Positions 1-64,000 of a stretch of 64,000 nt of DNA are shown in pieces (within the stretch, counting starts at the first letter, position 1; every line of letters begins with the position of its first letter). Source of the stretch: Membranipora membranacea (taxonomy: Eukaryota; Bryozoa; Gymnolaemata; Cheilostomatida; Membraniporidae); the NCBI GenBank assembly GCA_914767715.1, contig OU612067.1, forward strand, positions 19,349,001-19,413,000. Reading direction: 5' to 3'. The position numbers were made by a program, and so were the translations under genes. The notes below the pieces were generated by a model. It searched no databases. It was not told where the DNA came from and saw only the letters and a program-made list of their open reading frames with translations.

Positions 1-518
1 ACTAAGGCTTAAATGATTTGCTCAGGTATGACTGTTCTTTTAGATATTAGCCTTTGAACCATAGAAATTTCTATTTGAGCAAATTTTAACCATCGATATT
101 TCTATTGAAGCAGATTTTACACATTTTGCCCAGGCGCTTAGGCTTTTTTAAGTTGCACTGATGATTGATTGAGGATTGCACATAGACAAAACATTTTTAT
201 GCAATCTCATAGACATAGACAAAACTATGTCTATGGGATTGAATAAAAATGGCTAGAAAAAGCCAAAAAACCTGTGCTGGCTGTTGCAAGTTTTCTATGT
301 CATAGCATCACCTGCTGTTTTTCATACTACTCCCAAAGAGAAGATCAGGTATGAATCTAGTTATCTTGACAATAATCAAGGATGGATAGGCAAAACTGTA
401 GGTGTTTATTGTGTGCAAAAATAGGGCTCAGCTGCCACATAAGTTGTCAGAAGTCCCCTATGAGAACTGCTTCCTGTGCATTGCCATAATACCACCTCAA
501 ACTTCGTTTTCGGTGGGA
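1..518. other. Unique flank upstream of unit A
   Basis: No gene is visible here. It holds a short hairpin (arms near 209-219 and 227-237) and a loose internal repeat around 60-115. This sequence is not found upstream of unit B, so the A/B similarity starts at about 519. The promoter of the plus-strand gene should lie here and in the next 80 bases; no TATA box or other motif could be assigned. Confidence 0.5.
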
Positions 519-601
519 TAATGTACTTCATACAGTGTGTTTCCTGTTGATCCAGTAATATCTCATTGTCATACGGAATCGGAGCACTGGTAGATTAGAC
601 T

Positions 602-3600
602 ATGGCGGAAGTCGGAGATGGAGGTACTGCTAAAGGACGCAGGACATCAGATAAACAAATGCTGACTAAAGATGGTTTCCCTGTGACTTCTGAAAGTGAG
701 GCATGTAAGTGAATAAAAGATACTTAAAGTGAGATCACTATAAGTGTAATAATTGTGGTTACTTTTATCTGCAACATTTTGTAGATTCAAAGACTTACAA
801 GATTAGCGATCAAAAGACAGTTTTCTGAGCTTTTGAGAAATTTAAGTCGCTCTTTAGAGTTGTCTTCCCGTCTGTCTTGAAACACCATTATTTTGCCTGA
901 TTTTCGCTGACATACAAAATCTTTATCACAACTGGGAAAACATGCAATCATGGGCAAATTATATACTTACCTTGACTTGTCTTAAGTGGGGGAAGGGTAG
1001 TGCTATGAGACTGTATTTTCTGGGATATTGACAGCTACAGATCTTACTTAACCCTGGACAATTTTTGCCTATTAATTAAACACATCCTTGATGTCAGTAG
1101 GGTCAGCATGTTCCAAACAGTATGCCAGTGTATCCATGATTATGAGAGTTGTCTGTATTTGAGATTCGTATGAATTGAAGCGATCGGTTGCGCTATTTAA
1201 AGCTGCTCCTGATTGCTGTTAATATAATAAAAGCTACCCTGTAGAGTTTCAACGTTTTTTGAGACTTGAGGAATTAATTAATTTTAGCCTTTCACTTATG
1301 GTTTTTTGCAGGTTATAGAATATGGTATAAACATAGTTTGGAGCCAGAGTGCACTGACTTCCTGATTAATGACCCTCATCTAACCCAGATATCACTGTCA
1401 GATCTGACAGCTGCTATTGATGGCCTCGATATCACTCACATGATCATCAGCGGTGATATCCCACCTACTCTTGGTCAGATTGCTCCTGATCTGAAACAAC
1501 TAGGACTAGGACAAATACGACACCCAGATCAGCTACAGAGGTGAGCGTACCTTTTGTGGGATATGGTATGGTGTGTCTGTATCTGATTTGTGTGAGTGCA
1601 TTTAGTGAAGTGATAGTATGTCCAAGGAAAACTATTGCTGAGATTCTTAAATCTCCTATCATGTGAGTTGTCTTCCTATTATCAGCACTATAATGGTGTT
1701 GAGTGAAAAATTGAAATTTAATATCATGTGAAATTTATTTCAGTGCAAAACTTAGATCCCATTTTCTCGTAGGGTGTTTTGATGACCGATATCAATAACC
1801 ATGGCTATTCGTTATCACCAGCAGTAAGCCCATTAGTTTTATGTGATAGTTATTTCCTGATCACCTCACATGTAATTTTAATATATTACAGCATTTTCTC
1901 ACTGACAGCTCTAGAGGGGTTATCTGTATCAGGTAATAAAAAACTTCAAACATTACCTGATGATATAGGTATGATGAAGTTACTGAAGGTGTTAGATGTG
2001 TCAAACTGTGATTTGACTCATTTACCTACAAGGTGAGTAATGTTCTCATGATCAGGACTATAAAAGCAATATATTAGTGATGTTACATTATTTATGACAG
2101 ATAAGCCCATTAGTTATATGTGATAGTTATTTCCTGATCACCTCACATGTAATTTTAATATATTACAGTGTCTGTTCACTACCTGCTCTAGAGAAGTTAT
2201 ATGTAACAGATAATAGTAGACTTCAAACGTTACCTGATGATATAGGTATGATGAAGTCACTAAAGGTGTTAGATGTGTCAGGCTGTGATCTGACTCATTT
2301 ACCAACAAGGTGAGTAATGCTCTTATGATCAGAACCATTGAAGAAATATATTAGTGATGTTACATTATTTATGATAAATAATTTGGATAAAATGCAGGAA
2401 TCTATAATAAAACAAATTTTCATTTTATATTAGAAGAAAATATTGATGACAGAAATTCACACTGTGGCTATTATATCTATAATCTGTTACTGGTAGTTAT
2501 CTCCTTGTCTTACTTCATATTTAATATTTAATATGTATATTACAGTGTCTGTTCCTTGACAGATCTAGAGAAGTTAGATGTAATAGGTAATGAAAAACTT
2601 CAAACGTTACCTGATGATATAGGTATGATGAAGTTACTGATGGTGTTAGAAGTGTCTTACTGTGATCTGACTCATTTACCAACAAGGTGAGTAATGCTCT
2701 TATGATCAGAACTATGAAAGTGATATATTAGTGATGTTACATTATTTATGATAGATAATTTGGATAAAATGCAGGAATCTATAATAAAACAAAGTTTCAT
2801 TTTGTATTAGAAGAAAATATTGATGACAGAAATTCACACTCTGGCTATTATTTCAATAATCTGTGACTGGTAGCTTTTTCCTTGTTACACTTCACATATA
2901 ACATATTATGATGTATATTACAGTGTCTGTTCCTTGACAGCTCTAGAGAAGTTATCTGTATCAGGTAATAAAAAACTACAAACGTTACCTGATGATATAG
3001 GTATGATGAAGTCACTAAAGGAGTTATATATGTCAAACTGTGATCTGACTCATTTACCAACAAGGTTAGTAATGCTCTTATGATCAGATTTATGAAAGCG
3101 ATATATTAGTGATGTTACATTATTTATGATAGATAATTTGGATAAAATGCAGGAATCTATAATAAAACAAAGTTTCATTTTGTATTAGAAGAAAATATTG
3201 ATGACAGAAATTCACACTCTGGCTATTATTTCAATAATCTGTGACTGGTAGCTTTCTCCTTGTTACACTTCACATATAACATATTATGATGTATATTACA
3301 GTGTCTGTTCCTTGACAGCTCTAGAGAAGTTATCTGTATCAGGTAATGAAAAACTTCAAACGTTACCTGATGATATAGGTATGATGAAGTCACTAAAGGA
3401 GTTATATATGTCAAACTGTGATCTGACTCATTTACCAACAAGGTGAGTAATGTTCTTATGATCAGATTTATGAAAGTGATATATTAGTGATGTTACATTA
3501 TTTATGATAGATAATTTGGATAAAATGCAGGAATCTATAATAAAACAAAGTTTCATTTTATATTAGAAGAAAATATTGATGACAGAAATTCACACTGTGG

Positions 3601-6600
3601 CTATTATATCAATAATCTGTTACTGGTAGTTATCTCCTTGTTACACTTCATATTTAATATTTATTATGTATATTACAGCATTTGTTCACTGACAGCTCTA
3701 GAGCAGTTAAATGTATCAGATAATAGTAGACTACAAACGTTACCTGATGATATAGGTATGATGAAGTCACTAAAGGTGTTAGATGTGCGGCGCTGTGATC
3801 TGACCCATTTACCTTCAAGGTGAGTAATGCTCTTATGATCAGAACTATCGAAGTAATATATTAGTGATGTTACATAATTTATGATAGATAATTTGGATAA
3901 AATGCAGGAATCTATAATAAAACAAAGTTTCATTTTATATTAGAAGAAAATATTGATGACAGAAATTCACACTGTGGCTATTATATCTATAATCTGTTAC
4001 TGGTAGTTATCTCCTTGTTACACTTCATATTTAATATTTATTATGTATATTACAGCATTTGTTCACTGACAGCTCTAGAGAAGTTACATGTATCAGATAA
4101 TAGTAGATTACAAACGTTACCTGATGATATAGGTATGATGAAGTCACTGAAGGTGTTAGATGTGTCATACTGTGATTTGACCCATTTACCAACAAGGTGA
4201 GTAATGTTCTTATGATCAGATTTATGAAAGTGATATATTAGTGATGTTACATTATTTATGATAGATAATTTGGATAAAATGCAGGAATCTATAATAAAAC
4301 AAAGTTTCATTTTATATTAGAAGAAAATATTGATGACAGAAATTCACACTCTGGCTATTATTTCAATAATCTGTGACTGGTAGCTTTCTCCTTGTTACAC
4401 TTCACATATAACATATTATGATGTATATTACAGTGTCTGTTCACTGACAGCTCTAGAGAAGTTATCTGTATTCAGAAATAAGCGACTAAATTTGAATATC
4501 GTACATATCGATCAATATTGGATTAAATATACATATATATATATCCCTCATCACCAGCTCATTAACCACCATGCTTTTCAGCGTGGTAATTCACTCATAA
4601 AGGCTGAGCTATTTTGCCCACCACCTTTCTCATAATATCGCTCAATGTCGCATATTACATACTGTAAAATTTCAAACTGGAGCCTTGGTCACATTACGTA
4701 AATTTGCTGCTGTCAAATGAATTCATGGTTTTTGTTATATTTGCTTTCATGGTTAGGTGCGGTAATGCTTACATTCTATTCATTTACTTGCAGCATTGGA
4801 CAGCTGACCAATCTCATCAAACTTGATGTCAGATACAATGACAAGCTAACCAAGATTCCTGAGAGTCTGTACAGTGTTAGTACATTACAAAAAGTCCTGT
4901 GTGACGGCTGTCATACACTAACCTCTCCACCTCTGGCTGTCTGCAACCTCGGAGTTAAAGCTGTGAGAAAGTACTTATTTGATATCCGTGTGGAACGAGG
5001 AAGTAACCAACTGCTTATTCCGGTGACAGTAATCGGAAAGAGTAAGGCAGGTAAAACTAGCCTTGTTCAAAGTGTCCAACAGGACAAAAGAGTGCTGACA
5101 CGACGAGATTCTGAAGAAGGTCTGGTTGATGCTGCTACCAAAGTATTCAAAGTATGTGAAGCTGAAGTAGATAAGAAGGTGAAACTGATATTTACTGATT
5201 TTGGGGGACATACGATGTACCAATTTTCTTATCAGCTAACCTTTAAGACTCAGTATGTGCCACTGCTGGTAATAGACATAGCTGAGTTTGATAGGTTAGC
5301 TGATAAGAATGGAGAGGAGTCAGCTTGTGAAGAGCTATGTCTAACATGGCTAGCTCATCTGTATATCTCATCACCACGTCTCAACCGACCAGTAGTAGTC
5401 CTCACTCATCGTGACAAACTTAGTGATGAACGTTTCATCCGCCGAAAACAGCAACTCATCGAGGTCACTGAAAGGTTACGACAGCGCATCATTGAAGCTG
5501 AGAGAAGTGAATCCCCAACGCTAAGTCCTGTTTTTACTATGGCTACCTTTAGTGATACCTCGAAACCCTTCATAGGCCACATTGACATTCTTGATTTATC
5601 AGACACATCTGATCTGTCTGATATTAGTGACCTCAAGGACGCCCTCCTCATTGCTGGCTCAGAGCTGATCACAGAAATCCCAGGAATATGGTATCTAATG
5701 CTCATCAGAATCACTGAACGAGTTGACAAACCATTCATTCACCTGTCAGAGATAGATAAGGAGTTTCCTGATGACAAAGAGCATGTAGCCCTCCAATATC
5801 TCCACGAAACAGGACGTATCATGTGGTTTGGGAAAATACACAAACTTTCCAATTACATATTCCATCGTTCAGAGGTTTTGACAGGTCTCATAGAAATCCT
5901 ATACAGCCATACCCTAGATGATACCTGGAGCAAACGCCTAAAACTCTTTTCTCCTTTTAACTCCGATGGGAAGAAGATAGATAAAAGGAAATACACTGCT
6001 ATGATTGACAACTTCAACGCGACAGGAGTAATAGAGGCTTCTTTGCTCCTAAATCTGCTGGAAAAGGAATCTACAATCCCAGCTGATATCTCAGTAGAAA
6101 TCCTGAAGACATTTCACCTCATTCATCTATGTGGACCAACATCTGATTTAAGTCATGAGAAATACATCGTACCATATTTTGCGAAGGAAGAGATAAAAGC
6201 GCCTGAGGTCTTTGATAGTCTGATCCCACTGAAGGTAGATCTATGTCTACGAGGTCTACCTATTCCGAGCTACGTCTTCTCCCTCATTACAGCAACCTAC
6301 TTGGACATGAACTCAGACCCCTACAACTTCCCTGAGGTTGGTAAGAATGGTGCAACAGTGACCAACAACAGTAACAAAAGTGTCACATATCTTCTACACG
6401 ATGCCACAGAGAAGCGTGTCTCCCTGATTACTCTCACACCCCTAAGGAGAATCGGTGATGCATGGTGTGATCAGCTCGCCTCACTCGGACAGCTCATCTC
6501 AGAACTGAAATCAGTGTGGAAAGCAGTTCGCTATCAGAATGTCTTTGTTTGCTCCCATTGCTTACTCTCCAATAAACCAACTCCAACTACAGTCGTCGAT

Positions 6601-8187
6601 CCTGATTGGTATCAGCCAGAAAACCTGGATGGAGAATTCGATGTTTGCTATACAGGAAAGGAGACTTGTATCTGCAAAGCTACAGCTGCAGAAACGGAAA
6701 GTGAAACCGTTCCAACACCACTGATTTCTCCGTGTGAGTAATATCTCAAAGACAGCCAAACAGATGCTCCTCTTTCCGCTCTGCAAAAATTGTTGCAAGA
6801 AATACTTACCTATTTGTCACGAAACAACCATAACCCCTTGATGTCACTTTCTCCCTTCAATCCGTGCTTCATACCATCGTGTTTATCAGACAGTTGCTTG
6901 TGAGGCATCATTTTAATGGAGGCTTTAAATTCTTTTGTTGTTTCTGCAGGTTCTGACATATCTGAAACTGGATGTGATGTGCTAAAAGCTTACATCTCAA
7001 ACCTCCAAGTTCTGTCTCGTAAGTTGTTTTATACCAATCTTTCAATTGTAATCCGGATAATTATAAATAATTTGGTTAGTCGTATGTTACAACGACTTTA
7101 TTCTCAGAACTGTCTGAGCTGATCTCTAATTACTTTCTGAATCGATGATAATACCCACCCTTGATCAAGGTGCAAAATATTCATCTTTATTTTCTCATAG
7201 ATAAGTCGAAGATTCTGAAGGAGCTCATAGAGAAACATCCACTTGACACAAAGGACATCAAGCTGCTGTTTGATCACAGTGATCAATACATTATACCACA
7301 TCATCAAACTCATGTGAAGAGATGTGGATTAGTGCTGTTCAACTCTGACAATAGAGAGGGGGCTGTAGAAGAAGCTAATGCTATGAGTGAGAACTTTACC
7401 AAATCTGGAATCCAGACTAAGACAGTGGAGTGGAAGCAGGACTATGATCTGTTTGCTGAAATCCATGATGAGCTGACTGGGCTGATTTCTGATGGACTAT
7501 CACTGCTCATCGTCTCAATCATGTCACATGGTACAGCTGGAATTCTGACCGGAATCAACAACTCCAAAATAGCTATTTCTGATGTGCTGAAGAAGTTAAG
7601 AGTCAAGCTACCTAAACATATCCCTCTGGTAAGTTGTATCTCCACTGAATTTCCTAGAATAGTTTTCGGAGGCTGCATTTTTCTATAGATATTTGATCAT
7701 AATATTGTGTGTTTTGCAGTTATTACGGCAAACCTTATGAAATTGATAATTAAGGAGTAAATCCTTCAATCTTTTGCAGATTCTCATAGTGCAGGCTTGT
7801 CAAGCCTATTCCGATTCGGGATTTCAGAGTCATATAGATGCTGGCCCCGCAGAACCACCTAAGTCTTATGTAGTTCTGGAGAGGCCTCATACTCTGTTAC
7901 TGATGTCATCAGTTGTTGGAGGGATGGCTGTTAGAGGAGCGTTCACAGGGGCCATGGCTAGACAGTTCGCTAAGGCTAATGGGAAGACAACTATAAACGA
8001 TATGGTGACTAATGCAGTCATCGACATGAAGAAGAATGAACCAGATAAGTACAATCAGTCTCCAGAATCAAGAAACACTCTACAGAAGAGTCTGATCCTC
8101 CCACCAGGTATAGATACACCAGATTCACAGCAACACAGTGAGGGAACATCTAAGGAAAGCCTCCTGAAGAAACTCTTAGGCAAATGA
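602..8187 (+). CDS. LRR-Roc-COR-caspase-like protein, copy A
   Basis: Predicted 1387-residue cytosolic protein (no signal peptide). Exons: 602-704, 1312-1540, seven LRR exons (1892-2032, 2169-2309, 2546-2686, 2924-3064, 3302-3442, 3679-3819, 4056-4196), 4794-6733, 6950-7018, 7201-7628, 7780-8187. All joins keep frame with GT/AG borders. Domains: N-terminal LRR-like cap about 45-110; LRRs 111-439 plus more to about 490; Roc from about 515 with P-loop GKSKAGKTS (521-529), DFGGH (575-579) and THRD (644-647); COR about 740-1020; Cys-rich segment with CSHC at 1026; linker; caspase p20/p10-like domain about 1150-1330 with SHG (His1219) and QACQA (Cys1259). Roco proteins are GTPases in which COR mediates dimerisation; caspases are Asp-specific Cys proteases. 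Inferred role: LRR-gated activation of a protease, perhaps in innate immunity or cell death. No transcript evidence is available. Confidence 0.85.
1892..4196 (+). repeat. Array of seven intact LRR exon cassettes, copy A
   Basis: Seven 141-bp exons start at 1892, 2169, 2546, 2924, 3302, 3679 and 4056. Spacing is 377-378 bp except the first step (277 bp, shorter intron). Each encodes 47 residues, beginning after a split AG and ending in AG before the donor (phase 2 at both ends). Each holds two LRRs of pattern LxxLxVSxNxxLQTLPDDIG and LKVLxVSxCDLTHLPTR. The introns are also near copies of each other, so the repeat unit is exon plus intron. Donors are GTGAGT except the 2924 exon, which uses GTTAGT. 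Confidence 0.92.
4434..4488 (+). pseudogene. Truncated LRR exon remnant, copy A
   Basis: An eighth cassette begins on schedule (378 bp after the previous one) with a good acceptor. It matches the others for about 55 bases, then runs into sequence matching 44610 onward of unit B. It has no donor and its frame leaves the LRR pattern, so it is probably skipped. It looks like the left edge of a deletion that removed the rest of the cassette and the following roughly 0.5 kb still present in B. Confidence 0.8.
4794..6733 (+). other. Large exon: last LRRs, Roc GTPase and COR, copy A
   Basis: One 1940-bp exon encodes the last one to two LRRs, the Roc domain and the COR domain. The P-loop is at about 5035-5061. 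The DFGGH and THRD motifs stand in for DxxG and NKxD, as is usual in Roco proteins. Near the exon end are CSHC and further cysteines (CYTGKETCIC) that could bind zinc. The exon ends in phase 1 at a GTGAGT donor. If that intron is retained, translation stops two codons later (Cys-Glu-stop). Confidence 0.88.
7201..8187 (+). other. Caspase-like protease exons, copy A
   Basis: Exon 7201-7628 carries the p20-like part: RCGLVLFNS, then an NREG segment that may hold the usual P1-pocket Arg, then LLIVSIMSHG with the His codon at 7527-7529. Exon 7780-8187 starts with ILIVQAC, the Cys codon being at 7798-7800. It then has a p10-like stretch (LLMSSVVGGMAVRGAFTG) in which VRG sits where caspases have SWR. 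The catalytic Cys follows the intron directly. The tail of about 60 residues has no recognised domain. The family is most likely peptidase C14A; substrate specificity is unknown. Confidence 0.82.
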
Positions 8188-9580
8188 GTTTTCAAGTTAT
8201 TTCTGGTCAATTCAAGTGACCTTTCACAGACTTTCCATGTGGAAGTATTCTATAAACCATCATTCAGGTCAAGATATACAATCATCTCGTAAGATTGATC
8301 AGTTCCACAAATCAACCTGATCATTCTCGCTGTGTTCAGATGTTACGTCTGTAGCGTATCAGCATAGTGACTGGTGAAGTCATTTTCTGTAAATTCATTG
8401 CATGTTTGACTCAGGCAAGACTGAGTTATATTTAAATGCGGCTGATCACATTTAACACTTTCAGATATTGGTAGATCATTAATTCTGAATCCATGTTTGA
8501 AGATGATTTGGATAGCTAGAATTATTTTTTGTTGACATTTACTTTTGTACTTTTGTATAACTTGAGACTTGAACATAAGTTTACATCTGGTAATCGCGCC
8601 TGCAACTTAATGGTTCTGTTCCATGCCACTGCTGACCGAGAGTTTTTTTATTTCTTTACCAATATATTCTTCATTTACAAGTTTATGCTGTATTTTAATT
8701 TAGAGAGGGATGATTTCTTGTGACGAGCCTTCAGTGTTGGTTGTATTTGAATTTATAGCTGTTTATTAATTAGTTTGTGATTCACTGGTATAGCGTGTCC
8801 TTGGAATTTCCTACATTAAAAAATTATATTTAACAATGCCACTAAATTGTCGGGTCTTGTGACATCCAATACTAGCTTTAGTTTCTGTGGATTGTTAGTC
8901 AATGTTATCAGGTACTGCCTAAATCTTATCAAGGAGGTAAAGACAGTCTTTAACTCCTTGATATTATCATGTAAATTTCACCAGTAAAGTGAGAGGTGAA
9001 GAGGCATAGGTTCCCTGAAGGAAACTATTGGGCTGATCACGTTTTAACTTGTAGGTCACCCTACGGTGTAACAGCAAGAAATGCTGTCCAGTGGTTCAGA
9101 GAGAGTTGCGATATCAATGGGATGCTGCTCTGCGAACATTTCAATGCTCACAGAGATCAGACTTAACTACATGAGCCCTCACACTAGAGTAGCATATCAC
9201 TTCAGTTGACATTTAGAAACTAGTTCAACATTAGAATACTTGGTATTAATTTACAATCGCAGCTTGACTTAATATCATATCACTCAATCAATCAAAAGTG
9301 GCAGAAAAACAGACAATTTTCAAAGAAAACTTCTAACCATAGTAGTAATATTTCATCATCTGATAAAACAATATGCAGGGGTAGATAACTTGTAAACGAG
9401 ATCAATTTGGATAAAATTAATATGGTATAAATGTCACATAATATAGAATTGTCAAAACATTCACATCCAGTTCACACAGACACTCCATCAGAACAAATCA
9501 TATATGAAACTAGTTTTAGTGCTCAGACTACATTAGAAAACACATTTGTATATTAAATAGAATTATGAATTATTATTTCA
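8188..9580. other. Convergent intergenic region, unit A
   Basis: This lies between the stop of the plus-strand Roco-caspase gene and the stop of minus-strand CEP295. No further coding potential is seen. An ATTAAA at 8815-8820 could be the polyadenylation signal of the plus-strand gene. The region is strongly conserved in unit B (48302-49689). Confidence 0.6.
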
Positions 9581-10898
9581 TCATGACGATTTTTTACTCC
9601 TAGCCAGTAATTTACTCCCATATTCTTTTCTGCGAGCCTGTACATCTACTTTCTGTGCCTCTCTGGCTTTATAAGCTCTCTTCTGTTTTACTTCTTCTAA
9701 CTGACCATACAATCTGTGTATAAGATAAATAGTAAGTGAATAATAGCCTGTGTCCCACACTACAAAGTGGTGGAGGTGGGAGGAGTCCCTATGTACTTAC
9801 ATCAATCAGAATTTCCCAATTGGTTTAGAACGTCAGTTTCTCAAACCAAGAATGATTGAGTTGCAGCAAACAGGACATGAGAGCAGAGGATCTTCGTAAC
9901 AGTGCGGTAAGATATGACAGTTTTTTCACAATCTGCTTTCAGATAATAATCCTTTGGGGGTTACCTCATCTCAGTGGCACACAATGTCATCTATGTTCTG
10001 TTATATAACATGAGGCCACTCCAAATTAATACCTTGATCTCGATGACAGTATGAGGATTTGTAGGTGGAGGGAGGTGATTTTTTATTTTATATTTTAGCC
10101 CTACAAAACAGCTGGAGGTAAAATAGTTTTTTTATTTTATCTATCTACCCTGAACTCAAGTGGCTGAAAATTCTATTTTATTTTCTCTCTCCAACTCACA
10201 TGCACGAATCTTAAATGGTTGAGTTTGCCACATCATGAGTGTTTGATAATGTAATGCCACAAACTCACATTGCAAGCCATCAAAGTCTAGTATAAGGCAT
10301 ATATGATATAAACTTTTGATATAACCATGTGCTTGCTATCACAATATTTGTATACAAATAAGTAGCCAATGACCCAAGAGTAGCAAGCCACGCCTCCTAC
10401 CCTGAGTAAGTCTAATTTTATTATTTGTAAAATCCACGATGGACAATAAAGGAGGGAGACAAAATTGCAGAGAAAGTTTTCATAATATATTTCTTGTTCT
10501 CTTCATCCATATTGAGTCACCACTCACCATAGGTAATAAAATTATATATCATGCATACCATGTGCATACATATAGGGAATTTACAGGCGTTTAGGGGTAT
10601 GTGTTTTATATTTTACTTGGTCAATTGACCAGGAGGTAAAATATTTTATTTTTTTATGACTATTTCCATCTGGCGGTATTTTGATTTGATCAGGGCTCTG
10701 ACAAGGCGGTGGGCGTTCATCTAGATCAAGGAATTAATTTGGAGTGGCCTGATTATGCAAAAACTACTCAGAAAATCATAACTGACCTTTTAGTTCTCTC
10801 AGTCATCTCTTTCTTTTGTTTCTTTCTCGCAGCAGAATCTAAAGTTCTCACAGAAGTCTTCGGTCTGACATCTGGGTCGGCTCTAGTCTGTGCTTCTG
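9581..10898 (-). other. CEP295: CEP295 C-terminal ALMS motif (exons 29-30)
   Basis: The last two exons (10787-10898 and 9581-9713) encode about 81 basic, helical residues including ARKKQKKEMTERTK and YGQLEEVKQKRAYKAREAQK, ending KLLARSKKSS. This matches the ALMS motif shared by the C-termini of CEP295, ALMS1 and relatives, which mediates centriole targeting. It confirms that the gene is complete at its 3' end. Confidence 0.88.
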
Positions 10899-13800
10899 CT
10901 ATAAAGTTATATAAATAGTTATAAGTGTTGTTGGCTATAACTCAATATTGTTATTGCGTGGCTCATAATATTTATGATTTATTATTTATGACCAATAACC
11001 ACACATTAAAATCTTCTGCAATATATAGAAGCCTATTTGATATTGGAGCATACTACATAGGATATGATTGTGACCAGCATGAGAATTAGAACAGTTACGC
11101 ACAAAAGATGATCATGATCATCAAAATTCTAGCTACCTTCCATTTATTATTATATATATAAACATATATAGAAATACAATTTCCAGTATCCTAATAATTC
11201 AATATACATAGATGAAGCCGGAAGTCATGAACAAACCTGTCAAAGGCTCCTCCTCGATCCACTGTAGTCCAGGTACAGCTGACAGCACCTCACCTACATT
11301 CTCAGCCTGTTCATCATCACCACTACCTGCAGTCTGTGGTTCCTCTACTAATGTTAGATTGGATTCGTCAGGTATAGTGCTGGCGAATGTGATCTCAGGT
11401 TCTTCTAATAGACCAGTAGAATGTTCTGTGTCCTGAAATGTAATGACATGAAACCGGTAAGAATGCAGTATAAAGGTATGAATATGAAGGTATTTGCTGA
11501 AGTTATACTTTTTTATTTCCATCTTAAAACTTAACAGTTTGTTGTATTTTCCTTCGCAGCTTTCCTCAGTGGAAACTTAGGGGGACTTATCAAACAATGA
11601 GATAGTTGACAGATCACAAAACTCCAAGCGATTGCCGGGTGATAAAATACAATGCAAGTATTTTACATACACCCTGGTCGGTCTCGACCAGCTTTGTTTG
11701 GATGATGCTAAGACAGGCTATATACACTCTAAGTTTATACAAAAATAGTACATATAGAACAGCACCTGTAATGGTTTTTGAGGAGTACTACTTGAAGGTC
11801 TACTACTGATAGTTATCTTCATAGGAGTAGATTGCGAGATATCAGCATCACCAAGCAACATATCATCTACAAAATAATCATACCTTCTCATGTCATACCA
11901 ACTTATCAAGCCAAAAGGAAGTTAGACCATAGGAATTCGGAATTTGATATAGCTATGTTGTTCAAAACTTGCTCAATCATTTTCCAGGTCTGAAATGATA
12001 CATGATACAGATGACCTTTGATCTCTACTACAGTATGGATAATTAGAGGATAACTGGCAGCTTTTTCCAGGCTATAAAGAGCATTTAGTCAGGAAGCAGC
12101 CCCCACTTTCACTTCTACCAAATGACTGGGGTTTAATTGTGCTTAATGTAAGGAGTTTTTGGAGCTGATCACAATGGTGGCACAATATGCGGCTGTTATT
12201 GACCTTACATGGCCCATAGCTGCGAAAATAATATTTGTGTTTGACTACTCTTACTGTAGTAAAAGCTATTCAATAAGAAGGCCATGTCTCCTCTAAATAT
12301 ACCCCCCCCCCCACCCACCGCAATTTGTCACACTGATCGGCGGTGTTTTGGAGAGCCTAATAGTAATAATAAACACCTACCGACAGAAAATCTAGTCTCT
12401 TCCTGGTCTGCTGCTAATGTTTTCATCGGTGATCCAAGGGAATCTAAAATCATAAAAATATAAATGTTCTGCCATGAGAGGTACAAATGACAATGGTTGA
12501 TTACAATTGACACAGTTTAATTAACAGGATATACCCTCCCTTGGGAAAGGTTTTCATTGAATAAGACAAGCTGATTAAGATGTTTATTTACTGTTATATC
12601 TGTGTGGTGTTACAATGTATATTTTTTGTGCCGCGTGTAATCACTGAATTGGATTCTGCTCGAACGAATCACCATTATCTCATAGACTAGAACATTGTAA
12701 GTCTGATGTTGACAGTTTGTCCCTAGCAGTCAACTACGACCCCAAATGAAGATTTTTCATCTAATTTTGGGTCAGCTGCGCCAAAAAATATTGCAGTGTT
12801 TTCAAAATTGCAAACAGAAAAAAAAGGGTTAAGGTCAATGCTACAATGGACGTGTGACTTTACCAAGTCCTTGAGTCTGTCAGAAGAACATATACTGTCC
12901 CAGATAAGGAATCAGCAGGTGTAGTATTCATTACATAGACGCAGAGTGTTTGATCTTACAAGCAGTGAGTATGTACACTCACAAAACGAATGCACGCACA
13001 CACAGAACATGCATACGCACAAAACGTACACACACACATCCAGAATGTATGTACATACACGCACAGAATGTACATACATACGGACGGAACATACACACAC
13101 AGAACATACACACACACAAAACATACACACACACAGAACATACACACACACAGAACACACAGAACATACACACACACACAGAACATACACACACACAGAA
13201 CATACACACACACAGAACGTACTTACACACAGAACATACACACACACAGAACATACACACATACAGAACGTATGTACAAACAGAACATACACATACAAAA
13301 TGTACATACACACCGAACATACACACAAAATGTACTTACACATAGAACTTACACACACACACACACACACCGAATGTACACACACAGAACGCACACACCC
13401 AGAACGTACACACACACAGAACGTACACACCCAGAATGTACATACACACACACAGAACATACACACACAGAACGTACACACACACAGACCGTACACACAC
13501 ACAGAGCGTACTATAACAGAACTTACATACACAGAATGTCCTTACCAACAGAACATACACACACAGAGAGCGTACACACACACAGAACGTACGTACACAC
13601 ACCCACTGACCTGCAGTAGATGAAGTATCTGATTGTCCAGCGCTGACAGTGTGTGGACTTTTCTCTGATTGTACTAAACTCTGTACTCCTACACTCTGAT
13701 CGGTTACTGAAAAAGTATGGTGTGTGTGTGAACAGGACGACTAAACCACGAGGGAATGAAGCTGAGCAAGGGTATGAAAAATCAATGAAAAAGTGAAAAA

Positions 13801-16800
13801 TGAATCGAAACCATAGTTTGATTTCAGTGAATAATCTTTTGAGAACCAAAAAAACATGACCATATTTTACCTTAGATCAAGTTTGATCCATTTTGCCAGC
13901 ATTGGAGTCGCCCCCCCCTCTACTGACACGCCGAAGGGCAACTCCAATGCAGGCAAAATGGATCAAAATATTATTCACCTCACTTCATGAACCAACGAGT
14001 AAATAATTCAAGTCAAGTTTCAACTTACGACTACTGGCTTAGGTAAGTATCACTTAACTGGGGTAATTTTACCTTGGGTTAGTTCTCCTGCTCGGCTGGG
14101 TGTGGAGCTCTGTTCTGATAGCTGTGACACACTGTGACCTTGACCTGGTTTTTCGCCTTGACCTTCACAATGACTGGACACATTATCATCACTGCTTATA
14201 GTCTGTAATATGTCTTCTATGTTCTGAATAGTTTGGGAGTTTTCAGTTTCTGTTGATGAAGAGATCTCAGCTCTTGGTGTTTTAGACTGGTTTGAACCTT
14301 AAATAGACAAGGATACTAACCATGGAGCAGATCAAATCATGAGTTGATAGTTTTATTTGGATGCGTAAAGGGCCAGAACGCAAAACTTTATCATGTTGCG
14401 TAATCAACACTCCAGTTGTGGAAAGCCACATAATCCTGAAACTAGGAGGTCAGTATCAATCGTTAATAACCCTCAAAGCGTTTTGGTGTAGATTGCCATT
14501 TTCACTGTCGACATTAGCATCAAGTTGTTTTGATCAAAAAATTTCCTGCAATTTTGATTACTACATGAACTTGAATTTTACATTGATGTATGCTATAGAG
14601 TGATATTCTTGTACAAAATAGACAACAGCTACACACTCATCAGTAGCAGAAAAAATATAATTCATTCTACCCTCACCACTGCTCTGATCCGCTGCAGATT
14701 GCCTCTCATCAGATGATGGCATCTTCCCAGCCTCTGCAGAGGGGGAGGTAAACTCTTCAGCTAAATGCTCAGGTACAGATACAGGTACTCCTCTCCACTG
14801 GTGACTGATGTGTCGCATCTGTCGTGTCAGAGTGTCACCACTAGGTGTCGACTCCTGACTGTCGGTACTATAGGAAGGAGCCGCCGCAGGAACAACAAAG
14901 TCATCTAAATGGGATATAACCAGAGTAATGAAAGTTCTGTACTTTATTAACATTCACGGTAATATTTTGGCTGGGAGGACTTAATTTTTGTATTATGTAT
15001 TATTCTGCATTAGATTATCTTTTGTCCAACATACTAGAATCAAGCTCACACCATACTATTCTGTATATTCCCAATGGTTTGGTGCTTAAAAAGCTCACAT
15101 GATGATGAAAAGGGTAAAATTGTTTAACCAGACCTGCTGAATCTGAAGAGTAGAGATCTAGTATAGTAGGGCTCTGCTGATTGGCAATCAATCCCTGTGA
15201 TGTCGTACCTCCGTCAAGCGTTGTCAACTTTTCCTGTTCCAGAAATCTGTGAATGGGAGCAAAATAATAACCACTTAGAGATAGCAACGATGAAGGCTTC
15301 AGTGTTGGATTGATGGTAACAGCAAAAAAAGGATCAAAGGTACTCAAGTAGTGAGTAGGCTTTATTTTTCCTCCAATTATCTGAGATAGATGTACTGGAG
15401 CTAAAACAGGAAAAAATCCATTAGAAATGGAAATAACACACAATAGATTAGAATTTAATAAAGTTTGCTGCACAAAATCATTCGAACACAACCTTAACGC
15501 CACACCGCATGCAGCACTCACTTTTGTCTATCTGCTCTCCTAGATTCGAGCTGCTGCAGTAACTGATTTAGTACTCTGATTCTCTCCCCATCTGGACTAT
15601 TAGTTTCTACATCCGCTCCTGTATGCTCAACATCACCAGGGGTGGATATGATAGGGGCAGCACTTGTCATGAGAGTGGTGAAGCCGGACAAAGGAGGAGT
15701 TGGGGAATCTGATGATGTCACTGATTGTACCTGGTTACAGTGAATATAAAACACAAATAAAATTGAGCATCTTAATCGATGAACCGCAATCAAATAAACA
15801 TGGCCACCCTGCAGTAGCCTTGTCACATGGGCGCATAAAACAAAAAACAACCACATGACAAGGCTAATACTACAGTATATGAGGGAATTATACACTGAGA
15901 GCCAATTATTACAAATTGACCTCAATGACATAGTGCTCAAAGGATGTTGAATTTTGGGATTGAAGACAAAAAACATATGTTGATATTCGGAATAGTCGCC
16001 GATTTAAATTATACAGCCCCTCCATTAATTAGATATTATGTCTCATAATGGAATAAACAATGTTTTAATTCATTACCTTTGATGAAGCTCGCTGTGGATC
16101 ACAATCATCAGCGCTTGTTGATGTGCTAGATAAGTGGGTATCACTATTAGGCTGAGGACCCCTGATTGGCTGATGGTAATAGTGTTGATTTGTGATTGGC
16201 TCATTTGCAAAGTCTGTGATTGTGATTGGTGGAACATCCATAGATGAGACAGAAATCGAGCTCTGCTCAGCCAGAGATCTGCCAAAAAAAGTTCTGCAAA
16301 ATATTGATTTATGGTTCTCTTGCTAAGCCTGGTTCTAAAATTTACAAATGGGTCTAAATTCGCATGTAAAGAGTCAAGATTAAAGTAATCGTCAAAGCAC
16401 TTAGCATACCTGCTATATTCCTTTCCTCTTGCGTTGGAATTCATGTTCATACTTGGGTACAAAGTCTCATCAAACGTGGAGATGTGAGTAGGCGTGTCCA
16501 CTTCCTGTATCACACTGAGCTCATGGAAGTCAAGGTCATCCACTCCAGCCATGGCTGTCACTGGTGGCCGTAGTGGTATATCTCCTAAGACAAAAATGGA
16601 ATAAAAGCTTATTTTGCAGCTAGTTCCATAGGATTCAAGGTGTTTGTACTGATTGGCTGTAGGGAGGGAGAGAGCCAACCTGAGGTCCGAAGGTAATTTT
16701 CTGAAAATATCAGTCTATTAATACATATTGAATGTAAAAGTAATTTTTTCCACTTTTACAATCGCATCTCAATAGGTACTTGCAGTGACCTGGATTAGCG

Positions 16801-19800
16801 TTGAAAACTAAGCAATATGTATTCAAAACGAACAATATGGTGTTGTTCAGGATGCTGCCTACATGATCACCATGTAATATCCCCTTCATTACATGGTAGA
16901 AATATTTACATCCGCTCAAATGGTACAGTACTGACATTGAAGATAATGAATGTGATATTTTGAGATAGTTTATAATTGGACTCACTACTTGGAGTACTTT
17001 GTCCTGACTGCTCCTCATCTAACTCTATACCCAGACTATGTAACGTATGTCTCAGACTATTCTGTGTATCGAGTAATTCTCTCTGAGATGTCGAGGGAGA
17101 CAATAACTTTCTTTTCTGGTCCTGAATATCAGCCAGCTGTCGCCTCAGCTCTTCCTGTCTCCTTAAACAACAAACAGCCAGTTGTAGGAAAAGACAAATC
17201 TCAACACAATATTCTCTGATAAGTAGAGTCAACAACTTAGATAGGGAGTCAACTTAGAAAGTCTACAATATGTTAGAAAGAGAGCTTGGACATGCAAGTC
17301 TTATATTATATGGACTGACTAACAAGCTGGAACTACATACCATCATGAGCATACAGAACCAGGATAGGGTCACTAACTTGTTAAATTCTTGTTGTTTAGC
17401 CATCATCTGCTGATGAAGTGGAGACCATTCAGAATCTATTTCATCCTGAGGTACAGAAGCACTAGACTGAGGAACTGCAGAAGTAGGCTCGGTTAGATGT
17501 ATGCCGCTCCTAACTGGTGAGGTGTCAGATGGACCAGAGGCTAAGGCTTCTGCCCAAGTCAATCCGCTTCCAGCAGACTTTGCGCTATGATAAAAAGAAA
17601 GGCTAACAATAAAATCACATGTTCAGCAATGTTACTCTATACAGTAAAGCTACTCGTGATTAGCCATGTTATTTTATAGTGGTCTGAGAAAAGGGCACTA
17701 AACATAAGAAACAGTTGAGGAATTCGGTATTTTTATCAGATTCAGATCCATCTTACCAAAAAAAACCATCAACATTTTGTAACAAAGACCATTGTGAAAA
17801 GCAGAACTCTGAATTGTGAACAAAGTTCTAGAAACAGCATCACTGCTTAACTAGAGTGCTCAAAGTCTGCTGTGGTTGACATCTGGATGCCACAGCTAGC
17901 AATCCACGCTAAGTTCTAGCACTAAAACTACTGGATAACACAGGATTGTAGGAAAATTGACTGCAGGACACACAGACATTAAAACTCAACTTACTCTGTT
18001 TCTTTAGCAATGAATCTCCTTGTGACAGCGTGAAGTAATCTCTCTCTTTCATCTATAGACATGTAGGTAGGTTTTGATTGGCTGGAGGCTGATGATCGTG
18101 CTGGCTGAGCTTCTTGGGGATGGATATCAGACCTCGATTGATTATCAGCATTGTTGGAGATGTTCGGTCGGACAAAACGATCCAATTTTACAGACGACAT
18201 CATATCCTGTAATCTTTCTAACCTTCTAGAATGTTCCTGTAGCTCTGATTGTAGCGCTGATGGCTCCTTAGGACCTATGAGTAGAGATATAACCCGGTCA
18301 TAATCACATTATCAGGAGGCTAGACTCTCTCATTTTTAGGGCAGAAGGTAATGTTTATCATTACATCTTGCAGGGCAGCTCAAATTATAATATTAATGTT
18401 TTATTTTATAATTATTATCAAAAATTAGTATTATTATTACAATATTATTATCATTTTACAGCGTAGTCGAGGTTACCTCCACAGATTTAATTTTAGGTAC
18501 TGCATTTTAGGGCAGTGTCACTTTTAAATTGTAACAATGGTTTCCAGTTCACAGCCAGTCAGGAGTAAAACTTTATTTGATGACATTGACTCAAATTGAC
18601 TCTTTGCTTGAAACTTTGATATTATTGGCACAAACATTTATCACGTATGAAAGACAGTATACTATTTGGAAATCAGGGAGGATGATAACATTCCATGCCA
18701 GAATGTTTTAGACGAAAAGGAGCGCTAGTTCAGAGTGTATCTGTATGGTAAGTCTTGTAACATTCGGTCATATCAGCTTGTTCAGAAAACTGTACAACTA
18801 CTCAGTTTATTGTCGTGCAGTGTTCTCGGTCCTGCTCTGGTTTGCCATATATGTAACAATGTGAACTAAGACGGAAGTAATTGAAAGCAAACATGTCAAC
18901 AAGCATGGAAAGGTAACTCACATCAGAGGCAACTCCTAATGCTTACATTTAAGACCACAATAATAAACCTATTACATGAACATACAACTACACCAAGTTA
19001 GAACATAAAAGTTATTATTGCCACTGGCGACAGTCTCTGTTGTATTTATCCTCAAACTTCTGTTCTCCTTGTATGAGGGTAAGTAAGCTCACATGTCTAA
19101 CTTACTTAACAATATCTCTGTACTACAAACTAAGATGTTCATTTTTGGTGGTCTAGAGGCTCATGAGTCCATGAGTGACTCATTTGGGATTGTTGCATGT
19201 TGCAGATCTAACAAAATATTCGATTTATATACTTGGATGTCCATGTACAGCAGTCGAAAAGCTCAGAGTTACCATACTCTGGATTATGTTACAGAATGAA
19301 AATAATCTGAGATGGCATACAACATTGCGTTAAGATGCTCCTAGAGCTTTTAAAAAATCAGAAACGAAGTGACTATTGGCAATGCATTCAACACTTCCGA
19401 TTTCTATTCCACTTTTACTCTTTTTTTTTGGTACTTTTTCTGTCACTACACAACAAATGATCAAATATGACCATAATGTAGATTTCTTAGAGACAAAAAA
19501 AAATAGTACACCAGGATTGATGTGAACTTGAATTTTGTTATGTTTATTTCAGAAAAAAAAGAACATAAGAGACAAGTAAATGTATGTAAGGGGATGATAG
19601 TCGGCGTCAAAGAGGGAGAAAAAGTGAAACAGATTAATCTCACTAATATAAATAAGGAAAGAGACATGGAGATAACAACACTGAAGTGGTGAGTTCTGTG
19701 TGCGCCTATCAATAATACCAATTTAAGATGATCCATGAAATATTCAATAGAACTCATATTGATGTTTTATAGTTTTTAAATCAGATAACTTTTAGCCACA

Positions 19801-22800
19801 TTTATACTCTGAAATTAAAAGGACCACAATTATTACCACATAGCGACTGACTCTCATGTACAAACACAGTCTGGTTTTGGGACATAGTTTACATTTATTG
19901 TTCTTTTGTTTTTTTTTACTGCATGCAGGGCTTTTCCATTGTTGTATAATTTGAGAAGACATACAGTTCTATATACAGATTAATGGTAACTAAGCCATCT
20001 AATAAAGTATACTTGTACCTTATATTACTTTTCACTTGAACAGAAATTTTCATTGCAGAAAGAAGATGGATGGACTAGAAGAAATATCAGAGGAGTAAGT
20101 TCACAATCAACAACCATTTCAAGGGCAGTTATTACCATATTACCCTTATTTCAGTTATCAAAAGTAATGGAAGTTGCCTTGTTTATATTCAATGGGGAGA
20201 TAACTTTCAAGTCCGGAATCCCATTCAGTTATTTCCATCAGGGAGAATTCTCCCTGTTTCCATATACTTATTATGAAGTGTTTGATTTTTTGATAGAAAT
20301 AAAAAAGGAAAAATCTGATATAAATCATATCTGCCCTCATTCTAAAGCCTCAACTGATGCTTCAGTGTGATTTGGTTGCTTTACCAACAACAGTGATGCA
20401 AAACATGTACATGACCATTACAAGACATGCTAAGGAGATCGGTGAAATGAGCAGATGCTATCACGACATGACTAAGCTAACAAGACTAGGATGGAGTTTG
20501 GTTGGTTTCTAATGTAACTGGCACACGGTGGGCTGCATAAAGAGACACACATACTGCAACATGACATATTTTAATGCTTTGAATAAAGAAAGATCTATAT
20601 ACTAACTAGTTTACTTATTCGCCTGGTTTAACAAAAAGTCATAATTTTTCCAAATCATTGCAGATAAAAATAGGATCGACAGAGATGGCAGTAAGCAGGA
20701 TTAAAGAGAAAGTGAAAGATTTAGTGAAACAGCAGACAAATACAGAGGTAGAGGTAAGTCATCAACTCCCGATATTTGACAGAACGTGACTGATTGAAAT
20801 AAAGGGATGAACATTTATCCTAACCTTATGAGTTGCCTCCTTTTCTAAATTTCCATATCTTGTCGTTGAGGACAACAGGGACTCGTAGGTACAATAAATT
20901 ATTTTTATTTTGATGCAAAGTTTGATAAAAAGAAACAACGGTAGCGGGCACTGAAGAATCGAAGAAGGAGGAAGAGGTGACCGGGGATGGAGCCAGATGT
21001 AAGGAAGGAGATTAAAAGTAAAGCAAGGTACTGTACTGTACCAAATTCATGTTTATGGTTGAGGCTGATAATGATGGTAACACAAACTGTCTTAATTGTC
21101 TTGCTGTTACCTTTAAGAGGCAAATAAGACAATTTTTACTTCCAAAAGAATCACATAAGAAAATACTTTCAATGCCTTTAAAAAGATAAAACTGGCTCAT
21201 CAAATGACCTTCATAACAGAGGATTTTATGGCAGTCTCAGGCATTAAAAAAAGGCAAAGATTTCAACATTTTGTAGTTCAGGTACCTCAATTCAGGTAAA
21301 CTATTTTACAAAAAAAAGAGTAGCCGGTTAGGGTGGACAACAATCCCTTCACGAGCATCAGGCGGGGCATGTTGAATAGGACGGTCATATACTGGTTAAA
21401 AAAGAAATAAAAAATAAGATCCCTTGGCTTCCATGCAACTATCTTTGTTAGCTTGGAATCCAATATACACACTTGCTGGTACCCGTTATGAAACCAATAA
21501 GACAATGTTTGAAATTAATTTTTCAACTCCAACAGCTTAAAAAAGATAAGATTGGCTGATCAAGTGAACCTCATAACAAAGGGATTTATTGAAGTCCCAG
21601 GGAGTCAGAACAGTTCTAGGATTCAACATCTTGGAGTTAAAGTACCTCGATCTGGATAGATTTTGCCACCAAATGAATCTACCGCTTTATCATTAGTCAA
21701 AAAATCTTTGAATTCTTCCCACGCGATGCCTCAAAAAAGATAGGATGGACTGATCAACAGTGACCAAGTACTGGAAATGTTTTTTTCAGACTTGCAGCAT
21801 TACATCCGGTCCTTACAGGACCGGGGACTTAGAATGACACACAAGGGCTGCCTGACAACATCGACTAGTTATTCACCAGAATGGTATGTTACAAAGGAAG
21901 TGACTCAGGACCACCGGTAGCAGCAGAGGGTGGAAATAGAAGGCACTGTGAAGATAATATCTAATGACTGGCGTAAAGGGACTGTGGAGAAAGAAGTTGT
22001 AGTGAATACAGGTATAGGTAATTTGGTTATTGGTTATAAATTTCCTGATGAATAGATTATATTGCAGTCTCAAGCCTGCAAAAGCATTTCAAATTTGATG
22101 AACTAGGCTGTAGGATCAAATACTGGCTTCACAGATTGAAAAGTACAGGTCCCGTCTAATGACGAACAGACAGACGAGGGAGAACTTAAGTCTGCAGTTG
22201 ACTCAGTACTGCAGTCAGCAGTAATGTATTGTGTCAGCAATATTTTTGAATTCAATTTTTAGACCTCCTGCTCGATATAAAATGTATCCAATACCTAATA
22301 TTTGTTAAAGGGCTTTACATGCACCATAGAGCTGAGGAAATAAAATAATTGAGTCTACAGAAAGGCATTTTATATTTTATTCTATTTAGGACAATTGCTG
22401 TCTTTTTTCTTGCATGCTTTCAACATAACATTTATTCCTAATTAAAACTGGTATTTACAGATAGAAAATGGAAAGAGTGGACAAAAGGTTGGTGAAGAAC
22501 GGAGAGATGTCACCAGTTTGGAGACTCCAGCGGATGAGATGCACAAGCCACGTAAACAAATCTCAAGTGTAGAATTTGCGTTCACCATCAAAGTTTAACA
22601 TTGGGGGAGAATATTATGGTAGCTACATCTCACCGCAATGATTGTCTGAAATATACTAATCGAAGTACGAAGAACTGACGAACATGCTAGAGTAAATGAC
22701 AGGGATGACAACTCCAACGACCAGGTCAGGGGATTACAGCTCCATTACGACAGGTGAGATCACCGTAAGTATTCATACATTATAAAAATAATTGTGAATA

Positions 22801-25800
22801 ACCAGTACATTGTCTCCACCATGAACATATTATTATTATTATTCTTCTTCTTATATTATTATTATTATTATTATTACACCTTTGATATATCTTAACTTTA
22901 TCTTTATAAGTTGCTACATGTTTATGGGCTTGACATACTGAAGAGGCTCACACAGTGGAATTGTGTTATCAGAGAAATCCAGTAAAATGCGCTCTAGGGA
23001 TTTCTCTAAAACATAATAAATTACTTACATGGTTGTGAATGGATGAATGCTCAGCCTGTACAGAAAGTGATGTGATATTATAATCATACAGATGCGATGT
23101 TTTGAGGAATTCGGATAGATATAGGAGTTATATACTGATGGCAGAGCAACATATGGTGGAAAGAGTGGAAAGAGTAGGGAGCAAAAAGAAGGGTGAAGAC
23201 ACACTGAACTCAACTGGTCACCAAATGATGATAAGCTTCGTTTTCATTTCCTAAGATTTAGCTCTCTAAAGAGTTATGATAATGGTCACTTGATGAATCG
23301 TATAACAATAAGACATAGCAATGCTAGACGAACCCTAAAAAAGGTCATCACTGTAAAATTACGTTCTTTATTCAACTTTTACTTCGGATCAAGTTGAGGC
23401 TATTGGGTGTGAGCTGGTCGGGAGGAAGAAGAGAAAAAGATTGAGAGATACTTTAATTATGTGCTATAAACTAGACACTTACTGTGGTGGACAAGGACCG
23501 ATTACTGCCTAGGTATCGCCCTGTATACGAAAACTTGAACAGTCGATTTATAATGTAACCTACCTCTAGAAGCCGTGCCTTCAAAGGTTCCATCCTGAGT
23601 TTTCTTTCTATTCTCTGAACTGTGACTATCTAGCGGAGCTCTCATCAGCCTTTCTCTCTCCTCAACGGACACAAAAATGTTTCCCTCAGTGCCTCTAGTT
23701 AGAGGTGGGATCTCAGGCGGTGTAGCCTCAGTCCTCATGTATTTAACTGTAGGGAAGGGCTGTCCATGCAATGTATCTCCATCATACTCGTCTGCAAACA
23801 GAATATAAATTTGTTGAACTTTTATGTCAAATAACGTCACAGATGTGAGAAATACTTGACTAACACACATTCAAACTACCTCGATGCTCAGTCCAGTATT
23901 CCTCACATCTGGAATGATTTTTGAGCTCTCACACATCAAAATAACCTGGTGACAGAACAGCAAAAATAAATAAATTTCCACGCCAAGTAGACAGAGGGTA
24001 TTTCTTAGTTATCAAAAAGATAAATTCAGGATAAATTCTACTATTTGAGCATGAACCTCTGGAGAACTCGGGTGCAGACATTCTTGACGGTATTTCTCCT
24101 CTTGCTAGCATCTCTCTATCTGTGACTGTCACATATCCTGTTGGGCGTGGCCTATCAATCACATGGTCATCTCCTGCAGTCACATGACCAGCACCAGGCT
24201 CCGCCCTATAGTTAGGTGGTACAAAGTACATGTTTTGTCGCGCCTCAGCGACCTGTGACTGGTTAGCCATCTGATTGGATGGCTCCTGCTCGAGTCTGAT
24301 TGGTCGATGAGACTGTTGAAGACAACTTTGGTCAGCAGTATTTTCTAGTCTGCTGTCCATCTCATAACCTTTGAATAAGAGTTCATGGATATAGAAAATG
24401 CACTCTGTTACAATTTGAAAATCAGTAACAGGTACTTTGATCTCATTGGCCTATTAGCCTAAATCATGCTGACTCTCATAATGATAGACATGACTCATGT
24501 CTATGCTCCTATTGTTGTTAGTACCAGGTTTGAGGGCTACGTCAGCATTGACGGACTCGAAACTTTATTCCAATATATCTCATATTATATGTTTGAATAT
24601 TTAGTTTTCAGTTCTGTCACTGGTTGGTTATTTTGTATGTCACGTCAATTTTCACAAATTGAAAAGATCTTTATCCAAGTTTTGAGAAATCGTTCCCATG
24701 TTACTGTGAGCCACAAATAGGGAAATCAGTTTCTTATAAACAAAATACAGGATGAGGGTTTCCATAGACTTATTAATACTATTAAGTCAATGGGGTCTTT
24801 CCATCATGTTACCCTCTTCGGTCACAGTTCATAAAATCCTGTGTCACTGCTCATATTTTTGTTTCGAAATACAGCAAAAAAATCAAATCGATGCAGTCTA
24901 CACTGTGTGCCAAATGGCCTGATACTATGGTTTTTTTGTCTCACCTCTCTCAGAGCTGGTGATCTGGTTTAGTTTATGTTTGATACTCTCACCAAGTGAT
25001 GATTTCTGTCTCAGATACCAGTCCCATGTTGATTCTCCTGGTCTTCTAGCTTGAGTATCAGCGGATCTCGCCGACCTACCAATAACAAGTTAAATTTTCT
25101 TGAACAAAATTTCAATAACTATCAGCAGTTTTGAGTTCGAATTGAAATCACAGCTCTGGACTCAATGAAATGAAAGGCTTGAGTTTAAAAATATCCAACA
25201 TTTATCAAAATATCCGAAAGTTTAAGATCAGAAATCACCTGTCCAGAGATAAAGAGTCTCGGTTAGCAGGACAATCGACATGTGGTACAGTACTGTCTGT
25301 TAGATCATAAGTCTCCGCCTCCAGACTCTCCTGATTGATCAGTTTTCTCTCTAATCTATCAGCTAGCTGCTCCTCTTTGTCTAGTAACGATTTCTCCGAC
25401 TGTCAACAACAAAAGGTTTATGAGTATAATAAGATGGCACAGAAGCAGGCATCTCAGGAATTTAGCTCTTCCGTCAAATACATAAAAAGAAAAAAGCGTC
25501 TTATGAATCACCACCCTCTGCAGGAGGAGTAAAATTTATCAAAATTGTTTGTCATTTTTGCGACCTGTGGAATGTCAATTCAAATGAAAGAGTTGAAAAA
25601 CCTAATAATGTGCTCCAATGCAAATTATTCTGCTGGCAAAAACAATCTGTTGAAGCGTTCATTGGGAGTTATCTCCCTTGATGATAGGCAGCATCCCCCT
25701 GCTGCTCTACAGTGTCTCAGGACTAATCTGTATACCGACGGACGTTTATATATAGATTACCTTGAGAGTTTGCAGTTCACCGATCTGTGTCTCCAATGAT

Positions 25801-28800
25801 TTCATATATTCCATCAGTTCCTTCCTCTGTTTCTCTATAAACTGAGAACTTGTGGTTGTGTCCCCCTCACTGCTTGTAACTCTACACAGAAGATAAATAA
25901 GTTTGTGACACACAGATAACAAACACAAACATGACAGATGACCTGAGAGGTTATCTGTTACCCAAGCCAAGCATCTTGGCCTGATGCTTTAGATATGTAT
26001 TAGAGCAAAAGTTTGAGTTACCCCCTCCCCCTCGACCAGGTAAGACACTGGGTCTGGTTTGGTGGGTTTCCAGCTCAAATCAATCCCCTCTCGGATGAAC
26101 CAAACCAGCAAAAATGGAACTCGAGTGGCAGCAGTAAGATCATCAATTTCTTTATTTAATTTATTATTTAAACGTAATTTTTTTGGTTTATCTTTTTCAT
26201 CATTTTGATTGAAATTTTTCCCCCCCTTTTTTTTCTCAATGGCTGATTTTGCAAAACATTGTCATCGAATGAAACTTATGCCAATAAAGTGTAAAAAAAA
26301 TATAATTGTCTTTTTAATATTATTACCTGGTCTGACTGATGGTCTCATTAGTAGATTGATTACTGGTAGCTTCCTCGCTATATGTGACCTCATATACTTG
26401 TTCTAGACTCTGATTGGACGTCGTCTCATTACTAGTCTTAGCCTCGATGTCAACAACAGCAGGTAAAACTATCACATCATCAGTCTTGCCACCCTGTGAG
26501 ATAATGAGAACAAATTAGTATGGAGCAGCCGTGGGCAAAGTGCCTTAAATCTATTCAATAGCTTCTAGATCTTTCTTCGTTGTTCTCGGCTCATATAATC
26601 GGGGCAATTGTCATATTGTCAAATATCATAAACATTATCAATCTGGGCAAAAGATTGTGTTCTGTAATATTTTAATTTCATTTTTCAACATAAATGGCTC
26701 GATGAAACATCATATGGACAGGAGAAAACCATTGGCTGGATTGGAGTAGAAAAACTTTATGGCTGATTCGGAGTTTTCAGGTTTCCCAGACATCTGGGCT
26801 TCACATTTTAATTATATCAAGTTACCTTTCCATGCGAGTGAGACGCGTATACACTAACCAACTGAATATAAATCTTTGATGAAATGAATATGCTACCCAC
26901 ACACCTGATGACGCCCTGTTTGGACTTGGTCAGCTGGTAGAGCCACATCCTCATCATCCTGACCTTCGACCTCCTCGCTGACCCACTGCTCCTTTTGATT
27001 GGCTATTCTCTTCATCATTTTGTTCAGTACCTTTCAAAGAAAGCAGCACGTAACATGCAGAAATATACTGGTACTGAGATTTGAAACACTTTTGTAAGGA
27101 GTTTTTTTTACAGAATTTGAATGAAAATGAATACTAAGTCTATGGCCTCGTTAGGAATTTCAAACTCACAAAATTCAATATCAAAAAATTAAAAACGATC
27201 ATTATCACAATCATATTATCGAGTAAAATAAAGTGCTGCATCTAAATTTAGCAAGTTTCTTACGATTGAACTGGGCAATTTATTCTAATGAATGTTCTTC
27301 TGAAAGCTGTTTCAACTCCTATTGTATCATCCAGTGGATTGAGGCTTTGAAGCTTGGACATGTAGGTATGTAGCTGCCCTGTCACGCGGCTACTTTTTTG
27401 TTACTCCCAAAACCGCGTGACAAAGCTAGGTATGTAGGTCTTATAGGAACCATAGTACTCACGGCTTTCCTCTTTTTCTCACTGCCAGTGGCCTCAGTGT
27501 AATCGCATGTAGCCTCAGAGGTAGTGACTGGGGTGATATTAGTGACATTCTGGAACGGGACGCGTCCTCTGACAGAGTCACCATCTCGTACTCTGCTGAT
27601 AGGAGGACGTGGTTCTGAGTCTGAGGGACTAGATGTACTAGTAGCTTCAGTTACTGTCGGTGTGAGGTCATAGTTCAGAGGTGGAGCATTGGCTGAAACA
27701 AAGCAAATATACCTCTTATGAATCGAAGTCATAAAACCTTTATGAAATCTAACAACATTTAGCTTAAAATTTGACAGGCTTAGAATCATGAATAATGTCC
27801 GCAATCTATTACTCCTAAAAAATAGCAAATCAACCCAATTCTCCCAATAATTATGATGGTACACAAACGTTAAAAAATTGGGATAATAACCATGAACAGA
27901 CAGTTTTCTGAGCTCCGATTTAGGCCTTAATTCAGAGTTGTCCTCTCTCCAGTTTGATACTTTTTAACCCATGTCACATAGGGAGAACGTGCTGAAAAGA
28001 GGGTTATCTTGAAATCCGCTTATAGTTGGATAAAAAGGATTTTTGATTCAGAATATGCACCATTGAAAACTGATAGGGACATAGTTTGAGAAATATTTTT
28101 GGTATTCGGTTAGTCCATTATATCAATTTCTGCCAGTTTCGCGGACCATTTGGCAGAATTTTTCTTGAATTTCGTCACTAAAATTAAGATTTAACAACAT
28201 TCAAGCCTCCAATGATTTGGAAACCCTGTCTCACAGGGTTTTCAATGGTGCGGATTCTGTATCAAAAATCAATTTTATCCTAATATCAGCGGTTTTCATG
28301 AAAACCCTCTTTCAGCACGTTTTTCCTATGCGGCGTGGGAAAAAAGTACCAAACTGGAGAGAGGACAACTCCGAATTGAGGCATAAATCAGAGCTCAGAA
28401 AACTGTCTTCTATTCCACAGATTGATCAAATCCATGTGTAACAGTCATCTTTGTGTCATCGTTGTGTATTTGGAAATCAAGCCTTCACAAAATCAAGACC
28501 AATATTCGCAACAACAAAAAACCGCTGGCATCAATGGAAAATATCATGAAAACATCACATTATAATGAAAGATATTAGAAACGATGACTTTCTGCTAACA
28601 ATTAATGTATTTTTATTAATGGTACAAACCTTTGAGATCCACTTGATCATAGTCATGGGAGAATAACTCCTCTACTTTTCTCTCCATCTGTACCTGTCTG
28701 TCCGACTCTCTCTCCATCACTACATGAGCTGGCAGGAACAGAGCCTGTGGTATATGCTCCAGATTCTGCTGTCTGAATAAATAAACAATTCAAGTAAACA

Positions 28801-31800
28801 CGTTGGTAGCTTGATAAGCAACGTTTACTGTGCTTTTCCAGACCATGCCGTCATTAAATCATATAATAACTCTACTAGACTAAAATACCAAACCATTGCA
28901 AAACAACAAGAATACAATTTAGCACAACCTATCATCTGCTTCGTTTGACTTCAGTTTACCGCATTCAGTTGAGCTCATGAGAATTCAAAAGAGAAGCGTC
29001 GTCAGATTGACAACCCCTGTTCGGAGATATGTAAGGTATTATGTATAGAGCAGTCGCCAGTCACACATTGAGCCACTCTACATGACTATTTATAGCTTAG
29101 ATTATGACAAAGAAGGCAAGTCTTTGCGGTCGGTGGTTCACATTACTTTACTTATACGTTTGTTGATTTATTCAATTTGGTCATGCAAGACAAAACGATC
29201 AAATTGAGAGATGGAAAGTTGGATGATTTATACCTGTGTTTTCTGTCGGCTTTCTCGAGCACATCAAGTTCGCTCATCATATTATTATAATGTTGTCTCA
29301 TCCGTTCTCTCTTTAGTGCATGAGCTCCTCTTACTCGAGCCTTCTCCAATCTGTCAATAATATACAAGATAAGTGTTTATTGCAACTCCAGCAGGTTAAT
29401 AATGAAGTAATTTAAATGAATAAAAGAAAAAAATTCAAAAAAGTAGCGTGACACAAAAATTAGATAGCATATTTTACAAAAAAAGCTATTGGCATACTTT
29501 GCAGTGTGGCACATAATATACAAGATAATTTGTCGTTGATGCATCAAAAATTATGTTTCTTTTACCATGGTTGGATTCTCAATAAAACAGTTAAGTCTTA
29601 TGTAAATAGCCAGGGTTCCCAGGCTGCAAGTTATTGCTCACAAGCCACAGAGGGCCTAGTACATGTGTTCAAACTCTGCCCTGGTAGTGGTTTTCCATAA
29701 CCAAACCCTTAATGGAACGCCACAACCAACAAAGTTTATTATGCAACATACTATTGTAACAGGTTCTAACGCCATGTAAAACAAATCTGCTGTCTCCCTT
29801 ATGCCTGGTCGTTTTTATTCACATGAGTTCCATTGTTGACCATTACCCATATCATAACTTCAAACCCTAACAAAAGTGTCAATAATACCAAGATCAAATA
29901 GAGTCGTTCTATGAACGCTATTTTATTTTGAAGACAATTTATCATCCTGGACGGATGTTTTCCATAACGAGCCAAATTACGGCAAAAGTGGGGGAGGATA
30001 GCTCTCAACTGACCTTTCGTTTATGTCGCACTGGTTATGATGAGTTACCCCCTCTAGCCTATCATTCTCTAGCTCCGCCCCTGTGAGCCCGTCACACACT
30101 GAATCATTATTTCTCTCTACTATACACTCCTCGGCTGGTATCGTATACGGATAAGTGTATGTGTCCGCATCTGTGAGCTGTCACAAACAAATAAATAGTC
30201 GAGATTTTTAAACCAATTCACTTCATTTAATAAAGTGTAATATCTACCAATCAATAACATACAAAAAAGCTTATTCTCCTAACTAATTATTATTTTTGTG
30301 TATATATACTTCTTTCTTCTTTTTTTTTGTTTATGAAGAAAAAAAATTTCTTTTCTTTGATTATAACACATATATATATATATGAAAACCTCAATAATAG
30401 TGATATGACAAGTGAAAGCAGCTAATCAAAAAATAATATTTATCAGAACAAATAGTTTTTCTATGTCAGATGGTACACACACTCAAACTTGTGCGGAGTG
30501 GTAGTGAGTGCCCTTTACTTTGTGAGGATCTCAGATGTCTAGTAAAAGTTTGATGTGTTGGGTGGCAGGACCCAGTAAAAGGAACTCACACCCCCCCCTC
30601 TCATCTTTTGAGATATGGTACTCTTACGCCCACTACTCTAGGCGAATATGATTGAATCAAGGAATATGGGTCATTTAATCAGTTGACTAATCTTGGGGCT
30701 TTCATCTGTGTATGTTTTATGTGAGGTCATCAAGACAGGATATAATGTAAAGCCTCAATCAATGAACAAGATCACTCATCAGGTTAAGGGCTCAAACGGT
30801 TGCGGTTAGCCAACGCTCACTCGTTTCCGTGTTGATACTGGGATACAACAGTCCCACTTGCAACCTGCTTTAACCTCCATACTAGTCAATGGTCAGATAT
30901 CGGCCAGAGAAGATTAGTGTCTTCTTCTCCATTAGATAAACCCCTGATCAAATACATCAGTCTGTATCGCTGTTCTCAAAGATTACCACAGACCATAAAA
31001 CGTAATCCCTCGATCATGGCAGTGAAGGTACTCGATTACACAAACATACATACAAGTCTAGGTGTTACACCGCGTAGCCTACCTGTACTTGTACAGCTTT
31101 AGCCTTGTTCAGCAGCTCTTTGAGATCAGGTCTTACGGGTGGAGGTAGACTAGCGACTTGTTTAGCTCTCATCTTCTCCTTAGCTAAGGCTAAGTTTCTG
31201 GCTTGTATTACTTTAGTTGACTCCGCCTCTTGTATTAATTTATCTTCGTACAACTAAAACGGGAGCAAATCAGTTGAGTTTGTAAAAAGTTAAGGTTATG
31301 GTTCTTTACTCCTCAAACTTGTATTGAGACCAAGATTGATCAAATTTGCCCATACTCCAGTTCTACCAATTGTACTCAGCAAATTTTTATTTTTATAGGC
31401 GGCTCAAGCGTGGTGGCATCAAAATACATATTATAACCTAATGATAACAACAATAATTTGTGTTATCCACAATCATATAATACTGAACATTGTAACTAAG
31501 AGGTTTCCTATCCTTATTCCACAAATGTGCTGACGACATATCCAATTGACCAGTTTATGAACACTATAAACACATATATATATTTATATGTTTATGATGA
31601 ACACACACACACATTCAAGTTGGGAAAAAAGAACCGATTTCCATAAAGGATGAGAAAACAGGCTTAAAATGATGTAACATCACAGGAGGCAGTAGACTGG
31701 GATTCAGTCCAACAATTTAAAGTTATCTACCCAGGTAGGGTGTGTTGGTTCGTTGTTCACACCAACAAACAAAACCCGACATGAACAGACGACTCAACAA

Positions 31801-33165
31801 CAAACCAAAACCCATCAGCCAATCAAAACGAAACACAAGCACATGGGTTTATTTAGAAATGCAAGATAGTGACCTATGAGTAGATAACACCACAGAAGCA
31901 ATATCCAACATAAACCGTAATACAGACAAGGCCCCATTGTTGGCCTGAATCCCAGGCTAGAGGAAAAGGAGAACCAACCTTTTCTAGAGCTGCCTCGTGT
32001 CTCTCATCGGCTCTTCTGTTGTTCTCCATCTCAGCTGCAGCTTTTCTCTCTAGCCCTAGATCCAGCTCATCAGCCTGGGTGTGCGCCGTCCCTATGTTCT
32101 TCAGTGACTCTGCATAATCACGCTCTAACTGTGTTATCTAAAATCAGCCAAATTATTATACATGTATGATTCTGTCGAAATAGTCGAACTACATGTGGGT
32201 AATTATGTGCTTTTTCTCAATAATGTTGCATATTGATAGTAGCAGCCAGGACCCACCTAGCATATTTGTTCGTTGGTGATAGTTGAGGCCAGAGCCAAGC
32301 ATAGAATCACAGCCACTTAATAACTGTTACAAGGAATCTTCTAGGGCAAGTATCATCTGATTGCCTGTATCTTGAGTTCATGTCATAGAACCACTCTCAA
32401 TGCAGGCAAGTTTAATAAAGAGGTGTACCAGATCTATGTATGCCTTGGATAAAAGTGGTACACTCCTGCAGGTTACTTACCCTGTTCTGTTTTTCCATCT
32501 GCCATTCTGACTCAATCATATCAGCCAATAACTCCAGCTGCTTAACCTTCTCTTGTCTGACGGCCTCCAATCTCTTCTTAGATATCTCCTTCGCTTTCTC
32601 TCTCACCTAGAATCATAATCAATAACATTTCAGTGCTGCATTTCAACACACACATTATACAACGATCAGTCAAAAGCAATGTATATTCTAAACACACACA
32701 TATGCTAGAAGAAAAAATAAATAAAAAATTAAATTTGGTGATCGAGCCAGGAATCGTTGAGTTCACAGGTTCAAAAAATTGGCAAAATTTGATTAAAATG
32801 ATATTCATACAGTGTCAATATCCATTACAAAGGCCTTTTTAAACTGCATGACATAACACTTGATGGCACAGGCCAAAATTGTAAACCTTTACTTCCAACA
32901 GCACCTGGACATCCAATTTTATTGGTACATGGTTCATGGTACAGCTATGCCTTGATCATATGCTGAGCACAGAGGCTGTTGTCTTGATCAGTTTTTCTTT
33001 GGCTCACAAATACTTGATGTCCCTAATGATGTTGGACGGAGGCCATGATTAAACTCTCACCTGAATCAATCTGAGTTTGCGCCTTCTCTGGTTCTCTTCT
33101 CTCAGTATTCTCTCCACTTCTCCAGGACTCAGTCTGAGTCGCGATACTCCAGTCTGCTGAGGCAT
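9581..33165 (-). CDS. CEP295: Centrosomal protein 295 ortholog, complete, copy A
   Basis: Thirty coding exons, 1658 residues. From the start: 33061-33165, 32481-32606, 31979-32137, 31083-31253, 30014-30177, 29234-29350, 28630-28772, 27463-27692, 26905-27030, 26327-26493, 25761-25881, 25239-25399, 24945-25075, 24057-24368, 23564-23791, 17995-18274, 17378-17584, 16986-17161, 16410-16584, 16077-16278, 15522-15730, 15134-15246, 14677-14904, 14073-14297, 13611-13706, 12381-12443, 11766-11866, 11237-11432, 10787-10898, 9581-9713. Phases agree at every join. The N-terminus (RLRLSPGEVERIL, then RRRKLRLIQ) and the next six exons follow vertebrate CEP295 in order. The C-terminus is an ALMS motif. CEP295 acts in centriole assembly and centriole-to-centrosome conversion. 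The protein is shorter than human CEP295 (about 2600 residues), mainly in the low-complexity middle. Confidence 0.92.
12960..13605. repeat. CA-rich minisatellite in CEP295 intron 25, unit A
   Basis: About 650 bp of degenerate tandem units, roughly ACACACACAGAACATACA or ACACACACAGAACGTACA. It lies inside the intron between exons 26 and 25 and stops only a few bases from the exon 25 donor (13609-13610). The repeat makes spurious open frames on both strands. Confidence 0.95.
13882..13967. repeat. Fold-back hairpin in CEP295 intron 24, unit A
   Basis: Two 32-bp inverted arms (13882-13913 and 13936-13967) with two mismatches and a 22-base C-rich loop. Unit B has the same structure (54060-54091 and 54115-54146) with extra mismatches. 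It may be a fold-back transposon end or a structured intronic RNA. Confidence 0.85.
18275..23563. other. CEP295 intron 15 (5.3 kb), unit A
   Basis: By far the longest CEP295 intron in the window. It has AT-rich sequence, an ATT microsatellite near 22828-22876, an 18-base perfect palindrome near 20238-20255, and plus-strand exon-like segments described separately. The imperfect repeats around 21130-21290 and 21530-21660 encode related peptides (RLAHQMTFITEDF versus RLADQVNLITKGF), suggesting duplicated exons of a lost gene. Confidence 0.6.
19553..22598 (+). pseudogene. Decayed plus-strand gene-like exon series nested in CEP295 intron 15, unit A
   Basis: Several open segments have good plus-strand splice borders. 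19553-19688 (acceptor TTTCAG, donor GTGAGT) encodes about 44 Lys/Glu-rich residues with EGEKVKQINLTNIN. 20664-20753 (CAG, GTAAGT) encodes IKEKVKDLVKQQTNTEVE. 22461-22598 (ACAG to TAA) encodes ENGKSGQKVGEERRDVTSLE. Near 21794-22014 lie YIRSLQDRGLRMTHKGCLTT and VEIEGTVKIISNDW in one frame, separated by a TAG. Phases do not all agree and there are stops, so it is probably a relic or an incompletely modelled gene. No family is recognised. Confidence 0.4.
24466..24720 (+). other. Open frame in CEP295 intron 13, probably non-coding
   Basis: An 84-codon frame inside the intron between exons 14 and 13, with no recognisable domain. It contains a perfect palindrome near 24485-24503. It is probably chance; it is listed to describe this otherwise empty intron. 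Confidence 0.25.
27898..28408. mobile_element. Long-armed inverted repeat (MITE-like) in CEP295 intron 7
   Basis: The left arm 27898-28070 begins AGACAGTTTTCTGAGCTC. It is the diverged inverse of the right arm 28238-28408, which ends GAGCTCAGAAAACTGTCT. Arms are about 170 bp with a 167-bp centre. This is the form of a non-autonomous fold-back or long-TIR element. No clear target duplication was found. Confidence 0.7.
28630..33165 (-). other. CEP295: CEP295 conserved N-terminal block (exons 1-7)
   Basis: About 328 residues, charged and helical. The landmarks that identify the gene appear in the same order as in vertebrate CEP295. Exon 2 has VREKAKEISKKRLEAVRQEK. Exon 3 has RDYAESLKNIGTAH and ADELDLGLERKAA. 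Exon 4 has ASLPPPVRPDL. Exon 6 has RLEKARVRGAHALKRE. Exon 7 has a PQALFLPAHVVMERESD stretch. The ATG at 33163-33165 is chosen because the conserved region starts within 10 codons of it. Confidence 0.9.
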
Positions 33166-34069
33166 CCCTGCTGGTCACACGCCTTGCAGCTGATGACACT
33201 TTGGACAGTTTGGATAAATCCGTCTCTGATGATATTTATCACCCTACAGTGAAGTTACACATGAGTTATCCTTTTTTAGTAACCTAAGCAACATTCTTTC
33301 ACCAAACTCTAAATGCAGGGCAGGTTCATTGGGTCATGCTAGATCTAGGCCTACCTAGTCATCATCAGGCGCTGTTAATCAAGGAGTAAATGTGTTGACT
33401 ATATATATATATACATGTGTCACTTTCACTTCAGTCAATTCCACTGAGATAACACAAAAAGTAAGTAAGCCCGGGCCTCCTCTTCCTACTGCCACAAACC
33501 AGACATACTATCTACTACACATTCCAGCCAAGGAGTACTCCTTGTTCCAGCAATGAGGTAAACAAACAGAAGAGACTCTGCGGCTTGCTAATTTATATCT
33601 TGCTAGGCCTTTGTTTGAGTCAACCAATGAACTAAACCTCAGGAGGTTTAGTTCATTGAGTCAACTAAGGTCCTAGTCCCACTAAAACCGACCAAGAAGT
33701 TTACTCTTTGCTCCTACCATGATATAAATGCTCATAAATCAACCATCAAATCCAATTGAACTCTTTAACTACCAATAGCTTTACACTAGGTGGCTACCCG
33801 AATCATAGAAGGACCATAATAGTGAGAGAGTTTTCTTATGGCAGTCATGAAACTATAACGAGTAAGAAGCGGTTGTGAGATCTCATCCCACAATAATGGA
33901 TGAGAGTTCTGTGTCCCACGACTAATGTTTGAAAAAAATGGTTGTTGCCCATGGATGGATTGGTACAGGTAAGCCTATGTACTTCCCAGTCTAGGTTCTG
34001 ACTGACTCCAAAAACAAACAAGCTAGCTTGTACTATGCCTAGATCGATTACGATAGGCCTACTCACCTA

Positions 34070-34159
34070 CATCATGTTCAGCCCACAATCTCCCAACAAA
34101 CAGTAACAACAGGCTTCTATTGTTACTGTATGTTGGGAGATTGTGGGCTGAACATGATG
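34070..34159. repeat. Near-perfect 40-bp-arm hairpin
   Basis: Arms 34070-34109 and 34120-34159 are reverse complements at 39 of 40 positions, around a 10-base loop. It lies about 40 bp left of the hAT-like element's target duplication. It is too perfect to be old; it could be a fold-back insertion, a local inverted duplication or a structured RNA precursor. Confidence 0.9.
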
Positions 34160-34208
34160 AAGCAATTACAACCATAGAGCCAGACAGATGAGATACATTA
34201 CTCCTAGC

Positions 34209-34623
34209 CAGGGGCGTATATTCTAAAAATTTTCACTCACTGACTTTTTAGAGATGAGCATAATGATCGGGCGCAGCCCGATCCACACGCCGTAGGCGTG
34301 GCGGGGAGGGTGTGGGAGGGGCGCTTAAGCGCCCTCCCAGCACGGAAATTTTTGCATATTGGTAGCAAAATAGTGCAAGCAGAGAGGTATTTCAATAGCT
34401 CACTGAGCTGTTGGGTACTTTCAGAAAACAACTCTATAGCAGTAGAAGATTACGGTAAAAATGCTCCAGTTATAAAGCACCCATTTGAAAAAAAACTGGC
34501 CTTGATGGGATTCGAACCCACAACAATCTGATTAACAGTGATTATAAAGCAGACGCTCTACACACTGAGCTATTCAGCCACTCACGGAAATCCGTGGGCC
34601 ATGAGTGCTAATATACGCCACTG
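34209..34623. mobile_element. Non-autonomous hAT-type element
   Basis: A 415-bp element that starts CAGGGGCGTATATT and ends AATATACGCCACTG, giving 14-bp inverted ends with one mismatch and the CAG/CTG termini typical of hAT elements. It is flanked by a perfect 8-bp direct repeat CTCCTAGC at 34201-34208 and 34624-34631, the target-site size of hAT. Inside are GC-rich palindromes at about 34267-34341 and a tRNA-like segment. No transposase is encoded. Confidence 0.85.
34498..34579 (-). tRNA. tRNA-like segment inside the hAT-type element (probably pseudo)
   Basis: On the minus strand an A-box-like TAGCTCAGTGTGTAGAGC and a B-box GGGTTCGAATCCC sit at tRNA spacing. The D and T stems form. The acceptor stem pairs at only about four of seven positions. 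The anticodon loop is enlarged by about 12 bases, so the anticodon cannot be assigned. It may be an old tRNA-derived promoter or a tRNA pseudogene carried by the element. Confidence 0.55.
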
Positions 34624-35023
34624 CTCCTAGCTGGGCCTACTACACTACAGTGCACTTCATCATACAATAATACTTAAAATAATTACCATAGGTAGGCATA
34701 TTAAATAAATTATAAAATAAAACTTACTTGACTTTGAGGAATAAATAATAATACTAATAAAAAAATAACCTACCAAACAAATAGAACCTCTCTCTCTCTC
34801 TCTCTCTACAGTCAGAACAATAGAAGACAACTCCTAAAATTACGCAAATTCTAAATTACACAAAATTTATTACACATAATACGGCAGTTACGCAAATTCA
34901 CAAACCCGCAACACTTTGTGAACTCATAGTGCCTAGCTAGTTCATTAGCAGGCAAATTAGTCTGATTTATGAGAAAACATGATTTTCTGTTTTTTAGCAG
35001 AATAAAATGTTACATCCTCTCTA

Positions 35024-36320
35024 TTATTCCAAACAGGGAAACAAATTCAAGTTTCTTTTTTGAAAATGTGATAATCGATCAACCACCAAATACTTCTTAA
35101 CACTCAAGCTTTCGTTCAGCGCATTGAACAAGTCCTGAGCGGTGCTGAGATTGCAGGTGGGCATGTCGATGAACCTGGTCACCACCTTACCAGCCACACA
35201 GAGTCGAGCTAGAATAACAAGCTGTTTGTCAACACCCCGGTCTGTCGTCTCATCACACATCAAACCAAAGAACGAGGTGCGGCAGAGCTCACTCACGCTC
35301 TTGTTGAACTCCGGAGCGAAACCCTCTATAAATAAATGAAGGGCGAAGGTTTAGAAAGTGTACTATAGCCTACAAGTTTCTCTTACAGACTGCTTTGATC
35401 ATGGAATCCTGGTGTTTGGAAATCAAAGCAGTCCGTAGGAGAGCAGAATCATAGTCCAAAAATTATTAAGTGACATTTCCGTAGGCTAAATCAATCAACC
35501 TACCTCGTATCATCGCCATAGTTTTTGTGCGGCGGCATCCGTACCGCTTTGCAATCTCCGAGTCTGGAAACATCAGCGGCGCCAGATCCGAGAAGTGGTC
35601 GGCCAGACTGAAGCTGCAGTTGTGCTGGGCAATCATCATCGAGAATAACTCCTCAGCATTAGTAACCTGTAGAATGTGGAAGAGGCGTGAGCGTGATTGA
35701 CAGAGAGACTCACCATGTCACCAACCACCCACCCATCATCCACTGACGTTTGACAAATTTCATAACATAACAAAGGTCTAATATGACAAGATAATATATT
35801 CCACACCACAAATGTGTTGTGATTAGTGTGAACTGAACAGCCATATTCTTCATCATCGTTGTTATTATCATGCTAGAGATTGAGGCTGAGTAGCTGTCTG
35901 TGTGGATGCGCAGGCTATCTGAGTGGCCCCCATCCATGATCCAAGCCAAGCCAAAGCAGGGGTGTTGTTGGTTGGTTTTGGCTTGATGATCATCATGGAT
36001 AAGATTGTGGGCCACTGCCACTCACTCACTCCAGTCATTCAAACTCACCTTTGTTTGTATATCTGACTTAGAAGGAAAGAAATCAGATATTGATTTGCTG
36101 CTGAGAAGCATCCTCTCTGTCTCTATGTAGCCCTTACTTTTGGCATACTGGGTGAGATCATTTGCACCCCCATGAGTAATTTTCACATCACATTTACAGA
36201 TGAGATGGTGCACAGAGCATGAGTGGAGCCGCATTTGGATGGCTTCACAAACGAAAACTTGGATTCCCAGGCTTTGCTATATTTGCATAAATATTTGGGT
36301 TTCTTGCTAGAAGAGGCCAT
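35024..36320 (-). pseudogene. Broken BED-finger / hAT-transposase-like gene (ZNF862-type relic)
   Basis: Three exon-like blocks, 36049-36320, 35514-35666 and 35024-35325, join in order. The first starts MASSSKKPKYLCKYSKAWES and is BED-finger-like, but its frame is broken near 36190 by what looks like a 5-base insertion before CKCDVKITHGGAND resumes. The second encodes SLADHFSDLAPLMFPDSEIA. The third encodes FFGLMCDETTDRG and TRFIDMPTCNLSTAQDLFNA, typical of ZNF862/DUF4371-type hAT-derived proteins. It then ends early, lacking the rest of the catalytic region and the dimerisation domain. Its GC content is higher than its surroundings. It is an inactive transposon fragment. Confidence 0.7.
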
Positions 36321-37709
36321 GGACAGTTGTGGGTGGTAGTAGCCTACAAGTTAGTGGAAGAAAACAGAGTTTGAGTCTTTGAATGAATGAAAAAAAACTT
36401 TCTTACCCTTGCTTTCACACAGGAAACAAATTTTGTAACAAACATTCAAAAGTGGGAAATCTGTTAGATTGTCAGAAATTCTCTGGCCAATTAGGTTGTA
36501 GGATTTGTGATTATGACCAATGAGACCACACTGATCACGTGATATACTATTGCATGATTCTTGGCAGTTGAAATTGTCCCAACATATCCTTGTACTGTTA
36601 AATGTTTTTGAGGTTTATGAACAACATTGAATTAGTTTCAGAAATAATTTCGGCAGAGATACACATGTGCAAAGTCCGCAGGTCAGCCACTTTGCCTAGC
36701 GAAGCATAGTTGTGAAAACAACAGTAATAGCATACACAGCTCAGCTTTGAAAACATCTTTGTAAGTAGTGTCAGCATATTGGCAACTGCAGGCTTTCTGC
36801 TGCTGGGTGAAAGCTGCAAACAACTAGAATACCATTGTGAGTGACTCAAGGCAGCTAAGAGAAATGGATTGACACTGGGGTAGATGACAGAGGTAAGTGA
36901 AGTTCTACTTTGATGGTGATGTGGTTATGAATATTATGGATTGCTGTATGATGCTTTGACAATAGAAATATTTTGGCACTATCTAGGCAGCCATTCTCCC
37001 TGATCTAGGCAATGAACTGAAGGGAGTTCATTGATCTAGGCCCGATCTAGGTCACCAGGAACTCATAATACATATTACAAATATATATTGCCATGAAGGA
37101 CGTTTTGAAAATAATGGCAATGCCAACTTCAGTGAAGGTAAGCACAAAGCTGCCTTACAGTCAGCCTTTGTCCGATATAGTTGGGATGATACGCACCCTG
37201 TCTTGACAAGCCCCAACAAAGCTTATCAAGACAGGCTAGGATGATATAGTAGCTAGTAGAATTCAGATCATCAACAGGTGTTAGATCATGGCTGTGTTGA
37301 TTAGAATATCGGTAGTACTTGTATCCATGCTGAGTTTACTCAAGTTGAGCCCATCAGCCTTGTCAATGACATCTCAGGAGGCGTAGATAGGCATCAAATG
37401 ACCCACAGTTATCGTTATATATGTAATCAATCAATCTTCCGCCAAAGTAGTGAGGGCCAATTTAATACTGTGAGGTTTTGTGGACGGATGTACTGAGACA
37501 TAAAACGGTTTGAAATGTTCCTCAAAAATTTGATTTGCTTGACTTGCTGGTTCCCTACAGGTCACATGACTTTGGATCTCCCCCTGAGCCTACTTCCTTG
37601 TTTTAGCTAAACTTTAAGGCTTAATTATACTAAAGCGTATCGTAGGCCGTAGACCGTAATAATTCAAGAATACAGACGTAATCCGTAATGCACTGCAACG
37701 TATACAGCC

Positions 37710-38094
37710 TTAAAGGGCAACCAAGGTTTCAAACAACTTCTATTTGATGGCCATTGATTAATAGCAGATTGCACCTTCTGCATGGGGAAAAAGACAAAAT
37801 ATAATTCGGATGATTATTCAGCCAGAATTCTTGTGAAACATTTCTTCCATCAGGCACTCAAACTCAGCTAAAAGAGAATACCACATAGCAGTTTCCTGTT
37901 CCTGTTATTATTTAGCCTGTGCTCTATAATTATTACAGCAAAGTCTTGGAACCTCCCCTAAACTGAAGTGTTACCCAGCTTAGAGTCAGCAACTACTTTG
38001 AGTTTTGCATCGCGTAATGCACAAAGCTGATGCTGCCCAGCACATTATTTCCTACCCATTAATGCATTGCTGCGAAACCTTGGTTGCCCTTTAA
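37710..38094. mobile_element. TTAA-bounded element with perfect 21-bp inverted ends
   Basis: The left end 37710-37730 (TTAAAGGGCAACC...) and right end 38074-38094 are exact reverse complements over 21 bp, including TTAA at both outer edges. A TTAA target duplication is characteristic of piggyBac-type elements. The interior encodes nothing recognisable, so it would be non-autonomous. The assignment to piggyBac is an inference. Confidence 0.7.
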
Positions 38095-38480
38095 TAGGTT
38101 TGGTTAACAAACACCAGATCAGTAAATGCAAGTGTGCTTTCTTGAGCGAAATAGAGATAGTGATATTTGAGTTTGTTTGGTCTTTTAAATTCTCCCTGAG
38201 TAATGCGGTTTGTGGGTAAGGAGAATACGAGGGGAGAATCCCATGAGACAAGAGGGGAACCCGAACTCGAGACCTTGCTTTATAGTTCTAAATGTGATTA
38301 ATTGCTCCATCAAATCCTCATTCCAGTGATGTAATATAACAGGATATTCTAATATCTCTGTTCTAACTGCTGACCTGTGACTTTATTAGTAAATAAATAA
38401 TGTACTTCATACAGTCTGTTTCCTGTTGATCCAGTAATATCTCATTGTCATACGGAGTCGGAGCACTGGTAGATTAGACT

Positions 38481-41400
38481 ATGGCGGAAGTCGGAGATGG
38501 AGGTACTGCCAAAGGACGCAGGACATCAGATAAACAAATGCTGACTAAAGATGGTTTCCCTGTGACTTCTGAAAGTGAGGCATGTAAGTGGATAAAAGAT
38601 ACTTAAAGTGAGATCACTATAAGTGTAATAATTGTGGTTACTTTTATCTGCAACATTTTGTAGATTTAAAGACTTACAAGATTAGCGATCAAAAGACAGT
38701 TTTCTGAGCTTCTGAGAAATTTAAGCCGTTCTTTAGAGTTGTCTTCCCGTCTGTCTTGAAACACCATTATTTTGCCTGATTCTCGCTGACATACAAAATC
38801 TTTATCACAACTGGGAAAACATGCAATTATGGGCAAATTATATACTTACCTTGACTTGTCTTAAGTGGGGGAAGGGTAGTGCTATGAGACTGTATTTTCT
38901 GGGATATTGACAGCTACAGACAATTTTTGCCTATTAATTAAACACATCCTTGATGTCAGTAGGGTCAGCATGTTCCAAACAGTATGCCAGTGTATCCATG
39001 ATTATGAGAGTTGTCTGTATTTGAGATTCGTATGAATTGAAGTGATCGGTTGCGCTATTTAAAGCTGCTCCTGATTGCTGTTAATATAATAAAAGCTACC
39101 CTGTAGAGTTTTAAGGTTTTTTGAGACTTGAGGAATTAATTAATTTTAGCCTTTCACTTATGTTTTTTTGCAGGTTATAGAATATGGTATAAACATAGTT
39201 TGGAGCCAGAGTGCACTGACTTCCTGAATAGTGACCCTCATCTAACCCAGATATCACTGTCAGATCTGGCAGCTGCTACTGATGGCCTCGATATCACTCA
39301 CATGATCATCAGCGGTGATATCCCACCTACTCTGGGTCAGATAGCTCCTGATCTGAAACAACTCAGACTAATACCAATACATCACCAAGATCTGCTACAG
39401 AGGTGAGCGTACCTTTTGTGGGATATGGCATGGTGTGTCTGTATCTGATTTGTGTGAGTGCATTCAGTGAAGTGATAGTATGTCCAAGGAAAACTATTGT
39501 TGAGATTCTTAAATCTCCTTTCATGTGAGTTTTCTTCCTATTATCAGCACTATAATGTTGTTGAGTGAAAAATTGAAATTTAATATCATGTGAAATTTAT
39601 TTCAGTGCAAAACTTAAATCCCATTTTCTCGTAGGGTATTTTGATGACTAATATCAATAACCATGGCTATTCGTTATCACCAGCAGTAAGCCCATTAGTT
39701 ATATGTGATAGTTATTTCTTGATCGTCTCACATGTAATTTTAATATATTACAGCATTTGTTTACTACCAGCTCGAGATTGGTTTCATGTATCATATAATA
39801 GTAGACCTCAAACGTTGCCTGATGATATAGGCATGTTGAAGTCACTAAAGGTGTTATCCGTGTGGGACCGTTATCTGACTCGTTTACCTACAAGGTGGGC
39901 AATGTCCTTATGATCAGAATTATGAAAGCAATATATTAGTGATGTTACATTATTTATGATAGATAATTTGGATAAAATGCAGGAATCTATAATAAAGCAA
40001 AGTTTCATTTTATATTAGAAGAAAATATTGATGAGAGAAATTCACACTGCCTATTATATCTATAATCTGTTACTGGTAGTTATCTTCTTGTTACACTTCA
40101 TATTTAATATTTATTATGTATATTACAGTGTCTGTTCACTGCCAGCTCTAGAGGAGTTATATGTATCAGATAATGAAAAACTTCAAACGTTACCTGATGA
40201 TATAGGTATGATGAAGTCACTTAAGGCGTTATCTGTGTCAAACTGTGATCTGACTCATTTACCAACAAGGTGAGTAATGTTCTTATGATCAGAACCACTG
40301 AAGCAATATAATAGTGATGTTACATTATTAATGATAGATAATTTGGAAAAAATGCAGGAATCTATAATAAAAACAAAGTTTCATTTTATATTAGAAGAAA
40401 ATATTGATGACAGAAATTCACACTCTGGCTATTATATCTATAATCTGTTACTGGTAGTTATCTCCTTGTATTACTTCACATATAACATATTATGATGTAT
40501 ATTACAGTGTCTGTTCACTGACAGCTCTAGAGAAGTTACATGTATCAGGTAATAGGAGACTACAAACGTTACCTGATGATATAGGCCTGATGAAGTCACT
40601 GAAGGTGTTAAAAGTGTCTTACTGTGATCTGACTCATTTACCTACAAGGTGAGTAATGTCCTTATGATCAGAACTATCGAAGTAATATATTAGTGATGTT
40701 ACATAATTTATGACAGATAATTTGGATAAAAAGCAGGAATCTATAATAAAACAAAGTTTCATTTTATATTAGAAGAAAATATTGATGACAGAAATTCACA
40801 CTCTGGCTATTATATCTATAATCTGTTACTGGTAGTTATCTCCTTGAATTACTTCACATATAACATATTATGATGTATATTACAGTGTCTGTTCACTGAC
40901 ATCTCTAGAGAAGTTACATGTATCAGGTAATAGGAGACTACAAACGTTACCTGATGATATAGGCCTGATGAAGTCACTGAAGGTGTTAAAAGTGTCTTAC
41001 TGTGATCTGACTCATTTACCTACAAGGTGAGTAATGTCCTTATGATCAGAACTATCGAAGTAATATATTAGTGATGTTACATAATTTATGACAGATAATT
41101 TGGATAAAAAGCAGGAATCTATAATAAAACAAAGTTTCATTTTATATTAGAAGAAAATATTGATGACAGAAATTCACACTGTGGCTATTATATCAATAAT
41201 CTGTTACTGGTAGTTATCTCCTTGTTACACTTCATATTTAATATTTATTTTGTATATTACAGCATTTGTTCACTGACAGCTCTAGAGGAGTTAGATGTAA
41301 TAGGTAATAAAAAACTTCAAACGTTACCTGATGATATAGGTATGATGAAGTTACTGAAGGTGTTATATATTTCAAACTGTGATCTGACTCATTTACCAAC

Positions 41401-44400
41401 AAGGTGAGTAATGCTCTTATGATCAGAACCATTGAAGAAATATATTAGTGATGTTACATTATTTATGATAGATAATTTGGATAAAATGCAGGAATCTATA
41501 ATAAAACAAAGTTTCATTTTGTATTAGAAGAAAATATTGATGACAGAAATTCACACTCTGGCTATTATTTCAATAATCTGTGACTGGTAGCTTTCTCCTT
41601 GTTACACTTCACATATAACATATTATGATGTATATTACAGTGTCTGTTCACTGACAGCTTTAGAGAAGTTATCTGTAACAGATAATAGTAGACTTCAAAC
41701 GTTACCTGATGATATAGGCATGATGAAGTCACTGAAGGTGTTAGAAGTGTCAAACTGTGATCTGACTCATTTACCTACAAGGTTAGTAATGTTCTTATGA
41801 TCAGAACTATGAAAGTGATATATTAGTGATGTTACATTATTTATGATAGATACTTTGGATAAAATGCAGGAATCTAAAATAAAACAAAGTTTCATTTTAT
41901 ATTGGGAGAAAATATTGATGACAGAAATTCACACTCTGGCTATTATTTCAATAATCTGTGACTGGTAGCTTTCTCCTTGTTACACTTCACATATAACATA
42001 TTATGATGTATATTACAGTGTCTGTTCACTGACAGCTCTAGAGGAGTTACCTGTATTCGGTAATAGTAGATTACAAACGTTACCTGATGATATAGGTATG
42101 GTGAAGTCACTGAAGGAGTTAGGAGTGTGGCACTGTGATCTGACTCATTTACCTACGAGGTTAGTAATTTTCTTATGATCAGATTTATGAAAGTGATATA
42201 TTAGTGATGTTACATTATTTATGATAGATAATTTGGATAAAATGCAGGACTCTATAATAAAACAAAGTTTCATTTTATATGAGAAGAAAATATTGATGAC
42301 AGAAATTCACACTCTGGCTCTTATTTCAATATATCTGTGACTGGTAGTTATCTCCTTGTATTACTTAACATATAACGTATTATGATGTATATTACAGTGT
42401 CTGTTCACTACCAGCTCTAGAGCAGTTAAATGTATCAGATAATAGTAGACTACAAACGTTACCTGATGATATAGGTATGATGAAGTCACTAAAGGTGTTA
42501 GGTGTGTGGGGCTGTGATCTGACTCATTTACCAACAAGGTGAGTAATGTTCTTATGATCAGAACCATTGAAGCAATATATTAGTGATGTTACATAATTTA
42601 TGATAGATAATTTGGATAAAATGCAGGAATCTATAATAAAATAAAGTTTCATTTTATATTAGAAGAAAATATTGATGACAGAAATTCACACTCTGGCTAT
42701 TATATCAATAATCTGTGACTGGTAGCTTTCTCCTTGTTACACTTCACATATAACATATTATGATGTATATTACAGTGTCTGTTCCTTGACAGCTCTAGAG
42801 AAGTTAGATGTAATAGGTAATACGAAACTACAAACGTTACCTGATGATTTAGGTATGATGAAGTCACTAAAGGTGTTACATGTGTCAGGCTGTTATCTGA
42901 CTCATTTACCAACAAGGTGAGTAATGTTCTTATGATCAGAACCATTGAAGAAATATATTAGTGATGTTACATTATTTATGATGGATAATTTGGATAAAAT
43001 GCAGGAATCTATAATAAAACAAATTTTCATTTTATATTAGAAGAAAATATTGATGTCAGAAATTCACACTGTGGCTATTATATCAATAATCTGTTACTCG
43101 TAGTTATCTCCTTGTTACACTTCATATTTAATATTTATTATGTATATTATAGTATTTGTACACTGACAGCTCTAGAGGAATTATATGTATTCGGTAATAG
43201 GAGACTACAAATTTTACCTGATGATATAGGTATGATGAAGTCACTGAAGGTGTTAGAAGTGTCAGGCTGTGATCTGACTCATTTACCTACAAGGTGAGTA
43301 ATGTTCTTATGATCAGCACCATTGAAGCAATATATTAGGGATGTTACATAATTTATGATAGATAATTTGGATAAAATGCAGGCATCTATAATAAAACAAA
43401 GTTTCATTTTATTTTGGGAGAAAATATTGATGACAGAAATTCACACTCTGGCTATTATATCAATAATCTGTGACTGGTAGCTTTCTCCTTGTTACACTTC
43501 ACATATAACATATTATGATGTATATTACAGTGTCTGTTCACTGACAGCTTTAGAGAAGTTATCTGTATCAATTAATAGTAGACTTCAAACGTTACCTGAT
43601 GATATAGGTATGATGAAGTCACTAAAGGAGTTATATATGTCGAACTGTGATCTGACTCATTTACCAACAAGGTGAGTAATGTTCTTATGATCAGATTTAT
43701 GAAAGTGATATATTAGTGATGTTACATTATTTATGATAGATAATTTGGATAAAATGCAGGAATCTATAATAAAACAAAGTTTCATTTTATATTAGAAGAA
43801 AATATTGATGACAGAAATTCACGCTGTTGCTATTATATCAATAATCTGTTACTGGTAGTTATCTCCTTGTTACACTTCATATTTGATATTTATTATGTAC
43901 ACTTCACATTTAATATTAATTATTATGATATATATTATATTACAGTGTCTGCTCACTGCCAGCTCTAGAGAAGTTACATGTATCAGGTAATAGTAGACTT
44001 CAAATGTTACCTGATGATATAGGTATGAGGAAGTCTCTAAAGGAATTAAAAGTGCACTACTGTGATCTGACTCATTTACCTTCAAGGTGAGTAATGTTCT
44101 TATGATCAGATATATGAAGTAATATATAGTCAGGAAATTCACCCTCTCAGGATAGCCAGCATGGGTGTAGCTTACTTTATTCTGATTGCCAATATTGGAT
44201 GCGTAAAGTCTTATGGCACTCCAAGACGAAAAGTCAATTTAAATCAAGACTACCACCAAAAAAGACATAAAAAAATTAATTTCATTTACTACAATTTGAT
44301 TTTGTACCAATAAACTCAACACTTACAGATAAACAAAGATACAATTTGATGAATAAGTAAAAGTAATAAGTACATATTATTAGTCTGGTTCGCCAGCAAA

Positions 44401-47400
44401 CATGAAGAGATAAGTTGTAAGAGCGATGATTTTAGGTTATTAAAACAGGTTCAGTCTGATCATTTAAATGATACATTAAAGAATTGTTATAACAGTTAGA
44501 ACATAGTGAAGGAATTGAATATAATATATATTTATTATAAATGTATGTGGAAATGGTAACTGTTTGATTGTAATGTCCTGCATTGAGATATGAAATGGGA
44601 ATATGTGAGCAAATTTGAATATCCACCAATATCAACCAATAAATATATATCCCTCATCACCAGCTCATTAACCACCATGCTTTTCAGCGTAGTAATTCAC
44701 TCATAACGGCTGAGCTATTTTGCCCACCACCTTTCTCATAATATCGCTCAATGTCGCATATTACATACTGTAAAATTTAAAGTGGAGCCTTGGTCACATT
44801 ACGTAAATTTCCTGCTGTCAAATGAATTTATGGTTTTTGTTATATTTGCTTTCATGGTTAGGTGCAGTAATGCTTACATTCTATTCTTTTACTTGCAGCA
44901 TTGGACAGCTGACCAATCTCATCAAACTTGATGTCAGATACAATGACAAGCTAACCAGGATTCCTGAGAGTTTGTACAGTGTTAGTACATTACAAGAAGT
45001 CCTGTGTGACGGCTGTCATACACTAACCTCTCCACCTCTGGCTGTCTGCAACCTCGGAGTTAAAGCTGTGAGAAAGTACTTATTTGATATCCGTGTGGAA
45101 CGAGGAAGTAACCAACTGCTTATTCCGGTCACAGTAATCGGAAAGAGTAAGGCAGGTAAAACTAGCCTTGTTCAAAGTGTCCAACAGGACAAAAGAGTGC
45201 TGACACGACGAGATTCTGAAGAAGGTCTGGTTGATGCTGCCACCAAAGTATTCAAAGTATGTGAAGCTGATGTAGATAAGACAACGAAACTGATATTTAC
45301 TGACTTTGGGGGACACACAATGTACCACTTTTCTTATCAGCTAACCTTCAAGACTCAGTGTGTGCCACTGCTGGTAATAGACATAGCTGAGTTTGACAGG
45401 TTAGCTGATAAGAATGGAGAGGAGTCAGCTTGTGAAGAGCTATGTCTAACATGGCTAGCTCATCTGTATATCTCATCACCAGGTCTCAACCGACCAGTAG
45501 TAGTCCTCACTCATCGTGACAAACTTAGTGATGAATGTTTCACCCGCCGAAAACAGCAACTCATTGAGGTCACTGAAAGGTTACGACAGCACATCATTGA
45601 AGCTGAGAGAAGTGTATCCCCAACACTAAGCCCTGTTTTTACTATGACTACCTTTAGTGATACCTCGGAACCCTTCATAAGACACATTGACATTCTTGAT
45701 TTATCAGACACATCTGATCTGTCTGACATTAGTGACTTGAAGGACGCCCTCCTCATTGCTGGCTCAGAGCTGATCACAGAGATCCCAGGAATATGGTATC
45801 TAATGCTTATCAGAATCACTGAACGAGTTGACCAACCATTCATTCACCTGTCAGAAATAGATAAAGAGTTTCCTGATGACAAAGAGCATGTGACCCTTCA
45901 ATATCTCCACGAAACAGGATGTATCATGTGGTTTGGGAAAATAGACAAACTTTCAAACTACATATTCCATCATTCAGAGGTTTTGACAGGTCTCATAGAA
46001 ATCCTATACAGTCATACCCTAGATGATACCTGGAGCAAACGCCTGAACCTCTTTTCTCCTTTCACCTCTGATGGGAAGAAGATAGATAAAAGGAAATACA
46101 CTGCTATGATTGACAACTTCAACGCGACAGGAGTAATAGAGGCTTCTTTGCTCCTAAATCTGCTGGAAAAGGAATCTACAATCCCAGCTGATATCTCAGT
46201 AGAAATCCTGAAGACATTTCACCTCATTCATCTATGTGGACCAACATCTGATTTAAGTCATGAGAAATACATCGTACCATATTTTGCGAAGGAAGAGATA
46301 AAAGCGCCTGAGGTCTTTGATAGTCTGATCCCACTGAAGGTAGATCTATGGCTACGAGGTCTCCCTATTCCGGGCTACGTCTTCTCCCTCATTACAGCAG
46401 CCTACTTGGACATAAACTCAGACCCCTACAACTTCCCTGAGGTTGGTAAGAACGGTGTAACAGTGACCAACCACAGGAACAAAAGTGTCAAATATCTTCT
46501 ACATGATGCTACAGAAAAGCGTCTCTCCCTGATTACTCTCGCACCCCTGAGGAGAATCGGTGATGCATGGTGTGATCATCTCGCCTCACTCCGACAGCTC
46601 ATCTCAGAACTGCGTTCAGTTTGGAAAGCAGTTCGCTATCAGAATGTCTTCGTTTGCTCCCATTGCTTACTCTCAAATAAGCCAAGTCCAACTACTGCTG
46701 TCGATCCTGATTGGTTTCAGCCAGAAAACCTGGATGGAGATCTAGATGTTTGCTATACGGGAAAGGAGACTCGTGTATGCAAAGCTACAGCTGCCATCAC
46801 GGAAAGTGAAACCGTTCCAACACCACTGATTTCTCCGTGTGAGTAATATCTCAAAGACAGCCAAACAGCTGCTCCTCTTTCCGCTCTGCAAAAACTGTTG
46901 CTAGAAATACGAACCTAATTGTCAATAAACAACCATAAGCCCATGATGTGATCAAATGTCACTTTCTCTCTGCAACCCCGCTTCATTCCATTGTGTTTAT
47001 CAGACAGTTGATTGTTAGGCATCATTTCAATGGAGGCTTTAGATTATTTTGTTTTATCTGCAGGTTCTGACATATCTGAAACTGGATATGATGTGCTAAA
47101 CGCTTACATCTCAAACCTCCGAGTTCTGTCTAGTAAGTTGTTTTACACCAATCTTTCAAGTGTAATCCGGATAATTGTAAATAATTTGGTTTGTCATATG
47201 TTACGACGACTTTGTTCTCAGAACTGTCTGTGCTGATCTTCAATTACTATCTGAATCGATGAAAATACCCATCATTGATCGAGGTGTATAATATTCATCT
47301 TTATTTTCTCATAGATAAGTCAAAGATTCTGAAGGAGCTCATAGAGAAACATCCACTCGACACAAAGGACATCAAGCTGCTGTTTGACCACAGTGATCAG

Positions 47401-48301
47401 TATATAATACCACATCAGGAAACTCATGTGAAGAGATGTGGATTAGTTCTGTTCAACTCTGACAACAGAGAGGGGGCCGCAAAAGAAGCTAATGCTATGA
47501 GTGAGAGCCTCACCAAATCTGGAATTCAGACTAAGACAGTGGAATGGAAGCGGGACTATGATCTGTTTGCTGAAATCCATGATGAGCTGACTGGGCTGAT
47601 TTCTGATGGACTATCACTGCTCATCGTCTCAATCATGTCACATGGTACAGCTGGAATTCTGACCGGAATCAACGACTCCAAAATAGCTATTTCTGATGTG
47701 CTGAAGACGTTAAGAGTCAAGCTACCTAAACATATCCCTCTGGTAAGTTGTATCCCCACTGAATTTCCTAGACCAGTTTTCGGAGGCTGCATTTTTCTAT
47801 AGATATTTGATCATAATATTGTGTGTTTTGCAGTTATTACGGCAAACCTTATGAAATTGATAATTAAGGAGTAAATCCTTCAATCTTTTGCAGATTCTCA
47901 TAGTGCAGGCTTGTCAAGCCTATTCCGATTCGGGATCTCAGAGTCATATAGACGCTGGCCGCGCAGAACCACCTAAGTCTTATGTAGTTCTGGAGAGGCC
48001 TCATACTCTGTTACTGATGTCATCAGTTGTTGGAGGGATGGCTGTAAGAGGAGCGTTCACAGGGGCCATGGCTAGACAGTTCGCTAAGGCTAATGGGAAG
48101 ATAACTATAAACAATATGGTGACTAATGCAGTCATCGACATGAAGAAGAATGAACCAGATGAGTACAATCAGTCCCCAGAATCAAGGAACACTCTACAGA
48201 AGAGTCTGATCCTCCCACCAGGTATAGATACACCAGATTCACAGCAACAGAGTGAGGGAACATCTAAGGAAAGCCTCCTGGAGAAACTCTTAGGCAAATG
48301 A
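38481..48301 (+). CDS. LRR-Roc-COR-caspase-like protein, copy B
   Basis: Predicted 1622 residues. Exons: 38481-38583, 39174-39402, twelve LRR exons (39754-39894, 40129-40269, 40508-40648, 40886-41026, 41263-41403, 41641-41781, 42019-42159, 42398-42538, 42776-42916, 43153-43293, 43531-43671, 43946-44086), 44899-46838, 47064-47132, 47315-47742, 47894-48301. Same domain order as copy A with 235 extra LRR residues. P-loop GKSKAGKTS is at about 756-764, SHG with His1454, QACQA with Cys1494. All frames are open and all junctions conserved, so it looks functional. Scattered amino-acid changes from A occur throughout, including the Cys-rich tail of COR (A TCIC, B TRVC). Confidence 0.85.
39754..44086 (+). 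repeat. Array of twelve LRR exon cassettes, copy B
   Basis: Cassette starts are spaced 375, 379, 378, 377, 378, 378, 379, 378, 377, 378 and 415 bp apart. Every exon is 141 bp and phase 2 at both ends. The first (39754) has lost several LRR leucines and uses the weak donor GTGGGC. Exons 41641 and 42019 use GTTAGT; exon 43153 uses a TATAG acceptor. Cassettes 40508 and 40886 are almost identical (one exon difference), marking a very recent duplication. Confidence 0.93.
44118..44610. other. Unit-B-specific stretch before the Roc exon
   Basis: AT-rich intron sequence between the last LRR exon and the Roc exon, absent from unit A. Similarity to A resumes at the AAATTTGAATATC stretch near 44610. 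A probably lost this region in the deletion that also cut its last LRR cassette. No coding potential is seen. Confidence 0.6.
44899..46838 (+). other. Large exon: last LRRs, Roc GTPase and COR, copy B
   Basis: Same length (1940 bp), borders and phases as the copy A exon. P-loop, DFGGH and THRD motifs are intact. The open frame of the exon continues upstream into the intron to an ATG at 44822, as in copy A. Confidence 0.88.
47315..48301 (+). other. Caspase-like protease exons, copy B
   Basis: Exons 47315-47742 and 47894-48301. The SHG and QACQA motifs, the VRG of the p10-like part and the position of the intron directly before ILIVQAC are all as in copy A. Both copies therefore keep a potentially catalytic dyad. 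Confidence 0.82.
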
Positions 48302-49689
48302 GTTTTCAAGTTATTTCTGGTCCATGCAAGTGACCTTTCACAGACTTTCCATGTGGAAGTATTCTATAAACCATCATTCAGGTCAAGATATACAATCATC
48401 TCGTAAGATTGATCAGTTCCACAAATCAACCTGATCATTCTCGCTGTGTTCAGATGTTACGTCTGTAGCGTATCAGCATAGTGACTGGTGAAGTCATTTT
48501 CTGTAAATTCGTTGCATGTTTGACTCAGGCAAGACTATGAGTTTTATGTAAATGTGGCTGATCACATTTAACACTTTCAGATATTGGTAGATCATTAATT
48601 CTGAATCCATGTTTGAAGATGATTTGGATAGCTAGAATTATTTTTTGTTGACATTTACTTTTGTACTTTTGTATAACTTGAGACTTGAACATAAGTTTAC
48701 ATCTGGTAATCGCGCCTGCAACTTAATGGTTCTGTTCCATGCCACTGCTGACCGAGAGTTTTTTATTTCTTATATTCTTCATTTACAAGTTTATGCTGTA
48801 TTTTAATATAGAGAGGGATGATTTCTTGTGACGAGTCTTCAGTGTTGGTTGTATTTGAATCTATAGCTGTTTATTAATTAGTTTGTGATTCACTGGTATA
48901 GCGTGTCCTTGGAATTTCCTACATTAAAAAATTATATTCAACAATGCCACTAAATTGTCGGGTCTTGTGACATCCAATACTAGCTTTAGTTTCTGTGGAT
49001 TGTTAGTCAATGTTATCAGGTACTGCCTAAATCTTATCAAGGAGGTAACGACAGTCTTTAACTCCTTGATATTATCATGTAAATTTCACCAGTAAAGTGA
49101 GAGGTGAAGAGGCATAGGTTCCCTGAAGGAAACTATTGGGCTGATCACGTTTTAACTTGTAGGTCACCCTACGGTGTAACAGCAAGAAATGCTGTCCAGT
49201 GGTTCAGAGAGAGTTGCGATATCAAAGGGATGCTGCTCTGCGAACATTTCAATGCTCACAGAGATCAGACTTAACTACATGAGCCCTCACACTAGAGTAG
49301 CATATCACTTCAGTTGACATTTAGAAACTAGTTCAACATTCGAATACTTGGTATTAATTTACAATCGCAGCTTGACTTAATATCATATCACTCAATCAAT
49401 CAAAAGTGGCAGAAAAACAGACAATTTTCAAAGAAAACTTCTAACCATAGTAGTAATATTTCATCATCTGATAAAACAATATGCAGGGGTAGATAACTTG
49501 TAAACGAGATCAATTTGGATAAAATTAATATGGTATAAATGTCACATAATATAGAATTGTCAAAACATTCACATCCAGTTCACACAGACACTCCATCAGA
49601 ACAAATCATATATGAAACTAGTTTTAGTTCTCAGACTACATTAGAAAACACATTTATATATTAATATAGAATTATGAACTATTATTTCA
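48302..49689. other. Convergent intergenic region, unit B
   Basis: Close copy of 8188-9580. No gene is seen between the Roco-caspase stop and the CEP295 stop. Confidence 0.6.
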
Positions 49690-52600
49690 TCATGACGATT
49701 TTTTACTCCTAGCCAGTAATTTACTCCCATATTCTTTTCTGCGAGCCTGTACATCTACTTTCTGTGCCTCTCTGGCTTTATAAGCTCTCTTCTGTTTTAC
49801 TTCTTCTAACTGACCATACAATCTGTGTATAAGATAAATAGTAAGTGAATAATAGCCTGTGTCCCACACTACAAAGTGGTGGAGGTGGGAGGAGTCCCTA
49901 TGTACTTACATCAATCAGAATTTCCCAATTGGTTTAAAACGTAAGTTTCTAAAACCAAGAATGATTGAGTTGCAGCCAACAGGACATGAGAGCAGAGGAT
50001 CTTCGTAACAGTGCGGTAAGATATGACAGTTTTTTCACAATCTGCTTTCAGATAATAATCCCTTGGGAGTTACCTCATCTCAGTGGCAGACAATGTCATC
50101 TATGTTCTGTTATATAACATGAGGCCACTCCAAATTAATACCTTGATCTAGATGACAGTATGAGGATTTGTAGGTGGAGGGAGGTGATTTTTTATTTTAT
50201 ATTTTAGCCCTACAAAACAGCTGGAGGTAAAATAGTTTTTTTATTTTATCTATCTACCCTGAACTCAAGTGGCTGAAAATTCTATTTTATTTTCTCTCTC
50301 CAACTCACATGAACGAATCTTAAATGGTTGAGTTTGCCACATCATGAGTGTTTGATAATGTAATGCCACAAACTCACATTGCAAGCCATCAAAGTCTAGT
50401 ATAAGGCATATATGATATAAACTTTTGATATAACCATGTGCTTGCTATCACAATATTTGTATACAAATAAGTAGCCAATGACCCAAGAGTAGCAAGCCAC
50501 GCCTCCTACCCTGAGTAAGTCTAATTTTATTATTTGTAAAATCCACGATGGACAATAAAGGAGGGAGACAAAATTGCAGAGAAAGTTTTCATAATATATT
50601 TCTTGTTCTCTTCATCCATATTGAGTCACCACTCACCATAGGTAATAAAATTATATATCATGCATACCATGTGCATACATATAGGGAATTTACAGGCGTT
50701 TAGGGGTATATGTTTTATATTTTACTTGGTAAATTGACCAGGAGGTAAAATATTTTATTTTTTTATGACTATTTCCAACTGGCATCTGGCGGTATTTTGA
50801 TTTGATCAGGGCTCTGACAAGGCGGTGGGCGTTCATCTAGATCAAGGAATTAATTTGGATTGGCCTGATAATGTAAAAACTACTCAGAAAATCATAACTG
50901 ACCTTTTAGTTCTCTCAGTCATCTCTTTCTTTTGTTTCTTTCTCGCAGCAGAATCTAAAGTTCTCACAGAAGTCTTCGGTCTGACATCTGGGTCGGCACT
51001 AGTCTGTGCTTCTGCTATAAAGTTATATAAATAGTTATAAGTGTTGTTGGCTATAACTCAATATTGTTATTGTGTGGCTCATAATATTTATGATTTATTA
51101 TTTATGACCAATAACCACACATTAAAAACTTCTGCAATATATAGAAGCCTATTTGATATTGGAGCATACTACATAGGATATGATTGTGACCAGCATGAGA
51201 ATTAGAACAGTTACGCACAAAAGATGATCATGATCATCAAAATTCTAGCTACCTTCCATTTATTATTACATCTTATATAAACACATATAGAAATACAATT
51301 TCCAGTATCCTAATAATTCAATATACATAGATGAAGCCGGAAGTCATGAACAAACCTGTCAAAGGCTCCTCCTCGATCCACTGTAGTCCCGGTACAGCTG
51401 ACAGCACCTCACCTACATTCTCAGCCTGTTCATCATCACCACTACCTGCAGTCTGTGGTTCCTCTACTAATGTTAGATTGGATTCATCAGGTATAGTGCT
51501 GGCGAATGTGATCTCAGGTTCTTCTAATAGACCAGTAGAATGTTCTGTGTCCTGAAATGTAATGACATGAAACCGGTAAGAATGCAGTATAAAGGTATGA
51601 ATATGAAGGTATTTGCTGAAGTTAAACTATTTTATTTCCATCTTAAAACTTAACAATTTGTTGTATTGTCCTTCGCAGCTTTCCTCAGTGGAAACTTAGG
51701 AGGATTTATCAAACAATGAGATAGTTGACAGATCACAAAACTACAAGCGATTGCCGGGTGATAAAATACAATGCAAGTATTTTACATACACCCTGGTCGG
51801 TCTCGACCAGCTTTGTTTGGATGATGCTAAGACAGGCTATATACACCCTAAGTTTATACAAAAATAGTACATATAGAACAGCACCTGTAATGGTTTTTGA
51901 GGAGTACTACTTGAAGGTCTACTACTGATAGTTATCTTCATAGGAGTAGATTGCGAGATATCAGCATCACCAAGCAACATATCATCTACAAAATAATCAT
52001 ACCTTCTCATGTCATACCAACTTATCAAGCCAAAAGGAAGTTAGACCATAGGAATTCGGAATTTGATATAGCAATGTTGTTCAAAACTTGCTCAATCATT
52101 TTCCAGGTCTGAAATGATACATGATACAGATGACCTTTGATCTCTACTACAGTATGGATAATTAGAGGATAACTGGCAGCTTTTACGAGGCTATAAAGAG
52201 CATTTAGTCAGGAAGCAGCCCCCACTTTCACTTCTACCAAATGACTGGGGTTTACTTGTGCTTAATGTAAGGAGTTTTTGGAGCTGATCACAATGGTGGC
52301 ACAATATGCGGCTGTTATTGACCTTACATGGCCAATTGCTGCGAAAATAATATTTGTGTTTGACTACTCTTACTGTAATAAAAGCTATTCAATAAGAAGG
52401 TCATGTCTCCTCTAAATATACCCCCCACCCCCACCCACCGCAATTTGGCAGACTGATCGGCGGTGTTTTTGGAGAGCCTTATAGTAATAATAAACACCTA
52501 CCGACAGAAAATCTAGTCTCTTCCTGGTCTGCTGCTAGTGTTTTCATCGGTGATCCAAAGGAATCTAAAATCATAAAAATATATATGTTCTACCATGAGA

Positions 52601-55600
52601 GGTACAAATAACAATGGTTGATCACAATTGACACAGTTTAATTAACAGGATACACCCTCCCTTGGAAAAGGTTTTCATTGAATAAGACAAGCTGATTAAG
52701 ATGTTTCTTTACTGTTATATCTGTGTGGTGTTACAATGTATACTTTTTGTGCCGCGTGTAATCACTGAATTGGATTCTGCTCGAACGAATCAGCATTATC
52801 TCATAGACTAGAACATTGTAAGGCTGTTGTTGACAGTTTGTCCCTAGCAGTCAACTATGACCCCCAAATGAAGATTTTTCATCTAATTTTGGGTCAGCTG
52901 CGCCAAAAAATATTGCAGTGTTTTCAAAATTGCAAACAGAAAAAAAAGGGTTATGGTCAATGCTACAATGGACCTGTGACTTTACCAAGTCCTTGAGTCT
53001 GTCAGAACAACATATACTGTCCCAAGTGAGGGATCAGCAGGTGTAGTATTCATTACATAGACGCAGAGTGTTTGATCTTACAAGCAGTGCATATGTACAC
53101 TCACAGAACGAATGCACGAACACACAGAAAATGCATACACACAAAACTTACACACACACACAGGACGAACACACACATCCAGAATGTATGTACACACACA
53201 CACAGAATGTACGTACATACGGACGGAACATACACACACAGAACATACACACACACAGAATATACATACACACAGAACGCATGTACAAACAGAACATACA
53301 CATACAAAACATACATACACACCGAACATACATACAAAACGTACTTACACATATGACTTACACATACACACACACCGAATGTACACACAGAGAGCGTACC
53401 CACACACAGAACGTACACACCCAGAACAAACACACCCAGAATGTACATACACATACACAGAACATACACACACAGAACGTACACACACACAACGTACACA
53501 CACACAGAACGTACACACACGCAGAGCGTACTCACACAGAAGTTACATACACAGAATGTACTTACACACAGAGCATACACACACAGAGAGCGTACACACA
53601 CACAGAACGTACACACACACAGAACATACATACACAGGACGTACTCAAACACAGAGCGTACTCACACAGAACGTAAATACACAGAATGTACTTACACACA
53701 CTGAATGTACACACACAGGACATACACACACAGAACATACTCACACAGAACGTACACACACACAGAACGAACGTACACACACCCACTGACCTGCAGGAGA
53801 TGAAGTATCTGATTGTCCAGCGCTGACAGTCTGAGGACTTTTCTCTGATTGTACTAAACTCTGTACTCCTACACTCTGATCAGTTACTGAAAAAGTATGG
53901 TATGTGTGTGAACAGGACGACTAAACCACGAGGGAATGAAGCTTAGCAAGGGTATGAAAAATCAATGAAAAAGTGAAAAATGAATCGAAACCAGTTTGAT
54001 TTCAGTGAATAATCTTTTGAGGACTAAAAAAAGATGACCATATTTTACCTTAGATCAAGTTTGATCTATTTTGCCCGCATTGGAGTCGCCCCCCCCCTCT
54101 ACTGACACGCCGAAGTGCAACTCCAATGCAGGCAAAATGGATCAAAATATTATTCACCTCACTTCATAAACCAACGAGTAAATAATTCAAGTCAAGTTTC
54201 AACTTACGACTACTGGCTTAGGTAAGTATCACTTAACTGGGGGAGTTTTACCTTGGGTTAGTTCTCCTGCTCGGCTGGGTGTGGAGCTCTGTTCTGATAG
54301 CTGTGACATACTGTGACCTTGACCTGGTTTCTCACCTTGACCTTCACAATGACTGGACACATTATCATCACTGCTTATAGTCTGCAGTATGTCTTCTATG
54401 TTTAGAATAGTTTGAGAGTTTTCAGTTTCTGTTGATGAAGAGATCTCAGCTCTTGGTGTTTTAGACTGGTTTGAACCTTAAACAGACAAGGATACTAACC
54501 ATGGAGCAGATCAAATCATGAGTTTGATAGTTTTATTTGGATGCGTAAAGGGCCAGAACGCAAATTTTATCATGTTGCGTAATCGACACTCCATTTGTGG
54601 AAAGCCACATAATCATGAAACTAGATGGTCAGTATCAATCGTTAATAACCCTCAAAGCATTTTGGTGTAGATTGCCATTTTTACTGTCGACATTAGCATC
54701 AAGTTGTTTTGATCAAAAAATTTCCTGCAATTTTGATTTCTACTTGAACATGAATTTTACATTGATGTATGCTATAGAGTGATATTCTTGTACAAAATAC
54801 ACAACAGCTATACACTCATCAGTAGCAGAAGAAATATAATCCATTCTACCCTCACCACTGCTCTGATCCGCTGCAGATTGCCTCTCATCAGATGATGGCG
54901 TCTCCCCAGCCTCTGCAGAAGGGGAGGTAAACTCTTCAGCTACATGCTCAGGTACAGATACAGGTACTCCTCTCCACTGGTGACTGATGTGTCGCATCTG
55001 TCGTGTCAGAGTGTCACCACTAGGTGTCGACTCCTGACTGTCGGTACTATAGGAAGGAGCCGCCGCAGGAACAACAAAGTCATCTAAATGGGATATAAGC
55101 AGAGTCGTGAAAGTTCTGTACTTTGTTAACATTCACGGTAATGTTTTGGCTGGGAGGACTTAATTTTTGTATTATGTATTATTTTGCATTAAATTATCTT
55201 TTGTCCAACATACTAGAATCAAGCTCACACCATACTATTCTGTATATTCCCAATGGTTTGGTGCTTACAAAGCTCACATGATGATGAAAAGGGTAAAATT
55301 GTTTAACCAGACCTGCTGAATCTGAAGAGTAGAGATCTAGTATAGTAGGGCTCTGCTGATTGGCAATCAATCCCTGTGATGTCATACCTCCGTCAAGTGA
55401 CGTCAACTTTTCCTGTTCCAGAAATCTGTGAATGGGAGCAAAGTAATAACCACTTAGAGATAGCGACGATGAAGGCTTCAGTGTTGGATTGATGGTAACA
55501 GCAAAAAAAGGATCAAAGGTACTCAAGTAGTGAGTAGGCTTTATATTTCCTCCATTATCTGAGATAGATGTACTGGAGTTAAAACAGGAAAAAATCATTA

Positions 55601-58600
55601 GAAATGGAAATAACACACAATAGATTAGAATTTAATAAAGTTTGATGCACAAAATCATTCGATCACAACCTTAACGCCACACCGCATGCAGCACTCACTT
55701 TTGTCTATCTGCTCTCCTAGATTCGAGCTGCTGCAGTAACTGATTTAGTACTCTGATTCTCTCCCCATCTGGACTATTAGCTTCTACATCCGCTCCTGTA
55801 TGCTCAACATCACCAGGGGTGGATATGATAGGGGCAGCACTTGTCATGAGAGCGGTGAAGCCAGATAAAGGAGGAGTTGGGGAATCTGATGATGTCACTG
55901 ATTGTACCTGGTTACAGTGAATATAAAACAAAAATAAAATTGAGCATCTTAATCGATGAAGCCCAATCAAATAAACATGGCCACCCTGCAGTAGCCTTGT
56001 CACATGGGCGCATAAAACAAAAAACAACCACATGACAAGGCTAATTCTACAGTATATGAGGGAATTATACACTGAGAGCCAATTATGACAAATTGACCTC
56101 AATGACATAGTGCTCGAAGGATGTTGAATTTTGGGATTGAAGACAAAAAACATATGTTGATATTCGGAATAGTCGCGATTTAAATTATACAGCCCCTCCA
56201 TTAATTAGATATTATGTCTCATATTGGAATAAACACAATGTTTTAATTCATTACCTTTGATGAAGCTCGCTGTGGATCACAATCATCAGCGCTTGTTGAT
56301 GTGCTAGATAAGTGGGTATCACTATTAGGCTGAGGACCCCTGATTGGCTGATGGTAATAGTGTTGATCTGTGATTGGCTCATTTGCAAAGTCTGTGATTG
56401 TGATTGGTGGAACATCCATAGATGAGAGAGAAATTGAGCTCTGCTCAGCCAGAGATCTGCCAAAAAAAGTTCTGCAATATATTGATTTATGGTTCTCTTG
56501 CTAAGCCTGGTTCTAAAATTTTCAAATTGGTCTAAATTCGCATGTAAAGAGTCAAAATTAAAGTAATCGTCAAAGCACTTAGCATACCTGCTATATTCCT
56601 TTCCTCTTGCGTTGGAATTCATGTTCATACTTGGGTACAAAGTCTCATCAAATGTGGTGATGTGAGTAGGCGTGTCCACTTCCTGTATCACACTGAGCTC
56701 ATGGAGGTCAAGGTCATCCACTCCAGCCTTGGCTGTCACTGGTGGCCGTAGTGGTATATCTCCTAAGACAAAAATGGAATAAAAGCTTATTTTGCAGCTA
56801 GTTCCATAGGAGTCAAAGTGTTTGTACTGATTGGCTGTTGGGAGGGAGAGAGCCAACCCGAGGTCCGAAGGTAATTTTCTGAAAATATCAGTCTATTAAT
56901 ACATATTTAATGTGAAAGTAATTTTTTTCACTTTTACAATCGCATCTCAATAGGTACTTGCAGTGACCTGGCTTAGCATTGAAAACTTAGCAATATGTAT
57001 TCAAAACGAACAATATGGTGTTGCTCAGGATGCTGCCTACATGATCACCATGTAATATCCCCTTCATTACATGGTAGAAATATTTACATCCGCTCAAATG
57101 GTAGAGTACTGACATTGAAGATAATGAATGTGATATTCTGAGATAGTTTATAATTGGACTCACTACTTGGAGTACTTTGTCCTGACTGCTCCTCATCTAA
57201 CTCTATACCCAGACTATGTAGCGTATGTCTCAGACTATTCTGTGTATCGAGTAATTCTCTCTGAGATGTCGAGGGAGACAATAACTTCCTTTTCTGGTCC
57301 TGAATATCAGCCAGCTGTCGCCTCAGCTCTTCCTGTCTCCTTAAACAACAAACAGCCAGTTGTAGGAAAAAGACAACTCTCAACACAATATTCTCTGATA
57401 AGTAGAGTCAACAACTTAGAAAGGGAGTCAACCTAGAAAGTCTACAATAAATGTTAGAAAGAGAGCTCGGACATGCAAGTCTTATATTATATGGACTGAC
57501 CAACAAGCTGGAACTACATACCATCATGAGCATACAGAACCAGGATAGGGTCACTAACTTGTTAAATTCTTGTTGTTTAGCCATCATCTGCTGATGAAGT
57601 GGAGACCATTCAGAATCTATTTCATCCTGAGGTACAGAAGCACTAGACTGAGGAACTGCAGAAGTAGGCTCGGTTAGATGTATGCCGCTCCTAACTGGTG
57701 AGTTGTCAGATGGACCAGAGGCTAAGGCTTCTGCCCAAGTCAATCCGCTTCCAGCTGACTTTGCGCTATGATAAATAGAAAGGCTAACAATAAAATCACG
57801 TGTTCAGCAATGTTACTCTATACAGTGAAGCTACTCGTGATTAGCCATGTTATTTTATAGAGGTCTGAGAAAAAGACACTAAACATAAGAAACAATCGAG
57901 GAATTCGGTATCTTTATCAGATTCAGATCCATCTTACCAAAAATAACCATCAACATTTTGTAACAAAGACCATTGTGAAAAGCAGAACTGAATTGTGAAC
58001 AAAGTTCTAGAAACAGCATCACTGCTAAACTAGAGTGCTCAAAGTCTGCTGTGGTTGACACAGGGATGCCACAGCTAGCAATCCACGCAAAGTTCTAGCA
58101 CTAAAACTACTGGATAACACAGGATTGGAAGACTGGCTGCAGGACACACAGACATAAAAACTCCACTTACTCTGTTTCTTTAGCAATGAATCTCCTTGTG
58201 ACAGCGTGAAGTAATCTCTCTCTTTCATCTATAGACATGTAGGTAGGTTTTGATTGGCTGGAGGCTGATGATCGTGTTGGCTGAGCTTCTTGGGGATGGA
58301 TATCAGACCTCGATTGATTATCAGCATTGTTGGAGATGTTCGGTCGGACAAAACGATCCAATTTTACAGACGACATCATATCCTGTAATCGTTCTAACCT
58401 TCTAGAATGTTCCTGTAGCTCTGATTGTAGCGCTGATGGCTCCTTTGGACCTATGAGTAGAGATATAACCCGGTCATAATCACATTATCAGGAGGCTAGA
58501 CTCTCACATTTTTAGGGCAGAAGGTAATGTTTATCATTACATCTTGCAGGGCAGCTCAAATTATAATATTAATGTTTTATTTTATAATTATTATCAAAAA

Positions 58601-61600
58601 TTAGTATTATTATTACAATATCAATCATTGTACAGCGTAGTCGAGGTTACCTCCACAGATAAAATTTTAGGTACTGCATTTTAGGGCAGTGTCACTTTTA
58701 AATTGTAACAATGGTTTCCAGTTCACAGCCAGTCAGGAGTAAAACTTTATTTGATAATATTGATTCAAATTGACTCTTTGCTTGAAACTTTAATATTATT
58801 GGCAGAAACATTTATCACGTATGAAAGACAGTATACTATTTGGAAATCAGGGAGGATGAAAACATTCCATGCCAGAATGTTTTAGACGAAAAGGAGCGCT
58901 AGTTCAGAGTGTATCTGTATGGTAAGTCTTGTAACATTCGGTCATATCAGCTTGTTCAGAAAACTGTACAACTACTCAGTTTATTGTCGTGCAGTGTTCT
59001 CGGTCCTGCTGTGGTTTGCCATATATGTAACAATGTGAACTAATGCTAAGACGGAAGTTATTGAGAGCAAACATGTCAACAAGCATGGAAAGGTAACTCA
59101 CATCAGAGGCAACTCATAATGCTTACATTTAAGACCACAATAATAAACCTATTACATAAACATACAACTACACCAAGTTAGAACATAAAAGTTATTATTG
59201 CCACTGGCGACAGTCTCTGTTGTATTTATTCTCAAACTTCTGTTCTCCTTGTATGAGGGTAAGTAAGCTCACATGTCTAACTTACTTAACAATATCTCTG
59301 TTCTACGAACTAAGATGTTCATTTTTGGTGGTCTAGAGGCTCATGAGTCCATGAGTGACTCATTTGGGATTGTTGCATGTTGCAGATCTAACAAAATATT
59401 CGATTTATATACTTGGATGTCCGTGTACAGCAGTTGAAAAGCTCAGAATTACCATACTCTGGATTATGTTACAGAATGAAAATAATCTGAGATGGCATAC
59501 AACATTGCGTTAAGATGCTCCTAGAGCTTTTAAAAAATCACAAACGAAGTGACTATTGGCAATGCATTCAACACTTCCGATTTCTATTCCACCATTTTGT
59601 TTATTACTTTTACTTCTTTTTTTTTGGTACTTTTTCTGTCACTACACAACAAATGATCATATATGACCATAATGTAGATTTCTTAGAGAAAAAAAATATA
59701 GTACACCAGGATTGATGTGAACTTGAATTTTGTTATGTTGATTTCAGAAAAAAAAGAACATAAGAGACAAGTAAATGTATGTAAGGGGATGATAGTCGGC
59801 GTCAAAGAGGGAGAAAAAGTGAAACAGATTAATCTCACTAATATAATTAAGGAAAGAGACATGAAGATAACAACACTGAAGTGGTGAGTTCTGTGTGCGC
59901 CTATCAATAATACTGTAACTGTAACTGGCACAAGGTGGGCTGCATAAAGAGACACACATACTGCAACATGACATATTTTAATGCTTTGAATAAATAACGA
60001 AAGATCTATATACTAACTAGTTTACTTATTCGCCTGGTTTAACAAAAAGTCATAATTTTTCCAAATCATTGCAGATAAAAATAGGATAGACAGAGATGGC
60101 AGTGAGGAGGATTAAAGAAAAAGTGAAATATTTAGAAACAGCATACAAATACAGAGGTAGAGGTAAGTCATCAACTCCCGATATTTGACAGAACGTGACT
60201 GATTGAAATAAAGGGATGAACATTTATCCTGACCTTATGAGTTGCCTCCTTTTCTAAATTTCCATATCTTGTGATTGAGGACAACAGGGACTCGTAGGTA
60301 CAATAAATTATTTTTATTTTGATGCAGAGTTCGATAAAAAGAAACAACGGTAGCGGGCGATGAGGAATCGAAGAAGGAGGAAGAGGTGATCGGGGATGGA
60401 GCCAGATGTAAGGAAGAAGATTCAAAGTAAAGCAAGGTACTGTCCCGAATTCATGTTTATGGTTGAGGCTGATAATGTTGGTAACACAAACTGTCTTAAT
60501 TGTCTTGCTGTTACCTTTAAGAGGCAAATAAGACAATTTTTACTTACAAAATAATCACATAAAAAAATACTTCCAATGCCTCAAAAAAGATAAAACAGGC
60601 TCATCAAATGACCTTCATAACAGAGGATTTTATTGCAGTCTCAGGCATTAAAAAAAGGCAAAGATTTCAACATTTTGTAGTTCAGGTACCTCAATTCAGG
60701 TAAACGATTTTACAAAAAAAAGAGTAGCCGGTTAGGGTGGACAACAATCCCTTCACAAGCATCAGGCTGGGCATGTTGAATAGAACGGTCATATACTGGT
60801 TAAAAAAGAAAAAATAAGATCCCTTGGCTTCCATGCAACTATCTTTGTTAGCTTGGAATCCAATATACACACTTGCTGGTACCCTTTATGAAACCAATAA
60901 GACAATGTTTGAAATTAATCAAAATCGATTTTTCAACTCCAACAGCTTAAAAAAGATAAGATTGGCTGATCAAGTGAACCTCATAACAAAGGGATTTATT
61001 GAAGTCCCAGGGAGTCAGAACAGTTCTAGGATTCAACATCTTGGAGTTAAAGTACCTCGATCTAGATAGATTTTGCCACCAAATGAATCTACCGCTTTAT
61101 CATTAGTGTGGCAGAGCTACACTTCAAGCTACATGGCCTGTTAGCTTGTGCATAAAACCTGATACAGACTTTGCACATGCAGATCTTGTCCTGGCTCTGT
61201 TGCATGTTAACTTTGTTAGCTTGAAATGCATTGGGGGGGGGGGGGGAGGCCATGATGTCAATGTTTATCTCCAGAAAAAAATCTTTGAATTCTTCCCACG
61301 CGAAGCCTCAAAAAAGATAGAATGGACTGATCAACAGTGACCAAGTACTGGAAATGTTTTTTTCAGACTTGCAGCATTACATAGCGTCCTTACAGGACCG
61401 GGGACTTAGAATGACACACCAGGGCTGCCTGACAACATCGACTAGTTATTCACCAGAATGGTATGTTACACAGGAAGTGACTCAAGACCACCGGTAGCAG
61501 CAGAGGGTGGAAATAGAAGGCACTGTGAAGATAATATCTAATGACTGGCATAAAGGGACTGTGCAGAAAGAAGTTGTAGTGAATACAGGTATAGGTAATT

Positions 61601-62405
61601 TGGTTATAGGTTATAAATTTCCTGATGAATAGATTATATTGCAGTCTCAAGCCTGCAAACGCATTTCAAATTTGATGAACTAGGCTGTAGGATCAAATAC
61701 TGGCTTCACAGATTGAAAAGTACAGGTCCCGTCTAATGACGAACAGACAGACGAGGGAGAACTTAAGTCTGCAGTTGACTCAGTACTGCAGTAAGCAGTA
61801 ATATATTGTGTCAGCAATATTTTTGAATTCAATTATTAGACCTCCTGCTCGATATAAAATGTATCCTATATCTAATATTTGTTAAAAGGCTTTACATGCA
61901 CCATAGAGCTGAGGAAATAAAATAATTGAGTCTACAGAAAGTCATTTTGTATTTTATTCTATTTAGGATAATTCTGTCTTTTTTCTTGCATGCTTTCAAC
62001 ATAACATTTATTCCTAATTAAAACTGGTATTTACAGATAGAAAATGGAAAGAGTGGACAAAAGGTTGGTGAAGAACGGAGAGATGTCACCAGTTTGGAGA
62101 CTCCAGCAGATGAGATGCACAAGCCAAGTAAACAAATCTCAAGTGTAGAATTTGCGTTCACCATCAAAGTTAAAACATTGGGGGAGAATATTATGGTAAC
62201 TACATCTCACCGCAATGATTGTCTGAAATGTACTTATCGAAGTACAAAGAACTGACGAACATGCTAGACTAAATGACAGGGATGACAACTCCAACGACCA
62301 GGTCAGGGGATTACATGCTCCATTACGACAGGTGAGATCACCGTAAGTATTCATACATTATAAAAATAATTGTGAATAACCAGTACATTGTCTCCACCAT
62401 GAACA

Positions 62406-62437
<32 letters not shown>

Positions 62438-63545
62438 TTCCTCTTATATTATTATAACACCTTTGATATATCTTAACTTTATCTTTATAAGTTGCTACAT
62501 GTTTATGGGCTTGACATACTGAAGAGGCTCACACAATGGCATTGTGTTATCAGAGAAACTTCAGATCAAGCTGAGGCTATTGGGTGTGAACTGGTCGGGA
62601 GGAAGAAAGGAAAAAGATTGAGAGATACTTTAATTATGTGCTATAAACTAGACACTAACTGTGGTGGACAAGGACCGATTACTGCCTAGGTATCGCCCTG
62701 TATACGAAAACTTGAACAGTCAATTTATAATGTAACCTACCTCTAGAAGCCGTGCCTTCAAAGTTTCCATCCTGAGTTTTCTTTCTATTTTCTGAACTGT
62801 GACTATCTAGCGGAGCTCTCATCAGCCTTTCTCTCTCCTCAACGGACACAAACATGTTCCCCGCAGTGCCTCTAGTTAGAGGTGGAATCTCAGGCGGTGT
62901 AGCCTCAGTCCTCATGTATCTAACTGTAGGGAAGGGCTGTCCATGCAATGTATCTCCATCATACTCGTCTGCAAACAGAATATAAATTTGTTGAACCTTT
63001 ATGTCAAATAACATCACAGATGTGAGAAATACTTGACTAACACACATTCAAACTACCTCGATGCTCAGTCCAGTATTCCTCACATCTGGAATGATTTTTG
63101 AGCTCTCACACATCAGGATAACCTGGTGACAGAACAGCATAAATAAAAAAATTTCTACGCCAAGTAGACAGAGGGTATTTCTTAGTTATCAAAAAGATAA
63201 ATTCAGGATAAATTCTACTATTTGAGCATGAACCTCTGGAGAACTCGGGTGCAGACATTCTTGACGGTATTTCTCCCCTTGCTAGGATCTCTCTATCTGT
63301 GACTGTCACATATCCTGTTGGGCGTGGTCTATCAATCACATGGTCATCTCCTGCAGTCACATGACCAGCACCAGGCTCCGCCCTATAGTCAGGTGGTACA
63401 AAGTACATGTTTTGTCGCGCCTCAGCGACCTGTGACTGGTTAGCCATCTGATTGGATGGCTCCTGCTCGAGTCTGATTGGTCGATGAGACTGTTGAAGAC
63501 AACTTTGGTCAGCAGTATTTTCTAGTCTGCTGTCCATCTCATAAC
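49690..63545 (-). CDS. CEP295: Centrosomal protein 295 ortholog, 3' part, copy B (5' exons beyond window)
   Basis: Exons 14-30 are present: 63234-63545, 62741-62968, 58171-58450, 57559-57765, 57164-57339, 56588-56762, 56255-56456, 55699-55907, 55313-55425, 54856-55083, 54252-54476, 53791-53886, 52502-52564, 51885-51985, 51356-51551, 50903-51014, 49690-49822. Every exon has the same length and phase as in copy A, with no stop or frameshift, so this copy also looks intact as far as it goes. Exon 13 would fall at about 64122. The C-terminal ALMS motif is conserved. Whether the N-terminal exons exist downstream decides if this is a second full gene. Confidence 0.88.
53085..53780. repeat. CA-rich minisatellite in CEP295 intron 25, unit B
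   Basis: Counterpart of 12960-13605, about 700 bp. It has the same type of unit but a different internal arrangement and length, so it has been rearranged since the copies separated. Confidence 0.95.
59748..62255 (+). pseudogene. Decayed plus-strand gene-like exon series nested in CEP295 intron 15, unit B
   Basis: Segment 59748-59883 keeps the same borders and length as in A. The segment matching 20664-20753 of A has a TAG and a frame change here. The last segment is longer than in A: from 62037 it stays open for 72 codons to a TGA at 62253-62255, because A has a one-base difference creating an early TAA. The TAG between the two middle segments is shared by both copies. Confidence 0.4.
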
Positions 63546-64000
63546 CTTTGAATAAGAGTTAATGGATATAGAAAATGCACTGTGTTACAATTTGAAAATC
63601 AGTAACAGGTACTTTGATCTCATTGGCCTATTAGCCTAAATCATGCTGACTCTCATAATGATAGACATGACTCATGTCTATGCTCCTAATGTTGTTAGTA
63701 CCAGGTTTGAGGGCTACGTCAGCATTGACGGACTCGAAACTTCATTCCAATATATCTCATATTATATGTTTGAATATTTAGTTTTCAGTTCTGTCACTGG
63801 TTGGTTATTTTGTATGTGACGTCAATTTTCACAAATTGAAAAGATCTTTATCCAAGTTTTGAGAAATCGTTCCCATGTTACTGTGAGCCACAAATAGAGA
63901 AATCAGTTTCTTATAAACAAAATACAGGATGAGGGTTTCCATAGACTTAATAATACTATTAAGTCAATGGGGTCTTTCCATCATGTTACCCTCTTCAGTC

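Follow-up and report, generated by a model that had tools for sequence, protein, structure and literature searches.

Animal caspases are coupled to sensor proteins by CARD, DED or death adaptors, and in the LRRK and DAPK Roco proteins, which have Roc-COR in common with the gene described here (and LRRs as well in the case of LRRK), the effector is a kinase whereas here it is predicted to be a caspase. An LRR sensor combined with a nucleotide switch in a diversified tandem family, as seen here, is also found in NLR inflammasomes and plant NLRs; NLRs use a STAND ATPase for the switch whereas the present gene appears to use the GTPase Roc, with no adaptor domain. The closest described systems are prokaryotic LRR-AP-GTPase(Roc)-COR conflict proteins, which are described as having the same domain order, fast-evolving N-terminal LRRs, several paralogues per genome and C-terminal effectors that include a caspase (Kaur et al., 2021; PMC8195603). 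Compared by description, that system is bacterial and in principle intron-free, whereas the gene analyzed here is split by introns, encodes a caspase of animal type and belongs to tandem arrays in which the LRRs are built from cassette exons. Among invertebrates, the actiniarian gene NG1 is described as LRR-Roc/Ras-COR-TIR (PMC5094078), and TIR proteins that carry ROCO domains are described in Aplysia (PMC9334734); like the present gene these join Roc-COR to an immune effector, but that effector is TIR and not a caspase. A literature search, mostly of open-access papers and without bioRxiv preprints, recognized no animal Roc-COR-caspase.

The window, by which we mean the whole 64-kb stretch of DNA analyzed, contains on its forward strand a gene of 13 exons (copy 1, 602-8187) whose compatible phases give a predicted LRR-Roc-COR-caspase product of 1387 aa. 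In the spliced gene model, exon 1 with the start ATG (602..704) and exon 2 (1312..1540) precede an LRR array of seven cassette exons of 141 bp each (1892..4196; starts at 1892, 2169, 2546, 2924, 3302, 3679 and 4056), on which Pfam LRR matches and selection analysis also bear. These are followed by an exon that encodes the final LRRs together with Roc and COR (4794..6733; Pfam and P-loop/G3/G4 residues), a linker exon at the COR-caspase junction (6950..7018; splice-site conservation), the p20 exon of the caspase, which supplies the S1 Arg and, in SHG, the catalytic His (7201..7628; Pfam, structure model and residues) and a final exon with the catalytic Cys in QAC, the inter-subunit linker with its conserved Asp, p10 and the stop (7780..8187; Pfam and residues). 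The phase-compatible exon chain claimed in the preliminary description was borne out, with GT-AG at every one of the boundaries it named (6733/6950/7018/7201/7628/7780), all 1387 codons stop-free, and the same chain repeated in a second copy and in the wider family. Copy 2 (38481-48301, also on the forward strand) is intact and has 12 LRR exons vs. 7 in copy 1; its spliced model consists of exon 1 (38481..38583), exon 2 (39174..39402), the 141-bp LRR cassettes (39754..44086), the exon encoding the final LRRs plus Roc and COR (44899..46838), the linker exon (47064..47132), the p20 exon (47315..47742) and the exon with Cys, linker and p10 (47894..48301), with the Roc-COR and caspase exons also covered by domain search. 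The preliminary description did not mention copy 2, and the genome-wide family is not visible from the window.

Pfam Roc (PF08477) matched residues 517-608 of the copy 1 product at 4.6e-6 and 27.3 bits (cut-off 27), and the P-loop Lys and the G3 and G4 residues are kept in 28/28 rows, such that the predicted domain has the features of a Roco-type Roc GTPase. COR-A scored 0.065 in the full-length product and 0.0026 as an isolated segment, both below the Pfam cut-off, as was COR-B in copy 2 (0.15). The domain content first proposed held for Roc and C14, both above cut-off, but not at that level for COR in the window protein, although COR-A was found at E<=0.01 in 8 of the 13 family members scanned (best 4.9e-6). 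With this qualification on COR, the predicted product carries LRR, Roc, COR and a C-terminal effector in one chain, as the prokaryotic systems do. Sequence matches of Roc-COR to LRRK2 in the PDB had E values of 0.04-0.07, and an AlphaFold model of the Roc-COR exon from a two-row alignment was uninformative (pLDDT 30.5). In phmmer the COR segment matched designed PPR proteins, matches that were judged to be repeat artefacts; NCBIfam returned bacterial effectors through LRR likeness together with a GTPase match under cut-off, and PADLOC found nothing. Death-fold, NACHT and NB-ARC domains had no Pfam match at E<=1 anywhere in the 1387 aa; as an NLR inflammasome is defined by NACHT or NB-ARC together with a CARD, PYD or death adaptor, the predicted protein at most works like one.

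The joining of the Roc-COR and caspase exons goes beyond chance, given that copy 2 is intact, that dN/dS between the two copies is 0.33 over the tail and that the splice sites are conserved across paralogues (p20 acceptor in 16/17, p20 donor in 17/17, p10 acceptor in 17/17). For this single pair of copies, the linker exon and the caspase had dN/dS values of 0.23 and 0.40, respectively, indicative at the codon level of purifying selection on the tail. Nevertheless, each locus could give two separate products, an LRR-Roc-COR protein ending in the 6734 intron and a caspase starting near the ATG at 6916, in which case the fusion would be a minor isoform or not made at all; this is possible because an in-frame stop lies immediately past the 6733 donor, inside that intron, and because the ATG is in frame in both copies (as it is in the near paralogues L009-L015). 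An AATAAA at 46924 of copy 2, within the equivalent intron, points the same way, whereas copy 1 has neither AATAAA nor ATTAAA across 6700-8815. We consider separate products unlikely in view of the COR donor at its projected position in 24/28 loci, the conserved p20 acceptor, the low dN/dS of the linker exon, and paralogue L041, in which LRR, Roc, COR-A and p20 lie within a single uninterrupted frame of 842 codons.

Pfam Peptidase_C14 (PF00656) matched residues 1159-1357 of the copy 1 product at 3.9e-10 and 40.2 bits (cut-off 21.4), covering profile positions 17-232 of 233, which disposes of the possibility, raised beforehand as a refutation of the fusion, that the C-terminal domain has no C14 match. 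The p10 exon alone matches Pfam at E<=0.01, in 9/9 rows of the p10 alignment; the p20 exon of the window alone had no Pfam match at this threshold, and 5/7 rows of the p20 alignment do match. When a structure model of the p20 exon (pLDDT 74.5) was searched with Foldseek, caspases made up 49 of the best 50 rows and held ranks 1-43 without interruption. The S1 Arg, His, Gln, Cys, linker Asp and p10 Arg are all kept in 17/17 same-class rows, and the Arg-Gln-Arg of the S1 pocket aligns to ancestral caspase-3/6/7 and, weakly, to caspase-8. By these features, p20 and p10 with the catalytic His and Cys and the S1 pocket, the domain is a predicted caspase (C14A), and we expect it to be Asp-specific at P1. 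It shares with caspase-2, -8 and -1 the p20 fold, His, Cys, S1 Arg, p10 Arg and the Asp in the inter-subunit linker; in contrast, those enzymes are separate from their sensors, whereas here sensor and caspase would be one chain with QACQ in place of QACR/G.

That the fusion is made with a pseudoenzyme as its caspase part, acting as a scaffold or decoy, would fit the QACQA of the window where the canonical caspase motif is QACRG. It would also fit the weak matches to solved caspases, as caspase-8 was reached at E 0.018 by sequence and, with a two-row profile against the PDB, at E 0.45 and ranked under an asparaginase, while the p10 profile matched no PDB chain; one altered member, L041, lacks the p20 part bearing the S1 Arg, along with the end of COR. 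We nonetheless consider an inactive domain unlikely, slightly more so than separate products, since the His, the Cys and the three S1-pocket residues are constant in 17/17 rows, the linker Asp (9/9 rows of alignment A4) is invariant despite variable linker length, and a second caspase class keeps QAC[SA]G.

Several LRR families of Pfam matched the copy 1 product, and dN/dS was 2.28 for LRR codons of the concave face vs. 0.29 elsewhere, a pattern suggestive of diversification; the LRR motif was absent in 1/5 upstream stretches of paralogues (L037). Eleven copies form a tandem array within 0.48 Mb of one contig. Although the two window copies are ~95.8% identical over 15.3 kb, this array, with its p10 exons spaced 39-56 kb apart, leads us to reject as scarcely credible an assembly artefact in which unmerged haplotypes multiply a single ordinary gene, as do the dS of 0.096 between the copies, their 7 vs. 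12 LRR exons, paralogues elsewhere on the contig with Roc-COR identities of 49-69%, and a metagenome protein 100% identical to paralogue L015.

Examination of 26 other Roc-COR loci showed same-class caspase exons downstream in 15, the second caspase class (above the Pfam C14 cut-off) in 10, and in the remaining one only the first p20 exon within the 6 kb taken. A FastTree of the Roc-COR frames was set aside because its L026 row, chosen as the longest frame of that locus, consisted of masked letters. Genome-wide, a class-I p10 lies <=8 kb downstream of at least 18 of at least 67 Roc frames of >=370 aa, a pairing that used 63 of 150 p10 rows, such that an unpaired Roc frame does not equate to an absent caspase. 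A two-row profile of the C-terminal domain retrieved 13 exon-length relatives. Against long proteins of the protein database, the caspase region found none at E<=0.001 among 1669 candidates, and the Roc-COR region none at E<=0.01 among the 7990 scored, likely because gene callers split such genes at introns and the search needs ~763-2427 aa. Profile scans of viral_contigs and genome_contigs confirmed no relative, and the p10 alignment found no bacterial member in genome_contigs. Taken together, the exon chain, domain order, active-site residues and family recurrence can be read from the DNA itself, and the LRR-Roc-COR-caspase architecture, as predicted, recurs in a large family whose members keep the residues of the GTPase and the protease. 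The architecture first described is confirmed at the sequence level, with the above qualification on COR. A Roco-caspase chain is not without precedent: bacterial LRR-Roc-COR-caspase proteins were already reported, and LRR-Roc-COR-TIR is described in actiniarians (PMC8195603; PMC5094078).

These observations are best read as a lineage-expanded, adaptor-free receptor-protease. We assign a probability of roughly 0.66 to each gene encoding one intracellular receptor-protease in which LRRs sense, Roc-COR switches and a caspase is activated by dimerization, with no death-fold adaptor. In such a protein, which we infer to come from a single transcript, the array of phase-symmetric, number-variable LRR cassette exons would recognize a ligand, probably microbial or other non-self; Roc-COR would serve as a dimerization switch under nucleotide (GTP) control; and the C-terminal caspase, an animal-type zymogen, would be activated by the proximity that Roc-COR dimerization brings. 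The active caspase would then process itself, cutting after the conserved Asp that lies between the two subunits, p20 and p10, and subsequently cleave other proteins after Asp, with cell death or inflammatory processing as the most likely outcome and the death-fold adaptor dispensed with, in the manner of an adaptor-free inflammasome. The odds seem to us about even that this extends to an animal adaptor-free receptor system comparable in scale with plant resistance genes, in which LRRs under cassette turnover and positive selection, Roc-COR and a caspase sit in one chain and in tandem arrays, and shuffling has placed the caspase module on further sensors as well, ankyrin repeats among them.

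If this reading is true, the family would offer one polypeptide in which to test how Roc-COR dimerization gates an effector, a question shared with LRRK2, and would test whether a receptor-coupled caspase needs any death-fold adaptor. The cassette LRR exons may represent a germline route to receptor diversity beyond NLRs and VLRs. Plant NLRs and bacterial Roco conflict proteins would have in this family a counterpart among animals, in which recognition, nucleotide switching and proteolysis share one molecule, and the cell would pass from detection to protein cutting without an intermediary.

The phase-compatible exon chain from 602 to 8187 proposed in the preliminary description was borne out as a real feature of the sequence, with 13 exons bounded by GT-AG ends giving 1387 codons without a stop. 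Pfam analysis of this product (copy 1) returned, in order, LRRs, Roc (4.6e-6), and Peptidase_C14 (3.9e-10, profile positions 17-232 of 233, nearly complete), the last confirming the caspase-like C-terminal domain. The earlier Roc and COR reading held for Roc; COR-A was weak in copy 1 (0.065 over the whole protein, and 0.0026 for the isolated COR segment, where it was the sole family listed), yet it was matched at E<=0.01 in 8 of the 13 family members scanned, with a best value of 4.9e-6. Pfam matched no death-fold domain in the 1387-aa chain.

Residues central to both enzymatic modules were conserved in the stop-free Roc and caspase stretches aligned across the family, in rows that are not independent because many are close copies. 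The Roc P-loop Lys, the G3 Asp and Gly, and the G4 Asp were unchanged in 28 of 28 rows, while the S1 Arg, catalytic His, QAC Gln and Cys, p20/p10 linker Asp, and p10 Arg were unchanged in all 17 rows of the first class, that is, those with caspase exons homologous to the window's, both window copies included. Alignment pairs the S1 Arg with its equivalent in ancestral caspase-3/6/7, and a weak alignment to caspase-8 does likewise for the p10 Arg. The linker Asp-Ala pair was invariant in all nine rows of an alignment of the two window copies with seven metagenomic relatives, despite strongly varying linker length; an invariant Asp at this place would fit a putative auto-cleavage site. A model of the p20 exon (7201-7628) built from seven rows (pLDDT 74.5) found caspases in 49 of the 50 structure matches listed, led by caspase-2 (E 8.3e-5, TMq 0.61). 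Direct sequence matches to solved caspases were weak, which counts against caspase identity, and a profile of p10 (7780-8187) matched no PDB chain.

The window, at C3:19349001-19413000 of a 339-Mb genome that is judged to be animal from its caspase type and introns, belongs to a large family. Genome searches, whose lists are lower bounds, gave p10 matches at all 150 places scored from 252 candidates, including a single array of 11 copies spaced 39-56 kb apart on C3 (18.92-19.40 Mb), and at least 67 open frames with a Roc match, each 370 aa or longer. Sequence downstream of 26 of these 67 frames was fetched, comprising 20 of the 22 frames listed for C3 plus single frames from C2, C5, C7, C8, C9, and C10. 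First-class p20 and p10 exons followed in 15 of these 26 loci, in the order and strand seen in the window and at 51-98% identity. A second caspase class lay downstream of Roc-COR at L021, L022, L024, L025, L027, and L029-L034, carrying RG[RK][AV]LI, [ST]HG, and QAC[SA]G; 10 of the 26 loci had this class in a form exceeding the Pfam C14 cut-off (10 of 10), the exception among the eleven being L031, with the first p20 exon only in the 6 kb taken downstream. Because order, strand, and a similarly placed COR exon end agree, we infer that second-class exons are probably joined to Roc-COR in these loci.

The main rival reading would make COR and caspase two separate products, and it draws on an in-frame stop just within the intron that begins at 6734, an in-frame ATG at 6916 in both copies, and an AATAAA within copy 2's counterpart of that intron. 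Against it, the COR donor occurs at the projected position in 24 of 28 rows, both classes together, and copy 1 contains neither AATAAA nor ATTAAA between 6700 and 8815. First-class splice sites were kept at the p20 acceptor (16/17), p20 donor (17/17), and p10 acceptor (17/17), and the linker exon joining COR to caspase (6950-7018 in copy 1) was recognized by pattern in 10 of 17 rows. Also opposing separate products, the paralogue L041 (2375-4900 within G000:C3:14305500-14310700) has COR-A and p20 in one frame: 842 intron-free codons encode LRRs, Roc, COR-A, and caspase p20, with Roc-COR residue 516 followed directly by p20 residue 58, so the modules are united there without an intron. Its p20 part was matched by tblastn (3e-25) and not by Pfam. 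Missing from L041 are the terminal part of COR and the opening part of p20, S1 Arg included, so this paralogue may be an altered or decaying family member.

The predicted fused chain recurs within the window, in a self-repeat at ~38.4 kb whose longest piece is 95.8% identical over 15.3 kb. Copy 2 (38481-48301) has the exons and frame of copy 1 but 12 LRR exons versus 7, encodes a predicted 1622 aa, and gave a weak COR-B match (0.15) in the expected position. In the tail, taken from the final LRRs to the end of the protein, the copies differ at 63 of 947 residues; dN/dS, from this one pair, was 0.33 for the whole tail, 0.23 for the COR-caspase linker, and 0.40 for the caspase, and the fused tail, junction included, therefore looks constrained as protein. 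Elsewhere in the repeat, several open frames of coiled-coil appearance lie on the minus strand at 9.6-18.3 kb and again after 48.3 kb; Pfam scans of four such frames plus a short one gave no match at E<=0.1. Each copy also carries a long degenerate CA-rich tandem repeat (12.9-13.6 kb and 53.0-53.8 kb). Also on the minus strand of the window are a fragment weakly like DUF4371 (35027-35350; 0.013, under the cut-off) and a tRNA-like match (34497-34579; Rfam RF00005, 38.5 bits) for which ARAGORN returned no tRNA.

In both copies the LRR exons are 141 bp each, recur at 377-378 bp, and are phase-symmetric, so that units can be gained or lost with the frame intact. At 4434-4490 copy 1 has a truncated eighth LRR exon, with an acceptor and no LRR-type donor, which we read as a decayed cassette. 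Among 18 units (7 from copy 1 and 11 from copy 2, its divergent first unit dropped), the ten codons that we take to be concave-face positions by the LxxLxVxxN rule had a dS of 0.173 and a dN of 0.396, a ratio of 2.28 (2.14-2.72 with any single unit left out), compared with 0.29 for the remaining 36 codons. Among 20,000 random draws of ten codons, 5 reached this dN and 572 this ratio; the apparent excess is a strong pattern rather than a formal test, because the units are non-independent and gene conversion is likely. LRR motifs were found upstream of other Roc exons in four of five stretches, the exception being the stretch examined at L037.

Sensors of other kinds also seem to carry the caspase module. 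At L042 (G000:C9:9533900-9537900, minus strand), an ankyrin-repeat frame (Ank_2 9.5e-13) is followed by p20 and p10 exons of the first class (tblastn; p20 C14 5.5e-5), with no Roc-COR match within the 4 kb. Three metagenome proteins come close to or fully match paralogues: P0001 is 100% identical to L015, P0002 99.4% to L014, and P0009 99.4% to L019. Public metagenomes contain DNA from this species or one very near it. Ten other metagenome relatives reached at most ~67% identity to any locus among those fetched at that stage.

Published work describes related combinations: prokaryotic LRR-AP-GTPase-COR proteins with at least 24 kinds of C-terminal domain, caspase included (Kaur et al., 2021; PMC8195603); LRR-Roc-COR-TIR in actiniarians (PMC5094078); and ROCO domains in Aplysia TIR proteins (PMC9334734). 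A sponge study lists both CASc and COR among the abbreviations of its NLR-architecture figure legend, and its available text does not place both in one protein (PMC12909245). No report of an animal LRR-Roc-COR-caspase was found in the literature searched, mostly open-access and without preprints.

Ligand binding to the LRRs would most likely shift the nucleotide and dimer state of Roc-COR. Roco proteins form dimers, and initiator caspases are activated by induced proximity. The change in Roc-COR would bring two caspase zymogens together, and the paired zymogens would self-cleave in the p20/p10 linker and then may cut other proteins after Asp.
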